Positions 1 to 64,000 of a stretch of DNA of 64,000 nucleotides are shown piece after piece; the first letter of the stretch is position 1, and the number at the start of each line of letters is the position of its first letter. The stretch is from Pseudaestuariivita rosea (GTDB taxonomy: Bacteria; Pseudomonadota; Alphaproteobacteria; Rhodobacterales; Rhodobacteraceae): NCBI RefSeq assembly GCF_017592335.1, contig NZ_JACNMP010000003.1:124001-188000 (forward strand), read 5' to 3'. Below the pieces are notes generated by a model. The model saw nothing but the letters and a program-made list of their open reading frames with translations. It searched no databases and was not told the origin of the DNA. The translations under genes were made by a program, and so were the position numbers.

Positions 1-484
1 CACCGCCCTGACCCAATTCGACGGCACCGCCATCCTAGGTCCGCGCACCAATACCAAGACACCGAACCTGTCGATCCCGACACCGCTTGGCCCCAATATC
101 CCCGGTCTTGACGTGCGTATCACCCACACCGAAAGCATCCCGCCATCGGCCGATATCCCGCTGGAAAACGGCCGCATGGTGCATTGGTTCGAGCATCTGG
201 AAGGCGCCGCCGATGTCGCGCTGAAAACCAAAACCGGCGCAGCCGCAATGGTCCGCAATAGTGGGCTGCACTATCTGGCGGGCTGGCCCGACCCTGATAC
301 GCTGACGGATATCATTAAAACCGCCTGCGCCCGCCAAGGTATCCCCACCCACACCCTGACCGACGGTCTGCGCCTCCGCGATACCGCGACGCACCGCTTT
401 ATCTTCAACTATGCGCCCGACGCGGCCAAGTGGGGCGATACCGACATCCCCGCCGCGGGCGTCCACTGGGAACCACTGGTGTGA
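1..484 (+). CDS. Beta-galactosidase, GH42 family (C-terminal part only)
   Basis: About 160 C-terminal residues of a glycoside hydrolase; the 5' end lies outside the window and the reading frame is open from base 2. The visible piece contains a GPRTNTKT stretch followed by a proline-rich SIP segment, which matches the trimerisation domain of family 42 beta-galactosidases (IGPRTGSKT in many members), and then the small beta domain that ends these enzymes. The catalytic barrel is not visible. It would release galactose from beta-galactosides. The aldose 1-epimerase gene starts two bases after the stop codon, so the two form a galactoside-use unit. The family call rests on the C-terminal domains alone. 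Confidence 0.72.
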   Translation, partial: TALTQFDGTAILGPRTNTKTPNLSIPTPLGPNIPGLDVRITHTESIPPSADIPLENGRMVHWFEHLEGAADVALKTKTGAAAMVRNSGLHYLAGWPDPDTLTDIIKTACARQGIPTHTLTDGLRLRDTATHRFIFNYAPDAAKWGDTDIPAAGVHWEPLV

Positions 485-486
485 CC

Positions 487-1443
487 ATGTGCGACTGGGG
501 CACACTGCCCGACGGTCGCACGGCCAAGCTGATCACCCTGTCCAACGACCGCCTGCGGGTGAACGTCCTGAGCTTCGGTGCCGCCATTCAAAGCGTGCAC
601 CTCGACGATATCCCCCACAGCCTGACCCCCGGTTTCGACCATCTTGCGCCTTACCAGACCGGCAAGGGTGCAAACGGCTGCATCGTCGGCCCTGTCGCCA
701 ACCGTATCGGCGGCGCGCAGGCCATGATCGACGGCCAGCTAACCCATTTCGACGCCAACGAAGCGGGCCGCACCACCCGCCACAGCGGCAGCGCCGGGAC
801 ACACCTGCAGCCATGGCGCCCGACCATGGTCGCCAAAAACTATGCCGAACTGCAACTGCCCCTGCCCGATGGTCAGGGCGGCTTTCCCGGCAATCGCACC
901 CTGATCGCCGCATTCATCCTGACTGAGGCGACCCTGTCCTTGCGCCTAAGCGCCACGACGGACCGCACGACGCTGATCAATCTGGCCAATCACAGCTATT
1001 GGAACCTGGGCGGCGCGCCGACCTATGCGGGCCACAGGTTACAGATCAACGCCGATCACTATCTGCCCACGCACGACAACCTGCCCACCGGCGAAATTGC
1101 CCCGGTCGCAGGTAAGCCCTTTGATTTTCGCACGCCACGCGACCTGACCCCCGGCACAGACGCTGTGCTGGATCACAACTTCTGCCTGTCCAACACCCGC
1201 CGCCCCGTCACCGATATCGCCACCCTGACCGGCCCATCAGGCCTAAGCATGACAATGGCCACAACCGAACCCGGCCTTCAGGTCTATGACGGCGCGAATT
1301 TTCCGGGTGCCCCTTATGCGGGTTTGGCGCTTGAGGCCCAAAGCTGGCCCGACGCCCCAAACCACCCGAATTTTCCCAGCATCCTGCTGACCCCCGATGA
1401 CATCTATACCCAGGAAACGCGGTGGAGCTTTCGGCAATTGTGA
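487..1443 (+). CDS. galM: Aldose 1-epimerase (galactose mutarotase)
   Basis: A 318-residue cytosolic mutarotase that interconverts alpha and beta anomers of galactose or glucose. The frame is open upstream from 430, but the ATG at 487 is preferred because the homology begins there and it directly follows the upstream stop codon. Family landmarks are the first histidine in TTRHSG (His99), NHSYWNLGG with the catalytic-type His169, and the catalytic-type glutamate in ALEAQSWPDAPNHP (Glu283). The tail NHPNFPS is also typical of GalM. It sits directly behind a GH42 beta-galactosidase, which supplies beta-galactose. A large non-coding gap with a MITE-like element follows. Confidence 0.92.
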   Translation: MCDWGTLPDGRTAKLITLSNDRLRVNVLSFGAAIQSVHLDDIPHSLTPGFDHLAPYQTGKGANGCIVGPVANRIGGAQAMIDGQLTHFDANEAGRTTRHSGSAGTHLQPWRPTMVAKNYAELQLPLPDGQGGFPGNRTLIAAFILTEATLSLRLSATTDRTTLINLANHSYWNLGGAPTYAGHRLQINADHYLPTHDNLPTGEIAPVAGKPFDFRTPRDLTPGTDAVLDHNFCLSNTRRPVTDIATLTGPSGLSMTMATTEPGLQVYDGANFPGAPYAGLALEAQSWPDAPNHPNFPSILLTPDDIYTQETRWSFRQL

Positions 1444-1932
1444 ACACGCAAAACTTTGCAAAACTCTGGCCCACAAGTTTGCAAAGTTTCTCAATCCTGC
1501 GCCGTACGGTTGGGTTAAAATGTCATGAACGACGGATTTAGAGCATCGTCCTTAAAATCTCAAATGTGTTTGATGAGAGCTGAGGGCAGCGACCGGCCCG
1601 AGGGTGGGTGCGAGATAAGCGCCCGCCCTGGGGGGCGGGTCGGGCGCTGCCCGGTGGTACCCACCGGGCGACGAGGGCGGATAAAGCGTTGCGGATTTTT
1701 AGGACAATGCTCTAATAGTTAACACCGCCCGTTCGTTAACCATGCCTGACCGCATCGCCCTTATTGACGCCACTTACAGACGCGCGGGAATCGTACAAAC
1801 CCTGCGTACGAATTGTACGAAACGCGTTGTCGGCCCCCTCTGAAAAGCCCGAAAATGTGCAAATTGCACATCTATTTTCGCCGTAAAATCCAACCAAACG
1901 GAGCGTTACCCTTTGCGACGTTGCGTCGCTTT
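1444..1932. other. 489-bp non-coding gap between convergent genes
   Basis: No convincing gene lies between galM and the sulfotransferase-like gene, which converge here. The left part holds a MITE-like element (1538-1715). The right part holds several palindromes: CGTAC-N5-GTACG at 1805-1819 and an odd palindrome with ATGTGCAA arms at 1855-1871. A 66-codon minus-strand frame (1736-1936) overlaps the sulfotransferase stop codon by four bases, but it has no recognisable composition or domain and runs through the palindromes, so it is not annotated as a gene. Confidence 0.6.
1538..1715. repeat. MITE-like element with about 22-bp terminal inverted repeats
   Basis: The left end (1538-1560) begins TTAGAGCATCGTCC and the right end (about 1692-1715) is its near-perfect reverse complement, beginning TTAGAGCATTGTCC on the minus strand; the ends differ at only a few positions. 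The interior has no transposase and is very GC-rich, with a perfect hairpin at 1649-1669 (GCCCGGTGG arms, 3-base loop) and a second G+C palindrome at about 1618-1647. This is the layout of a non-autonomous miniature element. A target-site duplication cannot be fixed; TA or TAA would fit. Confidence 0.6.
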
Positions 1933-2601
1933 TCATGGCCCGTCAAAGGAATAGGAAAAACGGGCAATATCTTCAGCGCAAAGCATTGAAATCACTTCAG
2001 CATTTTCATCAGAATAATAGCTGCGATAATCCTTTTGCCTGCGCGAGGCATTCGAAACCGGCAGATCAATGTCAAAGCCCAGATGCGCCTGAAGCCGCAG
2101 TAAATCTTCGGCCAGATTTTCCAGCCTGATGAACAGATCGCACCGCTCAGCCCCGTCGGGCGACATCCGCATATAGCTGCCATAGGGGTTCTGCCGGATT
2201 GAGGTTTTGATCATATCGTGATGTAAAAAACCACTGAAATCCAATTGCTTGGACAATCCCACCGCCGGATGGTCAAAGTCCTGATCCTGCAGCCAGTGGT
2301 AATAGCTGACCATCCGATCCCACGGATTACGCACCATCGTGAAAACAAACAGCCGCTGCAGTTCATCCGGCTCAACAAGCCCATCCAAATCCGCCAGCGT
2401 CGAATGTTTCCACAACCGCCCCCTTGTCCGAATTTTTTTCAGCCGCGCCTTTCGCCGTTTGGCCTTGGGCGTGTCCCCGACAAGCACATCATCCCGCGCC
2501 GCCCGCGCCTCAAGCGCCATCGCCATCGACGTCCCGCCCGTCTTGGGGATGTGGATAAACAGATACTGCCGCTGCGGCGAATAGATCATAGGCGGATGCA
2601 T
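1933..2601 (-). CDS. Sulfotransferase family protein (Sulfotransfer_2-like)
   Basis: A 222-residue protein with the two PAPS-binding signatures of sulfotransferases. HIPKTGGTS at residues 17-25 is the 5'-phosphosulfate loop, and RNPWDR at residues 91-96 belongs to the 3'-phosphate-binding strand and helix. It would transfer sulfate from PAPS to a hydroxyl group, in bacteria often on a carbohydrate; the acceptor cannot be read from the sequence. Two start codons compete. The ATG at 2601 follows AAGGGG with no spacer, whereas the ATG at 2589 has a more normal 12-base spacing, so the protein may be four residues shorter. It is monocistronic, and no glycan genes flank it. Confidence 0.8.
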   Translation of the reverse strand: MHPPMIYSPQRQYLFIHIPKTGGTSMAMALEARAARDDVLVGDTPKAKRRKARLKKIRTRGRLWKHSTLADLDGLVEPDELQRLFVFTMVRNPWDRMVSYYHWLQDQDFDHPAVGLSKQLDFSGFLHHDMIKTSIRQNPYGSYMRMSPDGAERCDLFIRLENLAEDLLRLQAHLGFDIDLPVSNASRRQKDYRSYYSDENAEVISMLCAEDIARFSYSFDGP

Positions 2602-2656
2602 CCCCTTGATATCATGTCATATTAAACCTGATTTCACCCATCGCACCATCCCCAGA

Positions 2657-2685
2657 TTGTCGATACATTCATCTTGGGCTATTCT
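2657..2685 (+). promoter_or_regulatory. Possible sigma-70-type promoter for the 2710 gene
   Basis: TTGTCG (2657-2662) and TATTCT (2680-2685) are separated by 17 bases, each matching four of six consensus positions, with the predicted start about 20 bases before the ATG at 2710. This is prediction by eye only. Confidence 0.3.
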
Positions 2686-2709
2686 TCCGCCAAATACGAG
2701 CAGACATAG

Positions 2710-3720
2710 ATGACCGCACTTAAACAATACGCAAAGCTGCAAAGCACCGGTCTGTGGCGCGCCTCTGACACCGCGCAAAGGCAGGATGTTGTGGTATCTT
2801 TTGGCGACGCAACCCTTGTTATTGCTGATAAAAATGGCCGGGCGCTGTCGCATTGGTCCTTACCCGCGATTGAACGCCTGAACCCCGGCAAATCCCCTGC
2901 GCATTACGCCCCCGATACCGAAGGCACCGAGCAGCTTGAAATCGAAGACCCCGATCTGATTGCGGCGATCGACAAGATTACCAAAGCCATCGCCCGCCAC
3001 CGGCCGCGTCCCGGGCGGCTGCGCTGGCTTAGTCTGGGGGGCAGCATCACGGTTGTACTGGCTGTTTTGCTTCTTTGGCTGCCTGGCGCGCTGCAACGAC
3101 ACACCCTTAAGGTCGTGCCCGACGTCAAACGGGATGAGATTGGCGCAGCTTTGCTGGAAAAGATCGACCGCATCGCGGGCATGCCCTGTGGTTCGCCTGA
3201 TGGGTCTGATGCGCTTGATACGCTGAAAACCCGTCTAAGCATTGAAAACCAAATACTGATTTATCCTGCGGGACTACCAGAAACAGTTCATCTGCCGGGC
3301 AAGGCAATCCTGATACCGGCCAAGGTTTTTGAAGATCACGAAGACCCCGCCGTCGCAGCAGGATTTATCCTGGCGCAGCTGATCCGGACGGAAACGCGCG
3401 ATCCGCTGCGTGACCTTCTGGAATATGGCGGAATTTTAACCACCTTTCGCCTTTTGACGACCGCAGACATTCCTGATCAAACACTGTTAGCCTATGCAGA
3501 AACACTGCTGAGCACCCCACCACGCCCGGTTGATGACAACGCGCTACTGACCGCCTTTGCCAAAGCTGGCGTCAGTTCCGGGCCTTATGCCTATGCGCTT
3601 GATCCATCCGGCGAAACAACCCTTGCCCTGATCGAAGCCGACCCTTTTATCGGGCGAACCCCTTCACCAATTCTGTCAGACGGCGAATGGATCAGTCTTC
3701 AATCCATTTGTGGTGGTTAA
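2710..3720 (+). CDS. Single-pass membrane protein, possible degenerate M48 peptidase
   Basis: A 336-residue protein of unknown function. Residues 1-100 form a soluble N-terminal domain, about 107-127 are one hydrophobic membrane segment, and the rest lies on the other side. Residues 195-250 resemble the core of M48 zinc peptidases: a GKAILIP strand, then a helix where AHELAH followed by RDPL would be expected. Here the helix reads AGFILAQLIRTETRDPL, so the two zinc-binding histidines and the catalytic glutamate are missing. If the resemblance is real, the protein is catalytically dead. It lies upstream of rpiA with an 80-base gap and has no strong ribosome binding site. A wholly unrelated fold remains possible. 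Confidence 0.55.
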   Translation: MTALKQYAKLQSTGLWRASDTAQRQDVVVSFGDATLVIADKNGRALSHWSLPAIERLNPGKSPAHYAPDTEGTEQLEIEDPDLIAAIDKITKAIARHRPRPGRLRWLSLGGSITVVLAVLLLWLPGALQRHTLKVVPDVKRDEIGAALLEKIDRIAGMPCGSPDGSDALDTLKTRLSIENQILIYPAGLPETVHLPGKAILIPAKVFEDHEDPAVAAGFILAQLIRTETRDPLRDLLEYGGILTTFRLLTTADIPDQTLLAYAETLLSTPPRPVDDNALLTAFAKAGVSSGPYAYALDPSGETTLALIEADPFIGRTPSPILSDGEWISLQSICGG

Positions 3721-3800
3721 TCGGCATTTTTCAGCACTAGACACTCGCACCTTGCCATCAGTTTCTTTATAAGGCAGCCAGTTAAAGGAGTCGGGGGTTT

Positions 3801-4589
3801 ATGTCTTTGGATTTATCGCCAGTAGATCAAGCAAAATTTTTTGCCGCACGTCGTGCAACGGATTATGTTGAAAACGGAATGCGCGTGGGTCTTGGCACCG
3901 GATCGACTGCCGCTTGGTTTGTCAAATGTCTTGGTGAAATGGTCCGTGATCACGGACTGAATATCATCTGTGTTGCGACCTCGGCCCAGACTGCGGAACT
4001 GGCCAAATCCGAAGGCATCACAGTTACGACACTGGATGATGTACGCTGGCTGGACGTGACCATCGATGGAGCCGACGAATATGATCGCCAGCTGAACCTG
4101 ATCAAAGGCGGCGGCGGGGCGCTTTTGCGGGAAAAGATCGTCGCAACGGCCAGCGAACAGGTGATTATCATCGCTGACGCCACCAAGCAGGTGGACACAC
4201 TTGGTGCGTTCCCCCTACCGGTCGAAGTCATTCCATTTGGATGGCAATCGACAAAAACGCTGATCGAAGAAATGCTGATTGGTCTTGATGTCATGGGGCG
4301 CCGTGCCAGCCTGCGTATGAAAAACAACCAGCCTTTCAGGACCGATGAAGGCAATTATATTCTTGATCTGGATTTACGCCGGATCGGAAATGCACAGCAG
4401 CTGTCGCTTGTGTTGAACCAGGCGCCCGGCGTTGTGGAAAATGGGCTGTTCATTGATATATGCGATGCCGTTGTGATCGGATATTCCGACGGCAAGGTCG
4501 AAGTTCGGGATATCAACGAAAGCATCATGGAACAGACGCAGGTTGAGATTTTCGAAGAAGACAATCTGTTCTTGGACATTGATGACTGA
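3801..4589 (+). CDS. rpiA: Ribose-5-phosphate isomerase A
   Basis: Cytosolic enzyme interconverting ribose 5-phosphate and ribulose 5-phosphate in the pentose phosphate pathway. Its 262 residues contain the phosphate-binding loop GTGST (32-36), the DGADE motif (89-93) with active-site aspartates, and KGGGGALLREK (102-112), all hallmarks of RpiA. It is somewhat longer than the roughly 220-residue E. coli enzyme, with an acidic tail. The start has an AAGGAG ribosome binding site nine bases upstream. Glutathione reductase begins eleven bases after the stop, so the two are probably co-transcribed. Confidence 0.96.
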   Translation: MSLDLSPVDQAKFFAARRATDYVENGMRVGLGTGSTAAWFVKCLGEMVRDHGLNIICVATSAQTAELAKSEGITVTTLDDVRWLDVTIDGADEYDRQLNLIKGGGGALLREKIVATASEQVIIIADATKQVDTLGAFPLPVEVIPFGWQSTKTLIEEMLIGLDVMGRRASLRMKNNQPFRTDEGNYILDLDLRRIGNAQQLSLVLNQAPGVVENGLFIDICDAVVIGYSDGKVEVRDINESIMEQTQVEIFEEDNLFLDIDD

Positions 4590-4599
4590 AAGGATTGGA

Positions 4600-6051
4600 A
4601 TGGATTTCGATTATGATCTTTTCGTCATTGGCGGCGGATCAGGCGGTGTCAGGGCGGCGCGTGTTGCCGCAGCCGAAGGCGCTAAGGTCGGCCTGGCGGA
4701 AGAATACCGCATGGGCGGAACATGCGTGATCCGCGGGTGTGTTCCCAAAAAGCTGATGGTCTTTGCCAGCGAATACCGTGAAATGTTCGAAAATGCGCGG
4801 TCTTATGGTTGGGATGTGAAAGATGGCGATTTTCATTGGCCGAAGTTTCAAAGCCATCTTGCAAGTGAGTTGGACCGGTTAGAAGAAATCTATCGCAACC
4901 TGCTGCGCAGTTCGGACGTTGCAGTGCATGACAGTCGCGCGCGGCTTGTTGACCCACACACGATTGAACTGGCCGATGGCGACAAAAAGACAGCCAAGCA
5001 CATCCTGATTGCCACCGGCGGATATCCGGTCAAACCTGATCTGCCCAATGCTGACTTGGGGATTACTTCAAATGATATCTTCAACCTGAAGGAACTGCCA
5101 AAATCAATCCTGATTATTGGTGGCGGATACATTGCGTGTGAATTTGCATGCATCCTGAACGGCATGGGTGTCGAGGTCGTGCAATATTACCGCGGCGCTC
5201 AGATTCTGCGTGGGTTTGACGACGAAGGGCGTGGTTTGGTGGCGGATCTGATGCGGGAAAAAGGGATCGACCTGCGCACAGGAACCAACATCGTTGAAAT
5301 GAAGCGCGCCAGTGATCATAACCCCGACTACGAAGGCGGCACATCGTCCGACGCGGCAATGATCGAGGATCACGAGGTGATCACGCGCAAGCAAACATCA
5401 GACAAAACTGGACCGATCTGGGTCAAGGCAACCAACGGTACTGAACGTGTTTTCGATCAGGTCCTTTTTGCGACAGGCCGTTCGCCGAACACGCAGGATA
5501 TGGGTCTGGAAGAAGCAGGCGTGAAACTGGGTCGGCGCCATGAAATCATCGTTGATGACTATTCACAGACGTCGGCGCCATCGATCTACGCCGTTGGCGA
5601 TGTCACAAACCGCGTCCAACTGACCCCCGTGGCCATCCGCGAAGGCATGGCCTTTGTCGAAACCGTGTTCAAAGGCAACCCGACCAAGCCGGATCACGAA
5701 CTGATTCCATCGGCCATTTTCACGCAGCCCGAGTTCGGCACGATTGGCCTGACCGAAGAAGAGGCGCGCGATCAGGAACCAATTGAGGTTTACTGCACCT
5801 CATTTCGGCCCATGCAAACGGCCTTTGCCGGACGCCCCGACCGTATTTTGATGAAACTTGTCGTTTCCCGAGAAACACGCAAGGTTTTGGGATGTCACAT
5901 TGTCTCGCCCTATGCGGGGGAAATGATACAGCTGGCGGGGATCGCCGTTAAAATGGGCGCAACAAAAGAAGATTTTGACAGAACGGTTGCAGTACATCCG
6001 ACAATGTCGGAAGAGATTGTAACAATGAAAACACCGATGCGGACGGCTTGA
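4600..6051 (+). CDS. gor: Glutathione-disulfide reductase
   Basis: FAD- and NADPH-dependent flavoprotein of 483 residues that reduces glutathione disulfide. It has the FAD-binding GGGSGG motif near residue 11, the redox-active pair Cys42 and Cys47 in GTCVIRGC, a second GGGYIA nucleotide-binding motif, and the C-terminal HPT-x-SEE motif whose histidine (about 466) serves the partner subunit. The frame is open from 4543, but the ATG at 4600 is chosen because AAAGGA lies five bases before it and the FAD fold starts at once. It is about 30 residues longer than E. coli Gor; the extra length is a polar insertion around residues 225-270, inside the NADPH domain. Confidence 0.93.
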   Translation: MDFDYDLFVIGGGSGGVRAARVAAAEGAKVGLAEEYRMGGTCVIRGCVPKKLMVFASEYREMFENARSYGWDVKDGDFHWPKFQSHLASELDRLEEIYRNLLRSSDVAVHDSRARLVDPHTIELADGDKKTAKHILIATGGYPVKPDLPNADLGITSNDIFNLKELPKSILIIGGGYIACEFACILNGMGVEVVQYYRGAQILRGFDDEGRGLVADLMREKGIDLRTGTNIVEMKRASDHNPDYEGGTSSDAAMIEDHEVITRKQTSDKTGPIWVKATNGTERVFDQVLFATGRSPNTQDMGLEEAGVKLGRRHEIIVDDYSQTSAPSIYAVGDVTNRVQLTPVAIREGMAFVETVFKGNPTKPDHELIPSAIFTQPEFGTIGLTEEEARDQEPIEVYCTSFRPMQTAFAGRPDRILMKLVVSRETRKVLGCHIVSPYAGEMIQLAGIAVKMGATKEDFDRTVAVHPTMSEEIVTMKTPMRTA

Positions 6052-6116
6052 ATTTCCGGCCCGCACCATCAAGTTATGAACAACAACACTTATCCACCAA
6101 GGAGATAACAGCAAAA

Positions 6117-7268
6117 ATGGCTGGCAACAACGGCGGCCCTTGGGGCGGCGGAGGCGGCTCGGACGGCGACGATCGCAACCGAGGCGGAGATAGAGGAAAT
6201 GACAACCGGCGCCCTGGGCCGGAAGGCGGACGTTCGGAAATTGACGATCTGATGAAAAAAGGTCAGGAACAACTACGCGTTCTGATGGGCGGTCGCGGTG
6301 GCAATGGCAGCGGTCCAGGTGGACCCACCGGAGGAGAGCCCTTTCCAACCCGAACTGTGGTTGGTATCGGTTTTGTTGTAGCTTTCATCGCGTGGATCGC
6401 CGCATCGTTTTACACAGTCCGTCCGGAAGAACAGTCGGTTGAGCTGTTTTTGGGCGAATTTTCCAGCACTGGCGGCCCGGGTCTAAACTTTGCCCCATGG
6501 CCCCTGGTGACCTACGAAGTCGAAGCGGTCACCCGTGAAAACACCGAAGATATTGGCGTAGGGCGTGGTGGTCAGCGTGGGGATGCAGGTCTGATGCTGA
6601 CCACGGATGAAAACATCGTCGATATTGACTTTCAGGTGGTCTGGAACATCAGCAACCTTGAGCATTTCAAGTTCAACCTGGCCGATGGCCAGCAGACCGT
6701 GCGGGCCGTATCCGAAGCGGCTATGCGTGAAATCATTGCCCAGTCTGAGCTATCGCCAATTCTGAACCGTGATCGTGAATTGATTGCAGACACAGTGACA
6801 ATACTTATTCAGTCAACATTGGATAGCTATGAAAGCGGTATCAATATTGTCCGTGTCAACCTTGACCGTGCTGATCCGCCATCGGAAGTTATCGACGCTT
6901 TCCGCGATGTTCAGGCTGCGGAACAGGAACGTGACCGCCTTGAACGTCAGGCTGATGCCTATGCAAACCGCGTTCTGGCGGGTGCACGGGGTGAAGCGGC
7001 TCAGGTCCTGGAAGAAGCCGAGGGCTATCGCGCACGTGTCGTCAATGAAGCTCAGGGGGAGGCGAGCCGCTTCCTGGCAGTCTTAACTGAATATCGTTTG
7101 GCCCCCGAGGTGACGCGCAAACGTCTTTATCTTGAAACCATGGAACGCGTTCTTGGTGACGTGAACAAGGTGATCCTTGATGATAATGGCAGCGGCAACG
7201 GACAGGGCGTCGTGCCTTATCTGCCGTTGAACGAATTACGCCGCAACACAACCACAGCGGAGAACTGA
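6117..7268 (+). CDS. hflK: FtsH protease modulator HflK (SPFH protein)
   Basis: A 383-residue membrane protein that with HflC forms the large periplasmic HflKC assembly around the AAA protease FtsH. The N-terminus (residues 1-75) is rich in glycine, asparagine and charged residues, followed by one membrane segment (about 80-99) and a band-7/SPFH domain starting at VRPEEQSVELFLGE. The C-terminal helix is rich in alanine, arginine and glutamate. The frame extends upstream to 6048, but the ATG at 6117 follows an AAGGAG site and gives the usual glycine-rich start. hflC begins two bases after the stop. Confidence 0.94.
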   Translation: MAGNNGGPWGGGGGSDGDDRNRGGDRGNDNRRPGPEGGRSEIDDLMKKGQEQLRVLMGGRGGNGSGPGGPTGGEPFPTRTVVGIGFVVAFIAWIAASFYTVRPEEQSVELFLGEFSSTGGPGLNFAPWPLVTYEVEAVTRENTEDIGVGRGGQRGDAGLMLTTDENIVDIDFQVVWNISNLEHFKFNLADGQQTVRAVSEAAMREIIAQSELSPILNRDRELIADTVTILIQSTLDSYESGINIVRVNLDRADPPSEVIDAFRDVQAAEQERDRLERQADAYANRVLAGARGEAAQVLEEAEGYRARVVNEAQGEASRFLAVLTEYRLAPEVTRKRLYLETMERVLGDVNKVILDDNGSGNGQGVVPYLPLNELRRNTTTAEN

Positions 7269-7269
7269 T

Positions 7270-8181
7270 ATGAATAAGACGATCTTTGCAATTGCCGCTG
7301 TCTTTGTCGTTTTGATTGTTGGCCTTTCATCGGTCTACATCGTCGATGAGCGTGAAAAAGCGCTGGTTCTGCGCTTTGGTCAGATACAGCAAATCGAAGA
7401 GGAACCGGGGCTTCACTTCAAATTGCCAATCATCGACGAAGTGGTGCGTTATGATGCACGCATCTTGTCGTTGGATACACCTGCAATTGAGGTTACACCG
7501 TCTGATGACAGACGTCTGGTTGTCGATGCCTTTGCCCGCTATCGGATTGAAGATGTCGAACAATTCAGGCTGGCTGTTGGTCCGGGTGGACAACGTGCCG
7601 GTGCAGATCGGTTGGCATCGATCCTGACGACACAGACCCGCGCTGTTCTGGGTGCCGATGGTGTGACATCAAACACAATCTTGTCCGAAGAACGTTCAGA
7701 TCTTATGCAACGCATTCGTATTCAGGCGGATGCAAGGGCTGAAGATCTGGGTCTGGAAGTTGTTGACGTTCGTTTGAAACAAACAAATCTTCCCAATCAG
7801 AACCTGGAAGCCACATTCGACCGGATGCGGGCGGAACGTGAACGCGAAGCTACAGATGAACGCGCCCGCGGGGAAGAAGCCGCCCAACGCGTTCGCGCCC
7901 AGGCTGATCGTACGGTTGTTGAATTGGTTTCTGAAGCCCGTCGCGAAGCTGAAATCACCCGCGGTGAAGCTGATGCGCAGCGCAATAACATCTTTGCCAG
8001 CGCCTTTACCCAAGATCCCGATTTCTTTGACTTCTATCGTTCGCTGGCGGCCTACGAACGCGCTATTCAGGGCAGTAACTCAACAATGATTATCACCCCT
8101 GACAGCGAATTTTTCAACTACCTCGATGGTACAGGGCTGGATGCCAGAACCACAAACGGTGGTGTCGCATCACAGCAGTAA
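7270..8181 (+). CDS. hflC: FtsH protease modulator HflC (SPFH protein)
   Basis: A 303-residue partner of HflK with a short N-terminal membrane anchor (about residues 4-22) and a periplasmic SPFH domain starting at VDEREKALVLRFGQ. A long charged helix rich in arginine, glutamate and alanine (about 190-245) and a short C-terminal tail follow. The HflKC complex regulates FtsH-mediated membrane protein turnover. The stop codon overlaps the start of the downstream DUF2065 gene by one base, so the three genes are a translationally coupled unit. Confidence 0.95.
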   Translation: MNKTIFAIAAVFVVLIVGLSSVYIVDEREKALVLRFGQIQQIEEEPGLHFKLPIIDEVVRYDARILSLDTPAIEVTPSDDRRLVVDAFARYRIEDVEQFRLAVGPGGQRAGADRLASILTTQTRAVLGADGVTSNTILSEERSDLMQRIRIQADARAEDLGLEVVDVRLKQTNLPNQNLEATFDRMRAEREREATDERARGEEAAQRVRAQADRTVVELVSEARREAEITRGEADAQRNNIFASAFTQDPDFFDFYRSLAAYERAIQGSNSTMIITPDSEFFNYLDGTGLDARTTNGGVASQQ

Positions 8182-8375
8182 TGGAAACGATTCTTCTAGC
8201 CATAGGGCTGGTATTGGTCGTCGAGGGGCTGGTCTATGCACTGGCCCCTTCGCTTATAGAAGACCTGTTGCAGGCCCTGCGCAACCTTTCAATTGAACAA
8301 CGTCGCATGATTGGAATTGCTTGCCTTGCAACCGGAATATGTTTTGTCTGGATTGCCAAACTGCTTGGGGCCTGA
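8181..8375 (+). CDS. DUF2065 family small membrane protein
   Basis: A 64-residue hydrophobic protein with two membrane segments (about residues 3-22 and 44-61) joined by a short polar loop. The start ILLAIGLVLVVEGLVYAL and the ending CFVWIAKLL match the DUF2065 family, which is very often encoded directly after hflC in proteobacteria. The function is unknown; the conserved position suggests a role with HflKC or FtsH. It overlaps hflC by one base and is separated from the degP-like gene by about 150 bases that hold a promoter-like sequence. Confidence 0.82.
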   Translation: METILLAIGLVLVVEGLVYALAPSLIEDLLQALRNLSIEQRRMIGIACLATGICFVWIAKLLGA

Positions 8376-8443
8376 ATTCATTCAATATAATTGTGGTTAA
8401 TGATCAATTCCGTCTCACACTGGCGTGACGCGGACTTTCAACG

Positions 8444-8473
8444 CTTGGCGTTATGGCAAAAGCACCCTACTTT
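8444..8473 (+). promoter_or_regulatory. RpoH-like heat-shock promoter ahead of degP
   Basis: CTTGGC (8444-8449) and CCTAC-TTT (8466-8473) are spaced by 16 bases and resemble the alphaproteobacterial sigma-32 pattern (CTTG, then CCTAT). The position suits the TTG start at 8524 and the periplasmic chaperone-protease it would drive. Found by eye; a chance match is possible. Confidence 0.38.
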
Positions 8474-8523
8474 GTTAGACAAGACCGCAGGTCACGTAGA
8501 TTGAATGACTAAGGAGTTGAAGT

Positions 8524-9972
8524 TTGAAACCCAAGGCAATCGCACTTATAAAAACACGCACGATGCCTCAGATGCTGTTTGCGTTGATCCTTGGCTTTGC
8601 CTTTTTGCTGGCACAAGCCATGTTCGCAAACGCTCGGGGCGCACCGGAAAGCTTTGCTGATCTGGCCGATCAGATCAGTCCGGCTGTTGTGAATATCACG
8701 ACATCTACGACGGTTGCAGGGCGCACTGGCCCGCAAGGACTGGTGCCCGAAGGATCACCGTTTGAAGAATTTTTCCGCAACCTGCCCGCCCCCGATGGCG
8801 CACCACGCCGGTCATCGGCATTGGGATCGGGCTTTGTGATTTCCGAAGACGGCTTCATCGTGACGAACAACCACGTCATCGAAGGCGCTGACGAAATCCT
8901 GGTCGAATTCTTCACAGGCGGGGAACTGCCCGCGACCGTAATTGGCACGGATCGGAATACAGACATCGCCCTGCTGAAAGTCGAAGCAGACGGACCACTG
9001 CCATTCGTTCCATTTGGTGATAGCGATGCAATGCGTGTTGGTGATTGGGTCATGGCCATGGGTAACCCGCTGGGCCAGGGCTTTTCTGTATCAGCCGGTA
9101 TCGTCTCACAACGTGGGCGGGCGCTGTCAGGCGCTTATGACGACTATATCCAGACCGACGCTGCGATCAACCGCGGCAACTCGGGCGGTCCACTGTTCAA
9201 CATGGACGGTCAGGTCATTGGCGTGAACACCGCTATCCTTTCGCCAAACGGCGGATCGATTGGCATCGGTTTTGCGATGTCGGCGAATGTGGTGACCAGC
9301 GTTGTCGAGCAACTGCAGGAATTCGGTGAAACCCGCCGCGGCTGGTTGGGTGTCCGCATTCAGGACGTGACCCCCGACGTGGCCGAGGCAATGGGTCTTG
9401 AAGAAGCCGCAGGCGCGCTTATAACAGATGTTCCCGCTGGCCCCGCCGAAGACGCCGGAATGTTGGCCGGGGATGTCATTCTTTCGTTTGACGGCGCAGA
9501 TGTGTCTGACACCCGCGAATTGGTGCGTCGCGTTGGCAATACGGCCGTTGGTAAAAGCGTTCGTGTTGTTGTGTTCCGCGAAGGACAAACGCAAACGCTA
9601 TTGGTGACGCTCGGCCGCCGCGAAACGGCCGAAGGTGCCATTCCGGCCGCCGCTGTGCCCGAGGAAGAAGTGACCGAGCAGAATATGCTGGGCCTTACCC
9701 TTTCGCCGATCACACAAGCCTTGCGCGAAGAACTGCAGTTACAGGCAGGTATTGAGGGCCTGGTTATTACCGATGTCGATGGTGCCTCGGAAGCCTATGA
9801 AAAGGGCCTGCGCGCAGGTGATGTGATCACCGAAGCAGGCCAACAGGCCGTTGCCAGCATCGCTGATCTTGAAACCCAGATAGAAGAGGCCAAAGAAGCG
9901 GGTCGTAAATCGCTTTTGCTGCTAATTCGGCGTGCGGGTGAACCGCGTTTTGTTGCGATTTCGATAGAATAG
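8524..9972 (+). CDS. Periplasmic serine protease, Do/DegP family
   Basis: A 482-residue trypsin-like protease and chaperone of the cell envelope. An N-terminal signal sequence (hydrophobic residues about 18-36, cleavage near ANA-RGA) is followed by a protease domain with the triad His117 (NNHVIEG), Asp147 (NTDIALLK) and Ser220 (RGNSGGP), and two PDZ domains (about 270-365 and 385-480). The start is a TTG at 8524: AAGGAG ends seven bases before it, while the next ATG (8563) lacks such a site. It resembles DegP, DegQ or MucD; the sequence does not separate these. Its place after hflKC-DUF2065 fits a membrane and periplasm quality-control block. Confidence 0.93.
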   Translation: MKPKAIALIKTRTMPQMLFALILGFAFLLAQAMFANARGAPESFADLADQISPAVVNITTSTTVAGRTGPQGLVPEGSPFEEFFRNLPAPDGAPRRSSALGSGFVISEDGFIVTNNHVIEGADEILVEFFTGGELPATVIGTDRNTDIALLKVEADGPLPFVPFGDSDAMRVGDWVMAMGNPLGQGFSVSAGIVSQRGRALSGAYDDYIQTDAAINRGNSGGPLFNMDGQVIGVNTAILSPNGGSIGIGFAMSANVVTSVVEQLQEFGETRRGWLGVRIQDVTPDVAEAMGLEEAAGALITDVPAGPAEDAGMLAGDVILSFDGADVSDTRELVRRVGNTAVGKSVRVVVFREGQTQTLLVTLGRRETAEGAIPAAAVPEEEVTEQNMLGLTLSPITQALREELQLQAGIEGLVITDVDGASEAYEKGLRAGDVITEAGQQAVASIADLETQIEEAKEAGRKSLLLLIRRAGEPRFVAISIE

Positions 9973-10002
9973 CGCTCTCAACCAGTCTGAACACGGACGA
10001 AG

Positions 10003-10029
10003 CCGGGTCACAAGGCCCGGTTTCTTTTT
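10003..10029 (+). terminator. Rho-independent terminator after degP
   Basis: CCGGGT and GCCCGG pair across a six-base loop (10003-10020) and are followed by a T-rich run. It lies 30 bases after the protease stop codon and before the separately started ppk2. Confidence 0.7.
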
Positions 10030-10114
10030 GTGTAAGTCCCCGTCTTTGCGACAAGTCAAAGTAATGGGTGTCATTTTCTGTTATGGTCCCGTGATGCACC
10101 CGAAGGAGACGAAA

Positions 10115-11041
10115 ATGACGATCGTGAATGCAAAAAAGGGCAACGGTACACTGCCAAAACCCGTTGAGGTCCAGCCCGCGAAGCCAACCATTGACGCAGT
10201 TCACGAAACCTTCGGCGATGGTATCTATCCCTATGATCAAAAATTGTCCCGTCGCAGCTATGAAGCTCAGAAAGCCAAGCTGCAGGCCGAGCTTTTGAAA
10301 GTTCAGCTTTGGGCACAGGAAACCGGTCAGAAATTCGTTCTTCTATTTGAAGGTCGTGATGCCGCGGGTAAGGGCGGTACGATCAAACGGTTTACCGAAC
10401 ACCTGAACCCCCGCGCTGCCCGTGTCGTGGCCTTGAACAAGCCGACAGAAGAAGAACAAGGACAGTGGTATTTTCAGCGTTATGTCAATCATTTGCCCAC
10501 CCGGGGTGAAATCGTTCTGTATGATCGGTCATGGTATAACCGTGCGGGTGTGGAACGGGTCATGGGCTTTTGCCAACCGCAGGAATATCTGGAATTCATG
10601 CGTCAGACCCCGGAATTCGAACGCATGCTGGTCAGATCGGGTATCCGGCTTTACAAATACTGGTTCTCGGTCACTCGGAACGAACAGCGCGCCCGGTTTG
10701 AAAGCCGCGAAACCGATCCACTGAAGCGGTGGAAACTTAGCCCTATTGACAAGGCCAGCCTGAACAAGTGGTCCGACTACACCGAAGCGAAAGAAGCGAT
10801 GTTCTTCTATACCGACACCGCCGACGCACCCTGGACTGTGATCAAATCCAACGACAAGAAACGGGCCCGCCTGAACTGCATGCAGCATTTCCTGAACAGT
10901 CTGGATTACCCTGACAAGGACCGCAAAATCGTGCGCGGGGCCGACCCTTTGATTGTCGGACGTGCAGATCAGGTCATTCACAAATCGGATCATATTCTGG
11001 GCAAATCTCTTCATCCTGCCGATCGCAAAAGCACGTCATAA
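10115..11041 (+). CDS. ppk2: Polyphosphate kinase 2
   Basis: A 308-residue PPK2-family kinase that transfers phosphate between polyphosphate and nucleoside diphosphates. It has the Walker A-like loop GRDAAGKGG (80-88), the lid or Walker B motif DRSWYNR (137-143), and the conserved KYWFSVTRNEQ and PLKRWKLSP segments. Length and single-domain layout fit class I PPK2; nucleotide preference cannot be read directly. The frame is open from 10028, but the ATG at 10115 has AAGGAG six bases upstream and is chosen. Strong hairpin terminators flank the gene on both sides, so it is transcribed alone. Confidence 0.94.
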   Translation: MTIVNAKKGNGTLPKPVEVQPAKPTIDAVHETFGDGIYPYDQKLSRRSYEAQKAKLQAELLKVQLWAQETGQKFVLLFEGRDAAGKGGTIKRFTEHLNPRAARVVALNKPTEEEQGQWYFQRYVNHLPTRGEIVLYDRSWYNRAGVERVMGFCQPQEYLEFMRQTPEFERMLVRSGIRLYKYWFSVTRNEQRARFESRETDPLKRWKLSPIDKASLNKWSDYTEAKEAMFFYTDTADAPWTVIKSNDKKRARLNCMQHFLNSLDYPDKDRKIVRGADPLIVGRADQVIHKSDHILGKSLHPADRKSTS

Positions 11042-11055
11042 AATCTGCGTCAGAC

Positions 11056-11090
11056 CGCCAGCGTCTTGAAAAATGCGCTGGCGTGTTTTC
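11056..11090 (+). terminator. Rho-independent terminator after ppk2
   Basis: A perfect 8-bp stem, CGCCAGCG with CGCTGGCG, a 12-base loop and a following TGTTTT, starting 15 bases after the ppk2 stop codon. Confidence 0.78.
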
Positions 11091-11104
11091 CCAAGCTTGG
11101 CTAG

Positions 11105-11460
<356 letters not shown>

Positions 11461-11461
<1 letters not shown>

Positions 11462-12174
11462 TGTGGCGATACCTGGGTCTGCTGGTTTTATGCGCGGGCT
11501 GCGCTGTGGCCGACGTGAAAGAGGCACGGTTCACGGATCCGACAACCCGGTATGGCCACGCCATTCTGGGTGACGATATCGAATATGGTACGCTTGAGAT
11601 TGATGTGGCTCAGACCGGTACAGACGCCGTGTTGCGCCATGAAACGCGCGTTCATAAGCTGCCCTTGGATCATGTCTTCGAAGATATCACACCGCGGCTT
11701 TGGGATGTCACTGGTGACGGTAAGCCAGAAGTTGTCGTCATAGAAACGGATGTCCGTCTGGGTGCACAACTTGCCATATATGACGATCGTCGCAAAATCG
11801 CCGAAACGCCCCATATCGGTCGAACAAATCGCTGGCTTGCGCCGATTGGGGCGGCTGATCTGGATGGTGACGGATATATCGAAATTGCATATATCGACCG
11901 CCCCCATCTGGCAAAAACACTGCGGGTTTGGCGGTTTAAAGATCGCGAACTTGAACCTGTTGCTGATCTGGCAGGACTGACAAACCATCGCATCGGCGAA
12001 CGCGACATCGCAGGCGGCATCCGAGATTGTGGTCAGGGGCCTGAGATGATCACGGCTTCAGCAGACTGGACCGCAGTTGTAGCGACCCGATTTACAAACG
12101 GGAAACTTGTCAGCAGCCCTATTGCACCGCACCAGAACCGTGCCGATTTTGCCAAAGCGCTAAGGTGTGAATAG
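11461..12174 (+). CDS. Secreted protein with FG-GAP/VCBS-like repeats
   Basis: A 237-residue exported protein of unknown function. The first 17 residues form a signal sequence; cleavage after AVA is likely, although the cysteines in LCAGC could also make it a lipoprotein with an imperfect lipobox. Two calcium-binding-like turns, DVTGDG (82-87) and DLDGDG (133-138), sit in repeated beta segments typical of FG-GAP or VCBS folds. It may form a partial propeller. It overlaps the ferredoxin gene by one base, but a shared function is not obvious. Confidence 0.7.
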
Positions 12175-12317
12175 AAATCTCAAGTCTAAGCTCGCCCTTT
12201 ATTACAGCCAGATCACGGAATGGCGGGCAGAATAACACCTCTGTGTAAAATATGGTTCGAAGATGACCGGCGTCCCATCTGACGATAAACAGAATGCCAG
12301 CAGCTTCGGAGAGACCA

Positions 12318-12776
12318 ATGCCCATCACCCGCCGCACCATGTTGCTTTTTGCAGCAACGACACCCGTCTTGACCACCTTCGCGACCGTCGCCCGCGCCGC
12401 AACACCAACCATCTATGCCGAGGATGGCGTGGCCGTTGATGGCACCGACGTCGTGGCCTACTTCACCGAAGGCCAGCCCGTTGCGGGCAATCCTGACCTG
12501 ACCCACGATTGGATGGGTGCAACCTGGCGTTTTTCGACCGAAGAAAACCGCGCGGCCTTTATCGAAAACCCTGAAAGCTTTGCCCCGCAATATGGCGGAT
12601 ACTGCGCTTATGCGGTCAGTGAAGGCTATACGGCGTCGACCGTACCCGAGGCCTGGCGCATTGTTGATGACAAGCTGTATCTGAACTTTTCACGCCGCGT
12701 GCAACGCCGGTGGGAACGTGACATCCCCGGCCGCATCGCAAGCGCTGATGCAAACTGGCCCGCGGTGCTGAACTAG
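12318..12776 (+). CDS. YHS domain-containing secreted protein
   Basis: A 152-residue protein with an N-terminal export signal that begins with a twin-arginine-like TRRTML stretch and ends near ARA. It is followed by a YHS domain: DGVAVDGTDVVAYF, then DWMGATWRFST and PQYGGYCAYAVSEG. YHS domains are small putative metal-binding modules; no enzymatic role is implied. The start at 12318 is chosen because GGAGAG precedes it; an in-frame ATG at 12294 lacks one. The last four bases overlap the convergent pheT stop. Confidence 0.82.
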   Translation: MPITRRTMLLFAATTPVLTTFATVARAATPTIYAEDGVAVDGTDVVAYFTEGQPVAGNPDLTHDWMGATWRFSTEENRAAFIENPESFAPQYGGYCAYAVSEGYTASTVPEAWRIVDDKLYLNFSRRVQRRWERDIPGRIASADANWPAVLN

Positions 12777-15169
12777 CCGCGCAGCGTACCGCCGGTTGCC
12801 TTGGTCACCTTTTCGACGATCTTGGCGCTGACAGCTTCGATATCTTCGTCCTTCAACGTCTTATCGCGCGGCTGCAGACGAACGGTAATGGCAAGGGATT
12901 TCTTGCCTTCGCCCAAAGCACCGCCAATGAATTCGTCAAAGACGCGCACATCGTCGATCAGGCCTTTGTCGGCCCCCGCTGCCGCATTGACAAGCGTCAG
13001 TGCCTCAACATCGGCATTAACGACAAAGGCAAAGTCGCGCTCAACCGCCTGCAGGTCTGTTATCTCAAGCGCGGGACGGGTGGCCGACTTTGATCGCGGT
13101 AAGGGCACCTCGCCCGGCCAGATCGTAAACGCCATCGCGGGACCTTTGACATCCATTGCGGAAAGAACCTTGGGGTGCAGCTCGCCAAAAATGCCCAACA
13201 CCTTCTTTGGCCCCAGACAAATCATGCCGTGCCGCCCCGGATGCCACCATTCCTGCGCCCCGCGCAAAATCTGCACTTTGGCGGGCGCACCAATTGCACT
13301 TAGAACCGCCTCGGCGTCGGCCTTGACATCATAAACATCAACGGCGCGCGCACTGCCGTGCACGTCTTTGGGGCCGGTGCTGCCAATCAGCAGACCTGAA
13401 ACCAGCAGATGCTGTTCATCCGGCTCGCCCCCGTGGAAGGCCGGGCCGACCTCAAACAGAGCCAGATCCATGAAACCACGCGCCTGGTTGCGCGCCGCGG
13501 CCTGCAGTAAGCCCGGCAGCAGTGCGGGGCGCATATGACTCATTTCAGAGCTGATTGGGTTCGCCAGCATCGTTGCATCATCGCCACCACTGAACAGCTC
13601 GGCCGAGGCTTTGTCGATAAAGCTATAGGTGACGCATTCGTTATATCCCAAAGCCGCACAGGTCCGCCGCGCCGCCTGTTCGCGCCGCTGCATGGGCGTC
13701 AGTACGGGTTTCGGCACGCCCACCTGTGCGCGGGGCAGTGGCCGCCCCCGCAGCTTGGTCAGGGATGCAATCCGCGCGACCTCTTCGACCAAGTCCGCTT
13801 CGCCCATCACATCGGGTCGCCAGGTGGGCACATGGGCCATATCACCGTCAAGCCGGAACCCAAGCCGTTCAAGTGTGGCGCGCTGGTCTTCAGCGGGAAT
13901 ATCCATACCCACCAGCGACTGCACACGATCCGTATCCAGCTTATATGCGCGTGACACATCCGGGATTTCACCCGCGATAACCACGTCCGAGGCTTCGCCC
14001 CCACATAGATCAAGGATCATCCGTGTGGCATGTTCCAGCCCGTGGGGCGTCCAGGCCGGATCGATACCGCGCTCAAACCGGTAGCGCGCATCACTGTTGA
14101 TCTTCAGCGCACGACCCGTCAGCGCCGTCCGCACCGGATCAAAGTAGGCGGCTTCAAGAAAGACATTTACGGTTTCTTCAGTGCAACCTGTGGGCAAACC
14201 ACCCATGACACCTGCGATACTTTCAATACCGCTATCGTCTGAGATCAGCGTCATGTCGGGCTGGAATGTATACTCTTTCTCATCCAGACCAACCAGCGTT
14301 TCGCCCCCTTTTGCACGGTGCACACGCAGGTTACCCTGCACCTTGTCAGCATCAAAAACATGCAAAGGGCGATTGCGATCATAGGTAAAGAAATTCGTAA
14401 TATCGACCAGCGCACTGATGGGGCGCAAACCGATGGCACGCAGAATATCCTGCAGCCACTGCGGGCTGGGGCCATTTTTCACACCGCGGATGACACGGCC
14501 ATAAAATACTGGGCAAGCATCGCGGGTGTCATCATCAATCGTCACCGCGATCGGGCAAGGGAATTGACCCTGAACCGGATCAAGATCACGCGGCTTCATA
14601 GTCCCCAATCCACGCGCGGCCAGGTCTAGTGCGATCCCCCGCACCCCAAGCGCATCGGGGCGGTTGGGCGTAATCGCAATCTCGATCACCGGGTCAACCT
14701 TGGCCGGTTCATTCGCGGCCAGCCAATCGGCAAAGCTTTCGCCAACTTCTCCACTGGGCAGTTCGATGATGCCGTCGTGTTCATCCGACAGCTCCATCTC
14801 ACGCTCACTGGCCATCATACCAAAGCTTTCAATGCCGCGGATCTTGCCAACACCAATGGTCGTATCAATGCCTGGCACATAGACACCGGGCTTGGCCACA
14901 ACCACCGTGATCCCCTGCCGTGCGTTCGGCGCACCGCAGATGATCTGCTTGACGCCCTCATCCGTTTCCACCTGACACACCCGCAGCCGATCCGCATCGG
15001 GGTGCTTTTCGGCCTGCAACACCTTACCGATGGTGAAATCCTTCAGCTTTTCAGCGGGGTTCGAAACCTCTTCAACCTCAAGACCAAGGTCGGTCAGCGC
15101 ATAAAGGATGTCGTCAAGCGAGGCTGAGGTTTCAAGATGATCCTTCAGCCAGGAAAGGGTGAATTTCAT
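12773..15169 (-). CDS. pheT: Phenylalanine--tRNA ligase beta subunit
   Basis: A 798-residue beta subunit of the heterotetrameric class II synthetase that charges tRNA-Phe. Domains in order: an N-terminal tRNA-binding OB fold (about 39-150), the B3/B4 editing domain (about 210-365), B5 (about 405-475), the catalytic-like core and the C-terminal FDX-ACB domain (about 705-798). Length is normal. It is not adjacent to pheS: six small genes on the same strand, including a toxin-antitoxin pair, lie between them, and 77 bases separate pheT from the toxin stop. pheT may therefore depend on read-through from pheS or on a separate promoter. The stop region overlaps the convergent YHS gene. Confidence 0.97.
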   Translation of the reverse strand: MKFTLSWLKDHLETSASLDDILYALTDLGLEVEEVSNPAEKLKDFTIGKVLQAEKHPDADRLRVCQVETDEGVKQIICGAPNARQGITVVVAKPGVYVPGIDTTIGVGKIRGIESFGMMASEREMELSDEHDGIIELPSGEVGESFADWLAANEPAKVDPVIEIAITPNRPDALGVRGIALDLAARGLGTMKPRDLDPVQGQFPCPIAVTIDDDTRDACPVFYGRVIRGVKNGPSPQWLQDILRAIGLRPISALVDITNFFTYDRNRPLHVFDADKVQGNLRVHRAKGGETLVGLDEKEYTFQPDMTLISDDSGIESIAGVMGGLPTGCTEETVNVFLEAAYFDPVRTALTGRALKINSDARYRFERGIDPAWTPHGLEHATRMILDLCGGEASDVVIAGEIPDVSRAYKLDTDRVQSLVGMDIPAEDQRATLERLGFRLDGDMAHVPTWRPDVMGEADLVEEVARIASLTKLRGRPLPRAQVGVPKPVLTPMQRREQAARRTCAALGYNECVTYSFIDKASAELFSGGDDATMLANPISSEMSHMRPALLPGLLQAAARNQARGFMDLALFEVGPAFHGGEPDEQHLLVSGLLIGSTGPKDVHGSARAVDVYDVKADAEAVLSAIGAPAKVQILRGAQEWWHPGRHGMICLGPKKVLGIFGELHPKVLSAMDVKGPAMAFTIWPGEVPLPRSKSATRPALEITDLQAVERDFAFVVNADVEALTLVNAAAGADKGLIDDVRVFDEFIGGALGEGKKSLAITVRLQPRDKTLKDEDIEAVSAKIVEKVTKATGGTLRG

Positions 15170-15246
15170 GTCCGTCTGCCCTTGGGTCCGGTGGTTCGCC
15201 GGTGGTGTTACATCAAGCGGCCGGGATGGGGAAGCCCCGATGCGGA

Positions 15247-15633
15247 TCAGATCGGGTGCATCCCGTTCTTTAACCAGGCGGCAAACTCGGCCTCGGTCTT
15301 CTGACCGGATGCCAGATCCTCCATCATACGAACACCGGTGACAGGGTCGGGGCGAAACGCATAGCCGTTCAACCGCAGAAAGGTCACCGCGGTCACAAAC
15401 GCAGTCCTCTTATTGCCATCAACAAAGGCATGCGCTTTGGCAATGCCAAACGCATAGGCCGCTGCAATATCCGCCAGTCCTGCATCCGAATATGCGGCCA
15501 GGTTCATGGCGCGACTGGCCCCCATCTCAATCAATGCCTTATCCCGCAAGCCAGAGGCCCCACCATGTCGGGCGATTTGTCTGTCGTGGATAACGATGAT
15601 TGCGGCCAGCGGAACCCAGACAGGCGCGCTCAA
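15247..15633 (-). CDS. doc: Doc-type Fic-fold toxin
   Basis: A 128-residue death-on-curing protein. The core motif HAFVDGNKR (68-76) matches the Doc version of the Fic motif HxFx(D/E)xNKR. The characterised Doc phosphorylates EF-Tu and stops translation, whereas most Fic enzymes transfer AMP. All core motif residues are present, so an active toxin is expected. The start codon overlaps the antitoxin stop by four bases. It sits directly upstream of pheT in the same direction. Confidence 0.9.
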   Translation of the reverse strand: MSAPVWVPLAAIIVIHDRQIARHGGASGLRDKALIEMGASRAMNLAAYSDAGLADIAAAYAFGIAKAHAFVDGNKRTAFVTAVTFLRLNGYAFRPDPVTGVRMMEDLASGQKTEAEFAAWLKNGMHPI

Positions 15634-15854
15634 GCCAGCGCCTGAAGCAGATCGCGGTTCTCATCCATCACGACCTCAGCCGCGGCCAGGGCTTCAGCCA
15701 CTGACGGATCATGCGCCATGATTTTCAGACTGCCGTCATCGCCGCGCACAACGAACAGGGTGTCGCCCTCTTTCGCGTCCAGCATTGCCAGCATTTCGGT
15801 TGACAGGGTCATCACGGCCGAGTTTCCGACTTTTCTGATTTTTATTTCGATCAT
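15630..15854 (-). CDS. AbrB/MazE-type antitoxin of the Doc pair
   Basis: A 74-residue protein starting MIEIKIRKVGNSAVMTL, the swapped-hairpin DNA-binding fold of AbrB, SpoVT and MazE antitoxins. A C-terminal acidic helix (about 48-74) probably neutralises the toxin. The frame is open further upstream to 15971, but the ATG at 15854 begins the domain, and a palindromic operator lies just upstream of it. Doc is classically paired with Phd; pairing with an AbrB-type antidote is a known but distinct arrangement. Confidence 0.87.
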   Translation of the reverse strand: MIEIKIRKVGNSAVMTLSTEMLAMLDAKEGDTLFVVRGDDGSLKIMAHDPSVAEALAAAEVVMDENRDLLQALA

Positions 15855-15867
15855 ACTGCAACCTTTC

Positions 15868-15889
15868 CGTATATGTGGATGTATATACG
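15868..15889 (-). promoter_or_regulatory. Palindromic operator of the toxin-antitoxin pair
   Basis: CGTATAT and ATATACG arms are separated by eight bases, starting 14 bases upstream of the antitoxin ATG. This is a normal place for the autoregulatory operator of an AbrB-type antitoxin, and the AT-rich surroundings suit a promoter. Confidence 0.55.
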
Positions 15890-15971
15890 ATGGATTAAAG
15901 TAAATTGCAATTAGCAGGCCATTCATCATCACATCAACATGGTGAAAACAGGGTTGAGGTCTGGAAAGCAA

Positions 15972-16286
15972 TTACGACTTAGAGCCTTTTTCGATCATCT
16001 TTGCCGTCTTTATCGCCTTTTCATGATTTAGTTTAATCTGATTACGAGCATCTAGTTTCTCAGAAACGGCCCTCATTATGGCGAAATAAGCAGCAGCCAA
16101 AAGAGATGAAAAAATAATAGTGTAAACTATGGCTAAAAACGCTGAAATGTTCATGAAAAAGATAAATAAAATAATGAAACCGATAAACAGAAGTACAAAA
16201 AACGTAGCCATGAGCGCCAAATTCGCCTTCGCTTTTTCATAAACCCAATTGTAGATAAATGCGACTAATGCGGAAAATTCATACAT
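15972..16286 (-). CDS. Small AT-rich membrane protein of unknown function
   Basis: A 104-residue protein with two strongly hydrophobic segments (about 24-45 and 48-70) and a basic, lysine-rich C-terminal tail. No family is recognised. Its codon use is markedly richer in A and T than that of the flanking pheS and pheT, which suggests recent acquisition. It is on the same strand as its neighbours, 27 bases after the preceding gene and about 117 bases before the antitoxin. Confidence 0.6.
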   Translation of the reverse strand: MYEFSALVAFIYNWVYEKAKANLALMATFFVLLFIGFIILFIFFMNISAFLAIVYTIIFSSLLAAAYFAIMRAVSEKLDARNQIKLNHEKAIKTAKMIEKGSKS

Positions 16287-16313
16287 GGCAGGCTTATAAC
16301 AAACATCACGTTT

Positions 16314-16685
16314 TCATGGCTTTTCAGAAGGAATATCCAAAATACTCTTGATAAGCGACCCTTTTGTCGAAAAATCAGCATACAGAACTGCAGCAATCAG
16401 ACAGAGCAGAGCGATCGCTAGCCATCTCAATCGGAATAGCTGATAAAGTACCTTTGATGTTGGTGTCGCTTCCAGACTATCAACTTTGCGAACCTGCCAA
16501 TTACCACCCGTTTCAATTGTTTCATAGGTCGCTTGTGATACCGAAACGGCTGTCATAGACCCCAAAAGCACTGCAAAGCCAAACAACCACAATGCAGGCG
16601 ACGCATCTGTGTTCCATGCATATATTTCGGCCAACAACGCGATGATCAAAAGTCGCGATAAGAACCATAGGATGGGTTTTGCCAT
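16314..16685 (-). CDS. Small membrane protein of unknown function
   Basis: A 123-residue protein with hydrophobic segments at about 5-22, 31-50 and 88-106, and a polar central loop (50-85). No family is recognised. It starts seven bases after the stop of the upstream membrane protein gene, so the two are probably translated from one message. It belongs to the cargo between pheS and pheT. Confidence 0.6.
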   Translation of the reverse strand: MAKPILWFLSRLLIIALLAEIYAWNTDASPALWLFGFAVLLGSMTAVSVSQATYETIETGGNWQVRKVDSLEATPTSKVLYQLFRLRWLAIALLCLIAAVLYADFSTKGSLIKSILDIPSEKP

Positions 16686-16692
16686 GCGGGTT

Positions 16693-17235
16693 TTACTCCG
16701 CCCCGGATATCATCGCATCAACACCCACCAGCATCGACATGGTGAAGAACAGGACCGACGTCAGGACGGTCTGCATCACGACGCGGTTGAAATAATGAAC
16801 CTGTTTGATCGCCTCGATCTGCAGGGCGTGGTCGTGGGTGACGGCCTCCATTTCAAACACGTGCCGCAATTGGGGCGCGGGTTCGTAGATCAGGCAGCGC
16901 AGCAGGTAGAGGATCGAGATCGAGATCGTCGTGACCTGCGCGAACATCAGCAACAGTGCGATCCAAGTTTGCGATAGCGAAAAGATAAAGGCCGATGCCG
17001 CCAGGATAATCGCCAGCACGGCAAGAAGCGCCGAGGATTTGGCGTCAATCTCAGCCATTATCGTCCGCGCTTCGCCCACGTCCATATCCCCGATACCGAC
17101 CGAGGCTTCGGCATTGATACACACCGGTCCAACCGTCAACTGCTGCGCCGAGGGGAGCAGCGTGCGGTCCATAAGACGGACCATGGCGGGGAGGGAGAAT
17201 TTGGTGAGCATCTGGATAGCTTGGATTGAATTCAC
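16693..17235 (-). CDS. Membrane protein, weakly resembling Pycsar TM effectors
   Basis: A 180-residue protein with a soluble N-terminus, a membrane pair (about 67-87 and 91-112), a soluble middle (113-150) and a final segment (152-174). The lead-in EIDAKSSALLAVLAIILAA recalls the helix-to-membrane junction of PycTM/DUF5706 effectors, in which a D-x-K-x3-LL pattern enters the first membrane helix. The likeness is weak and by eye only, and no cyclase gene is adjacent. The GTG start overlaps the stop of the DUF2513-like gene by four bases (GTGA) and has no ribosome binding site of its own, so translation should be coupled. Its base composition is closer to the host than that of its neighbours. 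Confidence 0.6.
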   Translation of the reverse strand: MNSIQAIQMLTKFSLPAMVRLMDRTLLPSAQQLTVGPVCINAEASVGIGDMDVGEARTIMAEIDAKSSALLAVLAIILAASAFIFSLSQTWIALLLMFAQVTTISISILYLLRCLIYEPAPQLRHVFEMEAVTHDHALQIEAIKQVHYFNRVVMQTVLTSVLFFTMSMLVGVDAMISGAE

Positions 17236-17603
17236 AGTTTCAGTCCGGTTTTATCTTCGATCTTCTTTTCTAAGAAACCTACTGCTATTTTTTTGACAAT
17301 CTCTAATGTGGCGTTTCCACCTGTTTCAGCAACAGCTTTTTTAGTTTTGCTCCAAACACCTTCGTCGCGCATAGAATCCAAATAATTATGACCGGCAGCG
17401 GTCAAACGAAAGAGACCAAGATTTGCATCCTTGCCTTCGATAAGCCTCTCATCTCGCATAAGTAGAAGCTGATATCCATCTTCTGGCGAAATTTGTGACA
17501 TCAAATCAATATACCCTGAATTGAAATCATCGTCTGGATCCAGTTCTGTTTCTTCCGCCATCAACAAAAGTTCACGGATCCTATCTAAATTACGCTTAGG
17601 CAT
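17232..17603 (-). CDS. DUF2513-like protein coupled to pheS
   Basis: A 123-residue soluble protein. The segment LFRLTAAGHNYLDSMRDEG followed by VWSKTKKAV (about 64-92) matches the hallmark of DUF2513 (GHEFLDAIRDDTVW and similar), and the first 60 residues have the spacing of a winged-helix fold. DUF2513 proteins have no established function and are common in mobile and phage-related contexts. The longer frame to 17765 overlaps pheS and is rejected. The ATG at 17603 overlaps the pheS stop by one base (TAATG), so it is translationally coupled to an essential gene. Codon use is AT-richer than pheS. Confidence 0.72.
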   Translation of the reverse strand: MPKRNLDRIRELLLMAEETELDPDDDFNSGYIDLMSQISPEDGYQLLLMRDERLIEGKDANLGLFRLTAAGHNYLDSMRDEGVWSKTKKAVAETGGNATLEIVKKIAVGFLEKKIEDKTGLKL

Positions 17604-18676
17604 TATCCACTCAGCCCCCCGTGCAGCGTTGGCTGGTCCAGGCTGCTGAACCCATAATGCCGCAGCCAGCGCAGGTCGCTGTCGAAGAATGCGCGCAGGT
17701 CGGGGATGCCGTATTTCAGCATCGCAATCCGATCGATTCCCATGCCAAAGGCAAAGCCCTGCCATTCATTGGGGTCGATATTCCCCGCCTGCAGGACCTT
17801 GGGGTGGACCATGCCGGACCCAAGGATCTCCATCCAATCGTCGCCCTCGCCAATTTTCAGCTGGCCGCCGTCCCAGGAACAACGGATGTCGACCTCGGCT
17901 GACGGTTCGGTGAAAGGGAAATGCGACGCGCGGAAGCGCAGTTCGACGTTGTCGACTTCGAAAAACGCGCGGCAGAATTCCTCAAGCACCCATTTCAGGT
18001 TGGCCATGCTGATGTCTTTGTCGATCGCTAACCCCTCGACCTGATGGAACATGGGCGTGTGGGTCTGGTCGTAATCCGCACGGTACACACGGCCCGGGCA
18101 GATGATGCGCAGGGGCGCGCCCTGATCTTGCATACTGCGAATTTGCACGGGGCTGGTGTGCGTGCGCAGAACGTGTGGCGGGCGGTTGTCGCCGTCGGCC
18201 CGGTGCATATAGAACGTGTCCATTTCGGCCCGCGCGGGGTGGTGGCCGGGGATGTTCAGCGCATCAAAGTTGTACCAATCAGATTCGATCTGCGGGCCCT
18301 CGGCAACGGCAAAGCCCATATCGGCGAAAATCACCGTGGCTTCTTCCCACACCTGGCTGATCGGGTGGATCGTGCCCTGACGGCGGGGGCGGCCCGGCAG
18401 CGTGACATCCAGCCATTCGGTGCGCAAACGTTCATCCAGTGCGGCGTCGGCCAGCCCTGCTTTCTTGGCCGCCAGGGCGCTGTTGATTTCGTCCTTCAGC
18501 GCGTTCAGCTTGGGGCCAACGGTCTGACGTTCCTCAGCGGTCATCTTGCCCAACTCGCGCATTTTCAGACTGATTTCGCCCTTTTTCCCGACGGCTTGCA
18601 CACGCAGATCTTCCAGCGCGGCTTCATCGGCAGCACCGGAAATGGCGGCTAGATACTTGTCCCTCAGATCGTCCAT
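17603..18676 (-). CDS. pheS: Phenylalanine--tRNA ligase alpha subunit
   Basis: A 357-residue catalytic subunit of the class II synthetase. An N-terminal coiled coil that binds tRNA (about 1-90) is followed by the catalytic core, with motif 2 residues in [18 protein letters not shown] and motif 3 in [14 protein letters not shown]. The Phe-pocket segment is intact. The start has a strong GGAGGGG ribosome binding site four bases upstream. pheS follows the rpmI-rplT pair on the same strand but is separated from it by a hairpin terminator. The stop codon overlaps the next gene. Confidence 0.97.
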
Positions 18677-18745
18677 CGGACCCCTCCAATATGCGTTGCC
18701 GTTCTGCTAGCGACTGACCGCCGCAAGTGCAAGACCGGCAAAAGA

Positions 18746-18776
18746 AAAGCCGCGCAACCCGGTGGCGCGCGGCTTT
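18746..18776 (-). terminator. Terminator after rplT
   Basis: A perfect 10-bp stem (AAAGCCGCGC with GCGCGGCTTT) and an 11-base loop. On the minus strand it is followed by TTCTTTT, a standard intrinsic terminator 20 bases after the rplT stop. It would limit read-through from rpmI-rplT into pheS. Confidence 0.82.
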
Positions 18777-18796
18777 GCATTCAAAATTCAGACAGC

Positions 18797-19159
18797 TTAC
18801 GCCAGCGCGGCTTTCGCTTGATCGACGATTGCGCCAAAGGCATCAGGTTCGTTCACAGCCAGATCGGCCAGAACCTTGCGGTCAACCTCGATCCCGGCCA
18901 GCGACAGACCGTTGATGAAGCGCGAATATGTCAGCGCCTCGTCATGGGACCGGACAGCAGCATTGATACGCTGAATCCATAGCGCGCGGAAGGTGCGCTT
19001 GCGGTTCTTGCGGTCGCGGGTTGCATATTGGTTGGCTTTATCGACAGCCTGACGCGCCACCTTGAACGTGTTCTTGCGACGGCCGTAATAGCCTTTCGCA
19101 GCGTCGGTGACTTTCTTGTGACGGGCGTGGGTTGTGGTTCCACCTTTTACACGTGACAT
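18797..19159 (-). CDS. rplT: 50S ribosomal protein L20
   Basis: A 120-residue, very basic protein that binds 23S rRNA early in large-subunit assembly. It starts [17 protein letters not shown] and contains the conserved [11 protein letters not shown] and [16 protein letters not shown] segments. A GGAGG site sits before the ATG. It is encoded 12 bases after rpmI, the usual order. infC, often the first gene of this operon, is not next to it. Confidence 0.98.
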
Positions 19160-19171
19160 CTGAAATCCTCC

Positions 19172-19372
19172 TTAGCGCGCATAGGGCATCATCGACTTGA
19201 CGATTTTCTCGTCAGGGGCCGACAGTACGGTTGTTCCACGCGCATCGCGGATGAACTTGTTCGAACGCTTGATCATGCCGTGGCGTTTGCCCGCCTGACC
19301 AGCTTTCACGCGGCCCTTGGCCGTCACTTTGAACCGCTTCTTGCAGCTCGATTTCGTCTTCATCTTGGGCAT
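19172..19372 (-). CDS. rpmI: 50S ribosomal protein L35
   Basis: A 66-residue basic protein with the invariant start [15 protein letters not shown] and the conserved GKRHGM-x-KRSNKF segment. It is a structural component of the large subunit and the first gene of the rpmI-rplT pair. CAGGAG precedes the ATG. The upstream 370-base gap must contain its promoter. Confidence 0.98.
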
Positions 19373-19742
19373 TTCCGTCTCCTGTATCTTTTCAACGGTT
19401 CAAGCGCGACTCGGCATGCCACTTTGGCCGCTCGCGCAGATCAGAGGCGCCTGTTAAGACAGCGCGCGGCCCAATGCAAGTATATTATTAGCAAAAACAG
19501 TTGTTTCATTGACATCATTGTTCCGAAAATACTCGCGCCGCAGGCATTAAACCCGCCCATTCTTGTAGCTGGAAACAAGCTGTCCACAACTTATTGCGGT
19601 TTTAGCCAAAATATCACTTTACAGATCGCAGAACAGGTATCACCATATTTGGTAAGGGCGGCGGAATGAACCACCGCACCTAGAGCAGGCACCTAGCGCT
19701 TGGGGCACTGCCGGCTGCAAGCGCCAACCAAGAGAGGCCACC
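19373..19742. other. 370-bp divergent intergenic region (rpmI / ybjN-like)
   Basis: This is non-coding and must hold promoters for rpmI (leftward) and the ybjN-like gene (rightward). It contains one copy of the 18-bp motif ATTGTTCC..AAATACTC (19517-19534) and an inverted repeat GCGCTTG/CAAGCGC (19696-19702 and 19718-19724) shortly before the ybjN-like start. The middle part is AT-rich. No small gene or tRNA is evident. Confidence 0.6.
19517..19534 (-). repeat. 18-bp intergenic motif, copy 1 of 3
   Basis: It reads ATTGTTCCGAAAATACTC on the plus strand. Near-identical copies lie at 57792-57809 and 62343-62360, all outside genes. Function unknown. Confidence 0.65.
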
Positions 19743-20246
19743 ATGGCACTTTCTGAGCAGTATCTGGAAACAGAAGACCTTCATCCCATTGATATTGTTG
19801 AACATATCGCAGAGCACTACGATTGGGATTTTGACAGGATCGCCGACGATCAGATCGCAATGGCTGTTGAGGGGCAGTGGCGGACATATTCGGTCACACT
19901 GGCCTGGTGTGCCCATGACGAAACGCTGCGGCTGATCTGTACCTTTGAAATGGAGCCGCCGGAAAACCGGATGGCAGCGCTTTATGAAACGCTCAACAGT
20001 ATAAATGACACATGTTGGGCAGGGTCATTTACGTATTGGGCCGCGCAGAAGTTGATGGTGTATCGTTATGGTCTGATTTTGGCGGGCGGTCAGATTGCCA
20101 GCCCCGAACAGATCGATACGGCCATAAACACAGCCGTTCTGTCGGCGGAACGCTTCTATCCCGCGCTGCAGCTGGCCACATGGGGCGAACAGCCGGTCGA
20201 GCATGCGATGCAAGTCGCCATTGCAGAGGCCTACGGTCGCGCATAA
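19743..20246 (+). CDS. YbjN domain-containing protein
   Basis: A 167-residue acidic soluble protein of the YbjN family, whose fold resembles type III secretion chaperones. The pattern YSVTLAWCAHDETLRLICTF, then MAALYETLNSIND, then MVYRYGLILAGG is characteristic. A molecular role is not established; YbjN of E. coli affects motility and stress traits. It lies 28 bases upstream of proC on the same strand, which is a common pairing in alphaproteobacteria. The start has a GAGAGG site. Confidence 0.8.
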   Translation: MALSEQYLETEDLHPIDIVEHIAEHYDWDFDRIADDQIAMAVEGQWRTYSVTLAWCAHDETLRLICTFEMEPPENRMAALYETLNSINDTCWAGSFTYWAAQKLMVYRYGLILAGGQIASPEQIDTAINTAVLSAERFYPALQLATWGEQPVEHAMQVAIAEAYGRA

Positions 20247-20274
20247 CGTCACCCCTGAAAATGGAGGGGTGGGT

Positions 20275-21087
20275 ATGGACCTGGACACTATCAATAGCCG
20301 CGGGCTGCTCCTTTTGGGTTGCGGGAAAATGGGATCGGCGCTGTTATCGGGTTGGCTGAACCAGGGCATTAACGCGAATGCAGTTTGGGTTTTGGAACCT
20401 TATCCATCCGAATGGCTGCAATCCCAATCCGTTCATCTTAATACAGAATTACCAGACGCACCCGCTGTTGTTCTGATAGCGGTCAAACCTCAGATGATGG
20501 GTGACGCCCTGCCCCGTCTGCAAAGCTACGGCAATGGTGAAACGCTCTTTATCTCGGTAGCGGCGGGTGTGACCCTTGGCCATTACGAAGATGTAATTGG
20601 GGCTGCCACGCCCATCATTCGTGCAATGCCCAACACACCGGCCGCCATCGGTCAGGGCATCACTCCCTATTGCACAAATCAAAGCGCTAGGGGGTATGCA
20701 GCCCTGGCAGAGCACCTTTTGCAAGCCGTGGGCCAGACTGTGCAATTGTCTGATGAAGGTCAGATTGACGCTGTTACGGGTGTTTCGGGATCAGGTCCGG
20801 CTTATGTGTTTCACCTGATCGAAACCCTGGCCAAGGCGGGCGTGGCACAAGGGCTGCCGGCTGATCTGTCCTTGCAGCTGGCCAAGGCTACCGTCGCTGG
20901 CGCGGGTGCTTTGGCGATGCAGTCTGATGAAACACCCGAACAGTTGCGAATCAATGTGACTAGCCGAAACGGTACAACGCAGGCCGCTCTTGAGGTACTG
21001 ATGGACGCTGAAACCGGCTTTCCCCCCCTTTTGGGTCGTGCGGTGAAGGCCGCTGTGGATCGGTCAAAGGAACTTGCAAATGGCTGA
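20275..21087 (+). CDS. proC: Pyrroline-5-carboxylate reductase
   Basis: A 270-residue NAD(P)H-dependent enzyme making the last step of proline synthesis. A Rossmann motif GCGKMG lies at residues 15-20, AMPNTPAAIGQG forms the nucleotide and substrate loop, and VSGSGPAYVFHLIE is the C-terminal dimer signature. The frame is open from 20203, but the ATG at 20275 has a GGAGGGG site and starts the fold. The last eight bases overlap the csaA start. Confidence 0.95.
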   Translation: MDLDTINSRGLLLLGCGKMGSALLSGWLNQGINANAVWVLEPYPSEWLQSQSVHLNTELPDAPAVVLIAVKPQMMGDALPRLQSYGNGETLFISVAAGVTLGHYEDVIGAATPIIRAMPNTPAAIGQGITPYCTNQSARGYAALAEHLLQAVGQTVQLSDEGQIDAVTGVSGSGPAYVFHLIETLAKAGVAQGLPADLSLQLAKATVAGAGALAMQSDETPEQLRINVTSRNGTTQAALEVLMDAETGFPPLLGRAVKAAVDRSKELANG

Positions 21088-21418
21088 GATCAGTTTTGAC
21101 GATTTCCTGAAAGTTGACATTCGCGTGGGTCAGATCACCCGCGCCGAACCTTTCCCCGAGGCGCGCAAGCCCGCCATCAAGCTGTGGATCGATTTCGGGG
21201 ATGAAATTGGTGAAAAGAAAAGCTCGGCCCAGATCACTGCGCATTACACGCCCGACGAATTGATCGGCAAACGCGCTATCGCCGTGGTCAACTTCCCCCC
21301 GCGTCAGATCGGCAAGTTCATGTCTGAGGTGCTGGTTCTGGGTGTACCCGATGCCGAAAACGAAGTCGTTCTGCTGCGCCCTGATCTGGATGTACCTATC
21401 GGGGGACGGATGTATTGA
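21080..21418 (+). CDS. csaA: CsaA-like tRNA-binding domain protein
   Basis: A 112-residue OB-fold protein of the CsaA type. DFLKVDIRVGQITRAEPFPE and PPRQIGKFMSEVLVLG are typical; the latter carries the conserved stretch seen in free-standing tRNA-binding modules such as CsaA and the MetRS C-terminus. B. subtilis CsaA has chaperone-like activity. The ATG at 21080 is chosen over an in-frame TTG at 21074 because AAAGGA lies eight bases upstream of the ATG. The stop overlaps the next start. Confidence 0.9.
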   Translation: MAEISFDDFLKVDIRVGQITRAEPFPEARKPAIKLWIDFGDEIGEKKSSAQITAHYTPDELIGKRAIAVVNFPPRQIGKFMSEVLVLGVPDAENEVVLLRPDLDVPIGGRMY

Positions 21419-22368
21419 CCCGCCTGCTTGTCACGCGACATCTGCCCGATGATGTTTTGAATGCGATCCCAGATGCCTTTGATGTCACCGTTCGGGAAAA
21501 CCAAACCCCGATGGACTGTACCGAGGCCGCGCAGGCGCTGCAGACCTATGATGCGATCTTGCCAACGCTTGGCGATGATTTCGGGGCCGAGACATTTCGC
21601 ACGCCTGATATCACCTGCCGGATACTCGCCAACTTCGGTGTCGGCTATAACCACATTGATGTAGCGGCCGCAGAACAGGCCGGTGTTGCTGTCACCAACA
21701 CGCCCGGAGCAGTCACCGACGCCACAGCGGATATTGCGCTGACGCTGATGTTGATGAGCTGCCGTCGCGCTGGCGAAGGCGAAAGACTGGTCCGCGCTGG
21801 CGAGTGGAGCGGGTGGCACCCGACCCAGATGCTGGGCCTGCATATGTCTGGCAAAGTGCTGGGGATCATCGGGATGGGTCGGATCGGTCAAGCCATCGCA
21901 AAGCGCGCGCATCTTGGTTTTGGAATGCAGGTTGTGTTTTTCAACCGCTCGCCGAAACCTGATGCGATTGGTCAGCAAATGGCGGAGATAGATGATGTTC
22001 TGAAAAAGGCTGACATCGTGGTTATCGCGGTCCCTGCCACCCCGGAAACGCATCACCTTATCAGCGCAGCGCAGTTGGCGGCGATGAAGCCCACGGGCCA
22101 TCTGATCAACGTCGCCCGTGGTGACATCGTAGATCAGTCCGCCCTGATCACGGCCCTAAAAACCGGTCAAATCGCAGGGGCAGGTTTGGACGTTTACGAA
22201 TTTGAACCCGAGGTGCCAGACGACCTGCGCCAGATGGAAAACGTCGTCTTGCTGCCCCATCTTGGGACAGCAGCACTTGAGGTCAGGATACAGATGGGCT
22301 TGATGGCGGTTGAAAACCTAGCCGCATATCTGGCCGGTGATCCGCTACCAAACAAAGTATTTCCGTAA
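21415..22368 (+). CDS. D-isomer 2-hydroxyacid dehydrogenase (glyoxylate reductase-like)
   Basis: A 317-residue NAD(P)-dependent oxidoreductase. Landmarks are FGVGYNHIDVAAAEQAGV, the cofactor motif GMGRIGQA (about 154), the substrate arginine in NVARGDIVD (about 234), an acid in EFEPEVPDD, and the catalytic histidine in LPHLGTAALEVR. It is closest to glyoxylate/hydroxypyruvate or D-glycerate dehydrogenases; exact substrate uncertain. The start is TTG, overlapping the csaA stop by four bases (TTGA), so translation is probably coupled. Confidence 0.88.
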   Translation: MTRLLVTRHLPDDVLNAIPDAFDVTVRENQTPMDCTEAAQALQTYDAILPTLGDDFGAETFRTPDITCRILANFGVGYNHIDVAAAEQAGVAVTNTPGAVTDATADIALTLMLMSCRRAGEGERLVRAGEWSGWHPTQMLGLHMSGKVLGIIGMGRIGQAIAKRAHLGFGMQVVFFNRSPKPDAIGQQMAEIDDVLKKADIVVIAVPATPETHHLISAAQLAAMKPTGHLINVARGDIVDQSALITALKTGQIAGAGLDVYEFEPEVPDDLRQMENVVLLPHLGTAALEVRIQMGLMAVENLAAYLAGDPLPNKVFP

Positions 22369-22395
22369 CCTGATCTACCGTTGCGAAACCTCTTA

Positions 22396-23796
22396 CTAAG
22401 CGTCCACCTCATCATCTGACTGAGGGAAAAGGGCCATGCGCCCCATGATTTGGGCCAGCCGATAGAAACTGGCGCGCGTGTCGGTGTCTTCATGCTCGGC
22501 CAGGAAGGCATCAAGTTGGGGCCAAAGCCGGATGGCACGATCAAGTTCGGGGTCCGAGCCCGCTGCATAAAGACCGGCTTTGATCATCATTTCGGACCGT
22601 TGATAGGTCCCAAGCAGCTTGCGAAATTCTTCGATGATCTGGTTTTCCTCGGGCGTTGCAGCATGGGGCAGGCTTCGTGATACGGATCGTAGCAAATCAA
22701 TCGCGGGGAAGCGGCCGCGTTCTGCGATTTCACGATCCAACACAATGTGGCCATCCAGCACACCGCGCGTGATGTCGGCAATGGGTTCATCCATATCCGA
22801 CCCCGCGACCAGAACGCTAAGGACGGCGGTGATATCGCCCTGCCCCTCTTCCCCCGGACCTGCGCGTTCGCAAAGGGACATGATCGCCTGAGATGTTGAC
22901 GCCGGATAACCACGCAGCGACGCGTTTTCACCGCAGGCCAGGGCGATTTCGCGGTGCGCTTCGGCAAAGCGCGTGATCGAGTCCGCCAGCAGCAGCACGT
23001 TATTGCCCTGATCGCGGAAATGTTCAGCAACCGACATAGCGGCCCAGGCACAGCGACGACGGACCAGCGGCGACCGGTCAGAGGTGGCGGCGATGACAAC
23101 ACTGCGCTTCATACCCTCGGGCCCAAGGACCTTATGAATGAATTCGCCCACCTCGCGCCCCCGTTCACCGATCAGGGCGATGACAACAACATCAGCCTGA
23201 AGACCGCGCGCCAGTTGCGACAACAGCGTGGATTTGCCCACGCCGGATCCCGCAAAAAGACCGATTCGCTGACCGGCGACAATCGGCAGCATTGTATTGA
23301 ATGCCGCTAACCCGGTTTCCAGCCGGTCGCCCAAGGGACGCCTGCGCGTGGGTTCGGGTGGCGCAGCACGCAGGGTCCGCGCGGCAGGTCCACGCATCAG
23401 CGGCCGTCCGTCCAACGGCTTGCCAAAAGGATCAATCACCCGACCGATCCAACCATCATGCGGCGCAAGCGCAACCTGACCGTCCAGAATCGCCTGATCG
23501 CCAATAGAAAGCCCCACCGGATCATGGTCAGGTAGAATCGAAAGGTGACTTGCAGTCATGCGCAGAACCTCGCCCGAGATCGCGCCGTCTGCTGTCTTAA
23601 GTGAGACCTGATCCCCGAGTCGCCCGATATCGGAAAGACCTTCGATTTCGACCACTCCACCATAAACCCCTGAAACATAACCGATTCTACGGGCAGGCGT
23701 TAAAGCCCCGATCTCAGCTTTCAGACAATTTAAATCAATTCGTTCCACGGGACGCTCCAAAATCGGGTCATTGAAACCCTTTATTAAGGGACTCAC
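22396..23796 (-). CDS. fliI: Flagellar export ATPase FliI
   Basis: A 466-residue cytosolic ATPase of the flagellar type III export system, related to F1-beta. It has the Walker A loop GSGVGKST (183-190), Walker B with LLADSITRFAEAHREIAL, and the ERGREVGEF motif. The frame is open up to 23892, which would run into flgB; the GTG at 23796 has GAAGG eight bases before it and gives a normal FliI length, so it is chosen. It is divergent from flgB and stands alone, without fliJ next to it. Confidence 0.93.
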   Translation of the reverse strand: MSPLIKGFNDPILERPVERIDLNCLKAEIGALTPARRIGYVSGVYGGVVEIEGLSDIGRLGDQVSLKTADGAISGEVLRMTASHLSILPDHDPVGLSIGDQAILDGQVALAPHDGWIGRVIDPFGKPLDGRPLMRGPAARTLRAAPPEPTRRRPLGDRLETGLAAFNTMLPIVAGQRIGLFAGSGVGKSTLLSQLARGLQADVVVIALIGERGREVGEFIHKVLGPEGMKRSVVIAATSDRSPLVRRRCAWAAMSVAEHFRDQGNNVLLLADSITRFAEAHREIALACGENASLRGYPASTSQAIMSLCERAGPGEEGQGDITAVLSVLVAGSDMDEPIADITRGVLDGHIVLDREIAERGRFPAIDLLRSVSRSLPHAATPEENQIIEEFRKLLGTYQRSEMMIKAGLYAAGSDPELDRAIRLWPQLDAFLAEHEDTDTRASFYRLAQIMGRMALFPQSDDEVDA

Positions 23797-23837
23797 CGTT
23801 AAGCCTTCGTTGAAATCTGATCGAGGGAGAAGCCCCG

Positions 23838-24230
23838 GTGTTTGAAAATCTGAAAGTCTTTCAGATGGCCCATGCGATGGCCCAACATGCAAGCGCGCGA
23901 CAGAACATCGTCGCCCAGAACATAGCGAATGCTGACACGCCCGGTTATCGTGCGCGTGATATCACGCCCTTTGCGGAACAGTTCGCAGCGACCGCGCCCA
24001 TGGCCCAGCAAAAGGCAACCCGCGCAGGGCACTTGCACGGCGACAGCCCCTTGCCTGGCCACCGCACTGTATTGGCCGAAGATCAAAGCAACCTCTCCCC
24101 AAATGGCAACTCTGTTTCGATCGAGCATGAGATGTTTCGGTCCATCGAGACCAAGCGGCAGCACGACCGCGCGATTATGATCTACAAAAGCGGGCTGAAT
24201 GTTCTGCACAGCACCATTGGCCGTCAGTAA
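23838..24230 (+). CDS. flgB: Flagellar basal-body rod protein FlgB
   Basis: A 130-residue proximal rod protein. It contains the rod-protein signature QNIANADTPGYRARD (about 34-48) and the C-terminal helix conserved in FlgB. GTG start with GGGAGA seven bases upstream. It is the first gene of a nine-gene plus-strand operon. Confidence 0.94.
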   Translation: MFENLKVFQMAHAMAQHASARQNIVAQNIANADTPGYRARDITPFAEQFAATAPMAQQKATRAGHLHGDSPLPGHRTVLAEDQSNLSPNGNSVSIEHEMFRSIETKRQHDRAIMIYKSGLNVLHSTIGRQ

Positions 24231-24244
24231 AGGGTTTTGATGTC

Positions 24245-24637
24245 ATGAGTGATCTTTCCCAAAGCATGTCCGCGTCTGTCAGCGGTATGAAATCACAGGC
24301 CGCACGCCTGCGGTTGGTGTCGGAAAACATCGCAAACACCGATACACCGGGATACCGGCGCAAGACGGCTGCCTTTGAAAATATATGGCAGGCTGGTCAA
24401 AAGACCGGTGACGTCAAACTGGGGGACGTGAAACTATCCCAAATGGCCCTGGAGCGGGTTTATGACCCGTCGCACCCCATGGCCGATGAAACGGGCCACT
24501 ATGATGGATCGAACGTCGATCTGGTGGTCGAGATCGCTGACGCGCGCGAAGCGCAACGCAGTTACGAAGCGAACCTTCGTATGTTCGATCAGGCGCGGCA
24601 AATGTCGTCGTCATTGCGCGAATTGCTGCGCCGTTAA
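24245..24637 (+). CDS. flgC: Flagellar basal-body rod protein FlgC
   Basis: A 130-residue proximal rod protein with the N-terminal SENIANTDTPGYRRK motif (about 29-43) and the C-terminal heptad helix (ANLRMFDQARQMSSSLREL) used in the axial structure. It is the partner of FlgB and FliE. A 14-base gap after flgB; ATG start. Confidence 0.95.
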   Translation: MSDLSQSMSASVSGMKSQAARLRLVSENIANTDTPGYRRKTAAFENIWQAGQKTGDVKLGDVKLSQMALERVYDPSHPMADETGHYDGSNVDLVVEIADAREAQRSYEANLRMFDQARQMSSSLRELLRR

Positions 24638-24654
24638 TAATAAGGAGTTCCAGA

Positions 24655-24945
24655 ATGGAAATGCTATCATCGATTGCCGCCCAACAGTACACCGCCACTC
24701 GTCCGGCCACAGCCCCCAAACCCGAAGAAGGCGGCGCAGGCAGCGCGTTCGGTACGCTGGCCAAAGACTTTATGCAGACGTTACAAAACAGCGAAAACCT
24801 GTCACAAGCGGCAATGACCGGCGGCGCCGACCCACACGCCCTGGTTCAGGCCCTGGCGCAAACTGAACTGGCCGTCGAAACGGCTGTTTCAGTACGCAAC
24901 AAGGTTGTCGAAGCCTATCAGGAAATTCTGCGGATGCCCGTCTGA
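24655..24945 (+). CDS. fliE: Flagellar hook-basal body protein FliE
   Basis: A 96-residue adapter between the MS ring and the rod, and one of the first export substrates. The C-terminal VETAVSVRNKVVEAYQEILR is the family hallmark. AAGGAG precedes the ATG. Three bases separate it from fliQ. Confidence 0.94.
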   Translation: MEMLSSIAAQQYTATRPATAPKPEEGGAGSAFGTLAKDFMQTLQNSENLSQAAMTGGADPHALVQALAQTELAVETAVSVRNKVVEAYQEILRMPV

Positions 24946-24948
24946 TCC

Positions 24949-25218
24949 ATGGACGATATCATTTTCTATGACACCCTTCGGCAGGGCCTCTGGATTGCTG
25001 TGGCGATTTCAACGCCGATGCTGGCCGTGGCTTTGATCGCAGGTCTGACGGTTGGCCTGTTCCAGGCGCTGACATCGATCCAGGAAATGACGCTGACATT
25101 CGTCCCAAAGGTTGGGGCAATGTTGGGGGTATTCTGGATTTCGATGAACTTCATGACCCAGACCCTGGTCGGCTTTTTTCAAGATCAGCTGATCCCGCTG
25201 ATCGCAGGAGGATTCTGA
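24949..25218 (+). CDS. fliQ: Flagellar export gate protein FliQ
   Basis: An 89-residue inner membrane protein with two membrane segments (about 17-38 and 54-76), part of the FliPQR export gate. GLFQALTSIQEMTLTFVPK is the conserved loop. It is encoded within the rod operon rather than next to fliP, which lies 15 kb away at 40532. Confidence 0.95.
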   Translation: MDDIIFYDTLRQGLWIAVAISTPMLAVALIAGLTVGLFQALTSIQEMTLTFVPKVGAMLGVFWISMNFMTQTLVGFFQDQLIPLIAGGF

Positions 25219-25221
25219 GTT

Positions 25222-25935
25222 ATGGAAAATGCATCCTATGGCGCACTGACGCGTCAATCCGGCCTGATGCGCGAAATGCAGACCATCGCGCATAATATCG
25301 CAAATATCTCGACAACCGGTTACAGACGTGAAGGGGTCGTGTTTGCCGAGCATGTCAAACAGATTGATGGCGGTCCGTCCCTGTCCATGGCGACCGCAAC
25401 GGTTCGCAGCACCAGCCCGGTTCAAGGCGGGCTGGCCCAGACAAACGCCCCCTTTGATCTGGCGATCGAAGGTGATGGTTTTTTCATGGTCGAAACGCCG
25501 GATGGTGAACGCCTGACGCGGGCGGGCAGCTTTACCCCAAATGGCGAAGGCGAACTGGTGACACCCGATGGTCACCGCGTATTGGATGCAGGTGGCGCCC
25601 CGATTTTCATTCCGCCCGACGCGGGCCAAGTCAGCGTTGCAGCGGACGGGACGGTTGGCGCCAATGGCCGACTACTGGCGCAAATCGGGCTGTTCGCACC
25701 GGCAGATCTGAATGACCTGACACGACAAAGCGGCACCCTGTTTCGTGCAGAGAATGGCGTTGAGCCTGTCGAGGGGTCGTCGATCATTCAGGGCTTTCTG
25801 GAAAAATCGAATGTCGATGCCGTGTCCGAAGTGGCCCGGATGATCGAAGTACAGCGCGCCTACGAAATGGGTCAGGGGTTCATGGATAAAGAAGACGAAC
25901 GCATCCGCAACGTGATGCGGACACTTGGGCAGTAA
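25222..25935 (+). CDS. flgF: Flagellar basal-body rod protein FlgF
   Basis: A 237-residue proximal rod protein. It has an N-terminal rod motif (HNIANISTTGYRREG), a central domain with DLAIEGDGFFMVET, and a C-terminal helix with EVARMIEVQRAYEMGQ. It is encoded directly before flgG in the usual order, with three bases after fliQ. Confidence 0.95.
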   Translation: MENASYGALTRQSGLMREMQTIAHNIANISTTGYRREGVVFAEHVKQIDGGPSLSMATATVRSTSPVQGGLAQTNAPFDLAIEGDGFFMVETPDGERLTRAGSFTPNGEGELVTPDGHRVLDAGGAPIFIPPDAGQVSVAADGTVGANGRLLAQIGLFAPADLNDLTRQSGTLFRAENGVEPVEGSSIIQGFLEKSNVDAVSEVARMIEVQRAYEMGQGFMDKEDERIRNVMRTLGQ

Positions 25936-25947
25936 AGGGTTGATAAA

Positions 25948-26733
25948 ATGAGAGCATTGAATATTGCGGCAACGGGCATGAGCGCCCAGCAAATGCGGGT
26001 TGAGGTGATTTCGAACAACCTCGCGAACATGAATACGACCGGGTACAACGCCCGACAGGTCCAGTTTTCAGACCTGCATTATCAGCAGATGGCACGGGCG
26101 GGGACAATCAACGCGCAGGATGGCACCTTGCTGCCGACAGGCATTCAGCTTGGCCTTGGCGTGCGCCCCTCCTCCGTGGCGATGAACCTGGCGCAGGGGT
26201 CGCTTTCACAGACAAACGGCGATCTGGACATCGCGATCGAAGGTCAGGGCTATCTTGAAGTGACGCTGCCAAATGGCACCGCCGCCTATACCCGAGATGG
26301 CGCCTTGAACCGGTCGGCTGATGGTCAGATTGTAACCGCCGACGGGCATCCGGTTGTCCCCGATATCACCATTCCATCGGACGCGCGCAGCATCTCGATC
26401 AATGCCGAGGGCGAGGTCTATGCTTATTTTAACGACCGGATCGAGCCTGAACTACTGGGACAGTTCACTTTGGCCGGTTTCACAAACCCAAAAGGCCTTG
26501 AGGCGATTGGCAGCAATCTGTTCGCCGAAACCGGCGCCTCTGGCCCTGCATTGGTGACAACCCCCGGCGAAAACGGTTTGGGAATGTTACGGCAAGGCTA
26601 TCTTGAGGACAGTTCTGTTGACGCCGTGCGCGAGGTGACAGAACTGATTGAAGCGCAGCGTGGTTATGAGCTGAACGCCAAAGTCCTGACTGCGGCTGAC
26701 CAGATGCTTGGCGCGACCACTCAGATCAGATGA
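25948..26733 (+). CDS. flgG: Flagellar distal rod protein FlgG
   Basis: A 261-residue distal rod protein with NNLANMNTTGYNARQ at the N-terminus, the repeated DIAIEGQGYLEV core and EVTELIEAQRGYELNAKVL at the C-terminus. The length equals that of enteric FlgG (about 260). Its stop overlaps the flgA start by four bases. Confidence 0.97.
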   Translation: MRALNIAATGMSAQQMRVEVISNNLANMNTTGYNARQVQFSDLHYQQMARAGTINAQDGTLLPTGIQLGLGVRPSSVAMNLAQGSLSQTNGDLDIAIEGQGYLEVTLPNGTAAYTRDGALNRSADGQIVTADGHPVVPDITIPSDARSISINAEGEVYAYFNDRIEPELLGQFTLAGFTNPKGLEAIGSNLFAETGASGPALVTTPGENGLGMLRQGYLEDSSVDAVREVTELIEAQRGYELNAKVLTAADQMLGATTQIR

Positions 26734-27155
26734 TGAAGCGGATTGCATATATAATCGCCTGTGTTGCGATCTGTGCACCAGTTTGGGCAGATACGCTGGT
26801 TGCGACGCGCACTGTGCGGGCGCAGGCGATTATCACGCCCGAAGATATCTCGGTCATTGATGCTGATGTCGTTGGTGGTCTGTCGAATCCTGTCGATGTC
26901 ATCGGGAAAGAGGCACGGGTCGTACTTTATGCCGGGCGCCCCATTCGGCCAGGCGACATTGGCCCACCTGCATTGGTTGAACGCAACCAGGTTGTCTCGA
27001 TCCAGTTCGAACGCGGCGGTCTGACAATTTCAGCCGAAGGGCGCGCGCTTGGGCGCGGTGGTGTTGGCGATATGATCCGGGTGATGAATATCAGTTCACG
27101 CACCACAATCAGTGGTGTTGTTATGTCCAACGGCTCGGTCCGCGTTTCAAACTAG
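26730..27155 (+). CDS. flgA: P-ring assembly chaperone FlgA
   Basis: A 141-residue secreted SAF-domain protein with a signal peptide (cleavage near VWA-DTL), needed for assembly of the FlgI P ring in the periplasm. It is shorter than enteric FlgA (about 220) because only the C-terminal SAF half is present, as is usual in alphaproteobacteria. VLYAGRPIRPGDIG and GRALGRGGVGDMIRVMN are the conserved parts. ATGA overlap with flgG. Confidence 0.9.
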   Translation: MMKRIAYIIACVAICAPVWADTLVATRTVRAQAIITPEDISVIDADVVGGLSNPVDVIGKEARVVLYAGRPIRPGDIGPPALVERNQVVSIQFERGGLTISAEGRALGRGGVGDMIRVMNISSRTTISGVVMSNGSVRVSN

Positions 27156-27164
27156 GGTTTCAGA

Positions 27165-27890
27165 ATGAAAAAATTAACCATCTTCGCAGTTTTGTTGATG
27201 TCGGCGGCATGCACCGGTGTTGATACAATTGGGCGTGAGCCGAAATTCACACCAGACGTAGAAAGTTCCGAACGTATTGCGATGCTGACCCCCAGTCTGC
27301 CGCAGTCGCGCACGCCGTCCCGGCGGATCGACAACGCATCACTTTGGAGCGGTGAACGCCAGTCTTTGCTGGGCGATCGGCGCGCCGTTCAGCGCGGTGA
27401 CATCATGACTGTGGTCATAGAAATCGACGATCGGGCCGAGATCTCAAATTCAACTGATCGCAGTCGTAGTGGCTCCGAAAGCCTGGCGATCCCGCAGCTT
27501 TTTGGCATTCCACAGCGCATTGATCCACGTCTGCCTGCGGGCGCATCCCTGGGTGATGCGGTCAGCGTGAATTCATCCAGCTCATCCGAGGGTGACGGGT
27601 CAGTCCGGCGTCAGGAAAAGCTGACACTGCGGGTCGCGGCGACGATCGTTGATGTCTTGCCAAATGGCGTTCTGGCGATTGAGGGGCGGCAGGAAGTTCG
27701 CGTCAATTTCGAATTGCGCGAATTGCTTGTCAGTGGATTTGTGCGGCCTGCCGATATCTCTCGTTTGAATGAAATTACATACGACAAAATCGCGTCAGCC
27801 AGAATTTCCTATGGGGGCCGCGGGCATATCTCGGAAATGCAGCAACCGCGTTATGGGCAACAAATACTGGAAAAAGTCGCGCCATTTTAA
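27165..27890 (+). CDS. flgH: Flagellar L-ring lipoprotein FlgH
   Basis: A 241-residue outer-membrane lipoprotein that forms the L ring. The signal ends in MSAAC, where Cys16 is the probable acylation site. ASLWSGERQSLLGDRRAVQRGD and VNFELRELLVSGFVRPADIS are characteristic. Normal length. flgI, which encodes the partner P ring, is not in the window. Confidence 0.94.
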   Translation: MKKLTIFAVLLMSAACTGVDTIGREPKFTPDVESSERIAMLTPSLPQSRTPSRRIDNASLWSGERQSLLGDRRAVQRGDIMTVVIEIDDRAEISNSTDRSRSGSESLAIPQLFGIPQRIDPRLPAGASLGDAVSVNSSSSSEGDGSVRRQEKLTLRVAATIVDVLPNGVLAIEGRQEVRVNFELRELLVSGFVRPADISRLNEITYDKIASARISYGGRGHISEMQQPRYGQQILEKVAPF

Positions 27891-27900
27891 GGGGGCCGTT

Positions 27901-28395
27901 ATGAAGAAACTCATTTTGCCAGTTGTTTTAGCTGTCATCGGAACCGGCGCAGGCGTTGGCGCAGGAATTTTCCTGAAACCGCCCGCAGATGAGCAGATTG
28001 AAGCCAAAACAGGTGATGAGTCTGCAAAGAATTCCGAAGCGGCCAAGGATAACGCTCCAAAAACCGAAGGTGCGTTTGACTATGTGAAACTCAACAATCA
28101 GTTCATTGTGCCGGTTGTCAAGGATGGTGCAGTCAGTTCACTGGTGGTGCTTTCGCTGAGCGTTGAGATTGAGCAAGGCCAGCAAACGGCGGTTTTTCAA
28201 CGTGAACCCAAGCTGCGCGATGCGTTTTTACAGGTCTTGTTCGACCATGCGAACGTCGGTGGCTTTGCGGGTGCTTTTACCAACAACAGCAATATGCAAA
28301 GCCTGCGAACAGCCCTACGAGAAACCGCCCAACGGACCTTGGGCGACATCGCAAATGATGTTTTGATCACCGATATCGTTCGCCAGGACGTTTGA
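27901..28395 (+). CDS. FliL-like flagellar basal-body-associated protein
   Basis: A 164-residue protein with one N-terminal membrane segment (about 3-22), a polar linker rich in lysine, glutamate and alanine (25-60) and a FliL-type domain ending LITDIVRQDV. It is distinct from the second FliL at 37416; two FliL-like copies in one cluster are unusual. The start at 27901 has a GGGG-type site. The frame extends upstream through flgH, which is rejected. The last 29 bases overlap the convergent fliJ-like gene. Confidence 0.78.
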   Translation: MKKLILPVVLAVIGTGAGVGAGIFLKPPADEQIEAKTGDESAKNSEAAKDNAPKTEGAFDYVKLNNQFIVPVVKDGAVSSLVVLSLSVEIEQGQQTAVFQREPKLRDAFLQVLFDHANVGGFAGAFTNNSNMQSLRTALRETAQRTLGDIANDVLITDIVRQDV

Positions 28396-28738
28396 TTTTC
28401 AGCAGCTCTTCTGCCACCGATTTGCGGCCAAAGGCATAGGCCGCGGCCTGTCGTTCTTCTTCAAGCTTCAGGGCAATCTCTGTCTGCTTCTGGATCAGCA
28501 TTTTCTTTTGCCGCTCAAGCCATTTGCTCCAATAAACATCCGCCCTGGCGCGCGTGGCCGGATCCAGCTGATCCGCCATTTTCAACTCGATCGCTCGGTT
28601 GGCTTCGGCCTGCCTGATCTCGGCCAACGCTGACTGAATCTCAGCTTGCTGGCGCAGCAGGGGTTTCGATTTCTGAAGCTGGGCCTGATAAGCCAGATCT
28701 GTCACCTGAGCCAATTCCTTTAGACGTTTATCATGCAC
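28367..28738 (-). CDS. FliJ-like coiled-coil protein
   Basis: A 123-residue, almost entirely helical protein with long runs of charged residues and heptad-like leucines (about 20-110). Size and composition fit FliJ/YscO-type stalk proteins of the type III export ATPase, but sequence conservation in that family is too weak for certainty. It starts at the flhB stop (one-base overlap), as the last gene of the minus-strand flagellar operon. No other fliJ candidate lies next to fliI. It overlaps the convergent fliL-like gene by 29 bases. Confidence 0.62.
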   Translation of the reverse strand: MHDKRLKELAQVTDLAYQAQLQKSKPLLRQQAEIQSALAEIRQAEANRAIELKMADQLDPATRARADVYWSKWLERQKKMLIQKQTEIALKLEEERQAAAYAFGRKSVAEELLKIKRPGERYR

Positions 28739-29820
28739 TATCCCCAGCCTTTCTGGCGCGCTTTAAGACGCATTGTTTCGGCAAAACGAATGGCAGCGGC
28801 CACGACTTCATAGGTATCGGGTGGTACCTCTTGCCCAATATCAACCGTCGCGTAAAGAGAACGTGCCGTGGGCGGATCGCGATGGATTGGAACAGCGTTT
28901 TCATTTGCGACTTCCCGGATGCGGGCAGCAACTTCATCCACACCCTTGGCAACGCAAACCGGAGCGCCACCGTTGGCGCGATCCCACTTCAGAACCACCG
29001 CATAGTGTTCGGGGTTCACGATCACAACATCTGCATCAGGAACATCAGCCAGCATTTTGTTCATCGCAATGTCATAGCCACGCTGCCTGCGTTCCTGTTT
29101 CAAATGGGGGTCACCTTCGGATTCTTTTGCTTCATCCTTTAATTCCTTGTGCGACATCCGGTTCTTGCGCAGGTGTTCCTGCCGTTGCCAAAAGAAATCG
29201 ATGATGCCGATTGATCCGGACACCAGCAGCACAAACATCAGGAACTCAACCGACAATTCGGCCAGAAGCGTGCTGACCATACCTGGGCTAAGGCTCATCG
29301 ATTGCATGATTTGCGGCAGCTTCAGCCACAAAAATATACCCATGATTAGAGAGATCAGGACCAGTTTGGCAAAGCTTTTGGCGAACTCGAAAAGCCCGTT
29401 GCGGCCGAATTTATTCTTGGCGTTGGACAAAGGTGAAATGCGCGAAAGTTTTGGGGCCAGTTTTTCGCCCGAGACCACAAAACTGCGTTGCGCGATAACT
29501 GCGGCAAGCGCAAAGATCGCAGGCCCTAGAAACCAAGGCAACGTCGCCACCAGAGCGGTCATGGTTCCACTGGCACTGATCGTGACGCCGTGACCGGAAA
29601 AGAACATGGATTCCAGCTGATCGGGGCTGGCCAAAAATGGCAAAAGCGCAGTTCCCCCCTGATTGACCGACCAGGCGCCCAATGCGATGAAAGACAGCAA
29701 AAGCCCAGCATAGGCCGCAGAAGTTGTCAGATCGACCGATCGCGGGACCTCGCCCTTTTTCCGGGCGTCATCCAGCTTTTTCTGGCTGGCTTCATATTGC
29801 TTGTCGTCGTCTTCTTCCAT
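28738..29820 (-). CDS. flhB: Flagellar export switch protein FlhB
   Basis: A 360-residue inner membrane protein with four membrane segments and a cytosolic C-terminal domain. It controls the hook-to-filament switch by self-cleavage at N-P in an NPTH loop. Here the loop reads N269-P270-E271-H272, so the threonine is replaced by glutamate at a position that aligns exactly with the Salmonella numbering; the scissile Asn-Pro is kept. The rest, including KMSHKE-like RMSHKELKDE and YAVVLKWD, is canonical. Its start overlaps the fliR stop by one base. Confidence 0.95.
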   Translation of the reverse strand: MEEDDDKQYEASQKKLDDARKKGEVPRSVDLTTSAAYAGLLLSFIALGAWSVNQGGTALLPFLASPDQLESMFFSGHGVTISASGTMTALVATLPWFLGPAIFALAAVIAQRSFVVSGEKLAPKLSRISPLSNAKNKFGRNGLFEFAKSFAKLVLISLIMGIFLWLKLPQIMQSMSLSPGMVSTLLAELSVEFLMFVLLVSGSIGIIDFFWQRQEHLRKNRMSHKELKDEAKESEGDPHLKQERRQRGYDIAMNKMLADVPDADVVIVNPEHYAVVLKWDRANGGAPVCVAKGVDEVAARIREVANENAVPIHRDPPTARSLYATVDIGQEVPPDTYEVVAAAIRFAETMRLKARQKGWG

Positions 29821-30593
29821 CAGCCACCTAGCGGATTGGCCAGATAGGCATTCAGACTTTGCACCCAGATTTGCAGCAGAAAGGGTGCGCTAAGCATCAA
29901 TAGTATCAGACCACCAGCGGTAATCGCGGGCGCGCCGACAAAGGCCACCATCAGCTGCGGCATGGCCCGATTGATCACGCCAAGCGCCAAATTATAGATA
30001 AGCGATGCGATAAAAAACGGTGCGGCCAAGCCAAAGGCCAGCGCAAAAGCGTGGGCAATCCGCTGTGTGCCCCAGGCCGTCAGAACACTGGCATCCGGAA
30101 ACTGTCCTGCTGGCATGATGTCATAGGACAATATGATCAACTCGGCCGCGCGAATGTGCAGACCCGTCATCACTGCAAGCGCAAGACCGCCGATGACCAG
30201 TACATGTCCCATGGCAGGCAACGGGTCGATTCCGGCGGCACCAAATATCTGCGAAAGAGACGTCGACTGGGCGGCGATCGTGCCCGCGATCTGTAAAGCC
30301 ATCACGAACAGACGGATGGATAGTCCAATCGCCAGGCCTGCGATGACCTCGGTCATGACGAAGACGGGCAGTTTCGTGAACGGCTCGTTCTGAACATCGA
30401 TGCCCGACAGGGCGGCTGGCGCGACGATCAAGGTAAACGCCAGTGTCAAACCCAGTTTGACTCGCGCTGGAACGGTTTGTTCACCAAATGCAGGCAAAAC
30501 GGCCATGATGGCACCGACGCGCAGAAAAACGATAAAGCCCCCCCAAAGCGCAGTCTGGGCGAAAACCATGATCTGATCTGCGGCAATATTCAT
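29820..30593 (-). CDS. fliR: Flagellar export gate protein FliR
   Basis: A 257-residue inner membrane protein with several hydrophobic segments, part of the export gate with FliP and FliQ. ALQIAGTIAAQSTSLSQIFG is the conserved core segment. Its ATG overlaps the flhA stop (four bases) and its stop overlaps flhB (one base), so flhA-fliR-flhB are translated as a coupled block. Confidence 0.94.
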   Translation of the reverse strand: MNIAADQIMVFAQTALWGGFIVFLRVGAIMAVLPAFGEQTVPARVKLGLTLAFTLIVAPAALSGIDVQNEPFTKLPVFVMTEVIAGLAIGLSIRLFVMALQIAGTIAAQSTSLSQIFGAAGIDPLPAMGHVLVIGGLALAVMTGLHIRAAELIILSYDIMPAGQFPDASVLTAWGTQRIAHAFALAFGLAAPFFIASLIYNLALGVINRAMPQLMVAFVGAPAITAGGLILLMLSAPFLLQIWVQSLNAYLANPLGG

Positions 30594-32680
30594 GCAGGAA
30601 CCATGCCCACCAAAGCTGGCTGTGCGTCGATCCCGATTTCCTCGAATGAAAGAACGGGGTTCGCAAGGCCCTTGGCAATCATGACGGTCCGCAAAAAACG
30701 CCGCCGCCGCATAGATGTTACAACTGCGGGATAAACACCCTTTTCACCTGCTTTTGTAATACGCTCTGCCAGGGATGTCGCAAGGCGGTTGAACAAATCA
30801 GGCGGCAAGGCGATATCCGTTTGACCCCGATCCCCCTCAATCTGGTAGCTGATAAATTTCTCCTCCCATTCAGGGGCTAATTGTACCAACGGGATTGAGC
30901 CATCGTCACGTTTCAGATCTGCGATCAACTGGAAGCCCAACCGCTGCCGAACGTGTTCACATATGCCTTCGGGCGTCGCCATTGCACCGCGTGCTTCCGA
31001 TATAGCTTCCAGAATCAAAGGCAGGTTCCTTATTGAAACACGCTCTTCCAGCAGCAACCTCAGGACCGACAAAAGCAGGTCCACGGGCACTTTGTCTGGC
31101 ACCAACTCGTCAAGCATCTTTCGGTTTGCATCAGCCCGCATTGGATCTGACAAATTCACCATTTCATCCAACAAACGTCGTAAGGCGCGAAGCGACAAAA
31201 GACGCGGGAAATTGCGTTTGATGACCTCAAGCAGGTGTGTCGCCAGAACTTCGGTCGGGGTTACGACTGTCAGGCCTTCAAACGCGGCATCTTCTTCGTG
31301 TTCGGGCGATATCCATCTGGCAGGTGCGCCATAGACAGGTTCATTCACATCCTGACCAGGCGGCAAAATGTTAGAATCTGCCGCTGTCAGGGCCAATATC
31401 CGTTCGGGTTGCAGGCAATCGCGCGCCTGTTCGACCCCTTGTATCCGAATGACATAGGTATTTGGCGGCAGGGACGCGTCATCGGTCAGGCGCATCTCAG
31501 GCAGGATCAACCCATAAACAGTCGCCACATGGGTGCGCATATTCGAGATACGCGCATCCAGACCCGTTCCTGGATCCAGCACCATCGGAATCAAGTCCGA
31601 GGAAAATTCGACATGGATGTCATCAAGGTCCAGGATATCGCCCAAAGGCTTTTCCTGCTCGACCGGTTCGACTTTTTCAGTCTCTTGCCTGGCTGCGCGC
31701 GCCTCGGCCTGCTGTTTTCGATAAACATAGAATGCCGCGCTTAGCAAAGCGATTGCACCGGCAACAAAGGGTATGAAAGGCAGCCCGGGTACTAATGCAA
31801 ACAGAAACATCAAAGCCCCAACGGTTGCCAGAGCAGGTGGATATTTCCCCAGTTGGCTGAACATCGCCAAGTCAGCCGCACCTTTGGCGCCACCGCGGGC
31901 CAGCAGCAACGCAGATGCGATCGAGATTATGACTGCCGGGATCTGCGACACCAAACCGTCACCGACCGTTAATATCGCATAGGTTTCAAAAGCAAGCCCA
32001 ATTGGCATGCCATGCAATGCAATGCCAATGATCAGCCCCATGACAAGGTTCAGAAGGGTAATCAACAGCCCCGCAATGGCGTCGCCTTTTACAAATTTGG
32101 ACGCACCATCAAGCGATCCAAAAAATGTTGTTTCGGCCTGTTCGGTTTCACGTCGCTGCTTGGCCTGCGTATGATCAATCGCACCTGCCGACATATCGCT
32201 ATCGATCGCAAGCTGCTTGCCCGGCATGCCATCCAGCGCGAAACGCGCGCCAACCTCGGCCATACGAGCCGCACCTTTAGTAATTACGATGAAGTTGACA
32301 ATGAGCAGAACGCAGAAAACGACCAGCCCCAACAACACACTACCGCCCATGACGAACATCGCGAAGCCCTCGATGACATCACCTGCGGCATCGGTTCCAG
32401 TATGACCCTGTCCAATAATAAGTTTGGTCGACGACACATTCAGGGACAATCGCAGCATAAGCGATGCCAGCAGGATCGTCGGAAAGGCTGAAAAATCAAG
32501 CGGCCGTTCGATGAAAAGCGTAATCGTGAAAATCAGAATGGCCAAGGCAAAGGACGCCGCCAAGCCGATATCCAGCACCCAGGCCGGGACTGGCAAAATC
32601 ATCATGACAATGACTGCCATCAACGCCAGCGCCAGCAGAATGGTTGGTTGAAATATTGTTGTCAGGCTCAATTTCGGCAT
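30590..32680 (-). CDS. flhA: Flagellar export protein FlhA
   Basis: A 696-residue export apparatus component with eight predicted membrane segments in its first half (to about 330) and a large cytosolic domain that docks chaperone-substrate complexes. The FHIPEP-family signature ARFALDGMPGKQLAID sits at residues 145-160. The frame is open to 32761, but the ATG at 32680 gives the usual start MPKLSLTTIFQPT. The ribosome binding site is weak. It follows the transglycosylase gene by 16 bases. Confidence 0.95.
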   Translation of the reverse strand: MPKLSLTTIFQPTILLALALMAVIVMMILPVPAWVLDIGLAASFALAILIFTITLFIERPLDFSAFPTILLASLMLRLSLNVSSTKLIIGQGHTGTDAAGDVIEGFAMFVMGGSVLLGLVVFCVLLIVNFIVITKGAARMAEVGARFALDGMPGKQLAIDSDMSAGAIDHTQAKQRRETEQAETTFFGSLDGASKFVKGDAIAGLLITLLNLVMGLIIGIALHGMPIGLAFETYAILTVGDGLVSQIPAVIISIASALLLARGGAKGAADLAMFSQLGKYPPALATVGALMFLFALVPGLPFIPFVAGAIALLSAAFYVYRKQQAEARAARQETEKVEPVEQEKPLGDILDLDDIHVEFSSDLIPMVLDPGTGLDARISNMRTHVATVYGLILPEMRLTDDASLPPNTYVIRIQGVEQARDCLQPERILALTAADSNILPPGQDVNEPVYGAPARWISPEHEEDAAFEGLTVVTPTEVLATHLLEVIKRNFPRLLSLRALRRLLDEMVNLSDPMRADANRKMLDELVPDKVPVDLLLSVLRLLLEERVSIRNLPLILEAISEARGAMATPEGICEHVRQRLGFQLIADLKRDDGSIPLVQLAPEWEEKFISYQIEGDRGQTDIALPPDLFNRLATSLAERITKAGEKGVYPAVVTSMRRRRFLRTVMIAKGLANPVLSFEEIGIDAQPALVGMVPA

Positions 32681-32696
32681 AAGGTTACAGTCGTTG

Positions 32697-33443
32697 TCAC
32701 TGAATAAACGGCGCGGTGGCCGTGGAAGAGGGCGATGTCGGTACCAAAGATCCCAACGCAAACGATTGACGTGGCAAATTTATCAGTGGCTTAGGTCCAT
32801 CTGTATCCGCCAGATCATGTTTCTGTGTCGGCGCCGCAACTGCATTTGACAAAACTCTGGCGTGATAGACATCAAAGCGCTTGCGGTAGATTTCGGCAAA
32901 GCGCGGCGTTCTTGAATGATAGGCACCAGCCGCCTTGCTCCAGTCTCCGAATTCCTCATAAAGATCTTTTAGGAAACCCGCTGCATATGTTGCATTTTTC
33001 CGCGGGTCGAACATTTCCTCAACTGATGAAAATGCGTGTCCGTGCCATTTGTAGTTGATCTGGAAACAACCGATATCAAAACTTCTTGCACCTTCCTGAT
33101 AATACCTTAAGGCATTTGAAATGGCGTCTTTCTTGCTATCGAACCAGACGCCTTTGCCGCCAACATTTATGGTCCAAGGCCAGGTCTCTAACCGTCTATT
33201 TTTCTGATGACCGGTTTCAGTCAATGAAATCGCAGCAAGAACCGTGTAAGGTACACCCGTCGCCTTTGATGCCTCATGTGCGGCGATCAAACAGGTCTCG
33301 TCTGATCTTGCATGCGTTTTGCCTGCTATTATGCCGATGCAGATCATCGAAAATAAAAGTAAACGCATGCGGATAAGACAGAGGCCCGCAAAGCAGCTCA
33401 AACCCTGCACATAGTCAAAGCCGGTCCGACCGTAGTGATTCAT
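32697..33443 (-). CDS. Flagellar-cluster lytic transglycosylase (SLT domain)
   Basis: A 248-residue exported muramidase-type enzyme. Glu76 in SLTETG is the expected catalytic acid, and DIGCFQINYKWH and NATYAAGFLKDLYEE follow as in SLT family 1. The proline-rich tail after about 190 has no domain. Start uncertain: the ATG at 33443 has GAAGG eight bases upstream, whereas the ATG at 33368 would give a shorter and more typical signal peptide (MRLLLFSM). In Rhodobacter sphaeroides a dedicated transglycosylase (SltF) opens the cell wall for the rod, and this gene's position between the 667-residue protein and flhA suggests the same role. Confidence 0.85.
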   Translation of the reverse strand: MNHYGRTGFDYVQGLSCFAGLCLIRMRLLLFSMICIGIIAGKTHARSDETCLIAAHEASKATGVPYTVLAAISLTETGHQKNRRLETWPWTINVGGKGVWFDSKKDAISNALRYYQEGARSFDIGCFQINYKWHGHAFSSVEEMFDPRKNATYAAGFLKDLYEEFGDWSKAAGAYHSRTPRFAEIYRKRFDVYHARVLSNAVAAPTQKHDLADTDGPKPLINLPRQSFALGSLVPTSPSSTATAPFIQ

Positions 33444-33504
33444 GTTCAGCGCCTTCTGCCACTGTTGTCGGCCGACACTAAACGATCAAATCTTTAGAAA
33501 AGGT

Positions 33505-33520
33505 AATTAAGGCCTTAATT
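33505..33520. repeat. 16-bp perfect palindrome at a stop codon
   Basis: AATTAAGGCCTTAATT overlaps the stop codon of the 667-residue gene, 60-75 bases before the transglycosylase start. It may be an operator for a promoter within the operon, or chance. Confidence 0.4.
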
Positions 33521-35518
33521 CACCGAACGGTCGCCCGATAAAATTGCATCCAGTGACTGCCGAACACGATTGCTCTGCTCAAGCAGGTTTCGATTTCTCA
33601 GCAGTACCTTGTCATTTTGGGCCGACTGAATACTGGTTGAGGCCGCTTGGTTCGCTTCGATCGACGCATTTGCTTCAGACTGGCGATTTGATACCTGATC
33701 ATCGGATACTTGCGCGATCATCTGTGTCACTTCATCTTCTCGCGTTTGGGTCGCGGCGACGACACCATCTACTTTGTCGGAAGTCGGGTTTCCGGTCCAT
33801 AGCTTCGATTGTTCCTCGAAACCCAGATCTTGTAGTTTTGACGAAATCAACAAACGTGTTTGATCATTCAACTGCCTCGGCATCAGTTCATTCGGCGGTG
33901 AGAACGCCAGCTTGAGGAAATCCGTCTGACTGCTGTTGTCCATCAAATCCTGCATAATCAGCGATCTAAAAGATATGTCCGCATCCTTAATCTGGCTCAG
34001 ATTTTCAACGGCGGCTTGATAGTCGCCCGAAACAGCAGCCGCACGCGCACTAAGCGAAATTAGGAAACGTTCCTTTGGTGTATCCTTATGCTCGAACGCA
34101 AACGCAGCCAATTGCGTACGATCAGCAGTTGAAATCACCTCGTCGCGTGCCAGTTTGCTTTCGATTAAAGTAGAAAACGCATCAACAGCACTGATAGTAT
34201 TTTCGCTGGTTAAGCCCTGTAAAGAAGCCTCAGCTGTTTCAATTCGACCTTCTTTCAGATCCAGTTTTGCTTCTGCCAGCGACAATGCAGACGTTTCAGC
34301 ACCTACCGCGCGCGTCGCAGAGATCAAAACAAGGTTCGCACTGCCCAAATCCCCGCCATACATCATATTTTCCGATAATCGCGGACCAAGGACCTGCCTT
34401 AGATGTTTTGGTAACGCGTTAAATTCGCGAAGCACAGCAGCCGTATTTGCATTTTTTATATTATCAGGCGCCTCTAAAATCGCCCAAAGTGCGGACGCAT
34501 TTTCGCAAAGATACATATTCTGAAAGAAGCCATTTTGTGGGCTTTCACCATATTCAAACAGATACGCCATCGCCAACAAAGCTTCGCGATCATCTGAAAT
34601 CAGCCCCACATTCTCAATCAGATGAATGGCTTCAGCACCGAAGCCGAAATACAGGTAATGACGGATCAGACCCTTCAAACCTTGTTGATTTGTCTGATCG
34701 AATTCCTCAACCAGTTTCGTCCGCCACGTTGCAACGCCTGCTGTAAACTGACCTGACTGACCCCAGGATGCGATGTTAATTTGGTCATTGGAAAGACATT
34801 GCTGGTCGTCGTCCAAAACCGGATTAACTCTGTCGTTTTCTTCCGAGCTAGAGCTGAGACGTACATTTGGCTCCGCGCTTTGAATTTCCTCGACAATAAC
34901 GACTGCCTCATCGATTTGTTTTTCTGTAGACTGTGGATCCGTTTGCAAAATCCCATCCGCGAAAACCTCACTGAGTTGACGCAGCAATTGGGCCTGAGCA
35001 TCAGACACACGCTGGCGATCATATTCAAGCGTCTCGATGATTTTGATCGTATCCGGTGCAGGAGAAGCCTTGTGGTCTGCGGTTTCATCAAACACTATGG
35101 GAAAAATGTCCGGTTTTGGTTGGTGCTGCGCCGGTCGAACGACAACTCTTTTTGCTCCGTCCGACGTTCGGTCAATGACGTCCAAAACGATACTGCGGCC
35201 ACGGTGCTCAAAAGCTTCTACTGTGCAGTCACAATTCACTTTCAACGACAGCACACCATCACGGCTATCAGAAACCGATATTATTCGTTTTCGTGGGATT
35301 TTTCGAAAAACGCTGGACGTATCGAAACGAATGTCTTGGTTAAGTATTTCCAGATCATAAGTCGCGTCGCGCTCAACAAAACTCCAGTCCGGCAAGTCAT
35401 CAAAATCCAGAACAAGTCTGGAAAAGCCTGTATGTTCGCCAGAACGGACCAAGATTGTCTCAGCGTGGGCAACTGATGCGGTCATTATCGAGAATAGGAT
35501 CAAGAAAAGACGCAACAT
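33515..35518 (-). CDS. Periplasmic AMIN-like/helical-repeat protein next to motA
   Basis: A 667-residue exported protein (signal peptide to about residue 19, AHA-ETI). Residues 20-115 look like an AMIN-type beta domain (GFSRLVLDF, DVIDR), residues 240-560 are alpha-helical with TPR-like repeats, and the last 70 residues are rich in Ser, Asn, Gln and Ala. No named family is recognised. It is coupled to motA (one-base overlap), so a role in positioning or supporting the stator in the periplasm is a fair inference, comparable to MotC in rhizobia but unrelated by eye. MotB itself is not in the window. Confidence 0.7.
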   Translation of the reverse strand: MLRLFLILFSIMTASVAHAETILVRSGEHTGFSRLVLDFDDLPDWSFVERDATYDLEILNQDIRFDTSSVFRKIPRKRIISVSDSRDGVLSLKVNCDCTVEAFEHRGRSIVLDVIDRTSDGAKRVVVRPAQHQPKPDIFPIVFDETADHKASPAPDTIKIIETLEYDRQRVSDAQAQLLRQLSEVFADGILQTDPQSTEKQIDEAVVIVEEIQSAEPNVRLSSSSEENDRVNPVLDDDQQCLSNDQINIASWGQSGQFTAGVATWRTKLVEEFDQTNQQGLKGLIRHYLYFGFGAEAIHLIENVGLISDDREALLAMAYLFEYGESPQNGFFQNMYLCENASALWAILEAPDNIKNANTAAVLREFNALPKHLRQVLGPRLSENMMYGGDLGSANLVLISATRAVGAETSALSLAEAKLDLKEGRIETAEASLQGLTSENTISAVDAFSTLIESKLARDEVISTADRTQLAAFAFEHKDTPKERFLISLSARAAAVSGDYQAAVENLSQIKDADISFRSLIMQDLMDNSSQTDFLKLAFSPPNELMPRQLNDQTRLLISSKLQDLGFEEQSKLWTGNPTSDKVDGVVAATQTREDEVTQMIAQVSDDQVSNRQSEANASIEANQAASTSIQSAQNDKVLLRNRNLLEQSNRVRQSLDAILSGDRSVN

Positions 35519-36384
35519 CAGGCCGCCTGCTTGACGTTTTTCAATGCTTCTTCCAGATCAGCAAAGCTGGGCCTGATGTGCGCTGGTGTATTCTGGCGCC
35601 CCACCTCAATACAGATATTGACCGAATGCTTGTGAAGGTTGGCGACCAGTACCTCACGTATCAGCTGATAGAAATGGTTATCCTCTTCTGTCAGTGTTTT
35701 GACTTTACCGGCAAAAGGACCCACGAAACCATAGGCTAGGAAAACGCCAAGAAACGTACCGACCAAAGCGCCACCGATCATTTTGCCAAGAATTTCAGGG
35801 GGTTGATCAATAGACCCCATAGTTTTGATAACACCCAGAACAGCGGCCACAATCCCCAAAGCAGGCAAACCATCGGCAATCGTCTGAAGCGCGTGGCTGG
35901 AATGCATGGCGTGATGGAAATTGGCTTCCATCCGCTTTTCCAGCACCTCTTCCACCTGATGTGGATCGTCGTAGTTCATTGACGCGGAACGAAGCGTGTC
36001 ACAGATCAACTCAATCGCTTCATGATCTGCCAAAATCTTTTCATACTTCGAAAAAATCGCTGACTCTTTAGGATTCTCGATGTGCTCTTCTAACCCGACT
36101 GGATTTTGACGGGCCAATCGAACCAGTTCAAATAAAAGGCAAAGCAAATCTCGATAATCGTCAGGCTTCCACTTAGGGCCCTTGAAAACCTTGGCCACAT
36201 CCTTGGCCGTGTGTTTGATCCCGCCCATGTCATTACTGATGACAAAAGCACCAATAGCCGCGCCCCCGATCATCATCATTTCGAACGGCAAAGCCTTGAT
36301 GATGATGCCAAACTTGCCGCCAGCGGCCATATAGCCACCAAAAACCATGATAAAAACAATGGCGATACCAACAATTCCGATCAT
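35518..36384 (-). CDS. motA: Flagellar motor stator protein MotA
   Basis: A 288-residue inner membrane proton-channel subunit with four membrane segments and a cytosolic loop. The torque-loop residues Arg92 and Glu99 (LARQNPVGLEE) and the channel prolines Pro174 (DGLPALGI) and Pro223 match the positions known from E. coli MotA. It overlaps the downstream 667-residue gene by one base. No motB follows, unlike in most bacteria, so MotB must be encoded elsewhere. Confidence 0.96.
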   Translation of the reverse strand: MIGIVGIAIVFIMVFGGYMAAGGKFGIIIKALPFEMMMIGGAAIGAFVISNDMGGIKHTAKDVAKVFKGPKWKPDDYRDLLCLLFELVRLARQNPVGLEEHIENPKESAIFSKYEKILADHEAIELICDTLRSASMNYDDPHQVEEVLEKRMEANFHHAMHSSHALQTIADGLPALGIVAAVLGVIKTMGSIDQPPEILGKMIGGALVGTFLGVFLAYGFVGPFAGKVKTLTEEDNHFYQLIREVLVANLHKHSVNICIEVGRQNTPAHIRPSFADLEEALKNVKQAA

Positions 36385-36457
36385 TCGATCACCTGCGACT
36401 CAACTGTTACGACGCGTAATGTTTCAGCTGCGTCTTAAGAATCGGTAAGCGTAAACG

Positions 36458-37039
36458 CTATTCCTTGGGTAAATCAGCATTTCGACCGGCCAGTAGAACG
36501 CTGATTGTATAGGCAGTCTTCGGTTGTAAGCCCGCCATGACCTCGGCCGCAGCGTCGGGACGCATCCGCGCCAGAAAACCGGCGGCAAATTCTGGTGCCA
36601 TCTCCTCAAAAAGGGCAGCGGCATCCTTGGGTTTCATATTCTCATAAACCGCCGTCAGCCGTGATACATCGTCTTCCGCGGCACTCTCGACCCGCGCCAA
36701 GGTCGCGGCGAGTTCCTCTTCTGCTGTTACAAGGGCATCGTAGTTTTCGCGGATTGCGACCTCGGCGTGGGCCAGTTCCTGCATCCGTTTCTCAAGTTGC
36801 GCTTCGCGTTCTTCAAGACGTGACTCGCGGGCTTGAATGGCAGCCAAAACAGGTTCCAGATCAGCCGAACACGTTTGGGTTTCGGCAATCACCTCGGCTT
36901 CGGAAAACGACTCAAACTCTCGTGCGACCGCTTCACCAACCCCACCCGACAGCCGAAATATGCCCGACGCCGCTAATAGTCCCGCAATCAGAAACAACGT
37001 CCCTTTACCACGGCGGGTCTTCTTTTGTTTTCTGGCCAT
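36458..37039 (-). CDS. motE: MotE-like flagellar motility protein
   Basis: A 193-residue protein with an N-terminal membrane segment (about 13-30), a long coiled coil (about 60-130) and a C-terminal MgtE-N-like helical domain with YENMKPKDAAALFEEM and LARMRPDAAAEVMAGL. This layout is that of MotE, the periplasmic chaperone for MotC in rhizobia. If the same holds here, the 667-residue protein encoded two genes downstream is its probable client. The 73-base gap to motA may carry a promoter. It overlaps the DUF6468-like gene by one base. Confidence 0.8.
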   Translation of the reverse strand: MARKQKKTRRGKGTLFLIAGLLAASGIFRLSGGVGEAVAREFESFSEAEVIAETQTCSADLEPVLAAIQARESRLEEREAQLEKRMQELAHAEVAIRENYDALVTAEEELAATLARVESAAEDDVSRLTAVYENMKPKDAAALFEEMAPEFAAGFLARMRPDAAAEVMAGLQPKTAYTISVLLAGRNADLPKE

Positions 37040-37404
37040 TAATGCGCCCCCCGTTCACGATGGCGCATAAAGACAGGTTCATCTTTGGGCTTAGCGGGGG
37101 GTGCGGATGACGCTTGCGCCTCGGGCAAATCATGCATCGATGCAACCAGCAATTCCAAACGTTTGGCAGCAGTTTCGGCACGTTCGGTCAATTCAGTCAG
37201 TGATCCAGCCGAATATTGCGCAGTTTTCTGGGCGTGCTGCAGCGTCTTTGTCATATCATCGACTTGCGCAGACAAGACAGCAACAGCGCCCCCCACACCT
37301 TTCTCTAGGTCAGTAAACCGACGCAACCGACGTGAAAGAATCATGCAATAAAACGCAGCGGCTAGCGCGCCTGCGACCAGTAGAATATCTGCAATCAGAC
37401 TCAT
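37039..37404 (-). CDS. DUF6468-like protein of the flagellar cluster
   Basis: A 121-residue protein with one N-terminal membrane segment (about 3-22), a helical stretch (35-92) and a disordered proline-rich tail. Small proteins of this shape recur between fliL and motE in alphaproteobacterial flagellar clusters; the function is unknown. Twelve bases after fliL. Confidence 0.68.
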   Translation of the reverse strand: MSLIADILLVAGALAAAFYCMILSRRLRRFTDLEKGVGGAVAVLSAQVDDMTKTLQHAQKTAQYSAGSLTELTERAETAAKRLELLVASMHDLPEAQASSAPPAKPKDEPVFMRHRERGAH

Positions 37405-37415
37405 TGAAGTGTTCC

Positions 37416-37898
37416 TTAGGTTAAGACGAATTCTATGATCAGCAGGTCTTTGACGTAGTCTTCGCCCACCACCATCTGCACACGACGCAACATTTGACCG
37501 CGCAGGCGAACCAACGCGCTTGGATCTTCGATTTCCGAAAGCTCGACGGCCCGCAGATAGCTGTTCAGAACATCGATCACGCGGGGCAAACGGGCTGCAA
37601 CATCTTCCTCATGCCCTGCCTGCACCTCAAGCTGAGCCTGAAAACGCAGATGTGTTTTATCAGCGCCGCGTCCAAGCGAGATTAAAAGTGGATCCATCGG
37701 AACAAAGGCTACCTTGGGTAACGCACTCGTTTCCTTGGATACCATCTGTTTTTCTTGCGGTGCAGCCCCTAGAATCATGCCTGATTGCACGGCAAAAAAG
37801 CCACCGCCGCCGCCCACAAGCGCCAAGACAAGCCCCATAATCAACGGTAATTTCGAAGATTTCTTCTTCGGTTCGGTATCTTCCTGTTCCTCAGCCAT
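37416..37898 (-). CDS. fliL: Flagellar basal-body-associated protein FliL
   Basis: A 160-residue protein with a short basic cytosolic tail, one membrane segment (about 19-42) and a periplasmic stomatin-like FliL domain ending VKDLLIIEFVLT. It forms a ring around the stator and supports motor function. It heads the minus-strand motor/export operon and is divergent from fliF across a CtrA-like box. Confidence 0.92.
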   Translation of the reverse strand: MAEEQEDTEPKKKSSKLPLIMGLVLALVGGGGGFFAVQSGMILGAAPQEKQMVSKETSALPKVAFVPMDPLLISLGRGADKTHLRFQAQLEVQAGHEEDVAARLPRVIDVLNSYLRAVELSEIEDPSALVRLRGQMLRRVQMVVGEDYVKDLLIIEFVLT

Positions 37899-37945
37899 TC
37901 TATGCCCCGGTTGATTTTGATGAATCCTCTATAAACCGCAGGAAG

Positions 37946-37960
37946 CTAACCGATTGTTAA
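37946..37960. promoter_or_regulatory. CtrA-like box between fliL and fliF
   Basis: CTAA-N7-TTAA departs at one position from the TTAA-N7-TTAA consensus of the response regulator CtrA. It is centred about 72 bases before the fliF start and 55 bases before the fliL start, so it could serve both divergent operons. CtrA controls flagellar genes in alphaproteobacteria, including roseobacters. Confidence 0.55.
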
Positions 37961-38024
37961 TAAGCATCCTCCATGAGTCGCTATCAGACGGGGGCAGAAT
38001 GCCCAAACTTAAGGGAGTTTCGTC

Positions 38025-39659
38025 TTGCAGCAAATCCAAGCTGTCTGGAGAGGATTAGACAATCGACGTCGCATGGTGGTTGCCATTGCGACGGTTGCCA
38101 TGTTTGTCACCGTTCTTGCGTTGTCGCGTGTGGCAACCAATCCGTCGATGTCTTTACTCTATTCAGGTCTTGAGACATCTGCATCCGGCGAAGTGATTAC
38201 CGCGCTTGAAGCCCGTAGTGTCCCTTATGAAGTGCGTGGAGATGCAATTTATGTCGATAGCGCGCAGCGTGACATCCTTAGAATGTCGCTTGCAAGCGAG
38301 GGTCTTCCTGCAACGGGTGGGGCGGGCTACGAATTGCTTGATTCACTTTCGGGGTTCGGCACGACATCGCAGATGTTTGACGCTGCATATTGGCGCGCCA
38401 AGGAAGGCGAATTGGCCAGAACGATCATTGCCAGTCCCAATATCAAAAGCGCCCGGGTCCATATCTCCAGCCCCAGCGCGCAACCATTTGCACGAAATAT
38501 CAATCCGACCGCCTCGGTCTGGGTGACATCATCCAACGGCACGATCAGCGCAGCACAGGCCAATGCGCTGCGGTTTCTAGTTTCGTCAGCGGTTGCCGGT
38601 CTGGCACCCGAGAATGTCTCGGTGATTGACGGGCAGGGAAATCTGATCGGAGCCCCCGACGAACCCAGTGCACCAAGCGGGTCGGATTTGGATCGGGCGG
38701 CGGCCCTGAAACAGAGCGTTGAACGCCTACTGGCCGCCCGTGTTGGCGCAGGAAACGCGATCGTTGAGGTTAGCCTTGAAACGGTGACAGACCGGGAATC
38801 GATTGTCGAACGTCGCTTTGATCCCGAAAGCCGGGTGGCAATCAGCACCGATACGGAAGAGCGGACCAACACCGCCAGCGGTCAATCAGGCGGGACCGTA
38901 ACAGTGGCCTCAAACCTGCCGGACGGCGAGGCCAATGCGCAACAGGGCAGCAACTCCAGCCAGAACTCGGAAACCCGCGAACGCATTAATTATGAGGTCT
39001 CGGAAACACAGCGTGAGGTGCTGCGCGCGCCGGGTGCGATCAAGCGGCTGACCGTTGCGGTCCTTGTCGATGGCATTGCGCAAACCAGTGATACCGGTGA
39101 ACAGGTTTTCCAGCCCCGCCCCGATGTCGAGCTTGAGGCCCTTCGCGAACTGGTCGCATCTGCTGTCGGCTTCAGTGAAGCGCGCGGCGACGTCATCACG
39201 ATCAAATCCATGGCGTTTGAGCCCTTGGCCGAACTTGGAACCACTGCCCAGCAATCCATGCTGTCCGGCTTTAATCTGAACGTCATGACGTTGATTCAGT
39301 TGGTAGTTCTGGCTTTGGTCACACTGCTTTTGGGCCTTTTCGTGGTGCGGCCCATTCTGTTGGCCAGACCCGCACCGGCGGTACCCGAATTGGCGCCACC
39401 CTCACCTGCCTTTGATACCGAACCGCCGGGCTTACCTTCATTAGATGGTGAAATTGCAGGCGACGATGACATGCCCGTCATGTCCACCCCGCCCAGTTTC
39501 GACTTTCCGGTCGCCAACGACATGGGCAGCGATTTCGAACCCTTGCCAAATCTGAACAATGATCCCGTCGCCCGTCTGCGTAACCTGATCGATGAACGTC
39601 AGGATGAGACCGTCGAAATCCTTCGCAAATGGATGGAAGATGAAGAGGAGAAAGCCTGA
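38025..39659 (+). CDS. fliF: Flagellar MS-ring protein FliF
   Basis: A 544-residue inner membrane ring protein on which the basal body is built. The first membrane segment (about 16-34) is followed by ring-building YscJ/FliF domains, a flexible S/N/Q-rich stretch (about 285-315), the second membrane segment (about 418-440) and a cytosolic tail that binds FliG (C-terminal LRNLIDERQDETVEILRKWM). TTG start at 38025, with AAGGGAG seven bases upstream. The stop overlaps fliH by one base. Confidence 0.96.
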   Translation: MQQIQAVWRGLDNRRRMVVAIATVAMFVTVLALSRVATNPSMSLLYSGLETSASGEVITALEARSVPYEVRGDAIYVDSAQRDILRMSLASEGLPATGGAGYELLDSLSGFGTTSQMFDAAYWRAKEGELARTIIASPNIKSARVHISSPSAQPFARNINPTASVWVTSSNGTISAAQANALRFLVSSAVAGLAPENVSVIDGQGNLIGAPDEPSAPSGSDLDRAAALKQSVERLLAARVGAGNAIVEVSLETVTDRESIVERRFDPESRVAISTDTEERTNTASGQSGGTVTVASNLPDGEANAQQGSNSSQNSETRERINYEVSETQREVLRAPGAIKRLTVAVLVDGIAQTSDTGEQVFQPRPDVELEALRELVASAVGFSEARGDVITIKSMAFEPLAELGTTAQQSMLSGFNLNVMTLIQLVVLALVTLLLGLFVVRPILLARPAPAVPELAPPSPAFDTEPPGLPSLDGEIAGDDDMPVMSTPPSFDFPVANDMGSDFEPLPNLNNDPVARLRNLIDERQDETVEILRKWMEDEEEKA

Positions 39660-40270
39660 TGACGGCGCTTCTTGAGTTGGAAGATTTTGGCGTACCCGAA
39701 CCACAGCCAAATGTGGTGTCCGAAACCGAATTGGAAGAAGCAAAGCTGGATGCTTTCGAAAATGGTTACAAAGCGGGATGGGCAGATGCGGAAAAAAGTG
39801 CCGACGATGCACGCACCCGCATAACGGCTGAGTTTGCACAAAATTTGCAGGATCTCAGCTTTACCTATCACGAGGCCCGCAGCCACATCCTGAAAACACT
39901 GGAACCCGTCTTTCGTGAGATGACCGCAGCTGTTCTGCCGAAAATCGCGCAAGACAGTCTTTTGCCGATGATCGTAGATCAGATCATGAAAGCGGCAAAC
40001 GGTACGGTCGATGCCCCGATGCACATCGCGGTAGCAGAAGAAAATCTACCCCAGCTAGAATCCATGATCCCAGAAACGCAGCCTTTCCCACTAACGGTTT
40101 TTGCCGATGCCTCGCTCAGCGTCGGGCAGGCATTCATCCAGCACGGCAGCACGGCCCAACACATCGACATGGATCATACAACCCACAAAATTCGACAGCT
40201 GGTAGAAGATTTTTTCACGCTGTCACAAGAGGATACGCAAAATGACCGATCTCAACACCCAATCGCCTGA
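39659..40270 (+). CDS. fliH: FliH-like flagellar export regulator
   Basis: A 203-residue acidic, helical protein between fliF and fliN, the expected place for FliH, which holds the FliI ATPase in check and docks it at the C ring. The central ENGYKAGWADAEKSADDART fits the FliH pattern of glycine-spaced helices, and the C-terminal domain is E/V-type ATPase subunit-like. Sequence support is moderate; synteny is strong. Overlaps fliN by 29 bases. Confidence 0.78.
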   Translation: MTALLELEDFGVPEPQPNVVSETELEEAKLDAFENGYKAGWADAEKSADDARTRITAEFAQNLQDLSFTYHEARSHILKTLEPVFREMTAAVLPKIAQDSLLPMIVDQIMKAANGTVDAPMHIAVAEENLPQLESMIPETQPFPLTVFADASLSVGQAFIQHGSTAQHIDMDHTTHKIRQLVEDFFTLSQEDTQNDRSQHPIA

Positions 40271-40535
40271 AGACCCATCCGCCAGCCCTTTCACTCAGGT
40301 CCCTATCGAAATCACGATCTCGGTCGGAACAGCGCGGCCGAAGGTCAAAGAGCTTTTGGATCTGTCGCCCAACTCGGTCCTGCCTTTGGACCGCGCCGTT
40401 GACGACCCGGTCGAATTGTTCATCGGTGACCGGCTGATCGCACGGGGTGTGCTTGAGGAGTTGGACGGCAAACGCGCCGGTCAACTTGCCGTTCGCTTAA
40501 CCGAAGTCGCTGATATGAAAAACGGTTTGGAATGA
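40242..40535 (+). CDS. fliN: Flagellar motor switch protein FliN
   Basis: A 97-residue C-ring protein with the SpoA domain: PIEITISVGTARPKVKELLDL and ELFIGDRLIARGVLEELD. Short for FliN (137 in E. coli) because the N-terminal extension is absent, which is normal in alphaproteobacteria. Four-base overlap with fliP. Confidence 0.92.
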   Translation: MTDLNTQSPEDPSASPFTQVPIEITISVGTARPKVKELLDLSPNSVLPLDRAVDDPVELFIGDRLIARGVLEELDGKRAGQLAVRLTEVADMKNGLE

Positions 40536-41260
40536 CACGACTTCTGCCCATTGTCCTGCTGATGGCGCTCGCCCTGGCGGCGCCCGCTTCGGCACAGGAT
40601 ATCTCAATCTCGCTCGGCGACGATGGCTCTCTTTCTGGGCGGGCGATCCAGCTTTTTGCGTTGATCACCGTGCTTAGCCTGGTGCCAGGCTTGGCGATCA
40701 TGATCACCTGTTTTCCGTTTATGGTCACGGTCTTGGCCATTCTGCGGCAGGCGATCGGGCTGCAGCAATCCCCACCAAACATGCTGATCGTCAGTCTGGC
40801 CCTGTTTCTAACTTACTTCGTGATGGAGCCCGTCTTCATGGAGGCTTACGTCAACGGGATCGAACCTTTGACCAATCAGGAAATCGAGATCGAGGAAGCC
40901 TTTATAAGAACCATGGAGCCGTTTCGCGTCTTCATGGCGGCGCGTGTCGACCCTGATATCTATGCAACCTTCGCCGACCTAAGGCCGCAATCCGACCCAA
41001 CGCTTAGCGAAGAATCGCCCTTGTCGCTGATGGTACCGTCGTTCCTGTTGTCTGAAATCGAACGCGCGTTCAAAATCGGGTTCCTGATTTTCCTGCCATT
41101 CCTGATCATCGATCTAGTTGTCGCGGCCGTACTGATGTCGATGGGTATGATGATGGTGCCGCCCGCGATCGTGTCGTTGCCATTCAAACTGGCGTTCTTT
41201 GTCGTCGCAGACGGTTGGAGCCTGATTGCAGGCAGTCTGGTTCGAAGTTACTTCAGCTAA
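40532..41260 (+). CDS. fliP: Flagellar export gate protein FliP
   Basis: A 242-residue inner membrane export gate component with a cleavable signal peptide (ends ASA-QD). ITVLSLVPGLAIMITCFPF and MGMMMVPPAIVSLPFKL are family signatures. Partners FliQ and FliR are encoded elsewhere in the cluster. It is the last gene of the fliF operon; a hairpin follows before convergent cobO. Confidence 0.96.
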   Translation: MTRLLPIVLLMALALAAPASAQDISISLGDDGSLSGRAIQLFALITVLSLVPGLAIMITCFPFMVTVLAILRQAIGLQQSPPNMLIVSLALFLTYFVMEPVFMEAYVNGIEPLTNQEIEIEEAFIRTMEPFRVFMAARVDPDIYATFADLRPQSDPTLSEESPLSLMVPSFLLSEIERAFKIGFLIFLPFLIIDLVVAAVLMSMGMMMVPPAIVSLPFKLAFFVVADGWSLIAGSLVRSYFS

Positions 41261-41270
41261 CGATCGGCAG

Positions 41271-41296
41271 ATCGGCAGATATGCTGGTCTGCCGAT
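41271..41296. terminator. Hairpin between convergent fliP and cobO
   Basis: An 8-bp stem, ATCGGCAG with CTGCCGAT, and a 10-base loop directly between the two stop codons, but no T-run on either side. It could end transcription with Rho's help or protect 3' ends. A direct repeat of GATCGGCA flanks the left arm. Confidence 0.4.
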
Positions 41297-41297
41297 A

Positions 41298-41891
41298 TCA
41301 GAAATCCACACCGCGTTGCGCTTTGATACCAACCTGAAACGGGTGTTTGACTTCACGCATCTCACTGACAAGATCAGCGTAATCGCAAAGTTCAGACTTG
41401 GCATCACGCCCCGTCAGGATCACACTTGTCCGATCCGAACGCTGTTTCAATCCATCCAAAACAGCTTGCACATCCAGATAGTCATACCGCAGGGCGATAT
41501 TGATTTCATCCAGAACGATCAGGTCAAAATCACCACTTTCCATCATCTGGATGGCATGATCAAAGGCTGCCACGGCCGCTTTGGTATCCTGATCCTTGTC
41601 CTGGGTATCCCACGTAAAACCATCGCCCATCGTAAGCCAGGTTAATTCATCCGGGAACTTCTTGAAAAACTGACGCTCGCCCGTGATCCACTTGCCCTTG
41701 ATGAATTGAACAACAGCCACTTTTTGCCCCCAGCCCAGCGCCCGCGCAATCACACCAAACGCCGAACTGGACTTGCCTTTGCCATTGCCCGTGTGCACCA
41801 GAACCAGACCCCGACCGGGATCGACAGCCTCGGACGTTTTCTTTTTCTGCGCGGCCTGCAGCTTTTGCATTTTTTCTTTGTGGGTATCCAT
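41298..41891 (-). CDS. cobO: Cob(I)yrinic acid a,c-diamide adenosyltransferase
   Basis: A 197-residue ATP:corrinoid adenosyltransferase of the CobA/CobO/BtuR type, attaching the adenosyl ligand in B12 synthesis or salvage. A P-loop GNGKGKSSSA starts near residue 35, followed by VVQFIKGKW, LIVLDEINIALRYDYL and VILTGRDA. Two adjacent ATGs (41894 and 41891) compete; the second is better spaced from AAAGGG. The only clearly corrinoid-dependent neighbour is queG. Confidence 0.95.
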   Translation of the reverse strand: MDTHKEKMQKLQAAQKKKTSEAVDPGRGLVLVHTGNGKGKSSSAFGVIARALGWGQKVAVVQFIKGKWITGERQFFKKFPDELTWLTMGDGFTWDTQDKDQDTKAAVAAFDHAIQMMESGDFDLIVLDEINIALRYDYLDVQAVLDGLKQRSDRTSVILTGRDAKSELCDYADLVSEMREVKHPFQVGIKAQRGVDF

Positions 41892-41945
41892 CATATGCCC
41901 TTTCTTTCGGCACAAGATGGCATGGCGATCCGAAATAACAACATT

Positions 41946-41970
41946 AAAAAGGCCGCCCAGGCGGACGGCC
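41946..41970 (-). terminator. Terminator after the 61-residue gene
   Basis: On the minus strand GGCCGTC pairs with GGCGGCC (one G-U) across a six-base loop and is followed by TTTTTA, an intrinsic terminator between the small gene and cobO. Confidence 0.7.
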
Positions 41971-41992
41971 AATCACAGCTATCGCGCTATAT

Positions 41993-42178
41993 TCAGGCTA
42001 GTTCACCCCGTGCGATCCGAAGATATTTTTGCACGTGTAACTGCTGTCGTGTCCGCGGGCGTTGGCGCAGTTTTCGTACAATGGATGATGTCGCCTTGCG
42101 ACGCTCAAGCTTAAGAAACTGCTGCACACGAAGCGTGTCATTGCCGCCGTGGTCCTGATCCAGAATATGCTTGGCCAT
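41993..42178 (-). CDS. Small basic protein, 61 residues
   Basis: Starts MAKHILDQDHGGND and continues with an arginine/lysine-rich helical stretch (22-58: RRKATS, RKLRQRPRTRQQ). No family is recognised; the charge suggests nucleic-acid or ribosome binding, as inference only. It is judged a real gene because a very strong GGGAGGAG site sits five bases before the ATG at 42178 and a terminator follows it. Upstream, about 60 bases of AT-rich sequence could hold a promoter. Confidence 0.7.
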   Translation of the reverse strand: MAKHILDQDHGGNDTLRVQQFLKLERRKATSSIVRKLRQRPRTRQQLHVQKYLRIARGELA

Positions 42179-42238
42179 GCTGTCTCCTCCCAAAGTGATG
42201 CGATTTATATAACATACAACCACCAGGTTTTTTAGACC

Positions 42239-43285
42239 TCATATCGCTGAAAGCTGTTCGACGGCCCATCGGGCTGCATCAGAAACAGCCGGGTCAGGAT
42301 CATTCAACAGCTTCTTTGCAGCAGGCAGCAAGGACACATCGCCAGAGTTTCCAATGGCATACAAGATATTGCGCACAAAACGATCCCGGCCGATCCGCTT
42401 GATGGGGGATCCCGAAAAAAGCGCCCGAAAACCAGCATCGTCCAGAACCACCAACTCCGCCAAGCGCGGCGACAGCAAATCGGGGCGGGCCTTGTACTTG
42501 ATTTCCTGCGACGTCACCGCGAACTTGTTCCAGGGGCAAATCGCCAGACAATCGTCGCAGCCATATATCCGGTTGCCCAGCAAAGGGCGCAGCTGCGGAT
42601 CGACAGGCCCTTTATGTTCAATGGTCAGATAAGAAATGCAACGTCGCGCATCCAACTGAAACGGTGCGGGGAAGGCATTCGTTGGACAAATATCCAGACA
42701 GGCCGTGCAGCTGCCGCAGTTTTCAACGCCCGCTGTATCAACCGGAAAATCGATCGTCGTGAAAATCGCCCCCAGAAAAAACCAGTTCCCCAGATCACGG
42801 CTCAGCAAATTCGTATGCTTCCCCTGCCATCCCAAACCAGCGGCCTGCGCAAGTGGTTTTTCCATCACAGGCGCGGTATCGACAAAAACTTTGATCTGAC
42901 CGTCTGCCTGATCCAACAGCCAGCGTCCCACGCGTTTCAAACGCTTTTTGACAACGTCATGATAGTCGCGATTTTGCGCATAAACGCTGATGGCGGCACG
43001 ATCTTTCTGCTGCAGCACCTCAAGCGGATCATGGTCAGGCGTGTAAGGTTCTGCCAGCATAATGACTGACCGTGCCTCGGGCCACAGCGCCGCCGGGCTG
43101 CCACGCCAATGCATACGCTCCGCCATCCAGGTCATCTGACCATGCCGACCCTGTGCAACAAAGTCATCCAACCTGTTTGCGATGTCAGGTACCGCGTCAG
43201 GGCGGCAAATGCCCAGTTTTGCAAAACCAGCCTGATTTGCAAAATCAATCAGTCGCGTCTTCAGATCAGAAGTCGAGGTCGGCAT
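42239..43285 (-). CDS. queG: Epoxyqueuosine reductase
   Basis: A 348-residue cobalamin- and Fe-S-dependent enzyme making the last step of queuosine in tRNA anticodons. An N-terminal cobalamin-binding domain is followed by two 4Fe-4S motifs ([16 protein letters not shown] and [11 protein letters not shown]) and a C-terminal HEAT-like repeat ([20 protein letters not shown]) that grips tRNA. The frame extends to 43444 over the GST gene; the ATG at 43285 is chosen, giving a 20-base overlap with the GST stop. Confidence 0.94.
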
Positions 43286-43931
43286 AATGCGACGGAGGAG
43301 GAAAGCCCGCGATGTGATCGGCCAGAAGACCACGGAAAGCCGGCCGCGATTTGATCTTGGCGTACCAATCGCGCACATTTTCAGACCGGTTCCAGTCCAC
43401 ATCCGAAATATAATCCAACGACGACAAATGTGCCGCCGCCGCAAAATCCGCCAGCGTCATCGCATTGCCAGCCAGCCAGCGCCGCTGATCCAACAGCCAG
43501 GACATATAATCAAGGTGATATTTGATGGCCTTGGCACCTTCCTTTACGTTCTTGCTGTCAGGATAACCCTGCTTGGTGATCTTTTTATTCACACGCTCAT
43601 AAAGCAGCTTGCTGGTGACTTCTTGATGAAACTTATCATCAAACCAGGCAACCAGTCTGCGGACTTCATACTTGTCTTCCGGCTTTCGCGGGAAAAGCGG
43701 CGGGTCGGGATACAAATCTTCTATCAATTCGCAGATGGCGCCGCTTTCGGGCATCATGCGTCCGTTCATCTTTAAGATCGGCACCTTACCCGCAGGATTA
43801 CGGCGCATAAATTCTGGGTCTTGCTCCCAATATCGCTCTTCGACCAGTTCGACTTCGATCTTCTTTTCAGCCAAACATAGGCGAACTTTCCGACAAAAGG
43901 GGGAAAGCGGTACGTGAAAAAGGCGGTTCAT
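43266..43931 (-). CDS. Glutathione S-transferase family protein
   Basis: A 221-residue soluble protein with an N-terminal thioredoxin fold ([35 protein letters not shown]) and an all-helical C-terminal domain. SPFC (residues 10-13) marks the likely glutathione-binding residue, serine or cysteine. Substrate unknown. It overlaps queG. Confidence 0.9.
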
Positions 43932-43983
43932 TTGTATTCTGCTCGGTCTGTTTTGATCTCAATGCCTTGGAATTGCCACATTT

Positions 43984-44745
43984 TCAACCTTGGAAGCAAT
44001 CCGCACGCCCATCAGCGCGGATCGCGGCCGCTCCGCTGACAATCTGAGAGGTTCTTTGCTGCACAAACCCTGACGGACGAGAGGCCGAACGACGTTTGGG
44101 GCTGGGCAGAATCGCTGCCAGACGTGCGGCCTGTGTTGCAGAAAGCTGATCAGCATCGACCCCAAAATAATGACGTGCCGCCGCCTGAACGCCAAAGACA
44201 CCTTCGTCGAATTCCGCGACATTCAGATAGACCTCGACGATCCGTTGTTTGGACCACATTGCCTCAACCACCGGAGTCAACAGCGCCTCTAGCCCCTTTC
44301 GGGTCCAACTGCGATCATGCCACAAAAAGACATTTTTGACGACCTGCTGGCTGATGGTCGAGGCCCCGCGGCGACCGCCTTCTGCAATTACGTCGCGGAT
44401 CGCATCGACATCAAATCCCCAATGCAAACAGTAATTTGCATCCTCAGCCGCTACAACCGATCGCGCCATGACCGGCGATATACGCTCAATCGGAACCCAT
44501 TCGTGTTTCAGGTTTCCCAATCGCTGAGCTTCTTCGTTCATATAGATAGTCGACGGTGGGTCAACAAAGCTGAACAAGCCAACGACGGCCAAAACAAGCA
44601 ATACAGCATAAAACGTTACCTGCCAGGTCAGACGCCAAAGCCATAGAATAGGGCGCAATAAAAGCGGCGTGCTGTTGTAACCCGCTTTTGTCCGTCTTCC
44701 GCCCCGCGATTTGCGCTTGGGTCTAAGTGTTGTCAAGTCTGTCAT
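43984..44745 (-). CDS. mtgA: Monofunctional peptidoglycan glycosyltransferase
   Basis: A 253-residue inner membrane enzyme that polymerises lipid II. A cytosolic basic tail, one membrane segment (about 43-61) and a GT51 domain with the catalytic Glu101 (AAEDANYCLHWGFD), RRGASTISQQ and RIVEVYLNVAEFDEGVFGVQAAARHYF. The ATG at 44745 is eight bases after AGGA and is preferred to the ATG at 44751. The C-terminal 25 residues extend past the domain. Confidence 0.94.
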   Translation of the reverse strand: MTDLTTLRPKRKSRGGRRTKAGYNSTPLLLRPILWLWRLTWQVTFYAVLLVLAVVGLFSFVDPPSTIYMNEEAQRLGNLKHEWVPIERISPVMARSVVAAEDANYCLHWGFDVDAIRDVIAEGGRRGASTISQQVVKNVFLWHDRSWTRKGLEALLTPVVEAMWSKQRIVEVYLNVAEFDEGVFGVQAAARHYFGVDADQLSATQAARLAAILPSPKRRSASRPSGFVQQRTSQIVSGAAAIRADGRADCFQG

Positions 44746-44792
44746 CGCCATAGTCCTATGGCTTTAAACAAAACCGTCAAGAATACATTCGT

Positions 44793-47700
44793 CTATTCGG
44801 CAGGAACCGCCCCCAACTCTTGCGACAAAGGCACAGTTAGGTGGACCAGCATCTCTTTCGGGCAAACCTGCAGGAAGTTGTCCTTTTCGATATCCCAGTT
44901 CTGCAGAATATCTTTTGCCTTCATACTGCCAGTTTCATCAGCATGGCGCTCGATCAACTCTTTCAGCTGCATTTCCCAGTGTTCCATGGTGACAGGACAG
45001 ATCACAAGCGTTTCCATGTTCATCATGTCCGGCGCCTTGCCATCGGGATCGTACAGATAGGCCATACCACCCGTCATCCCGGCCCCGAAGTTCGCCCCGA
45101 TGCTGCCAAGGATCACCGCGACACCACCCGTCATGTATTCACACCCACAGGCACCGCAGCCCTCAATCACGACCTTGGCGCCTGAATTCCGCACGGCAAA
45201 ACGTTCGCCCGCGCGACCGGCTGCAAACAGATACCCATCGGTTGCACCATAAAGCACCGTGTTGCCGATGATCGTATTCTCATCCGCTTTCAGCGGGCTA
45301 GACATCGACGGGCGCACCACAATCGTGCCCCCCGACAGACCCTTGCCGACATAGTCGTTAGCGTCGCCCACGACCTCCAACTTCAGGCCAGGTGCTGCAA
45401 AGGCCCCAAGCGACTGCCCGGCCGAGCCGTTCAGTTTAACCGTCAGGTGATCGGGCTGCAGCGCATTACGCATCCCAAAGTTCTTGACGATATGGCTTGA
45501 GGTGCGCGTGCCGATGGTCCGCAGCGTGTTCTGCACCGCATACTGCAGCTGCATCTTTTCGCCATCGTTCAGGAACCGCGCCGCATCCTTCACGATTTCA
45601 GCGTCCAGCGTATCGGGTACCTCATTACGTGGCTTGACCATGTCATAAACCACATCTTTGGCCCCATTGATGGTGATCAATAGCGGGTTCAGATCCAGAT
45701 CATCCAGATGTGCCGATCCTCGACTGACCTGAGACAGCAGATCCGCCCGCCCGATCACCTCATCCAGCGACCGCGCACCGATACTGGCCAAAATCTCACG
45801 TACCTCCTGCGCATAGAATGTGATCAGATTCACTACTTTATCTGCATTGCCTGTGAACTTGGCGCGCAGGCTTTCATCCTGCGTACAGACACCCACAGGG
45901 CAGGTGTTTGACTGACACTGACGCACCATAATGCAGCCCATCGCGATCAGGGCGGCGGTGCCGATGCCGTATTCCTCGGCCCCCATCATCGCAGCCATCA
46001 CAATGTCACGACCCGTGCGCAACCCACCGTCGGTGCGCAGGGTCACACGACCCCTCAGGTTGTTCATACTAAGCACCTGATGCGCCTCGGTCAGGCCCAT
46101 TTCCCATGGCAACCCGGCGTATTTGATCGAGGTCGCAGGCGACGCGCCCGTCCCGCCATTATGGCCAGAAATCAGGATCACATCCGCCTTGGCCTTCGCC
46201 ACACCGGCAGCAATCGTGCCCACGCCACTGGCGGCGACCAGCTTGACCGTCACCTTACAGCGCGGGTTGATCTGTTTCAGATCATAGATCAGCTGCGCCA
46301 GATCCTCGATCGAGTAGATGTCATGGTGCGGTGGCGGGCTGATCAGCGTCACACCCTTGGTCGAATGCCGCAATCGCGCGATCAGATCGGTGACTTTCAT
46401 CCCCGGTAATTGACCGCCCTCGCCGGGTTTGGCACCCTGGGCCACCTTGATCTCAAGCTCTTCACAGTGGTTCAGATACTCGGCCGTCACACCGAACCGG
46501 CCACTGGCAACCTGCTTGATCTTCGCACTGGGATTGTCACCGTTGGGCTCCGGCACGAAATGCGCCGGATCTTCCCCGCCTTCTCCACTGTCGGACTTGG
46601 CGCCGATTCGGTTCATCGCAACATTCAACGTCTTATGTGCCTCGGGCGACAACGCACCCAGCGACATCCCCGGCGTCACAAAACGCTTGCGGATCGATGT
46701 AATGCTTTCCACCTCTTCAATCGGAATAGCGTTCGCCAGCGGTTTGATATCCAATAGATCACGCAGATGAATGGGCGGGTTCGACCGCATCTTGGCCGAA
46801 TACTGCTTCCAAAGCTCATAACTTGCCCGATTACAGGCCGCCTGCATCATATGCATTGTTTGCGCTTCCCAGGCGTGTTTTTCGCCCGTACGACGCGCCT
46901 TGTAGAACCCGCCGATAGGCAGCACATCCGCGCCACCGCGCCAGCCTTTGGCGTGCACGTCTTCCAGTTTGCGCTGAATGCCAGCCGTTCCGATCCCCGA
47001 AATCCGCGACTGCATACCGGGGAAATATTCCGCGACCATCGCACGGCTTAGACCCACGGCTTCGAAATTCAGCCCCCCGCGATAGGACGACACAACCGAA
47101 ATCCCCATCTTGGCCATGATTTTCAGCAGGCCCTGATCAATCGCATGGCGATAGCGCTGCATCGCCTCGGTCAGAGAACAATCCAACAAACCGCGTTCAA
47201 TCCGGTCCGCAATAGAATCTTCGGCCAGATAGGCATTTACCACAGTCGCCCCACACCCGATCAGCACCGCAAAGTAATGCGGATCAATGCACTCGGCCGA
47301 CCGCACATTAATGCTGCAGAACGTCCGCAAACCCTTGCGTGTCAACCAGGAATGCACGGCTGATGTCGCCAGGATCATCGGCATTGCTACACGATTTTCG
47401 CCCTGATGCTGATCCGTCAGAGTGACGTGCCCGGCACCAGACCTGACCGCATCTTCAGCCTCGGCCCGGATACGCGCCAAACCTTTGCGCAGCGCCTCAG
47501 GCCCTTCATCAGCGCCAAAGGTACAGTCAATTTCGACCATCGGCGCGTTGAAACTGGCCGTCAGTTCATCAAATTGCGCGTTGGCCACAAAAGGGCTGTC
47601 CAGAACCAGAATTTCGGTCTGGCTGCTGTCTTCGTCCAGCACATTTTTCAGGTTTCCGAACCGTGTCTTCAGGCTCATCACCCGGTATTCGCGCAGGCTG

Positions 47701-49331
47701 TCGATCGGCGGGTTTGTGACCTGGCTAAAGTTCTGGCGGAAGAAATGGCTCAGCGGGCGGTACTTTTCCGACAGCACGGCCGAGGGCGTGTCATCGCCCA
47801 TGGACGCCAGCGCCTCTTTCGCGTCCTCGGCCATGGGGGCCAGGATTTGTTCAAGCTCTTCAATGGTATAGCCCGCCGCGATCTGACGCTTGCGCAGCTC
47901 ACCCCCCGTAAACATCGGCCGTTCGGTCACCGCGGCCAGCTTGTCGTCCAATTCATTGATCTTGCCGACCCAGTCGCCAAAGGGCAGGGCACGCGCCAAT
48001 TTGTCCTTGATTTCGCTGTCGTGGAACAACAGGCCCTTTTTCATGTCAACGGCGATCAGCTGGCCGGGCCCAAGCGCGCCTTTTTCGACGACAATCGCAT
48101 CGTCCACGGGCACCATCCCGGCCTCGGACCCGGCAATCATCAGCCCATCGCCCGTCACCACATAGCGCATCGGGCGCAAACCGTTCCGATCCAAGCCGGC
48201 GCAAACCCAACGCCCATCGGTCATGGCCAGCGCCGCGGGGCCGTCCCAGGGCTCCATCACGCTGTTGCAGTAGGAATACATGTCCCGCCAGGCCTGCGGC
48301 AGCTCCACCGCCTGCTTCGACCAGCTTTCCGGCACCAGCATTGTTTTCGCCATGGGGGCCGAGCGCCCCGCGCGCACCAGAACCTCAAAGACCGAATCCA
48401 GCGCCGCCGAGTCCGACGACCCCTGCGCCACAATCGGTTTGATGTCTTCGGCCATGTCCCCGAAATAGCTGGAGGCCATGCGGATTTCGTGGCTTTTCAT
48501 CCAGTTCAGGTTGCCCTTCAGCGTATTAATCTCACCATTGTGGGCCAGCATCCGGAACGGCTGCGCCAGCCACCACTGCGGGAAAGTGTTCGTCGAATAC
48601 CGCTGGTGATAGATCGCAAAGGCGCTCTCAAAGCGGTCATCTTTCAGATCGGGGTAAAACTCGGCCACATCCTGCGCCAGCATCATGCCCTTGTAGATCA
48701 TCGACCGGCAGGACAGGGAACAGATATAAAGTTCGCGCACACCTGCAGCGGCGGCGGCTTTTTCGATCCGGCGGCGGATCACATAAAGCTCTCGCTCGAA
48801 TGTTTCCTCATCAACCCCTTTCGAGTTATTTATGATGATCTGTTCGATCTCGGGCCGCGTGGCATTGGCCTTGTCGCCCAGAACACTGACATCCACAGGC
48901 ACATGCCGCCAGCCATAGATGTAATACCCCATGCGCAGCACTTCGGCCTCGACAATCGTGCGGCAGGTTTCTTGCGCGCCGAAATCCGTGCGGGGCAGAA
49001 AGACCTGACCGACGGCAATCAGGTTGTTCATATCGGGTTCATGGCCCGTGCGGCGGATCTGATCGTAGAAGAACTCAACAGGGATCTGCACATGAATGCC
49101 CGCACCGTCACCAGTTTTGCCATCCGCATCCACAGCCCCGCGGTGCCACACAGCCTTCAGCGCAGTGATCCCGTTTTCCACGACCTTACGACTTGGCTTG
49201 CCATCGACCGACACAACCAGCCCAACGCCACAAGACGAATGTTCGTCCGCCTCGGCATAAAGCCCGTTTTCAGCCAACCACTTGCGCTTCGCTTCCTCAG
49301 CCGCAGCCCAGTTTGCATCATATTTGGTCAT
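44793..49331 (-). CDS. gltB: Glutamate synthase (NADPH) large subunit
   Basis: A 1512-residue large subunit that with GltD makes two glutamates from glutamine and 2-oxoglutarate. After a propeptide of about 33 residues the amidotransferase nucleophile is Cys34 (SSCGVGL). Then come the central domain, the FMN-binding synthase domain (GGTGASPATSIKYAG) and the 3Fe-4S cysteines in RQCQSNTCPVGVCTQ, followed by the beta-helix domain. The frame runs to 49361, but the ATG at 49331 has GAAGGAAG upstream and gives the normal propeptide. Three unrelated genes separate it from gltD. Confidence 0.98.
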   Translation of the reverse strand: MTKYDANWAAAEEAKRKWLAENGLYAEADEHSSCGVGLVVSVDGKPSRKVVENGITALKAVWHRGAVDADGKTGDGAGIHVQIPVEFFYDQIRRTGHEPDMNNLIAVGQVFLPRTDFGAQETCRTIVEAEVLRMGYYIYGWRHVPVDVSVLGDKANATRPEIEQIIINNSKGVDEETFERELYVIRRRIEKAAAAAGVRELYICSLSCRSMIYKGMMLAQDVAEFYPDLKDDRFESAFAIYHQRYSTNTFPQWWLAQPFRMLAHNGEINTLKGNLNWMKSHEIRMASSYFGDMAEDIKPIVAQGSSDSAALDSVFEVLVRAGRSAPMAKTMLVPESWSKQAVELPQAWRDMYSYCNSVMEPWDGPAALAMTDGRWVCAGLDRNGLRPMRYVVTGDGLMIAGSEAGMVPVDDAIVVEKGALGPGQLIAVDMKKGLLFHDSEIKDKLARALPFGDWVGKINELDDKLAAVTERPMFTGGELRKRQIAAGYTIEELEQILAPMAEDAKEALASMGDDTPSAVLSEKYRPLSHFFRQNFSQVTNPPIDSLREYRVMSLKTRFGNLKNVLDEDSSQTEILVLDSPFVANAQFDELTASFNAPMVEIDCTFGADEGPEALRKGLARIRAEAEDAVRSGAGHVTLTDQHQGENRVAMPMILATSAVHSWLTRKGLRTFCSINVRSAECIDPHYFAVLIGCGATVVNAYLAEDSIADRIERGLLDCSLTEAMQRYRHAIDQGLLKIMAKMGISVVSSYRGGLNFEAVGLSRAMVAEYFPGMQSRISGIGTAGIQRKLEDVHAKGWRGGADVLPIGGFYKARRTGEKHAWEAQTMHMMQAACNRASYELWKQYSAKMRSNPPIHLRDLLDIKPLANAIPIEEVESITSIRKRFVTPGMSLGALSPEAHKTLNVAMNRIGAKSDSGEGGEDPAHFVPEPNGDNPSAKIKQVASGRFGVTAEYLNHCEELEIKVAQGAKPGEGGQLPGMKVTDLIARLRHSTKGVTLISPPPHHDIYSIEDLAQLIYDLKQINPRCKVTVKLVAASGVGTIAAGVAKAKADVILISGHNGGTGASPATSIKYAGLPWEMGLTEAHQVLSMNNLRGRVTLRTDGGLRTGRDIVMAAMMGAEEYGIGTAALIAMGCIMVRQCQSNTCPVGVCTQDESLRAKFTGNADKVVNLITFYAQEVREILASIGARSLDEVIGRADLLSQVSRGSAHLDDLDLNPLLITINGAKDVVYDMVKPRNEVPDTLDAEIVKDAARFLNDGEKMQLQYAVQNTLRTIGTRTSSHIVKNFGMRNALQPDHLTVKLNGSAGQSLGAFAAPGLKLEVVGDANDYVGKGLSGGTIVVRPSMSSPLKADENTIIGNTVLYGATDGYLFAAGRAGERFAVRNSGAKVVIEGCGACGCEYMTGGVAVILGSIGANFGAGMTGGMAYLYDPDGKAPDMMNMETLVICPVTMEHWEMQLKELIERHADETGSMKAKDILQNWDIEKDNFLQVCPKEMLVHLTVPLSQELGAVPAE

Positions 49332-49408
49332 GGCATTCTTCCTTCTTTCCAACCGCCGCACTAAGGGTGCAGCGGGAACCTTTTATCTGTTCAAACAAAC
49401 CGCTTCGA

Positions 49409-49837
49409 TCACGCACTGCCCCCGACCATCGCCAGAACGTCAGCTTCGGTCATCCGTTTGCGGTCACCCGCAAATTCATGTGCGCCCTGTTTCTGGTCGA
49501 TGTAGACTTCGACGTTGAATTCCAGCCCCTCGAGGCCGTCCAAAGTCCCAGCCGACAGGCTTAGCATGCCCTGCATCGGACCAGGCGCCGTCAAGCGCCA
49601 AAACAGGCTGGATCCGCAGATTTTGCAGAACCCTCGCTCGGCCCATTCTGACGACTGATAGGTCTGGATCGCCTCTTCGCCCGTCCAGGTCACACCGCCC
49701 GGCATGACCTGCAGGCCCAATTCAATCCCGCCCGAAAACTTGCGGCACATTCCGCAGTGGCAGGCACCATAACTGGTCGGCTCGTTCGCCAGCTCATACC
49801 GGACCGCGCCACACAAACATCCACCTGTCTTTGTCAT
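49409..49837 (-). CDS. GFA family protein
   Basis: A 142-residue protein of the Gfa (glutathione-dependent formaldehyde-activating enzyme) family. Zinc-binding cysteines lie in GGCLCGAVRYE, ACHCGMCRKFSG and FCKICGSSLFW, so the full metal-binding set is present. Members bind glutathione or are of unknown function. It sits between the secreted paralogues and gltB, three bases from the former. Confidence 0.88.
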   Translation of the reverse strand: MTKTGGCLCGAVRYELANEPTSYGACHCGMCRKFSGGIELGLQVMPGGVTWTGEEAIQTYQSSEWAERGFCKICGSSLFWRLTAPGPMQGMLSLSAGTLDGLEGLEFNVEVYIDQKQGAHEFAGDRKRMTEADVLAMVGGSA

Positions 49838-49840
49838 GAC

Positions 49841-50536
49841 CTAATCCCCCTGCGGAATGTAGTGCGACATCAGGGCATCGCAGTCGTACCGCGGCCGCGT
49901 TGCGAAAAACCCGGGTTCGCCGGGGCGAATAAACTCAACCGGAGTGTGATCCGTACGGTCGCTGCCATCGGCGTTCTGGGACGTGCCAAACAGAAAGATA
50001 CGCTCTTCTGGGTGAACATACTGCCGACCACCGCGGGTCTGAATGACATCGCCATTGGGTAACGAAACCGAATAGGAATATTCCGTGTTCAGCAACCTCT
50101 CGCCATCGATCACCGTCTCTTCACCGGTCAGACGATCATAGCCAACATACCGCAGGGGCTGGCGCGTGGCATCGCCCTTGATCGATTTGACAAAATCATA
50201 GGTGTCGTAGCTCGTCTCAAACAGCTCGGCCAGCGACGCCGGATCAGGCGCAGGGTTTTGCATCAGTTCCGTAGCGGCCGGATTGACATAATACGTCTCA
50301 AGCCACTGAAATTCGCTATCCACGCGCCGCACGCGACGGGGCCCATCCGACGTAAACAAGGCCATCCACTTATCGCCGGGGCTGTCGGCCTCACATGTCC
50401 AGATGTTATTCATCAGACACCCGCGATACTGAATGGTCAGATGCGCATCACAGCCAGCAGGCGGAGTGAATTGCTGCGCTGAAACCGGTACAAATGGCAC
50501 AAAAGCCAAGGTCAGAAACCAGAAGAGTTTTTTCAT
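49841..50536 (-). CDS. Secreted protein of unknown function, paralogue A
   Basis: A 231-residue exported protein (signal to about residue 20, VSA-QQF). The mature part begins FTPPAGCDAHLTIQYRGC and ends FIRPGEPGFFATRPRYDCD. Four cysteines are conserved with the upstream neighbour, suggesting disulfides. No family is recognised. It is clearly related to the gene at 50533, whose stop overlaps its start by four bases, so the two arose by tandem duplication. Confidence 0.78.
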   Translation of the reverse strand: MKKLFWFLTLAFVPFVPVSAQQFTPPAGCDAHLTIQYRGCLMNNIWTCEADSPGDKWMALFTSDGPRRVRRVDSEFQWLETYYVNPAATELMQNPAPDPASLAELFETSYDTYDFVKSIKGDATRQPLRYVGYDRLTGEETVIDGERLLNTEYSYSVSLPNGDVIQTRGGRQYVHPEERIFLFGTSQNADGSDRTDHTPVEFIRPGEPGFFATRPRYDCDALMSHYIPQGD

Positions 50537-51345
50537 TGATCACCTGTTATAAATGAAGCGCCCGTCGGTGCCGGGCCAAGCGTGGGTATGGCCGTCATAA
50601 CACGGGGTTTGGCACCAGCCGAAACAAACTCTGCAACGTGTCGAAAAGGCGCATGATCCGGCTGATCAAGCCCCGACATCAGCGCGTCACACCCATAGCG
50701 GGGCGTGGCCTGGTCAAAGCCCGGTTCGCCTGGAAAAATCAGATCGATGGGCCGATCAAACAGCATCTCGCCACTGCCCTGATCCACCCATGACCATGAC
50801 AGGAACAACCCGTATTCCGGCCAAAGCAACTGAACCGCATCATAATGCGCGTAAATTGCGCCCGAGGCATCGTAGAAATCGCTCAAATGAGTCACCTCAA
50901 GCATCTGTACACCGTCGATAATACGCGATTGGCCCGTCAGCTCATTGGCACCGATCCAACGGACCGCGTGCCGCTGATCGCCCATCACATCATAAAGCGG
51001 ATCATCAAAACGATAGATGCCATCACGCTGCAGGATCGACAGGCTATCGTTGCCCACAACATTGTTCGGCACCTCAAACCGGCGGGCATGTCCGACAAAA
51101 TCGACCAGCACCCAGTTAAAATGGCTATCAATGACCATGTGCTGGATCAGACCGTCAGCGGTATGGGTATGGATGTGGCGATGGCCTTCGGGGTCGCCTT
51201 CGCAGGTGAAGTAATGCTTTACCCGGCATACCTGCTGCTGAACGGTCAGAAAGCCCTGGCATCCAGCGGGCACATCAAAAGACTGCGTCGCGGCGGGCGA
51301 TGCCAGACCCATCATGATCCCCAGTGAAATACCAAACAACCGCAT
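50533..51345 (-). CDS. Secreted protein of unknown function, paralogue B
   Basis: A 270-residue exported protein (signal ends about PAA-TQS). Like paralogue A it starts its mature part with FDVPAGCQGFLTVQQQVC and has a PGEPGFDQATPRYGCDALMS block near residue 210. It carries an extra C-terminal 40 residues. The ATG at 51345 is preferred to one at 51369 because the signal peptide begins there. The upstream region contains repeated GTAC-centred boxes. Confidence 0.78.
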   Translation of the reverse strand: MRLFGISLGIMMGLASPAATQSFDVPAGCQGFLTVQQQVCRVKHYFTCEGDPEGHRHIHTHTADGLIQHMVIDSHFNWVLVDFVGHARRFEVPNNVVGNDSLSILQRDGIYRFDDPLYDVMGDQRHAVRWIGANELTGQSRIIDGVQMLEVTHLSDFYDASGAIYAHYDAVQLLWPEYGLFLSWSWVDQGSGEMLFDRPIDLIFPGEPGFDQATPRYGCDALMSGLDQPDHAPFRHVAEFVSAGAKPRVMTAIPTLGPAPTGASFITGDQ

Positions 51346-51420
51346 CAGCTTTTGTTCTTTCCTTAACATTTCGTTCAGACAGCAGTCCTGTCCTATTCAT
51401 CTTTCTGACCGTCCGGGTAA

Positions 51421-51540
51421 GACTTATTGTGAAAGCCTAAATTCCGTACGTTTTAGCCGCCATTCACCCCGAAACCCGCTGTTTTGTACGTTTTGATTTG
51501 TACAAAAGGCACCTATGAAACGTACGAATTGTAACAAATC
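51421..51540. promoter_or_regulatory. Cluster of GTAC-centred boxes upstream of paralogue B
   Basis: About five sites of the type TTNGTACNTT/AA occur in 120 bases, including TTTTGTACGTTTT, ATTTGTACAAAA and CGTACGAATTGTA (51521-51533). The last 13-mer recurs exactly at 1805-1817. They may be operators for the secreted paralogues. Confidence 0.35.
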
Positions 51541-51565
51541 TGGCGGCTTTCGCGGCGAAGGATTT

Positions 51566-52999
51566 CTATTCTGCGGCGATGGACCTTGTGCCGTTAATAT
51601 AATTCATAATGGCGTCAGCCGCCTCGCGCCCGTCGCGGATGGCCCAGACCACCAGACTTGCGCCCCGCACGATATCGCCCACAGCATAGACGCCGGGCAG
51701 GTTTGTGGCATGGGTCTGAAAATCGGCCTTGATCGTGCCCCAACGCGTCACCTCAAGTTCGGGGACATTCCAAAGCGCTGGTAGCTCTTCGGGTTCGAAC
51801 CCAAGGGCCTTGATGACCAGGTCCGCCTCCTCAACATAATCAGACCCTTCAATGATTTCAGGGGCTTGGCGACCTGTTGCATCGGGCGAGCCCAGGCGCA
51901 TCTTTTGCACCATGACACCATCGACGGTATCACCGGTGAAGCCTTTGGGCGCGCTTAGCCAGACGAATTCGACGCCCTCTTCTTCGGCATTATTCACCTC
52001 GCGCTGCGATCCCGGCATGTTCGTTTTATCACGGCGGTACAAGCACTTAACGCTTTTTGCACCCTGCCGGACCGACGTGCGCACACAGTCCATCGCCGTA
52101 TCCCCGCCGCCGATCACAACGACGCGCTTGCCTTCTGCATTCAACTCGCCGCTGTCAAACTCTGGCACATCATCGCCAAAGCTTTTGCGATTGCTGGCGG
52201 TCAGAAAATCTATAGCGCGAACAATACCTTGCGCCCCGACACCAGGGGCCTGCAGATCACGGGACTTATAGACGCCCGTCGCGATCAGCACCGCATTATG
52301 TTTGCTGCGAATATCCTCAAAGCTGATGTCATCGCCAACATTGCAGTTCAGCACGAATTCAACACCGCCCTGTTCAAGCTGGTCGATGCGTTTCATCACG
52401 ACATCTTTTTCCAGCTTAAAACCGGGGATGCCATAGGTCATCAGACCGCCCGCGCGGTCATAACGATCATAAACAACCACCTGAAATCCCTTGCGGCGCA
52501 GCACATCGGCTGCCGCCAAACCACCCGGCCCCGCGCCGATTATGCCAACAGATTCAGGGCGTTCCTGGTGCGGCTGTATTGGCTTGACCCATCCCTGTTC
52601 CCAGGCGGTGTCGGTGATATATTTCTCAACGCTGCCAATGGTGACGGTGCCGTGGCCCGATTGTTCGATCACGCAATTGCCTTCGCACAACCGGTCCTGA
52701 GGGCAGATGCGCCCGCAAATCTCAGGGAAAGTATTGGTGGCCTGGCTGAGCTCATAGGCCTCTTGCAACCGACCTTCAGCCGTCAGACGCAGCCAGTCGG
52801 GAATGTTGTTGTGCAACGGACAATGCGTCTGGCAATAGGGCACACCACACTGACTGCAGCGCCCGGCCTGCTCAGCCGCTTTTTCCCGCGCATATTCACC
52901 ATAAATCTCGTCAAAATCCTGCTTGCGCAGATCAGGTGGACGCTTTTCAGGCATTTCGCGCTCAACATCCACGAATTTCAACATCTTCTGCTGCGCCAC
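51566..52999 (-). CDS. gltD: Glutamate synthase (NADPH) small subunit
   Basis: A 477-residue FAD/NADPH subunit that feeds electrons to GltB. N-terminal 4Fe-4S cysteines Cys48, Cys51, Cys56 and Cys60 (CSQCGVPYCQTHC) and CGRICPQDRLCEGNC are followed by the FAD motif GAGPGG (about 153) and the NADPH motif GGGDTAMDC (about 298). Normal length. It is transcribed towards gltB, but about 2.2 kb with three other genes lies between. Confidence 0.97.
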   Translation of the reverse strand: MAQQKMLKFVDVEREMPEKRPPDLRKQDFDEIYGEYAREKAAEQAGRCSQCGVPYCQTHCPLHNNIPDWLRLTAEGRLQEAYELSQATNTFPEICGRICPQDRLCEGNCVIEQSGHGTVTIGSVEKYITDTAWEQGWVKPIQPHQERPESVGIIGAGPGGLAAADVLRRKGFQVVVYDRYDRAGGLMTYGIPGFKLEKDVVMKRIDQLEQGGVEFVLNCNVGDDISFEDIRSKHNAVLIATGVYKSRDLQAPGVGAQGIVRAIDFLTASNRKSFGDDVPEFDSGELNAEGKRVVVIGGGDTAMDCVRTSVRQGAKSVKCLYRRDKTNMPGSQREVNNAEEEGVEFVWLSAPKGFTGDTVDGVMVQKMRLGSPDATGRQAPEIIEGSDYVEEADLVIKALGFEPEELPALWNVPELEVTRWGTIKADFQTHATNLPGVYAVGDIVRGASLVVWAIRDGREAADAIMNYINGTRSIAAE

Positions 53000-53214
53000 A
53001 ACATCCTCCGCTTTTTGGCAGTAAAGACTGTTTACGGAAGATCAGATTAAAATAAAAGTAAATTATACTGACCTAAATGAAGAATTTTTCAGTCAAGATG
53101 AACTTTCTTTAGGCCTCATATGTATATTTAGGTCAGTATATATGATACATATTTTATCTTTTCTTTTTATATCAATAACTTATTATTCATCAAAAGAAAC
53201 CAAATGGCAAGTTG
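53000..53214. promoter_or_regulatory. AT-rich divergent promoter region gltD/uppP
   Basis: 215 bases, strikingly AT-rich compared with the surroundings, between two divergent genes. It contains a perfect 15-bp inverted repeat, TATACTGACCTAAAT (53064-53078) with its complement at 53126-53140, separated by 47 bases. Both promoters must lie here. Confidence 0.55.
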
Positions 53215-54018
53215 ATGTCGCTTTTTCATATTTTTTTAGTTGCGATTATTCAGGGTCTTACTGAATTTTTGCCCATTTCATCGTCGGGCCACCTGATTCT
53301 TTTGCCGAATCTGACCGGGCTTGAGGATCAGGGACAGACAATCGATGCCGCAGTCCACATTGGCACATTATTCGCAGTTATACTGTATTTCTGGCGCGAT
53401 GTAAAAGTCGCGATCGGTGGTCTGCCGCGGCTTGTGCGGGGTCGTGCCGATACGCCGGGCGCGAAGCTGGCGTTTTTGTTGTTGATCGCCACGATCCCGG
53501 TGATCATCTTCGGCTTTATCCTGCATATCGCGGATTTGACAGATATGCTGCGATCGACGGCGGTGATTGGTTGGACGATGCTGGTGTTCGGCATCATCCT
53601 GTATTGGGCCGATCAAAAAGGCCCCACAACAAAGATAGCCCAGGACTGGTCACTGAAAGACGCTGTCATCATGGGGCTGTGGCAGGCGATTGCTTTGATC
53701 CCGGGCACGTCTCGTTCTGGTGCGACCATTACAGGTGCGCGGGCCTTGGGGTACAATCGCGAAGACGCAGCACGGATCGCTATGCTAATGTCGATCCCGA
53801 CGATCATTGCCAGCGGCGTTCTGCTTAGCATCGACGTCATTCGCGATGCAAACGCGGCATTGGCCCTGGATAGCGTTATTGCCGCCGTCTTTGCCTTTCT
53901 ATCCGCGCTGCTTGCCCTTAGCTTGATGATGCGGCTTTTGCGCAGTGTCAGCTTCACACCCTATGTGATTTACCGCGTCATCCTTGGCATCATACTGCTT
54001 TACATCGCCTACGCCTAA
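53215..54018 (+). CDS. uppP: Undecaprenyl-diphosphatase UppP
   Basis: A 267-residue inner membrane enzyme that recycles undecaprenyl pyrophosphate for cell-wall synthesis; also linked to bacitracin resistance (BacA). GLTEFLPISSSGHLIL near the N-terminus and PGTSRSGATITGARALG in the second half are the two active-site motifs. The ATG at 53215 is used; a TTG directly before it is also possible. The upstream site is weak. The end overlaps the convergent gene by four bases. Confidence 0.96.
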   Translation: MSLFHIFLVAIIQGLTEFLPISSSGHLILLPNLTGLEDQGQTIDAAVHIGTLFAVILYFWRDVKVAIGGLPRLVRGRADTPGAKLAFLLLIATIPVIIFGFILHIADLTDMLRSTAVIGWTMLVFGIILYWADQKGPTTKIAQDWSLKDAVIMGLWQAIALIPGTSRSGATITGARALGYNREDAARIAMLMSIPTIIASGVLLSIDVIRDANAALALDSVIAAVFAFLSALLALSLMMRLLRSVSFTPYVIYRVILGIILLYIAYA

Positions 54019-55634
54019 CGCCCGCCCAACAACTGAACAGCCGTATCCTGTGAGATATAGCCAGTGACCGGCAGGTTGCGGTTGCGCTGAAAATCACGGA
54101 TGGCACGACGCGTTTTGTCGGTGAATTCCCCGTCAATACGCCCCGGATCAGTACCGTTGGCGGCCAGCGCCTGCTCGGCCAACAGTCTGGCGATCTGACC
54201 GCGGACGATATTGCGCTCCTCTTGCCAGGCGCGATCAACTTCGGCCTCATTGCGACTGCCCTGTTCCAATTCTGTGATCGCAGCCTGCGCCGCAGGAACA
54301 AACAGCCCATCAGGATAACGCCGCAGATAATCGCGGTAGGCATCAATCGTATTGCGCTCTTTCACCTCATCCCAGAATTCACGCTCGGCAACCTCGGCCG
54401 TGGCACGCTTTTCGGCCTCGTATTCTTCCAGTTGCTCTTTGGCCTCGTCCGAAAACAGACCGTCAGGATAGCGTTCAAGATAGGCGCGCAGGTCTTCCTC
54501 GTCCCCGCTGTCGCCTGTTTCCTGCCAGTAAGCGCGATCTTCACGTTCCTGTTCTTCCCTACGGACGCGGGCCTCTTCCTCAAGCACCGCAGCGCGGGCT
54601 CGGGCCTGTTCCCGCAAGGCGACGATCTGTGGGCGAGAGATAAATCCAGTATCTTCATACCCATTCTCGCGTTGCCAGGCGGTCAAAGCACCCCGCGTCC
54701 CGGGCCCGAAAATTCCATCGATGCCGCGGGTGTTGTACTCAAGCAGAGTCAAATCGCGCTGGATCTGACGGCGATCATCCCGCGAAAGTTCCAGATCGTC
54801 TTCAGTTTCACGCGCAGCGCGTTCGGGTTCATCCCGAAGTGCGATGATCTGACGGTTCGCGTCATCCGCATATTGCCCCCTGGGATAAGCCCGCAGATAC
54901 GCGCGATATCCATCCTGGGTATCCAGATCCTGGATCGCGCGCCAATATCCCTGCTCAACCGAACCTGTCGCATCACCATCGCTTTGCTCGGCACCAGAAA
55001 AATTACCGCTGCTGCCCAGAAACCCGCGGAAGGAAACACCACGCGGCGAAGTGACCGCCATGTCGCGATAGCTGCGCCCCTCAAGCAAAGTCTCAAGCAC
55101 CGAATTCAGCCCACGCATATCACCATCCGCAATGGCAATGCCTTGGGGTACATCTTCGATCCCTTGATACGCGCCCACCAACCCCGGCCCGGTCGGCGCA
55201 TCATCCGATGGCGACAGCATAAAGACAGCGCGTCCCGGATTGTCGGACATGACCCGCAGCAAAGGTGTAATGGGCAAAGCATCCCGGCCCAGACTGAAGG
55301 CCGATAGTTCATCCGCGGCAACACCCAAAAGATAGGGCCGATCATCACGCATCACGACATGACCGGCCAGCAAAACAAAGATACGATCAGGGCTGCCCTC
55401 GTTCACCTCGGTCAGCCATTCACCCGCCAGATTTTGCATCTGTTCCGCTGTCATATCGCGGCCATCAAAGACCTGAAAGCCGTCTTCCTGCAGTATCGCC
55501 ACGGTGTCCCGCACCCGCGAGGCGTCTGAAACGCGCGGCGCCTCGTCATAACTTCTGTTCCCAATCACCAGTGCAATATCTGACACCGCAGGGGTCGCTA
55601 TGACAGTTAACAGAAATGCATAAAACAGCTTCAT
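54015..55634 (-). CDS. Pseudo-caspase/peptidoglycan-binding exported protein
   Basis: A 539-residue exported protein (signal to about residue 18, AVS-DIA). Residues 19-150 look like a caspase p20 domain: ALVIGNRSYDEAPRVSDASR and LLAGH with the dyad His92. Where the nucleophile stretch DACR-x-NP should stand the sequence reads FMLSPSDDAP, so the cysteine is lost. Three helical repeats with RYPDG or AYPRG (about 245-285, 395-430, 445-485) alternate with two peptidoglycan-binding domains (about 325-375 and 490-537). The frame extends to 55715, but the ATG at 55634 starts the signal peptide. Probably a wall-anchored, non-catalytic protein. Confidence 0.78.
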   Translation of the reverse strand: MKLFYAFLLTVIATPAVSDIALVIGNRSYDEAPRVSDASRVRDTVAILQEDGFQVFDGRDMTAEQMQNLAGEWLTEVNEGSPDRIFVLLAGHVVMRDDRPYLLGVAADELSAFSLGRDALPITPLLRVMSDNPGRAVFMLSPSDDAPTGPGLVGAYQGIEDVPQGIAIADGDMRGLNSVLETLLEGRSYRDMAVTSPRGVSFRGFLGSSGNFSGAEQSDGDATGSVEQGYWRAIQDLDTQDGYRAYLRAYPRGQYADDANRQIIALRDEPERAARETEDDLELSRDDRRQIQRDLTLLEYNTRGIDGIFGPGTRGALTAWQRENGYEDTGFISRPQIVALREQARARAAVLEEEARVRREEQEREDRAYWQETGDSGDEEDLRAYLERYPDGLFSDEAKEQLEEYEAEKRATAEVAEREFWDEVKERNTIDAYRDYLRRYPDGLFVPAAQAAITELEQGSRNEAEVDRAWQEERNIVRGQIARLLAEQALAANGTDPGRIDGEFTDKTRRAIRDFQRNRNLPVTGYISQDTAVQLLGGR

Positions 55635-55647
55635 GGGAACTCCTAAC

Positions 55648-56868
55648 CTAGTCGTCGTAACTTCGCTGATCTTCGATGACGATGCCGTCCTTGGGCAATG
55701 TGCCCGTTGGCACAACCTTCACACGCCCGCGAAGTTTCAAGACATCCTGGACCGAGGCCGCATAGACCGCCGCATCACCCGTGGGGCTTTCGATATGAAC
55801 GGTCATCACATCTGTTTCACCGTCCCGCGTGGTAATGACGCGGGCGCGCGTGACCTCATCATGCTTTGCGACAAGGGCCGCGACCTGTTCCGGTCGCACG
55901 AACATACCCTTGATCTTGGTCGTCTGATCGGCCCGGCCCATCCAGCCCTTGATCCGCATATTCGTCCGGCCACAAGGGCTTTGCCTGGGCATCACCGCAC
56001 TCATATCGCCGGTCGCAAAGCGGATCAGCGGATAGTCAGGGTTCAGCGAGGTAACTACAACTTCGCCCACCTCGCCTTCAGCCACTGGATCACCCGTGCC
56101 GGGTGTAACGATTTCCACGATCACACCTTCGTCGACGATCATCCCCTCCATCGCCGGGCTTTCATAGGCGATATGACCCAGATCGGCGGTGGCGTAGCAC
56201 TGCAGGCAAGTGATCCCACGGTCGGCATAGAACTGACGCAGCGAGGGGAAAAGCGCCCCACCGCTGACGGCCGCTTTGGTGATGTTCAGCGACAACCCCA
56301 GTTCATCGGCCTTTTCCAGAATGACTTTTAGGTAATCAGGCGTCCCGGCATAAGCCGTCACCCCAATTGCCTGCGCCGCTTGCGCCTGCAATTCGGTTTG
56401 GCCCGTTCCGGCGGGCAAAACTGTGGCCCCCACCGCACGCGCGCCGTTTTCGAACATCATGCCCGCGGGCGTCAGATGATAACCGAAACAGTTTTGAATG
56501 ATATCACTTTCGCCGATCCCCGCCGCATGCAGAAAACGCCCGAAACGCCACCAGTCATGGCTAACCTGGCCAGGTTCATAAAGCGGCCCTGGCGACTGGA
56601 ATACATGGGCAAACCCCGTGACGGGATGCGTGGCAAACCCGCCCAGGGGTGCGGTTTTCTTCTGTTTCTCGCCCAATTCGGATTTGCGCAAAACCGGCAG
56701 TGCGGCCAGATCCTGTTTGCTTGTGATCTGGTCCACGTCAACACCAGCAAGACCGGAAAATCCAGCCAACCCTTTGGCCCGCGCAATTTGCTCTGGCAAA
56801 GCTTCTGCCAGCGCAGCCGCCCTTGCATCGTCGCTACGGGTTTCAAGTTCGTCGAAAAATGACGCCAT
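55648..56868 (-). CDS. PaaK-like adenylate-forming ligase
   Basis: A 406-residue relative of phenylacetate-CoA ligase. LPVLRKSEL, NCFGYHLTPAG, AVSGGALFPSLRQ, YPLIRFATGDMSAV and GRADQTTKIKGMFVRPEQV follow the PaaK order. The phosphate-binding SSGTTGKP motif is replaced by QSPGPLYEPG, which is seen in a subgroup tied to branched-chain-type ABC clusters. It is the last gene of that cluster and would activate the transported acid as a CoA thioester, if active. Substrate unknown. Confidence 0.82.
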   Translation of the reverse strand: MASFFDELETRSDDARAAALAEALPEQIARAKGLAGFSGLAGVDVDQITSKQDLAALPVLRKSELGEKQKKTAPLGGFATHPVTGFAHVFQSPGPLYEPGQVSHDWWRFGRFLHAAGIGESDIIQNCFGYHLTPAGMMFENGARAVGATVLPAGTGQTELQAQAAQAIGVTAYAGTPDYLKVILEKADELGLSLNITKAAVSGGALFPSLRQFYADRGITCLQCYATADLGHIAYESPAMEGMIVDEGVIVEIVTPGTGDPVAEGEVGEVVVTSLNPDYPLIRFATGDMSAVMPRQSPCGRTNMRIKGWMGRADQTTKIKGMFVRPEQVAALVAKHDEVTRARVITTRDGETDVMTVHIESPTGDAAVYAASVQDVLKLRGRVKVVPTGTLPKDGIVIEDQRSYDD

Positions 56869-56926
56869 TCCGGTCGCTCCTCTTGGTCAGATCAGGGCGC
56901 AAACCGGCCCGTTATTCAATAACAGC

Positions 56927-57751
56927 TTAGCTCAGCCAGCGTTTCCTGCGCCGATAGCTGCGGACATCACGATAGGATTTGCGGCCCTCTTCGCTCATAC
57001 CCAGATAGAATTCCTTCACGTCGGGATTTTCGCTTAGCTCTTTCGCGGGGCCGTCCATAACAACCCGCCCACTTTCCAGAATATAGCCGTAATGGGCATA
57101 ACGCAGGGCGACGTTAGTGTTCTGTTCTGCCAACAGAAAACTGACGCCCTCTTTTTCGTTCAGGTTCTTCACAATCGTAAAGATCTCTTCCACCAGTTGC
57201 GGGGCCAGACCCATCGAGGGTTCATCCAGCAAAATCGTCTCGGGCCGGCTCATCAAAGCACGCCCGATGGCGCACATCTGCTGTTCTCCACCCGAGGTAT
57301 AGCCCGCCTGCGATTTTCGCCGCTCTTTCAGCCGCGGAAAATAGCTATAGACCATCTCAAGATCGGCACTGACCGCAGCTGACCCGTCTTTACGCGTATA
57401 GGCGCCGGTCATCAGGTTTTCCTCAACCGTCAGATGTTCAAAGCAATGGCGCCCCTCCATCACTTGAATAACGCCGCGCTGCACAAGGTCCGAAGGCGAC
57501 AAATCCTGGATACGCTGTCCGCGATATTCAATCGTGCCTTTGGTCACCTCGCCCCGCTCAGAATGCAGCAGGTTCGAGATTGCCTTCAGCGTCGTTGTCT
57601 TGCCAGCACCGTTTCCGCCCAAAAGCGCAGTAATCCCGCCCTTGGGCACAGTCAGGCTAACGCCTTTCAACACAAGGATCACGTGATTATAGATCACCTC
57701 GATATTGTTGACCTCAAGCAGTGTCTCTTGCGTATGCCCGGCATCCAACAT
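56927..57751 (-). CDS. livF: ABC transporter ATP-binding protein, LivF-like
   Basis: A 274-residue ATPase of the branched-chain amino acid (HAAT) type. Walker A GGNGAGKTT, signature TSGGEQQMCAIGRAL, Walker B TILLDEPSMGL. Unlike typical LivF (about 235) it has a basic C-terminal tail (RSYRRRKRW). The ATG at 57751 has GGAG seven bases upstream and is preferred to the GTG at 57757. It is in one operon with livG, livH, livM and a binding protein. Confidence 0.9.
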   Translation of the reverse strand: MLDAGHTQETLLEVNNIEVIYNHVILVLKGVSLTVPKGGITALLGGNGAGKTTTLKAISNLLHSERGEVTKGTIEYRGQRIQDLSPSDLVQRGVIQVMEGRHCFEHLTVEENLMTGAYTRKDGSAAVSADLEMVYSYFPRLKERRKSQAGYTSGGEQQMCAIGRALMSRPETILLDEPSMGLAPQLVEEIFTIVKNLNEKEGVSFLLAEQNTNVALRYAHYGYILESGRVVMDGPAKELSENPDVKEFYLGMSEEGRKSYRDVRSYRRRKRWLS

Positions 57752-57791
57752 CTTCACACTCCATTAAGGTTAACGCGCGGCCTGCGACTTT

Positions 57792-57809
57792 ATTGTTCCG
57801 TAAATACTC
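57792..57809 (-). repeat. 18-bp intergenic motif, copy 2 of 3
   Basis: ATTGTTCCGTAAATACTC on the plus strand, in the gap between the binding-protein gene and livF, directly after a stem-loop on the minus-strand transcript. Confidence 0.65.
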
Positions 57810-57813
57810 AAAT

Positions 57814-57845
57814 CCCCCGGCCAGCCATCTGCGACCAGCCGGGGG
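57814..57845 (-). terminator. Stem-loop after the ABC binding-protein gene
   Basis: An 8-bp stem CCCCCGGC/GCCGGGGG with a 16-base loop, ten bases after the stop. It could act as a partial terminator or mRNA stabiliser, giving more binding protein than transporter. Confidence 0.6.
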
Positions 57846-57855
57846 AATAACGCGC

Positions 57856-59139
57856 TTAGTTACAGCGCATCTCAATGTTGTTCTCGGCTGCAAAGGCCTC
57901 GGAATCTTCCATGACCAGCGGCATGATCACCTCTTTGTCGGATGTAATCCAATCTGTCAGAATTTCCCACTCACCAGCCGAGGCATTCCACTGTTGCACC
58001 TTACCCTGACCAGAACCGCCATGGTTTTCACAGGACACACTGAATTCAGGTCCGAAATTTGGCATGCCCAATTCAGTCATGCGTTCTTCGGTCATCACCA
58101 ATGCTTCCATCCCGTCACGCATCTGGGCCGGCGTAATGTCCCCAACACCGTGAATTTCCTGCGCTGTCCGGGCAGCTTCGGCCGCCAGCATGGCTGCGTA
58201 TAGTCCACGGTTGTACAGCACTGTACCAATCTGATCGCCCGCACCCGCGGCCTTGCCGGTATCGACGACATACTGCTGGATGTCTTCGAAAATCGGGAAG
58301 TCATCGCCCACATTGTGCATGTTCAGCGCCTTATAGCCGTCTGCGTCGGCCCCGGCTGGCAGTACATCGTTTTCTGAACCCGACCACCAGACGCCGATGA
58401 AATTCTCCATCGGGAAGCCGATATTGGCCGCCTCTTGAATGGCAACCGGGTTCATAACGCCCCAACCCCACATCAGCACGTAATCCGGACGTTCACGACG
58501 GATACGCAGCCACTGCGATTTCTGTTCTTGCCCCGGATGATCCACGGCGATTTCCAGCAGTTCATAGCCGTGCTTGTTGCTCAGCTCGTTCAGGGTCCGG
58601 ATCGGCTCCTTGCCATAGGCCGAGTTATGATAGACCAGCGCAATTTTCTTACCGCTCAGATCACCACCGTTCTGATCCAGCAGATAGTTGATCGCAATGG
58701 ATGCCCCATCCCAATAGTTCGCGGGATAGTTAAAGACGTTGCTGAAGACCTTACCATTCGCGGCCGAGGTCCGGCCATAGCCCATCGTGTGCAGCGGAAT
58801 GCCATCGGCAGCGGTTTTGGGGATCAGCTGATAGGTGATGCCAGTCGACAGCGGCTGATAAACCAGGGCACCTTCGCCCTTGGTACGCTCGTAACACTCG
58901 GTGCCTTTTTCAGTGTTATAGGCGGTTTCACATTCGATCACGCGGGTCATCACACCGCCGATGCCGCCATCGCGTTCATTCAGCAATGTAAAGTAATCCG
59001 CGTAGCCATCAGCAAACGGAATACCGCCCGCCGCATAGGGCCCTGTCCGATAGGACAGCGACGGAAAGACCAAATCCGCCATAACAGGCCCCGCCGCCAT
59101 AACCGCTGCGACAGCCAGTGTTGCTAGTCTTTTTTTCAT
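57856..59139 (-). CDS. ABC transporter substrate-binding protein (HAAT type)
   Basis: A 427-residue periplasmic binding protein with a signal peptide (ends VMA-DLV). LVYHNSAYGKEPIRTLNEL and the QSQ-less MWGWGVMNPVAIQEAA fit the type I periplasmic fold of the LivJ group. The last residues, ENNIEMRCN, end in a cysteine, one of several that may form disulfides. Ligand unknown; clustering with two CoA ligases suggests an organic acid rather than an amino acid. Confidence 0.88.
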   Translation of the reverse strand: MKKRLATLAVAAVMAAGPVMADLVFPSLSYRTGPYAAGGIPFADGYADYFTLLNERDGGIGGVMTRVIECETAYNTEKGTECYERTKGEGALVYQPLSTGITYQLIPKTAADGIPLHTMGYGRTSAANGKVFSNVFNYPANYWDGASIAINYLLDQNGGDLSGKKIALVYHNSAYGKEPIRTLNELSNKHGYELLEIAVDHPGQEQKSQWLRIRRERPDYVLMWGWGVMNPVAIQEAANIGFPMENFIGVWWSGSENDVLPAGADADGYKALNMHNVGDDFPIFEDIQQYVVDTGKAAGAGDQIGTVLYNRGLYAAMLAAEAARTAQEIHGVGDITPAQMRDGMEALVMTEERMTELGMPNFGPEFSVSCENHGGSGQGKVQQWNASAGEWEILTDWITSDKEVIMPLVMEDSEAFAAENNIEMRCN

Positions 59140-59199
59140 CTCAGGTTCCTCCCTTAGATTTCTGATGATGCCGGGTTTGTCCCCGGTCTTATGCCGACC

Positions 59200-60366
59200 C
59201 TAATAGGGGAACGGCCAAAGTCGTAGTTTTTCTTTTGCCAGTTGCCACAGCCGCGCCAGGCCATGCGGCTCGACGATCAAAAACATAATGATCAAGGCGC
59301 CGACGATGACAAACTGGAAATGCTCAACAATCTCGGATGGCCAGCCGAACATCTCGGTTCCGATAACGCGCAGTGCAACGGGCAAGATCACGATAAAGGC
59401 CGCGCCCGCAAATGACCCAAAGATCGACCCAAGCCCGCCAATGATGATCATGAACAGAATTTCGAAAGATGTCTGGATGCCAAAAACATCCCCCGCTTCG
59501 GCCGTACCCGACACCACCGCAAAAAACAGCGCGCCTGCAATCCCAATGAAAAAGGATGACACAGCAAAGGCCGTCAATTTGGCTTTCAGGGGATTCACCC
59601 CAATGATTTCAGCTGCAATATCCATGTCGCGAATGGCCATCCAGCGGCGACCAATGCTGCCCCGCGTCAGATTGCGGGCCATCCAGGCACAGCCAAAAGC
59701 AAAGACCAGACAGACCATGTAAAGCGCCCAGGGTTGCGTTTCAGCCCCTGTCACCTGGACACCTGCCACAAACGTATCGGGTGCGGTGATCTGACCTGTG
59801 GCAGAAAAATTGTAGAACCATGATGCGCTGTTAAACAACCAAATCAGGAAGAACTGCGCGGCCAGCGTCGCCACGGCCAGATAAAACCCCTTGATCCGCA
59901 GCGATGGCAGGCCGAAAAACACGCCGACCAAGGCCGTGATAAAACCCGATAGCAGAATGCTGAGTAGAATGTTTATCTCGGGCAGTTGGAACCAAATCTG
60001 ATATTCCGCCCGTCCGCTGCACCAGAAAAACAGAATACGCGACCCATCACAAACCGCAGGATACCAGATATCCACACCGGTCATCAGCTTATAGCAACTA
60101 TAAGCCCCCACCGCCATAAACGCCCCGGTGCCCAAACTGACCTGACCGCAATACCCGGTCAGGATGTTCAGCCCGATGGCCGCGATCGAGAACACTAGGA
60201 ACGGCCCCAAAATCTGGCTGGCCCAATAGTCATCGACCATAAACGGCAGCAGTGCAAAGGCGACAAACAGAACAAAGTAATACCGATACCGGTCAAAGCT
60301 GATCGGAAAAGTCTGGCTGTCATCAACGTAAGAGGTCTTAAAATCCCCGGCTTCACGATAGAACAT
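59200..60366 (-). CDS. livM: ABC transporter permease, LivM-like
   Basis: A 388-residue inner membrane permease with about ten hydrophobic segments. NILTGYCGQVSLGTGAFMAVGAY, GLPSLRIKGFYLAVATLAAQF and GGLGSIFGSFAGA mark the LivM family. It pairs with LivH. Three bases separate it from livH. Confidence 0.92.
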   Translation of the reverse strand: MFYREAGDFKTSYVDDSQTFPISFDRYRYYFVLFVAFALLPFMVDDYWASQILGPFLVFSIAAIGLNILTGYCGQVSLGTGAFMAVGAYSCYKLMTGVDIWYPAVCDGSRILFFWCSGRAEYQIWFQLPEINILLSILLSGFITALVGVFFGLPSLRIKGFYLAVATLAAQFFLIWLFNSASWFYNFSATGQITAPDTFVAGVQVTGAETQPWALYMVCLVFAFGCAWMARNLTRGSIGRRWMAIRDMDIAAEIIGVNPLKAKLTAFAVSSFFIGIAGALFFAVVSGTAEAGDVFGIQTSFEILFMIIIGGLGSIFGSFAGAAFIVILPVALRVIGTEMFGWPSEIVEHFQFVIVGALIIMFLIVEPHGLARLWQLAKEKLRLWPFPY

Positions 60367-60369
60367 GGA

Positions 60370-61473
60370 TCACACCCTCTCAATAATCTTTTCGCCGAAC
60401 AGACCTTGCGGGCGGAAGATCAGGAAGATCAGGGCCAGCACATAGGCAAACCAGTTTTCCGTTGCACCGCCGATGATCGGGTTCATCAGGAAATCGAACA
60501 GCTTTTCGCCCACGCCAATGATCAACCCGCCGACAATGGCACCGGGGATTGAGGTAAAACCGCCCAGCATCAGAACCGGCAAGGCCTTCAGCGCGATCAG
60601 GCTGAGTGAAAACTGAACGCCCGAACTGGCCCCCCAAACCACGCCCGCAACCAAAGCGACAAAACCCGCAATGGACCACACCAGAATCCAGATGAAGTTC
60701 AGCGAAATGCCCACCGAAAGCGCTGCCTGATGGTCATCCGCCACAGCGCGCAGGGCGCGGCCCTGTTTTGAGTATTGGCTGAATAGCGTCAGTGCCGTCA
60801 CCAGAACTGCAGCAATAACGGCCGCGACAATATCCAATCGCGACAGAAAGAAGCCATAACCGAACCAACCTTCGGTGACACTCTCGACCCCTTCAGCGAT
60901 ACCTCGGGGTAAGCCAACATTAAGCGTCTTGACCTCGGCGCCCCACATCAATTCCCCGACACCTTCCAGCAGATAGGCCAGACCGATCGTCGCCATAAAC
61001 AGAATGATCGGTTCCTGATTGACCAGATGGCGGAAGATGAAACGCTGAACGGCCCAAGCCAGAGCTATCATCACAAAAACTGTGAAAATCAGCGCAAGGA
61101 CGATGTCGAAGTTATTAATAGGCCATATAAAGAAGTTTCCGATCCCACCCAATAACCATGATATCCAGCCAGCCCCTTCGGTATTGAAGTAGGCAATTGT
61201 CACATCAGGGTCGAGCATTTCCGGAATGGGGGTTCCAAGGTGATGAATCTTGGTGCCGAAAATCGCATTGATCAGATGGGCAAATGGCACCTGCCCCTCC
61301 ATGATCCCGACCAGAGTCAGTGCCGCAAACAGCGCCATGACCCCCTGCGCATAGTTGAAGATGCCCGAGGCCTTGTAGATCAGCACAAACCCCAAAGCGA
61401 CCAGCGCATATAGAACGCCCGCCATCAGGCCATTCAGCGCGACTTCCATACCAAAAAGCAACTGATCAGGCAT
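60370..61473 (-). CDS. livH: ABC transporter permease, LivH-like
   Basis: A 367-residue inner membrane permease. Its N-terminal GLMAGVLYALVALGFVLIYK and FNYAQG, and the C-terminal GGFTSIPGAIVGGLIIGVGE, are LivH signatures. It is longer than E. coli LivH (308) owing to an insertion at about 70-115, between the second and third membrane segments. Confidence 0.92.
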   Translation of the reverse strand: MPDQLLFGMEVALNGLMAGVLYALVALGFVLIYKASGIFNYAQGVMALFAALTLVGIMEGQVPFAHLINAIFGTKIHHLGTPIPEMLDPDVTIAYFNTEGAGWISWLLGGIGNFFIWPINNFDIVLALIFTVFVMIALAWAVQRFIFRHLVNQEPIILFMATIGLAYLLEGVGELMWGAEVKTLNVGLPRGIAEGVESVTEGWFGYGFFLSRLDIVAAVIAAVLVTALTLFSQYSKQGRALRAVADDHQAALSVGISLNFIWILVWSIAGFVALVAGVVWGASSGVQFSLSLIALKALPVLMLGGFTSIPGAIVGGLIIGVGEKLFDFLMNPIIGGATENWFAYVLALIFLIFRPQGLFGEKIIERV

Positions 61474-61505
61474 GATGTTCTCCTTTCCGGTTGGGCAAAT
61501 GGCGG

Positions 61506-62324
61506 TCAGTCATGAGACACCCCCAGATAGGCATCAATTACATCCTGGTTGCTGCGCACTTCGTCCGGGGTGCCGTCGCCGATCTTTTTGCCGTAATCCA
61601 TCACGACAACCCGATCTGACAGATCCATGACAACACCCATATCGTGTTCGATCAGCGCAATCGTCGTGCCGAATTCATCGTTTACATCCAGGATAAAGCG
61701 GCTCATGTCCTCTTTTTCTTCAACGTTCATGCCCGCCATCGGTTCATCCAGCAGCAGCAGCATGGGCTCAGCCGCCAGCGCCCGCGCCAGTTCGACGCGC
61801 TTTTTCAGGCCATAAGGCAAACGGCCGACGGGCGTCTTACGAATGTGCTGGATTTCCAGAAAATCGATAATCTTTTCAACACGCTCACGGTTGGCGGTTT
61901 CTTCTTTTTCCGCACCACCCCACCACATCACCTGTTGTAGCAGATTGCTTTTCATATGTGTCAAACGGCCAGTCATGACATTGTCCAGAACGCTCATGCC
62001 CTCAAACAAAGCGATGTTCTGAAACGTCCGCGCCACCCCCTGCTGCGCAACCTGATAGGGCTTCATGGGCTTGCGTTTTTCGCCCTTGAACCAAACCTCG
62101 CCCTCTTGCGGGTGGTAAAACCCGCTGATCACATTCAGCATCGACGACTTGCCCGCGCCATTCGGCCCGATAATCGCACGAATCTCACCTTCGCGAATGT
62201 CAAAGCTGATATCCTTGATGGCCACGACACCGCCGAAGCGCAGCGTGATATTCTTCATCTCCATCAACACGCCGCCGATCTGACGACCATCTTCCGTCAC
62301 ATAAGGCTCATAAGTGTCCTTCAT
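61506..62324 (-). CDS. livG: ABC transporter ATP-binding protein, LivG-like
   Basis: A 272-residue ATPase of the HAAT family. Walker A GPNGAGKSS, Walker B MLLLLDEPMAGM and a degenerate signature at RLPYGLKKRVELARAL, typical for LivG. The ATG immediately follows the right arm of a stem-loop that would cover its ribosome binding site. Confidence 0.92.
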   Translation of the reverse strand: MKDTYEPYVTEDGRQIGGVLMEMKNITLRFGGVVAIKDISFDIREGEIRAIIGPNGAGKSSMLNVISGFYHPQEGEVWFKGEKRKPMKPYQVAQQGVARTFQNIALFEGMSVLDNVMTGRLTHMKSNLLQQVMWWGGAEKEETANRERVEKIIDFLEIQHIRKTPVGRLPYGLKKRVELARALAAEPMLLLLDEPMAGMNVEEKEDMSRFILDVNDEFGTTIALIEHDMGVVMDLSDRVVVMDYGKKIGDGTPDEVRSNQDVIDAYLGVSHD

Positions 62325-62371
62325 GTGCGGGACCCCGTCTTTATTGTTCCCAAAATACTCAAATCCCGCAC
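62325..62371 (-). promoter_or_regulatory. Long-loop hairpin over the livG start
   Basis: GTGCGGGA (minus strand, 62371-62364) pairs perfectly with TCCCGCAC (62332-62325), which ends next to the livG ATG. The 31-base loop contains copy 3 of the 18-bp motif. Confidence 0.5.
62343..62360 (-). repeat. 18-bp intergenic motif, copy 3 of 3
   Basis: ATTGTTCCCAAAATACTC on the plus strand, in the gap between the acyl-CoA synthetase gene and livG. Confidence 0.65.
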
Positions 62372-62373
62372 CA

Positions 62374-64000
62374 TCATTCCGCCGCCATTTGTGAGGGGGC
62401 CGAGATCGTTTTTACATCCCGCAATTCCAGCGTCGCCTTGATCGACCCCTTACGCCCGTCTTCATAGGTCACCTCGGTCACGGTCGAGACAGTCTGTGAT
62501 CCGTCATAAAGCGCCGTGATCAGGTCATCGAATTTCTCTTCGATAATACGGCGGCGGACCTTGCGGGTCCGGGTCAGTTCGCCGTCATCCGCATCCAATT
62601 CCTTATGCAGCACAAGAAATCGATGGATCTGACAACCGGACAGCATCTCATCCTCGGCAACACTTTCGTTGACTGCTTCGACGTGGCCCTGGATGATCTC
62701 AAGCACACGTGGATGACCGGCCAGTTCCTGATAGCTGGCATAGGCGATGTTGTTGCGTTCGGCCCAGTTCCCGACGGCGGTCAGATCAATGTTGATGAAC
62801 GCTGTGCAATAATCCCGGTTGTTTCCGAACACCACGGCCTCAAGGATATTAGGAAAAAACTTCAGCTTGTTTTCCACGTATTTCGGCGCGAACAGGCGAC
62901 CGTCGGCCATTTTGCCCACGTCCTTGGCGCGGTCGATGATGCGCAGATGACCGGTCGCCTCTTCAATAAATCCAGCATCGCCCGTGGCAACCCATCCGTC
63001 AGCATCTTTGGTCGAGGCGGTGCTTTCAGGGTTCTTGAAATACTCAACAAATACGCCGGGTGAGCGATAGAAAACCTCACCATTTTCAGCGATGCGCAGT
63101 TCGACACCGGGGGTCTGGGTGCCCACGGTATCAGGGCGCACCTCGTTGTCCTTTTGCTGCGTGATGAACACCGATGCCTCTGTCTGCCCGTAAAGCTGTT
63201 TCAAATTGATGCCCAGGGACCGATAGAAATCGAAAATCTCGGGCCCAATCGCCTCACCGGCTGTATAGCCCACACGCACACGGCTGAAACCCAGCGTGTT
63301 TTTCAGGGGCCCGTAGACCAGAAGATCACCCAGCCAGTATTTGAAACGATCCATCCCGCTGACAGACTTACCGTCCAGAACCGCTGGCCCGACGCGTTTG
63401 GCCACCGCCATGAACCTGTCAAACAACCACTTCTTCAGACGCCCTGCGTCCTCCATCCGGATCATCACATTTGTCAGCTGTGTCTCAAACACGCGCGGCG
63501 GGGCGAAATAATAGGTCGGACCGATCTCTCGCAGATCGGTCATCATCGTGTCCTGGCTTTCAGGGCAGTTCACGCAGAAACCATTCCAATAGGCCTGCCC
63601 AATGGAAAAGATAAAATCCCCAACCCAGGCCATCGGCAGATAGGCCAGAATCTCATCATCAACGCGCAGATGGTCAAATTCAGACGAATTCTTGGATGTC
63701 TCGATAATGTTGCGGTTCGACAGCACGACGCCTTTGGGGCGCCCGGTCGTCCCCGAGGTATAAAGCATCACGCAGATATCATCATAGGTCAGAGCGCGCC
63801 AACGGGCCTCAAGCTCGGCCTCAAATCGTTCGTGCGCGGCGCGTCCGGTCGCCTGAACGTCATCCAACGCATTCATCTGCGTGTGATCGTATTTCCGCAT
63901 GCCGCGGCGGTCATGGTAGACGATATGCTCAATCCCGTGAACGGTCTCCTGCACCTCGATCACCTTGTCGACCTGTTCCTGATCGCCAACCACCACAAAG
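62374..64000 (-). CDS. AMP-forming long-chain acyl-CoA synthetase (5' part outside the window)
   Basis: 542 C-terminal residues visible; the frame is open through the right edge, so the start is not in the window. AMP-binding motif YTSGTTGRPKGVVLSN, then YLPMAWVGDF, GYTAGEAIGPE, LYGQTEASVFIT, TGDAGFIEEATGHLRIIDRAKD. This fits the long-chain (FadD15/Lcs-like) branch. It is the first known gene of the ABC operon and likely activates the imported acid. Confidence 0.9.
   Translation of the reverse strand, partial: FVVVGDQEQVDKVIEVQETVHGIEHIVYHDRRGMRKYDHTQMNALDDVQATGRAAHERFEAELEARWRALTYDDICVMLYTSGTTGRPKGVVLSNRNIIETSKNSSEFDHLRVDDEILAYLPMAWVGDFIFSIGQAYWNGFCVNCPESQDTMMTDLREIGPTYYFAPPRVFETQLTNVMIRMEDAGRLKKWLFDRFMAVAKRVGPAVLDGKSVSGMDRFKYWLGDLLVYGPLKNTLGFSRVRVGYTAGEAIGPEIFDFYRSLGINLKQLYGQTEASVFITQQKDNEVRPDTVGTQTPGVELRIAENGEVFYRSPGVFVEYFKNPESTASTKDADGWVATGDAGFIEEATGHLRIIDRAKDVGKMADGRLFAPKYVENKLKFFPNILEAVVFGNNRDYCTAFINIDLTAVGNWAERNNIAYASYQELAGHPRVLEIIQGHVEAVNESVAEDEMLSGCQIHRFLVLHKELDADDGELTRTRKVRRRIIEEKFDDLITALYDGSQTVSTVTEVTYEDGRKGSIKATLELRDVKTISAPSQMAAE

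Follow-up and report, generated by a model that had tools for sequence, protein, structure and literature searches.

What is the protein encoded directly behind motA in the flagellar gene cluster of Pseudaestuariivita rosea (Rhodobacteraceae), and what might it contribute to the flagellar motor? The DNA analysed here, referred to as the window, is a stretch of 64,000 nucleotides (contig NZ_JACNMP010000003.1 of assembly GCF_017592335.1, positions 124,001 to 188,000). Its initial annotation, made from the sequence alone, viewed the protein as unrecognised, as specific to its lineage, and as a possible periplasmic partner of the stator that works with MotE in place of MotC. The evidence assembled below indicates that the reading frame is very probably MotK of the Rhodobacteraceae-type flagellar cluster, and it may act with MotE and MotB as a spoke that recruits or opens MotA/MotB. 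The protein is one that has already been named (in 2024; PMC10954123) and discussed in a 2026 review (PMC13023049), and the window copy is the local MotK of a widespread kind, so that the label 'unrecognised' has to be given up. The identification nevertheless gives a protein for which neither Pfam nor NCBIfam yields a domain above cut-off both a name and a role that can be put to the test.

The gene and its operon

The reading frame of 667 codons occupies positions 33515-35518 and runs on the minus strand, from 35518 to 33515, an orientation left unsaid by the initial annotation; read on the plus strand, the same interval is interrupted by many stops. Upstream of it on the same strand are motA (35518..36384; TIGR03818, 366 bits versus a cut-off of 303.8), motE (36458..37039; MgtE_N PF03448, E 8.7e-6, and 50% identity to the 185-aa MotE of the genome taken below as Cereibacter sphaeroides), a pflI-like gene (37039..37404; 53% identity over 109 aa to the corresponding stretch of locus L031, the name for this operon position being taken from PMC10954123) and fliL (37416..37898; PF03748, E 8.8e-12). 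The order in the window is fliL-pflI-motE-motA-motK, that of the C. sphaeroides fla2 operon, and the initial annotation had likewise placed the gene in an operon with motE. The junction between motA and motK is TGATG, in which the ATG of motK overlaps the stop codon of motA by the single base that had been noted, and such an overlap would keep the output of stator and scaffold in step. On the 3' side of motK, still on the minus strand, lie a gene for an SLT-domain transglycosylase (32697..33443; PF01464, E 5.2e-9), whose position is kept in many homologous loci, and then flhA (30590..32761; TIGR01398, 816.7 bits, over the cut-off), fliR and flhB.

Promoter-like sites (5 versus 4.1 expected) and terminator-like sites (9 versus 5.9 expected, sd 2.2) in the window were uninformative. 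A CtrA site has been reported upstream of fliL2 in C. sphaeroides (PMC10954123), and a CtrA-box pattern had no match in the window. The G+C content of motK (33515-35518) is 47.8%, lower than the 54.9% of the window. At E <= 0.001 the host genome has a single MotB-plug match, on a contig other than that of the motA-motK operon (locus L085, G000:C2:24500-27500, 867-1736, minus strand).

Domain architecture

An AlphaFold2 model of the window protein, built on 29 homologues, reached a mean pLDDT of 80.3 and a pTM of 0.58. The structure prediction proposed in the initial annotation returned the AMIN domain and a TPR-like solenoid, which are preceded by a predicted Sec-type signal peptide (residues 1-19; 35462..35518, minus strand, as are all segments that follow) with a cleavage site that was placed by eye at AHA-E. 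This is the strongest hydrophobic segment of the protein, as all later 19-residue stretches are less hydrophobic than the N-terminal one (1.22 vs 1.77). The AMIN-like beta domain comprises residues 20-116 (35171..35461) and is recognised from the model, from a match to PDB entry 4bin, and from conservation. It is followed by a linker (residues 117-240; 34799..35170) that is largely of low confidence apart from a better-predicted helix at 158-187, which bears the family consensus LLxQLSRAAxQGL. The TPR-like alpha solenoid, assigned from the model and from fold matches, spans residues 241-575 (33794..34798), mostly with pLDDT above 85, and agrees with the helical repeats that had been claimed. 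The C-terminal region (33518..33793) had been described as a low-complexity tail, a description that fits the poorly predicted stretch 577-605 but not the helix predicted at 606-660.

Neither Pfam nor NCBIfam names these domains above cut-off. The AMIN-like family PF24837 falls below its Pfam threshold (E 0.023, 15.2 bits versus a cut-off of 27), a Pfam ARM-repeat match is at chance level, and NCBIfam returned nothing for the window protein. In the model the AMIN domain is clear: residues 19-117 superimpose on the E. coli AmiC structure 4bin with Z 11.8 and an rmsd of 2.4 A over 98 residues, and on chain 3jc8_Qa of a type IVa pilus model with Z 11.8 and an rmsd of 2.9 over 99 residues. For the solenoid, a large number of TPR proteins match at Z 11-13, a result that is not specific. 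Searches of the PDB by sequence gave weak matches only for the window protein (E 0.27 and 0.43), coatomer epsilon (E 1.8e-4) and designed repeat proteins for the MotK profile (A2), and TPR proteins and, weakly, PilQ (E 0.0024) for a profile of the larger proteins discussed below (A3); a library of viral structures gave no match at E <= 0.001.

Among the observations that would speak against its reading, the initial annotation had listed a clear resemblance to some unrelated enzyme family, and no such match was found in Pfam, in NCBIfam or in the PDB sequence search; membership of an enzyme family was rejected on the lack of a catalytic-domain match in Pfam or NCBIfam. An AmiC-type amidase was likewise rejected, as the Amidase_3 catalytic domain is absent in Pfam and the remainder of the protein is predicted to be a helical solenoid.

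The 29 aligned homologues show no variation at H29, R34, R78, D113, C241, C338 and several further positions, and C241 and C338 could form a disulfide. These proteins span 652 to 909 aa, and the three shortest include the window protein and the MotK inferred to be that of C. sphaeroides. Most of the aligned relatives have a stretch near the C-terminus with TPR-like profile matches, which is missing from these two proteins.

Identity as MotK

The link to published work runs through a 652-aa protein at the corresponding position in one of the genomes surveyed (G051; loci L006 and L031), with which the window protein shares 28% identity over 586 aa (E 3e-61). This protein has a mass of 68.56 kDa and the MotE of the same genome has 185 aa and 19.17 kDa, versus 652 aa and 68.5 kDa for MotK and 185 aa and 19.2 kDa for MotE as published for C. 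sphaeroides (PMC10954123). Since both sizes agree, the genome was taken to be C. sphaeroides, although the mature mass after removal of 24 residues is slightly off (65.9 kDa versus a published 66.3 kDa; PMC10954123). When a collection of named genomes was queried with this MotK, one locus was returned, from Cereibacter johrii, with 91% identity. The same arrangement also occurs on plasmid pD4M1D of Paroceanicella profunda, where a gene annotated as 'hypothetical protein' overlaps motA by 4 bases.

According to Velez-Gonzalez et al. 2024 (PMC10954123), the fla2 cluster of C. sphaeroides contains the putative operon fliL2-pflI-motE-motA2-motK. For the N-terminal region of its MotK, the AmiC AMIN domain is reported there to be the best modelling template, and the protein also has a TPR-like helical part. 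The protein is described as periplasmic, as required for rotation and as dispensable for the filament, with motK mutants that are flagellated and paralysed. It binds MotE and, more weakly, MotB2, and a MotK-sfGFP fusion gives a focus at the flagellated pole, where it co-localises with the hook, provided that MotA2/MotB2 are present. The same report states that C. sphaeroides has no MotC homologue, and it already noted MotK-like proteins in Paracoccaceae and Roseobacteraceae (PMC10954123).

By sequence the window protein is clearly homologous to the MotK inferred to be that of C. sphaeroides, and it occupies the matching operon position. The need for rotation and the binding of MotE and MotB are known from the Fla2 homologue of C. 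sphaeroides and may extend to the window protein. The proposal of a periplasmic stator partner that acts with MotE in place of MotC gains support from the work on this homologue, as this is the role published for C. sphaeroides MotK (PMC10954123).

Distribution and synteny within the family

A first contig scan with the window protein as query found no relative. A survey of 120 genomes, each from a different genus of the window's family, returned a MotK homologue in 84 of them at E <= 0.001, and a profile of 29 sequences recovered the same 84. Homologues in 84 of 120 genera rule out a chance reading frame, and they also remove the notion of a lineage-specific protein; MotK-type scaffolds are common across this bacterial family, and a related larger protein is found in 150 of the 171 FlhA-bearing genomes of the class (see below). 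In the family, FlhA was matched in 100 of the 120 genomes at E <= 0.001, 90 of which pass the FlhA family's own cut-off. The co-occurrence check suggested by the initial annotation placed an FlhA match (E <= 0.001) in 84/84 MotK-positive genomes and MotE in 81/84, and MotK was missing from 20/20 genomes without an FlhA match. The host genome has a second FlhA-family reading frame (locus L084, G000:C1:58000-77000, 8299-10371; 535 bits, below the flagellar cut-off). A T3SS-type ATPase (PF18269) and a short protein of the YscJ/FliF family (252 aa) are encoded nearby, and this is probably a non-flagellar type III secretion locus.

The local gene order is also well kept. In 29 of 30 loci, the window's included, motA adjoins the MotK homologue, and the 30th locus stops at a contig edge; motE is present in 23/30, counted within short flanks only. 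Of 29 loci, 28 have a motK start that shares 1 or 4 bases with the motA stop, and in the remaining one motK begins 3 bases after that stop; the count is somewhat favoured because the start nearest to the motA stop was chosen.

MotK and MotE occur together in 81 of the 120 genomes, MotK by itself in 3, MotE by itself in 6, and neither in 30. One of the MotK-only genomes (G040) involves a contig edge, the others being G056 and G061. Among the MotE-only genomes, the locus lies at a contig end in two (G113 and G028), and in three (G006, G044 and G107) the genes are arranged differently, a weaker MotE standing beside flhB-, fliR- and flhA-like genes. Weaker MotE homologues with 33-37% identity were seen in some relatives (loci L078, L079, L080 and L083); in L078-L080 their neighbours are flhB-, fliR-, flhA- and SLT-like genes, and neither motA nor MotK was matched, and in L083 the matches are limited to MotE and a weak fliL. 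The sixth MotE-only genome (G023) is a genuine case of MotK absence between motA and flhA, and offers a natural setting for asking how the motor works without MotK. Its locus (L081, G023:C12:832000-851000, 8400-13408) reads fliL-pflI-motE-motA, about 700 bases, and then flhA, with no MotK. Overall, 16 of the 100 family genomes with an FlhA match lack MotK, and 10 of those 16 are also without MotE.

Large motE-linked proteins of other alphaproteobacteria

Proteins of other alphaproteobacterial families are matched by the MotK profile as well, mostly through the AMIN part and several times twice within one frame. Most of these frames have 950-1400 codons; some have about 400 codons and are probably AmiC-type amidases. 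Twenty loci of large proteins were collected, 16 as the best MotK-profile matches and 4 picked by hand. Their reading frames encode 978-1248 aa, with motE nearby in 18/20 loci, a count that is not from a random sample because the loci were chosen from MotK-profile matches, and with motA in 0/20. A large motE-linked type has been described for Caulobacter CC_2058 (PMC10954123, PMC11870540), and the Caulobacteraceae proteins are stated in PMC10954123 not to be similar to MotK by BLAST. In the model of one large protein, two beta domains of AMIN size and a further beta region are accompanied by a long solenoid; in Pfam the same protein falls slightly short of the cut-off for AMIN-like (E 1.1e-5) and passes it for TPR_2.

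The profile A3 was made from an alignment of the 20 large proteins and holds no member of the window's family. In a genome search it finds the window protein with E 2.2e-13, mainly through the AMIN region (45.7 bits for residues 12-157, and 3.9 bits for the solenoid). Aligned against each other by hhalign, the full MotK and large-protein alignments match with E 5.5e-34 over 413 columns, and the profile-profile comparison of solenoid with solenoid gives a probability of 99.0 and E 4.7e-18 over 336 columns. The unrelated TPR families HemY and BamD, represented by 25 sequences each from the window's bacterial family, served as controls. Against the MotK and the large-protein alignments, full or solenoid, their best probability was 18.6 and their best E 0.0013 in all 8/8 comparisons, and as these controls are far weaker, the solenoid link between MotK and the large proteins is not a general TPR effect.

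The A3 profile matches 162 of 289 genomes of the class at E <= 1e-10, its 20 source genomes included. With a threshold of E <= 1e-190, set to leave out type III secretion relatives, FlhA is found in 171 of the 289. Both are present in 150 genomes, A3 only in 12, FlhA only in 21 and neither in 106, kinship among the genomes being ignored in these counts. Fisher values computed for the co-occurrences likewise take no account of kinship and are not read here as probabilities. One of the 21 FlhA-only genomes (G075) belongs to the window's family and has a MotK that A3 missed at E <= 1e-10.

What is new here is the evidence, from sequence profiles with controls, that MotK and the large motE-linked proteins form one family. 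We lean towards the broader view that the motE-linked AMIN-TPR proteins are one family by descent, as opposed to repeated recruitment of TPR proteins, and that they serve as spokes joining a MotE E-ring to the stators in most flagellated alphaproteobacteria. Under this one-family view MotK, in the window as in C. sphaeroides, would represent a reduced version, from which beta domains and the last TPR helices have been lost. PflA and PflB are reported not to be conserved at the sequence level (2025 preprint, PMC11870540). A link between MotK and the large proteins would enable profile searches on the age of the E-ring-and-spoke motor.

Possible mechanism and alternative readings

The most likely mechanism is a spoke, drawn by analogy from the C. 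sphaeroides experiments and from the work on PflA and FlgY (PMC11870540, PMC12222027, PMC13023049). In this scheme the AMIN domain would hold on to peptidoglycan, while the solenoid would dock on the MotE ring, a candidate for the E-ring round the MS-ring, and on MotB. Together they would make up a spoke by which MotA/MotB stator units are recruited or opened, much as the PflA spokes do in Campylobacter. Peptidoglycan binding, the E-ring position and the geometry of the spoke are features that we infer; according to the 2026 review, no cryo-ET has been done on the motors of S. meliloti and C. sphaeroides (PMC13023049).

One could argue instead that MotK chiefly serves MotE as its chaperone or stabiliser, or that MotE does so for MotK, in which case the paralysis of the mutants would be indirect and MotK would not be a lasting part of the motor. 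The instability of C. sphaeroides MotE without MotK (PMC10954123) fits this idea, as does the fact that MotE of S. meliloti was first described as a chaperone of MotC (PMC10954123, PMC13023049). Against it stand the polar focus at the hook that depends on MotA2/MotB2 (PMC10954123) and the AMIN-plus-solenoid architecture, which is shared with motor spokes, and we regard this reading as improbable. A somewhat different view, and a still less probable one, would regard the window protein as a true MotC orthologue and not as a member of a separate MotK family. The review does argue that MotC and MotK are homologues that have diverged, each rich in TPRs and each a partner of MotE, but it also points to the extra N-terminal AMIN domain of MotK (PMC13023049), and C. 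sphaeroides is reported to be without a MotC homologue (PMC10954123).

The AMIN domain matches AmiC and the pilus chain 3jc8_Qa equally (Z 11.8 each), and with an SLT-domain gene on the 3' side of motK one may wonder whether the protein is an envelope protein of the peptidoglycan or the pilus (compare PilQ/PilF or AmiC) that resides in a flagellar operon and acts elsewhere, for example in wall remodelling together with the SLT transglycosylase. Such a role is opposed by an FlhA match in every one of the 84 MotK-positive genomes, by the conserved motA/motK junction, and by a C. sphaeroides motK mutant that is paralysed yet flagellated (PMC10954123), and we regard it as highly unlikely.

Comparison with known systems

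The closest counterpart is MotK of C. sphaeroides, which resembles the window protein in operon order, signal peptide, AMIN domain (about 23-120), helical solenoid, and disordered linker and tail. The two differ in length (667 aa in the window versus 652 aa), their identity is low (28%), and the linker of the window protein appears by eye to be less proline-rich. The large motE-linked proteins of other alphaproteobacteria share with MotK the AMIN region, the solenoid (by profile) and the linkage to motE; unlike MotK they are longer, they have extra beta domains in the modelled example, and motA was not found in their 20 loci.

MotC of S. meliloti, compared here by description only, is like MotK a periplasmic, TPR-rich partner of MotE, and it is needed for rotation (PMC10954123, PMC13023049). 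Unlike MotK it is encoded after motB, and the accounts of MotC drawn upon from these two papers mention no AMIN domain.

Finally, PflA of Campylobacter jejuni provides a structural parallel from a motor with spokes. The Foldseek match ranked first in the PDB is chain K of 9hmf, a periplasmic scaffold of the C. jejuni motor, both for the window model (E 1.5e-4, with a poor superposition of TM 0.14 and rmsd 43.9, and with other TPR proteins following closely) and for the large-protein model (E 6.1e-10); 9hmf is not among the 50 VIA-align matches listed for either model. From its length and fold, chain K appears to be PflA, for which the PDB searches by sequence with the window protein, A2 or A3 gave no match. 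PflA is described as a spoke with an N-terminal AMIN beta-sandwich, a flexible loop and a TPR superhelix (PMC12222027, PMC11870540). The AMIN beta-sandwich and the TPR superhelix are common to PflA and, in its predicted model, to the MotK of the window, and in Campylobacter PflA acts together with PflB.
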